In this document: piece after piece, positions 1-7,060 of the stretch
Layout of the letters: every line of letters begins with the position of its first letter
Numbering within the stretch: position 1 is the first letter of the stretch
NCBI GenBank assembly: GCA_003641675.1
Contig: QNBI01000103.1
Location: 1 to 7,060, forward strand
Reading direction: 5' to 3'
Length of the DNA stretch: 7,060 bases
DNA from: Spirochaetota bacterium
GTDB taxonomy: Bacteria; Spirochaetota; Spirochaetia; SZUA-6
Position numbers and translations under genes: made by a program
Notes under the pieces: generated by a model
What the model was told of the DNA's origin: nothing
What the model saw: the letters and a program-made list of their open reading frames with translations, nothing else
Database searches by the model: none

Positions 1-20
1 GGGACTAACGGAATAGGTTT

Positions 21-887
21 TCATTTTACCTTTCCTATTTTTACAAAATAATCACGCATAGTTTCATTGCCCGCAAAATCTTTTACCACTATAAGAAAAT
101 GATTTTCACCTTCCAAAAGCTCGATAAAGTTGAGTTTATATGTCCAGTCCGACTTATAGACATCATTAAAACTCTTATCAGTGCCGTTAAGAACAAGCTT
201 GCCGGTATGTTCCGTAATCGAATTAAAAGTTATTCTTCCTAATTCCGCACCATTTTCGTAGAGAATAATAACATACGGTGCCAGTTTCCATATAAAACTG
301 ACATCCTCGCGTAGATCATAAGTTTCTACAAGGATTTGGGCACGTGAAGGCTTAACATTTTTAATATGAGAAACTTTCTCAATTTTATCGCCTATTTTAA
401 GAAAAACATTCTTAATTATTGGAGGCTGGCTATCAGGAACCTGAGGAAGGAGAGACAACGGGTTCAGGATTGAATGTGTTTCTAAGTCTATAATTGAAAG
501 GTGAAGATGCTTGCCGAAAGAGTGACCGGTATCACCAATAACTCCAAGTTTTTCATTTCGCAGTACTGAAGTTCCCACTTTAATACTATTATCCTTTAAA
601 TGACAGTATATTGACCTTATATTTCCCTTATGCTGAAGAACAACAAAATTACCAAGACCAATAGGTATTGAACTGTACTGACCCGAAGTATGTTCAAAAA
701 TCACTTCTCCGTCACTAATCGGATATACAGTCTGCGCGCCCCCTCCTAAATCTATACCTGTATGGAAATGATCACCCCGTGATTCTCCGAAGGTGGACGT
801 AACAATTATATGTTTAACAGGCCAGTCAAAGCTAAAAAGAGATACAGCTAAAAATAAAAAAACAAGCGATACTGTTAATTTTTTCAA
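21..887 (-). CDS. Secreted M23-family (LytM-type) zinc endopeptidase
   Basis: This 288-residue protein has an N-terminal signal peptide (about 1-19: MKK, a hydrophobic core, then LFS before FDWP) without a lipobox, so it should act in the periplasm on peptidoglycan cross-links. The M23 domain (about 25-145) is complete: HTGIDLG (42-48) gives zinc ligands H42 and D46, YCHL (94-97) gives catalytic H96, and GDTGHSFGKHLHLSI (118-132) gives H127 and the third ligand H129. Unlike divisome activators with degenerate sites such as EnvC, this one should be catalytic. Residues about 155-286 form a second, beta-rich domain ending in LIVVKDFAGNETMRDYF, reminiscent of Ig-like sandwich modules. The start is TTG at 887 with AGAGGT upstream; an in-frame stop at 902-900 prevents any earlier start. 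It is last of the visible cluster; only 20 nt follow its TGA, with no terminator visible. Family assignment is secure; the physiological substrate is inferred. Confidence 0.93.
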   Translation of the reverse strand: MKKLTVSLVFLFLAVSLFSFDWPVKHIIVTSTFGESRGDHFHTGIDLGGGAQTVYPISDGEVIFEHTSGQYSSIPIGLGNFVVLQHKGNIRSIYCHLKDNSIKVGTSVLRNEKLGVIGDTGHSFGKHLHLSIIDLETHSILNPLSLLPQVPDSQPPIIKNVFLKIGDKIEKVSHIKNVKPSRAQILVETYDLREDVSFIWKLAPYVIILYENGAELGRITFNSITEHTGKLVLNGTDKSFNDVYKSDWTYKLNFIELLEGENHFLIVVKDFAGNETMRDYFVKIGKVK

Positions 888-894
888 TTTATAT

Positions 895-900
895 ACCTCT
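895..900 (-). promoter_or_regulatory. Ribosome binding site supporting a TTG start for the M23 gene
   Basis: The minus strand reads AGAGGT, seven bases before TTG at 887. The site overlaps the TGA stop (902-900) of the upstream propeller gene by one base, consistent with translational coupling. No ATG or GTG lies between the upstream stop and the signal peptide, so the TTG is the only start that keeps the export signal. Confidence 0.6.
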
Positions 901-1973
901 CAAACACCCTCAATATCAAGCCGCATTATACCACCGTGAATGCCTATTATAATAATATGATTTTTTATCTCTCTTATAGGACCTGCACTTCCGTTAAATT
1001 CAGTGTGGAAAATCGTAGCACCGTACTGGTTTACAATATCAAAATAACTTCTGTTATTAAGCTCTGAAACTATTACTGCAATCATTCTGTTGTTTAATAC
1101 ACTTATATCTCTAATTTCGCCTTTAAGCTTCGTTCGGACAAGTTTACCAGAAAGTATATCTACAATATCTACACCATGATAATCTTCTGCCAGTAGGAAA
1201 TCACCATTCCATCCGAATTTAAGGAGTGTTTCCCTCCTGAAATTGGTATCTGTTTTTTTCGAAAACATCAGTGCGAAATTTCCATTTTCCCTTTTAAAGA
1301 TTAGAATATTCTGAGGCTCAAGGCCGAAAATGCATGCTACAGTATTTTCATTATCAGATATCGCCGTTCCCACAATAATCGGAATTTTACTGCCTCCGGG
1401 TTTAAACTGATATATTATCTCGCCTTTTTCATCTAATATAAGCATATTACCGTCCAATAACCCCAGAACCATTAATTTCTTGGAAACACTAACAGTTGTA
1501 ATTGTTGATATAAAATCTCTTTTCCACTTTGGTTGGCCGTTTCTGGTTATTTCCGATATTCCGGAAAGATCCGTTTTTACAACCAGCAGTCTTTTCCCTG
1601 TTTTATCAAAGAAAGGATAGCCTGTGGCCTTAAAACCATCTAAAAGTATGCCGTCCGAATTCTTAATGTAGAATTTTTCAGAGACCTTACTGTAATCCAT
1701 GTAAACGCTATCTGTAATGCTTGTAAAAAAGGAGCTTTTTTCACTTAAATAAATATTACCTTCCAAATCGGTATAGCCGTAGATATTACCGGATCTGTAC
1801 CAGATACGTCCTTCCGCCTGTCCGTTTTTAAGAGGTTCCGCCTTTGTAACAGAGTTATACCATAGCGGTTTAACAACATTCTCTTTTCCGGTAGGAACAG
1901 CAAAAAACACAATAATTACTATGCCTATTATGAAAGAAAGGATGCCAATGTGTTTCTTTTTTTTCTTTTTCAA
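900..1973 (-). CDS. N-terminally membrane-anchored predicted beta-propeller protein
   Basis: This 357-residue protein starts with a run of six lysines followed by one hydrophobic segment (about 9-26, ILSFIIGIVIIVFFAV) with no lipobox Cys, which predicts a signal anchor with the rest in the periplasm. The soluble part is nearly all beta and shows loose repeats with the pattern of four-stranded blades of WD40 or PQQ-like propellers: a short hydrophobic strand, then DG/GN turns such as DLEGNIYL (69-76), LDGNMLILDEKGEIIYQF (174-191) and SGKLVRTKLKGEIRDISVL (276-294). No catalytic motif is visible; a binding or scaffold role is likely. The start is a TTG at 1973 with only a weak purine stretch (GGGAT) upstream; an in-frame TAA at 1979-1977 rules out an earlier start, and later starts would cut the membrane segment. 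Its TGA stop is in frame with the M23 gene 12 nt on. The fold is inferred by eye. Confidence 0.75.
   Translation of the reverse strand: MKKKKKKHIGILSFIIGIVIIVFFAVPTGKENVVKPLWYNSVTKAEPLKNGQAEGRIWYRSGNIYGYTDLEGNIYLSEKSSFFTSITDSVYMDYSKVSEKFYIKNSDGILLDGFKATGYPFFDKTGKRLLVVKTDLSGISEITRNGQPKWKRDFISTITTVSVSKKLMVLGLLDGNMLILDEKGEIIYQFKPGGSKIPIIVGTAISDNENTVACIFGLEPQNILIFKRENGNFALMFSKKTDTNFRRETLLKFGWNGDFLLAEDYHGVDIVDILSGKLVRTKLKGEIRDISVLNNRMIAVIVSELNNRSYFDIVNQYGATIFHTEFNGSAGPIREIKNHIIIIGIHGGIMRLDIEGV
1953..1970 (-). other. A-rich lysine tract with slippery heptamer at the start of the propeller gene
   Basis: Directly after the TTG start the coding strand is A5-G-A8-G-A3, encoding six lysines. Within it, codons 5 and 6 read AAA AAG preceded by A, which is the A AAA AAG heptamer known from dnaX-type -1 frameshifting. 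The A8 run (1964-1957) could also slip in transcription or replication. A shift to -1 ends after about 28 further codons and a shift to +1 after eight codons, so slippage would switch the gene off rather than make a longer product. No stimulatory hairpin is obvious. Confidence 0.45.
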
Positions 1974-1996
1974 AACTTATATCCCGGTTAATAAAT

Positions 1997-2830
1997 TTAT
2001 AAATTCTGCTGTTTTAGTTTTTCTTTTTTTCTTGCAAGTTCGGCTTTTTTCATATCCGATTCCATTTTAGCTTTCCATATTTCTATTTTCCGTTTAATAA
2101 TATCCATTTCCTCGGTTTCTCCTAAAAGGATATTTATTCTCCGCAGCGCAGCGAGGAAATGTATGGCAAGCTTTATATCATCGAAGTGGTGTGTGGAGAG
2201 TTCATATTTCTCCCGGTATCGGTCCGCCGCGTTATTTAAAAGCCTTTTAACAAGGTTAAGATGTGCAATACGTTCGCTGTAGCCTTCTATTCGCGGGTCG
2301 AGTTTTGCAACAAAACTTCTTAAATCGATTAAATTTTTTGCAACAGCTGCATAGCGGCCTTCCAGTTCCACAAAAGACCATTTCCATTTAGAGTTTTCCC
2401 CGAAACCTTCTTTTACTGTTTCTATTGAATAACCTAATTTTTTAAGCAGATTGTATCGACTTTTATCCGTTACTGCCTTTATACTCATTAGTCTCTCTTC
2501 GTAATCCGAAAAAGGAACATCCACGCTTCCGCTGACCACTTCCTCTAAATAGATAATGCATTTATAGCAGTATTTCCTTGCCTCGTTTAAATATGCTTCG
2601 TTTTTTACGCCTAAAAGAGAAACAGATAATTCATTTAAAAGCACATAGTTAGAGAGAAGGTTTAAAGCGTTATTTGCAAGGGTAATCCTTTTATAGTTTT
2701 CACCCTGTATCCCTCTCTTAATATCAAGCTCAAAGGCCTTTGCTCTTTTTTCTATAGATTCAATCTGGCCTTTGTACGCCTTAATCTTTTCCGAATATCT
2801 CTGCTTAGCCTTTACACTCACCTTTGACAT
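1997..2830 (-). CDS. Conserved-looking alpha-helical protein of unknown function
   Basis: I do not recognise a named family in this 277-residue protein. It is strongly helical and basic, with no signal peptide or membrane segment, so it is probably cytoplasmic. The N-terminal 35 residues and the C-terminal 30 residues are Lys/Glu-rich and likely coiled coil, ending in a basic, Gln-containing tail (KKEKLKQQNL). The middle is made of amphipathic helices, for example around 47-72, 78-99 and 217-238, that could resemble a helical-repeat (TPR-like) scaffold, though I see no clear repeat consensus. A Cys pair C88-x2-C91 and an aromatic patch KWKWSF (148-153) stand out. The ATG at 2830 lies 20 nt after the recN stop and 23 nt before the next start codon. 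Its position suggests either a partner of the envelope genes that follow or a treponemal lineage-specific protein; function is open. Confidence 0.8.
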   Translation of the reverse strand: MSKVSVKAKQRYSEKIKAYKGQIESIEKRAKAFELDIKRGIQGENYKRITLANNALNLLSNYVLLNELSVSLLGVKNEAYLNEARKYCYKCIIYLEEVVSGSVDVPFSDYEERLMSIKAVTDKSRYNLLKKLGYSIETVKEGFGENSKWKWSFVELEGRYAAVAKNLIDLRSFVAKLDPRIEGYSERIAHLNLVKRLLNNAADRYREKYELSTHHFDDIKLAIHFLAALRRINILLGETEEMDIIKRKIEIWKAKMESDMKKAELARKKEKLKQQNL

Positions 2831-2836
2831 CAATTT

Positions 2837-2840
2837 CTCC
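2837..2840 (-). promoter_or_regulatory. Ribosome binding site deciding the start of the helical protein
   Basis: The minus strand reads GGAG, then AAA, TTG, ATG. The TTG at 2833 is only three bases from GGAG, whereas the ATG at 2830 is six bases away. The ATG is both the better codon and the better spaced, so the start is set at 2830 rather than at the longest possible frame. Confidence 0.6.
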
Positions 2841-2850
2841 GTATAACCTT

Positions 2851-4539
2851 TTAAACCTTACTGTACTTGAGAAGGAGTTCCCGGGCATGATTTAAAGATG
2901 CATTGGTATTCGAATCCCCCGAAAGCATCCTTGCAATCTCCGTTACCCTTTTTTCATCCTTAACACACTCTACCGATGTAAGTGTTCTCCCCTGCTCTTC
3001 ATGTTTCTTCACTATTATATGATTATCGGCCTGAACAGCAATCGTAGCAAGATGCGTAATACAAATAACCTGTTTTGACTTTGAAAGGTTAGTTAGTTTT
3101 CCTCCTACGGCAATTGCAACCTGTCCTCCTATGCCAACGTCAATTTCATCAAAAATAAGGGTATCAATACTGTCCGAAGAAGAAAGCACAGATTTTATCG
3201 CAAGCATAACCCTGGAAAGTTCTCCTCCGGATGCTATGCTCCGCAATTTTTTATACGGCTCTCCCTGGTTCGGGGCTATGACAAACTCAATATAATCCTT
3301 TCCTAGACTACCGATAACAGGTTTTCCGGAATCCCCCTTTTTTTCTTCTATATGAACCCGAAATCTCGCTTTTTCCATTCCAAGGTTCTTTAGCTCGCTC
3401 TCTATTTTAGTCTCGAGTGCATTGCCTGCAGTCCGCCTTTTTTCCGATAGAACCTGAGCCTGTGCTCTAACTTCTTTTTCATATTTTTTAATTTCTACTT
3501 CCAGTTTATGTCTTTCATTCTCCCAGTTGGAAAGACGTTCCAGGTCCTCTTCGCATTTACTTAAATATTCAAGTATTTCATCTATACTGTTGCCGTATTT
3601 GGATTCCAGCATCCGAATTACCGAAAGACGTTCTTCTACCACAGCCATTCTTTCAGGATCGAATTCTATGCTGTTCTGGTATTTCCGGAGTTCATCACTA
3701 ATTTCCTCAACTGCATAAAACGAATTCTCCAGTTCCTGTACAAGGCTTGCCATTTTTGGATTAATCCGTACAACCTGGTCAAGAGCATTCCTTGCATTCC
3801 GCATATAAGAAAGCGCACCTCCTCTGCTTTCAGCTGTATTACTATATGCATTTTCAAGTAATTCGAAAAGTTTCTCATAATTGGAAAGGATTTTAAACTC
3901 CTCCTCTAATTCCTCCTCTTCCCCGGGGTGAAGATCCACGTTTTTTATTTCGGTAATCGAGTATTTCAGTATATCAATTTCCCGGTTTCTCTGTTTTTCA
4001 TCGTTTACCAGTTTATTAAAACTCTCCTTCATCTCAGATAATTTTTTAAATAGCTCATGAAATCTTTTCGCTAATATTTCCGTTCCTCCGTACCTGTCCA
4101 GAAGCTTCCGGTGATTATCCAGGTTTAAAAGTGACTGATGTTCATGCTGTCCGTGAATATCAAACAAAAAAGAGGCAAGCTCGTTTAGTTCCGCTCTTGT
4201 TACAGGCACAGATTGAATAAAAATGGTACTCCTGCCGTTTTTCTTAACAGTTCTGCGTACAATTAAAGTATTATCATCAGGGCTAATTCCGTGTTCGCCC
4301 AGCCATTTATTTATTTCTTCATTATTGTTTAGGGTAATTACACATGATACCAACGTCTCTTCTGCCCCTGAACGGATCATAGAAGAATCCGCCTTCGAGC
4401 CAAGAAGAAGGCCGAGAGCCCCTATAAGAATAGATTTTCCAGCGCCTGTTTCACCCGTTAACACATTAAAACCTGCTGTAAAATCAACGGTAAGTCTGTC
4501 AATAAGAGCATAGTTATTTACAGAAAGGCTGTTAAGCAT
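2851..4539 (-). CDS. recN: DNA repair protein RecN
   Basis: RecN is an SMC-like ATPase that acts in the cytoplasm on DNA double-strand breaks, supporting RecA-dependent recombination. The 562-residue length is normal. The N-terminal head has MLNSLSVNNYALID (1-14) and Walker A GETGAGKS (29-36), followed by the RecN-typical DIHGQHEHQSLL (127-138). A coiled-coil arm rich in Glu, Lys and Leu spans roughly 155-400. The C-terminal head has the ABC signature SGGELSR (437-443), Walker B LIFDEID (461-467) and the H-loop His496. After the H-loop His this protein reads THLATIA where many RecN have THLPQIA. The ATG at 4539 lies inside the end of nadK, with a GGGGGAG purine run just upstream, and matches the usual family N-terminus. 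No obvious SOS box is visible, and the position after nadK suggests expression with it. Identification is secure. Confidence 0.97.
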   Translation of the reverse strand: MLNSLSVNNYALIDRLTVDFTAGFNVLTGETGAGKSILIGALGLLLGSKADSSMIRSGAEETLVSCVITLNNNEEINKWLGEHGISPDDNTLIVRRTVKKNGRSTIFIQSVPVTRAELNELASFLFDIHGQHEHQSLLNLDNHRKLLDRYGGTEILAKRFHELFKKLSEMKESFNKLVNDEKQRNREIDILKYSITEIKNVDLHPGEEEELEEEFKILSNYEKLFELLENAYSNTAESRGGALSYMRNARNALDQVVRINPKMASLVQELENSFYAVEEISDELRKYQNSIEFDPERMAVVEERLSVIRMLESKYGNSIDEILEYLSKCEEDLERLSNWENERHKLEVEIKKYEKEVRAQAQVLSEKRRTAGNALETKIESELKNLGMEKARFRVHIEEKKGDSGKPVIGSLGKDYIEFVIAPNQGEPYKKLRSIASGGELSRVMLAIKSVLSSSDSIDTLIFDEIDVGIGGQVAIAVGGKLTNLSKSKQVICITHLATIAVQADNHIIVKKHEEQGRTLTSVECVKDEKRVTEIARMLSGDSNTNASLNHARELLLKYSKV

Positions 4540-5407
4540 TAGGCTCCCCCGCCCAGTTCAGCTTTGTCCGTAAAACTTCATAAAAATTTCTTTTATCCGA
4601 TTGTATAATGAATGTTTTTTTGTCTGATTTCTTAAAAACTATTCTGTCTCCGGGTAGAAGGCGGAAAGAATCCTGCCCGTCTATAGACAGTATCACATCT
4701 GTTCTTTGAGGTTCCTCGACTTCTATTTCCATGATTTCCTTGCCGGGGAAGACAATAGGTCTATTGGAAAGGGTAAAGGGACATATAGGGTTCAAAATAA
4801 GCGCCTCCATCTCCGGGTGCAGTATGGGCCCTCCTGCAGCTACGGAATAAGCTGTAGAGCCGGTAGGAGTTGCAACAATAACCCCGTCCGCTCTGTAACG
4901 CCCGACATAGGTACCTGTAATATAAACCTTAAGCCGTATAATTCTCGAAATCCCCCCCGTTCCTATAACGCCGTCGTTTAAACCTAAATAGCAGGAAAGA
5001 GGTTTACCCTTTCTCTGCACGCATACTTCCAGCATCATTCTGCTGCTTATTTCAAGTCTGTTCTCTATATATTTATAATAGGCATCTTTCCATTCTGCCT
5101 TTGATATTTCTGTTATAAATCCGAAGTCTCCCAAATTTACCGCAAGAATAGGGATGTTTTTACCGGCAAGTATTCTTGCACAGTATAGTAAGGTCCCATC
5201 TCCCCCAAGTGATACCACGAGGTCCACACCGTTTAAATCCTTAGGTTTATTAAGCTGCCCACTCGGCTTTCCGTTTACCCGGTATAAAGAGTATTCCTTA
5301 CCTGCTTCTCTAAAAAAATCTGTAACTTCGTCTATAAAAAACCGGCCCTTATTTCTTTCCGCACCGGCAATAAGAAGAACCTTTTTAATATCCCTTTTTT
5401 GTTTCAT
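4532..5407 (-). CDS. nadK: NAD kinase (ATP/polyphosphate-dependent)
   Basis: NAD kinase phosphorylates NAD to NADP, the only route to NADP in most bacteria, and acts as a soluble cytoplasmic oligomer. The 291-residue length is typical. Clear signatures are the GGDGT motif (68-72) in VVSLGGDGTLL, the NE/D motif as N144-D145, the stretch YRADGVIVATPTGSTAYS (171-188) followed by AAGGPILHP (190-198), and ICPFTLSNRPIVFPG (208-222). The family commonly has His where Phe211 stands (PHSL/PHTL in many members), a small departure near the substrate site. The ATG at 5407 is directly preceded by an in-frame TAA, so the protein cannot begin earlier; there is no Shine-Dalgarno within 20 nt, the nearest being AGGAG 28 nt away. 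The 3' end overlaps recN by 8 nt, suggesting translational coupling. Identification is very secure. Confidence 0.96.
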   Translation of the reverse strand: MKQKRDIKKVLLIAGAERNKGRFFIDEVTDFFREAGKEYSLYRVNGKPSGQLNKPKDLNGVDLVVSLGGDGTLLYCARILAGKNIPILAVNLGDFGFITEISKAEWKDAYYKYIENRLEISSRMMLEVCVQRKGKPLSCYLGLNDGVIGTGGISRIIRLKVYITGTYVGRYRADGVIVATPTGSTAYSVAAGGPILHPEMEALILNPICPFTLSNRPIVFPGKEIMEIEVEEPQRTDVILSIDGQDSFRLLPGDRIVFKKSDKKTFIIQSDKRNFYEVLRTKLNWAGEPNA

Positions 5408-5415
5408 TTAGATTA

Positions 5416-5431
5416 AACTATAACGTTAGTT
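5416..5431. repeat. Short inverted repeat overlapping the nadK -10 box
   Basis: The plus strand reads AACTATAACGTTAGTT, in which AACTA and TAGTT form 5-bp arms around six bases. A perfect 8-bp palindrome TAACGTTA (5421-5428) sits inside it. It overlaps the -10 hexamer of the candidate nadK promoter. It could be a repressor operator, or, in a readthrough transcript from cheW, a small hairpin between the distant AGGAG (5440-5436) and the ATG. It is short enough to be chance. Confidence 0.35.
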
Positions 5432-5445
5432 CTGTCTCCTGTAAA
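5417..5445 (-). promoter_or_regulatory. Candidate internal promoter for nadK-recN
   Basis: In the 45-nt gap before nadK the minus strand carries TTTACA (5445-5440), a 17-nt spacer and TATAGT (5422-5417). Each hexamer matches the sigma70 consensus at five of six positions. The predicted start point, 6-9 nt past the -10, falls at about 5411-5408, essentially on the nadK ATG at 5407, so the message would be leaderless or nearly so. This agrees with the absence of a Shine-Dalgarno close to that ATG. An imperfect inverted repeat overlaps the -10 box and could be an operator. No transcript data are available, so the promoter is inferred from spacing and match alone. Confidence 0.5.
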
Positions 5446-5452
5446 GATTATC

Positions 5453-6478
5453 TTAAGGCAGTGTCGCAATAACACGGGCTATTTTTTCAACATTACCCTT
5501 TGCAAGAAGCGGATACAATGGAAATAGAAGCGTTCTTAAACTCAAATTTGCGGCATTCGGAAACGAATTCTTAAAACCGTCAAAATCATTTATTATTGAA
5601 TTTTTAAATGCAGACGCTGTTTCTATATTATGTTTTTTTATATATTTCTCGGCCTCGGGCACACTATCCGAAATTATAACAGGGAAAGCATAACGAATAA
5701 TTTTATGATTAACTTCCTCTATAAATTGCTTATGTCTTGTTTTACCCACTGCTTCTTTATATATTTCCGTTATCTTCTCCCGCACTTCTACGTCTTCACG
5801 TATATATTTAAATTGAGACAGTGCGAGGGAGGCATTTAGATCGGGAAGCTTTGAATATTCCCTGTGTTCATTCACCCTTCTCTTTAGCTCCCGGAGCAAC
5901 TTTCTGTTCCCAGTTAAAACCAAAGCTCCGCACCCGCAGCTTAGTGCATTGTTTTCCTCAAGAGAAAGAATCGCTATATCTCCAAAACTTCCGGCAAGTT
6001 TCTCTCCGATTCTGCCGCCCAGCCCCTGTGAAATATCTTCAATAACAGGAATACCGTAGTTTGCTGTACTTTCGATATCCGCCATACTGCCAAGGGTATG
6101 ATGAAGGATAATTAATTTGGGGCTATTAGACATAACGGTTTCCAGCATTTCTGAGGATACAGATGCCGAATTCGGAGCAACATCCACGTACAGCGGACGA
6201 ATACCCAAAGCCTTAATAACTTCCAGATAAACAGAAGGTACAAGGGGGGAAACGATTATCTTATCTCCGTTTTTAATTTCCAGGGATTCCAATGCCAGTT
6301 TTATCGCAGAAAAATAACTGTTGACAGCCACACCGCCTTCAGCTCCAATATAGCTTGAAACTGCAGCGGATAGTTCATTTCCCAATTTCCCGGGACCTAT
6401 ACTGTCGGCAACCAGGCAATCCAGAACACTGTGCATTTCTGCTCTTTTTATTGTAGGTCTAAATAGAGGAACTGCCAT
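5453..6478 (-). CDS. DegT/DnrJ/EryC1-family aminotransferase-like protein lacking the PLP lysine
   Basis: This 341-residue protein has the fold signatures of the DegT/DnrJ/EryC1/StrS family, PLP enzymes that usually aminate nucleotide-linked keto sugars for surface polysaccharides. Visible landmarks are the N-terminal VPLFRPTI (3-10), the helix after AVN (51-63), GDKIIVSP (71-78), the LYVDV strand (96-100), PVIEDISQGLGG (144-155) with the cofactor-ring Asp (D148) and Gln (Q151), and SFGDIAILSL (164-173). Aligning this last block to the family pattern SF-x3-K-x4-GEGG places Asn177 at the Schiff-base lysine and turns GEGG into GCGA (182-185). The Gly-Thr that binds the PLP phosphate is replaced by Tyr55-Phe56. 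The protein is also slightly shorter than the usual 360-400 residues. I infer a non-catalytic or differently acting relative. The ATG at 6478 has AGGA six bases upstream. It lies between cheW and nadK. The family is fairly secure; the function is unknown. Confidence 0.85.
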   Translation of the reverse strand: MAVPLFRPTIKRAEMHSVLDCLVADSIGPGKLGNELSAAVSSYIGAEGGVAVNSYFSAIKLALESLEIKNGDKIIVSPLVPSVYLEVIKALGIRPLYVDVAPNSASVSSEMLETVMSNSPKLIILHHTLGSMADIESTANYGIPVIEDISQGLGGRIGEKLAGSFGDIAILSLEENNALSCGCGALVLTGNRKLLRELKRRVNEHREYSKLPDLNASLALSQFKYIREDVEVREKITEIYKEAVGKTRHKQFIEEVNHKIIRYAFPVIISDSVPEAEKYIKKHNIETASAFKNSIINDFDGFKNSFPNAANLSLRTLLFPLYPLLAKGNVEKIARVIATLP

Positions 6479-6495
6479 AATTTTTCCTATTCTAA

Positions 6496-6975
6496 CTATT
6501 CTGAAATACTATGCAACTGCTGCAGTTCCGTTTTACTAAAGAGGCGCTTAATATCAAGAATAATTAAATATCCCTCTTCATTATTTACAACGCCGTCTAT
6601 ATATTCTGCACCAATACCTGAAATAATCTGCGGGGGCGGTTTAATAGTTCCTGTTTCAACTGAAATTACACGGGATACCCTGTCAATTATTATTCCTATT
6701 AACTTATCGTTAATATTTATTACAATAATACCTCTTAATAGTTTTTCATTCTCATCTGTATCTAATTTTTTCAAGTTAAACCGCCTGTGAAGATTAATGA
6801 TCGGAATTATAGTTCCTCTAAGATTTAAAATTCCAGAGACATATGGAGGAGCACCGGGTATTGCCCTAATTTCCTGTATTTTAACTATTTCCTTTACATC
6901 CATTATATCGATTCCGTAAGTTTCCTGTCCCAGCTTAAAAGTTACAAGTTGAATCTCGTTATTCGAATCGCTCAT
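6496..6975 (-). CDS. cheW: CheW-type chemotaxis coupling protein
   Basis: This 159-residue protein has the length and layout of a single-domain CheW, the cytoplasmic adaptor that links the histidine kinase CheA to chemoreceptors in polar arrays. Recognisable stretches are the opening strand with QLVTFKLGQETYGIDI (9-24), the VKEIVKI segment (27-33), the family hallmark VSGILNLRGTIIPIINL (46-62) with the conserved Arg in NLRG (R53), the GIIIDRVSRVISV strand (94-106) and the closing GYLIILDIKRLF (135-146). There is no fused receiver or kinase domain. The ATG at 6975 is supported by an AAGGAGG site. The following aminotransferase-like gene starts 17 nt after its TAG stop, so the two are probably co-transcribed. 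No cheA, cheY or receptor gene is in the window, so this may be one of several CheW paralogues. Family assignment is very secure; which receptors it serves is unknown. Confidence 0.96.
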   Translation of the reverse strand: MSDSNNEIQLVTFKLGQETYGIDIMDVKEIVKIQEIRAIPGAPPYVSGILNLRGTIIPIINLHRRFNLKKLDTDENEKLLRGIIVININDKLIGIIIDRVSRVISVETGTIKPPPQIISGIGAEYIDGVVNNEEGYLIILDIKRLFSKTELQQLHSISE

Positions 6976-6979
6976 ATTT

Positions 6980-6986
6980 CCTCCTT
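6980..6986 (-). promoter_or_regulatory. Strong ribosome binding site of cheW
   Basis: The minus strand reads AAGGAGG four bases before the ATG at 6975. It is the only near-perfect anti-16S match in the window and fixes the cheW start. Its strength relative to the other genes suggests that cheW is the best translated gene of the cluster. Confidence 0.8.
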
Positions 6987-6995
6987 ATCAACAAA

Positions 6996-7024
6996 AGAAT
7001 AAAATTGTTTTTAAATTTGTTCAA
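6996..7024 (-). promoter_or_regulatory. Candidate sigma70-type promoter for cheW
   Basis: On the minus strand a -35-like TTGAAC (7024-7019) is separated by exactly 17 nt from a -10-like TATTCT (7001-6996). Each hexamer matches the consensus at four of six positions. Transcription would start near 6990-6988, giving a leader of only about 13-15 nt that still contains the strong Shine-Dalgarno of cheW. All three minus-strand frames are closed between the window edge and the promoter (TAG at 7051-7049 and 7043-7041, TGA at 7023-7021), so no upstream gene reads into cheW, although one could end here. The region is A/T-rich, so chance matches are easy and this remains a candidate only. Confidence 0.4.
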
Positions 7025-7060
7025 TAACCCCTAATTTTAACTACTCTACTAAAGGCACAA

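Follow-up and report, generated by a model that had tools for sequence, protein, structure and literature searches.

The DegT-type gene and its product

The window analysed here, a 7,060-nucleotide stretch of spirochaete DNA, carries a run of genes on its minus strand: cheW (6496..6975), a cheW-adjacent gene for a putative DegT-type pseudo-aminotransferase (5453..6478), nadK, which encodes NAD kinase (4532..5407), and recN (2851..4539). The DegT-type gene is separated from cheW, its upstream neighbour, by 17 bp and from nadK, downstream, by 45 bp, with an 8-bp overlap between nadK and recN; cheW and recN were assigned by Pfam and nadK by Pfam and curated models. The DegT-type reading frame starts with an ATG behind AGGAAAAATT and runs intact, as the first-pass annotation had stated, through 341 residues to the C terminus ...ATLP. 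Its product matches the Pfam family DegT_DnrJ_EryC1 (PF01041) over nearly its full length, with an E-value of 1.2e-39 and 137 bits against a curated cut-off of 19.8.

An AF2 model of the protein (pLDDT 94.4) predicts that the aminotransferase fold is retained. In the second of two structure comparisons the model scored best with GDP-perosamine synthase and SpsC/PseC-type DegT enzymes (best Z 42.2), and perosamine synthetase is also the name of several of the nearest Lys-bearing relatives among the matches listed. The window protein differs from these enzymes in having neither the lysine nor the substrate-site His, Arg, and Pro-x-His residues. With ArnB (1mdo, 4oca) it shares the whole predicted fold (TM 0.91), the Pfam family, Asp148, Ser172, and the LPDLNAA motif. 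Scores against curated function models stay below threshold: the ArnB model gives 100.9 bits where 631 are required, and the best score across the LegC, PseC, ArnB, RfbH, and WecE-type NCBIfam models is 109.3 bits against 420.

The lysine that forms the Schiff base with PLP (Lys188 of ArnB) had been reported as replaced by Asn177 (codon AAT, 5948..5950, minus strand), and HMMER alignments, a profile of 111 relatives that brings ArnB Lys188 to column 177, and the predicted structure all bear this out. The alignment had also been described as gap-free, which holds in two of three HMMER alignments (7b0m and ArnB 1mdo, with Asn177 on Lys188); against 7b0d, which has one more residue before the GG, a one-residue gap is set exactly at the lysine. 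Residue 176 is likewise not lysine (AAC, Asn), as claimed. The alternative that a lysine from the 191–199 region occupies the aldimine position is rejected by secondary structure and the profile alignment. Lys193 and Lys199 both lie within helix 192–204, whereas residue 177 lies between strands 168–172 and 185–189, so the site has no substitute lysine.

Further differences from ArnB surround this position. The Thr of the ArnB SATAG motif corresponds to Phe56, the phosphate-site Gly-Thr/Ser is Tyr55-Phe56, and the loop that reaches the partner subunit is 22 residues shorter than in ArnB by profile alignment, with 6 residues in place of 13 by the count used below; the ring-nitrogen aspartate is present as Asp148. 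Judged by its sequence, the window protein belongs to the DegT family and, by the defining lysine, is not a sugar aminotransferase.

The lysine column among relatives

Sixty-one related genomes, counting that of the window itself, were searched for the DegT-type protein; 57 have a match at an E-value of 1e-3, and 54 of these are at 1e-20 or below. When the window protein was aligned with 53 orthologues, column 177 held Gly in 22 rows, Asn in 13, Ser in 9, Asp in 7, and His and Ala in one each, with one row gapped; none of the 53 orthologues has lysine there. A larger set combined the orthologues with additions from named genomes and protein databases. Its 203 distinct sequences of the type of the window's class (class-type sequences), in which treponemes, mostly with Asp, are over-sampled, hold Asp in 105, Gly in 36, Asn in 29, Ser in 13, Lys in 8, His in 6, Ala in 4, and Arg and Met in one each. 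Lysine occupies the site in all of the best 120 of 2309 relatives of a Lys-bearing spirochaete member and in all seven DegT paralogues hand-picked from the 61-genome matches, one of them from the window's own genome. Loss of the lysine is, on these alignments, not peculiar to the window's genome; nearly all spirochaete relatives of its kind are without it.

Because column 177 is free to vary, the asparagine carries no special meaning. It had been compared with the catalytic histidine of ColD and E1 as a specific replacement, a comparison that the 203 relatives do not support. ColD and the E1/RfbH 3-dehydratases have the DegT fold without the lysine, as the window protein does, and PMC8987622 describes a catalytic His in place of that lysine and bound PMP. 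There the His is catalytic, whereas the corresponding position here is not conserved and is His in only 6 of 203 class-type sequences.

Outside the class the site varies as well. Among 63 distinct sequences from the wider phylum (62 from other classes and one, L231, from a small genome discussed below), Met occurs in 16, Ser in 10, Asp and Gly in 8 each, Lys in 6, His in 5, Arg in 4, Glu in 3, and Asn, Cys, and Thr in one each. A profile search of 296 Spirochaetota genomes gave matches at 1e-20 in 260, some of which may be ordinary DegT enzymes. One lineage (L151, L152, L199, L217, L218) has Arg exactly at the lysine within a block that otherwise looks canonical (SATRMITSGG); it is possibly an intermediate stage and, on this sequence evidence, may have retained PLP binding. 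In two members from CheW-less genomes (L053 in G011 and L054 in G006), a long insert of low complexity lies near residue 158.

Loss of the surrounding cofactor site

In DegT enzymes, Thr56, Ser172, a stacking aromatic residue, and a loop that reaches the partner subunit also take part in cofactor binding. These positions were compared between 140 class-type rows and the best 120 of 2309 Lys-bearing relatives. Codons 55–57 of the window (6308..6316, minus strand) read Tyr-Phe-Ser where these relatives have the phosphate-site Gly-Thr-Ala/Ser, and Gly55 is found in 2 of 140 class-type rows as against 120 of 120. Codons 79–81 (6236..6244, minus strand) read Leu-Val-Pro in place of the aromatic, which is Tyr or Phe79 in 119 of the best 120 (ArnB instead has Trp at 81); Leu79 replaces it in 138 of 140 class-type rows, and Pro81 is present in 136 of 140 as against 15 of 120. 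The partner-subunit loop, at codons 204–211 (5846..5869, minus strand), has 6 residues between its ends in the window and in 125 of 140 class-type rows and 13 in 118 of the best 120. A loop reaching into the partner subunit is also described for E1 and ColD in PMC8987622. Residues of the substrate site have gone as well: His5 and Arg264 occur in none of the 140 class-type rows, Pro294 in one, and His296 in two.

What remains is chiefly Asp148 (GAT, 6035..6037, minus strand), the fold's ring-nitrogen aspartate, which 137 of 140 class-type rows retain. The first-pass annotation had named Asp148 and Gln151 (CAG) together as retained ring residues; this stands for Asp148 (198 of 203 relatives), and Gln151, present in 117 of 203, is not conserved in the family. 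Ser172 (5963..5965, minus strand), found in all of the best 120 of 2309 Lys-bearing relatives, is kept in the window and in 73 of 140 class-type rows. All six cofactor features are present in 106 of those 120 relatives. Class-type rows have one (53 of 140), two (77), or three (10) of them, and the window protein has two, Asp148 and Ser172. By these alignments, the window's class has lost the whole site and not the lysine alone, and among the pocket anchors only Asp148 stands. The seven class-type rows that carry lysine have neither Gly55, Thr/Ser56, the aromatic, nor the long loop, with Ser172 in two, and their lysines look like chance returns. Lys-less members outside the class keep more, with four of the six features in 22 of 57 and five in 9 of 57.

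These observations bear on two known ways in which a protein of this fold can do without the lysine. One is a PMP-dependent sugar enzyme like ColD and E1 in which another residue plays the part of the catalytic His. The shared fold and the retention of Asp148 would fit such an enzyme, as would the several Lys-less members outside the class that keep most pocket features. ColD and E1 rely on His, however, at a position that varies freely here (PMC8987622 again being the source for those enzymes), and the class has lost the phosphate site, the partner loop, and the substrate residues, which makes this explanation highly improbable.

The other is a subunit without catalysis of its own in a complex with an active DegT enzyme, on the model of yeast LCB1 (SPT1) and its partner LCB2. 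LCB1 of serine palmitoyltransferase is a relative among the fold-type I PLP enzymes in which the lysine is absent and the protein is nonetheless kept, as here, and PMC6148460 supports its role as Lys-less partner subunit of another enzyme of that fold type. It belongs to a different subfamily and is the obligatory partner of an active subunit. Lys-bearing paralogues do coexist with the DegT-type protein in the same genomes, but the loop that would complete a partner's site is shortened, and among the recurrent neighbour families listed none resembles a DegT paralogue. We consider a subunit of this kind the least probable of the explanations weighed here.

Selection and shifted conservation

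The DegT-type gene is under purifying selection. Its dN/dS, computed for 12 pairs of related loci, is saturated in one pair and 0.039–0.201 in the other 11, within the range of nadK, recN, and cheW, for which one nadK pair with very few changes gave 0.802. These values reject chance or decay as the cause of the lysine loss and uphold the earlier claim that the protein is not a product of random decay. Loss of a catalytic residue under purifying selection is what is generally looked for in a pseudoenzyme.

The distribution of conserved positions has shifted. Of the 30 most conserved columns in the Lys-bearing relatives (59 thinned rows from the best 120 of 2309), 21 fall in residues 31–205 and 3 in 246–341; in class-type sequences (94 thinned rows), 9 fall in 31–205, 10 in 246–341, and 7 in 1–30. 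This comparison should be read with the Lys-bearing set in mind, whose members were retrieved by a Lys-bearing query and are less varied (mean identity 49% versus 35%). Mean entropy over residues 246–341 is about equal in the two sets (2.12 and 2.17), whereas over 31–205 the class type has a much higher value; constraint has accordingly left the old pocket, with single sites gained toward the ends.

The gained positions include Met15, Leu19, Val23, Ser77, Leu79, Pro81, Phe319, and Leu321, together with Asn215 (134 of 139 class-type rows). Newly conserved residues cluster near both chain ends: Arg12 (6443..6445; 118 of 119 class-type rows reaching the position), Arg315 (5534..5536; 130 of 139), the FPLYP motif, and the C-terminal Leu340-Pro341 (5456..5461; 132 of 139 and 136 of 138), with His249 (5732..5734; 127 of 140) nearly so, all encoded on the minus strand. 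The final Pro occurs in 1 of the best 120 of 2309 Lys-bearing relatives and in 2 of 63 wider-phylum rows.

Such a pattern could also belong to a new, PLP-independent enzyme in which the retained Asp148 and the gained Arg12, His249, and Arg315 form a different active site. Selection as strong as on the neighbouring genes would fit this, as would the conserved polar residues Arg12, Arg315, Asp213, and Asn215 and the nearly conserved His249. By position, however, the gained residues lie in the N-terminal segment and the small domain, outside the old pocket, and DegT enzymes are not known to function in the absence of both PLP and PMP. A new enzyme is therefore unlikely.

Phylogeny of the family

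A tree of 99 picked rows, computed with columns 174–178 left out, unites the spirochaete rows in a single clade (SH-aLRT 98), near the base of which Lys-bearing lineages and one Arg lineage branch. Within it lies a clade of 70 rows, 66 without lysine and 4 with it (SH-aLRT 98), and the history of the site needs four changes in all. A FastTree of 322 rows recovers a corresponding 192-row clade with a support of only 0.615 and groups 20 of the best 120 of 2309 Lys-bearing relatives with spirochaete sequences. The basal forks are resolved in part, and long branches lead to S_L051, S_L052, and F_L226. The 99-row tree favours a single lysine loss inside Spirochaetota, with one replacement by Arg and at most two subsequent regains of lysine.

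Gene neighbourhood and the relation to CheW

The gene order of the window is widespread. Where a named locus extends far enough to show the neighbour, the gene directly upstream is cheW in 69 of 75, nadK is found no more than 400 bp downstream in 70 of 78, and recN follows in 64 of 68; over 134 loci, duplicates and CheW-less genomes included, the counts are 100 of 123, 116 of 129, and 97 of 106. Counted by upstream neighbour family, cheW occurs in 49 of 69 loci and any other family in at most 13 of 69. The first-pass annotation had suggested a pseudo-enzyme perhaps linked to the adjacent cheW. A pseudo-enzyme under selection agrees with the results above, but despite the 69 of 75 adjacency a special tie to cheW is not supported. 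CheW (PF01584) is absent from 11 of the 61 genomes, 9 of which keep the DegT-type gene, a result that rejects an obligate CheW partnership; with 45 of 50 keeping it where CheW is present, there is no association. Both CheW and flagellin are absent from 9 genomes, and 7 of these keep the gene (one of these genomes, G053, has a completeness of 74%, and the G006 and G011 matches are partial); nadK and recN follow in six, and the contig ends in the seventh (L054).

If the protein were a cytoplasmic sensor passing ligand signals to the chemotaxis array by way of the neighbouring CheW, it would have a spirochaete precedent in CheWS of Treponema denticola, in which, according to PMC10653840, a CheR-like domain linked to CheW serves as sensor. 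The likeness lies in an enzyme-like spirochaete domain acting as a sensor linked to CheW, and the frequent adjacency, with 17 bp between the genes in the window, would suit it. In CheWS, however, the CheR-like SAM-binding domain is fused, whereas the window protein is separate from CheW and its kind is kept where CheW is absent. Moreover, cheW was seen beside the DegT-type gene only within the Lys-less clade and at none of the Lys-bearing loci fetched (mostly covered to at most 2.5 kb upstream, and not upstream at all in L166). Together with the lack of association, this leaves a chemotaxis sensor very unlikely.

The association with nadK and recN appears to be older. At the Lys-bearing locus L210, nadK and recN already follow with one STAS-domain gene between, and cheW is absent from the 2.5 kb fetched upstream, so that cheW seems to be a later neighbour. 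In other classes, nadK and recN follow the gene at four loci without a cheW neighbour (L164, L167, L215, and L216) and at one with it (L157); at the other-class loci elsewhere in the phylum, no nadK was observed beside the gene. At L164, L167, L215, L216, and L210 it is preceded by a GlgC-like hexapeptide protein, and at the first four also by a WecG-type glycosyltransferase (Pfam calls on L164 and L210, BLAST clusters elsewhere), which is consistent with an origin in sugar metabolism.

The order cheW-DegT-nadK-recN persists, with Asp at the lysine site, in the 1,139,633-bp genome of L231. In L229 and L230, which we take to be Borrelia-type genomes, cheW and nadK stand side by side and the DegT-type gene is absent, which looks like clean gene loss in one lineage. 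Since cheW, nadK, and recN occur together in L229, neither neighbour requires the DegT-type protein there.

Possible function and implications

Because the lysine is gone from nearly all spirochaete relatives of this kind, these are likely to be binding or regulatory proteins. The reading we favour, with a probability of roughly two in three, is that the window protein, a member of a Lys-less branch spread through the spirochaete phylum, is an ancient, PLP-free pseudo-aminotransferase that serves in binding or regulation and is not a transaminase. Its basis is comparative: the lysine, the phosphate-site, aromatic, and substrate residues, and the long loop are lost in the window's class, gene order and selection are kept, and new conserved residues have arisen toward both chain ends. 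Counting against the absence of PLP are Asp148, whose conservation in 98% of rows might mean that a PLP-like ring is still bound, the Ser172 of the window protein, and the lysine in a few class-type rows. Since many Lys-less members outside the class keep four or five of the six features, the argument for a PLP-free protein is limited to the window's class; those other members may still hold PLP or PMP.

On the favoured reading, the ancestor, within the phylum, would have been a catalytic sugar aminotransferase encoded beside nadK and recN, in which the lysine was lost once. Proteins of the window's class would since have lacked PLP and remained homodimers, as in their relatives. The newly conserved face of the N-terminal segment and the small domain would hold a partner protein or an anionic ligand, the output being regulation or scaffolding by contact. 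The gene order makes NAD kinase, the product of the neighbouring gene, the first candidate partner, although some members lie apart from nadK and the Borrelia-type genomes have nadK without the gene. A fuller scenario, for and against which we find the case evenly balanced, derives from that single ancestral loss a widespread PLP-free regulatory protein of spirochaetes whose working surface would have moved from the cofactor pocket to the N-terminal segment and the small domain, with a fixed Leu-Pro tail. Such a protein would have been named an aminotransferase and retained even by a genome of 1.14 Mb.

Database names for these proteins, where given, are all aminotransferase, transaminase, or perosamine synthetase. 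In the open-licence literature we found no paper on this branch of Lys-less spirochaete DegT proteins and none on TP0440, presumably the Treponema pallidum gene name for the DegT-type member. (TDE1588 of T. denticola, considered as the DegT-type gene of that species, is published as a tryptophanyl-tRNA synthetase.) If the favoured reading is correct, a protein of most sampled spirochaete genomes is misnamed as an enzyme, pathway reconstructions are in error wherever they treat it as a sugar aminotransferase, and Spirochaetota have a conserved regulatory or scaffold protein that has so far escaped notice. The family would also provide a graded series, from Lys-bearing through partly dismantled to class type, as a model for the change from enzyme to non-enzyme.

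Other genes of the neighbourhood

Two neighbours from other classes were considered as companions and set aside, since their occurrence is unlike the 54 of 61 genomes of the DegT-type gene: the GlgC-like protein (18 of 61) and a radical-SAM protein (43 of 61). In the GlgC-like proteins of L164 (377 aa, encoded just before the DegT-type member) and L210 (383 aa), the hexapeptide part scores and the nucleotidyltransferase domain does not, so that by sequence these may be pseudo-enzymes as well. The radical-SAM gene is divergent and upstream of cheW in L157 and L153 and is represented by L248 in the window's genome. Its product is missing from 10 of 11 CheW-less genomes and from 8 of 50 with CheW, which hints at a motility-linked role. 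A 6-pyruvoyl-tetrahydropterin synthase/QueD-type gene follows the DegT-type gene at eight other-class loci (L156, L158, L159, L160, L162, L209, L217, and L218). Behind recN, the window encodes proteins of 278 and 357 residues with no Pfam match above cut-off (1997–2833 and 900–1973, minus strand) and then an M23 peptidase, and the order cheW-DegT-nadK-recN-278aa-357aa-M23 recurs across many related loci.
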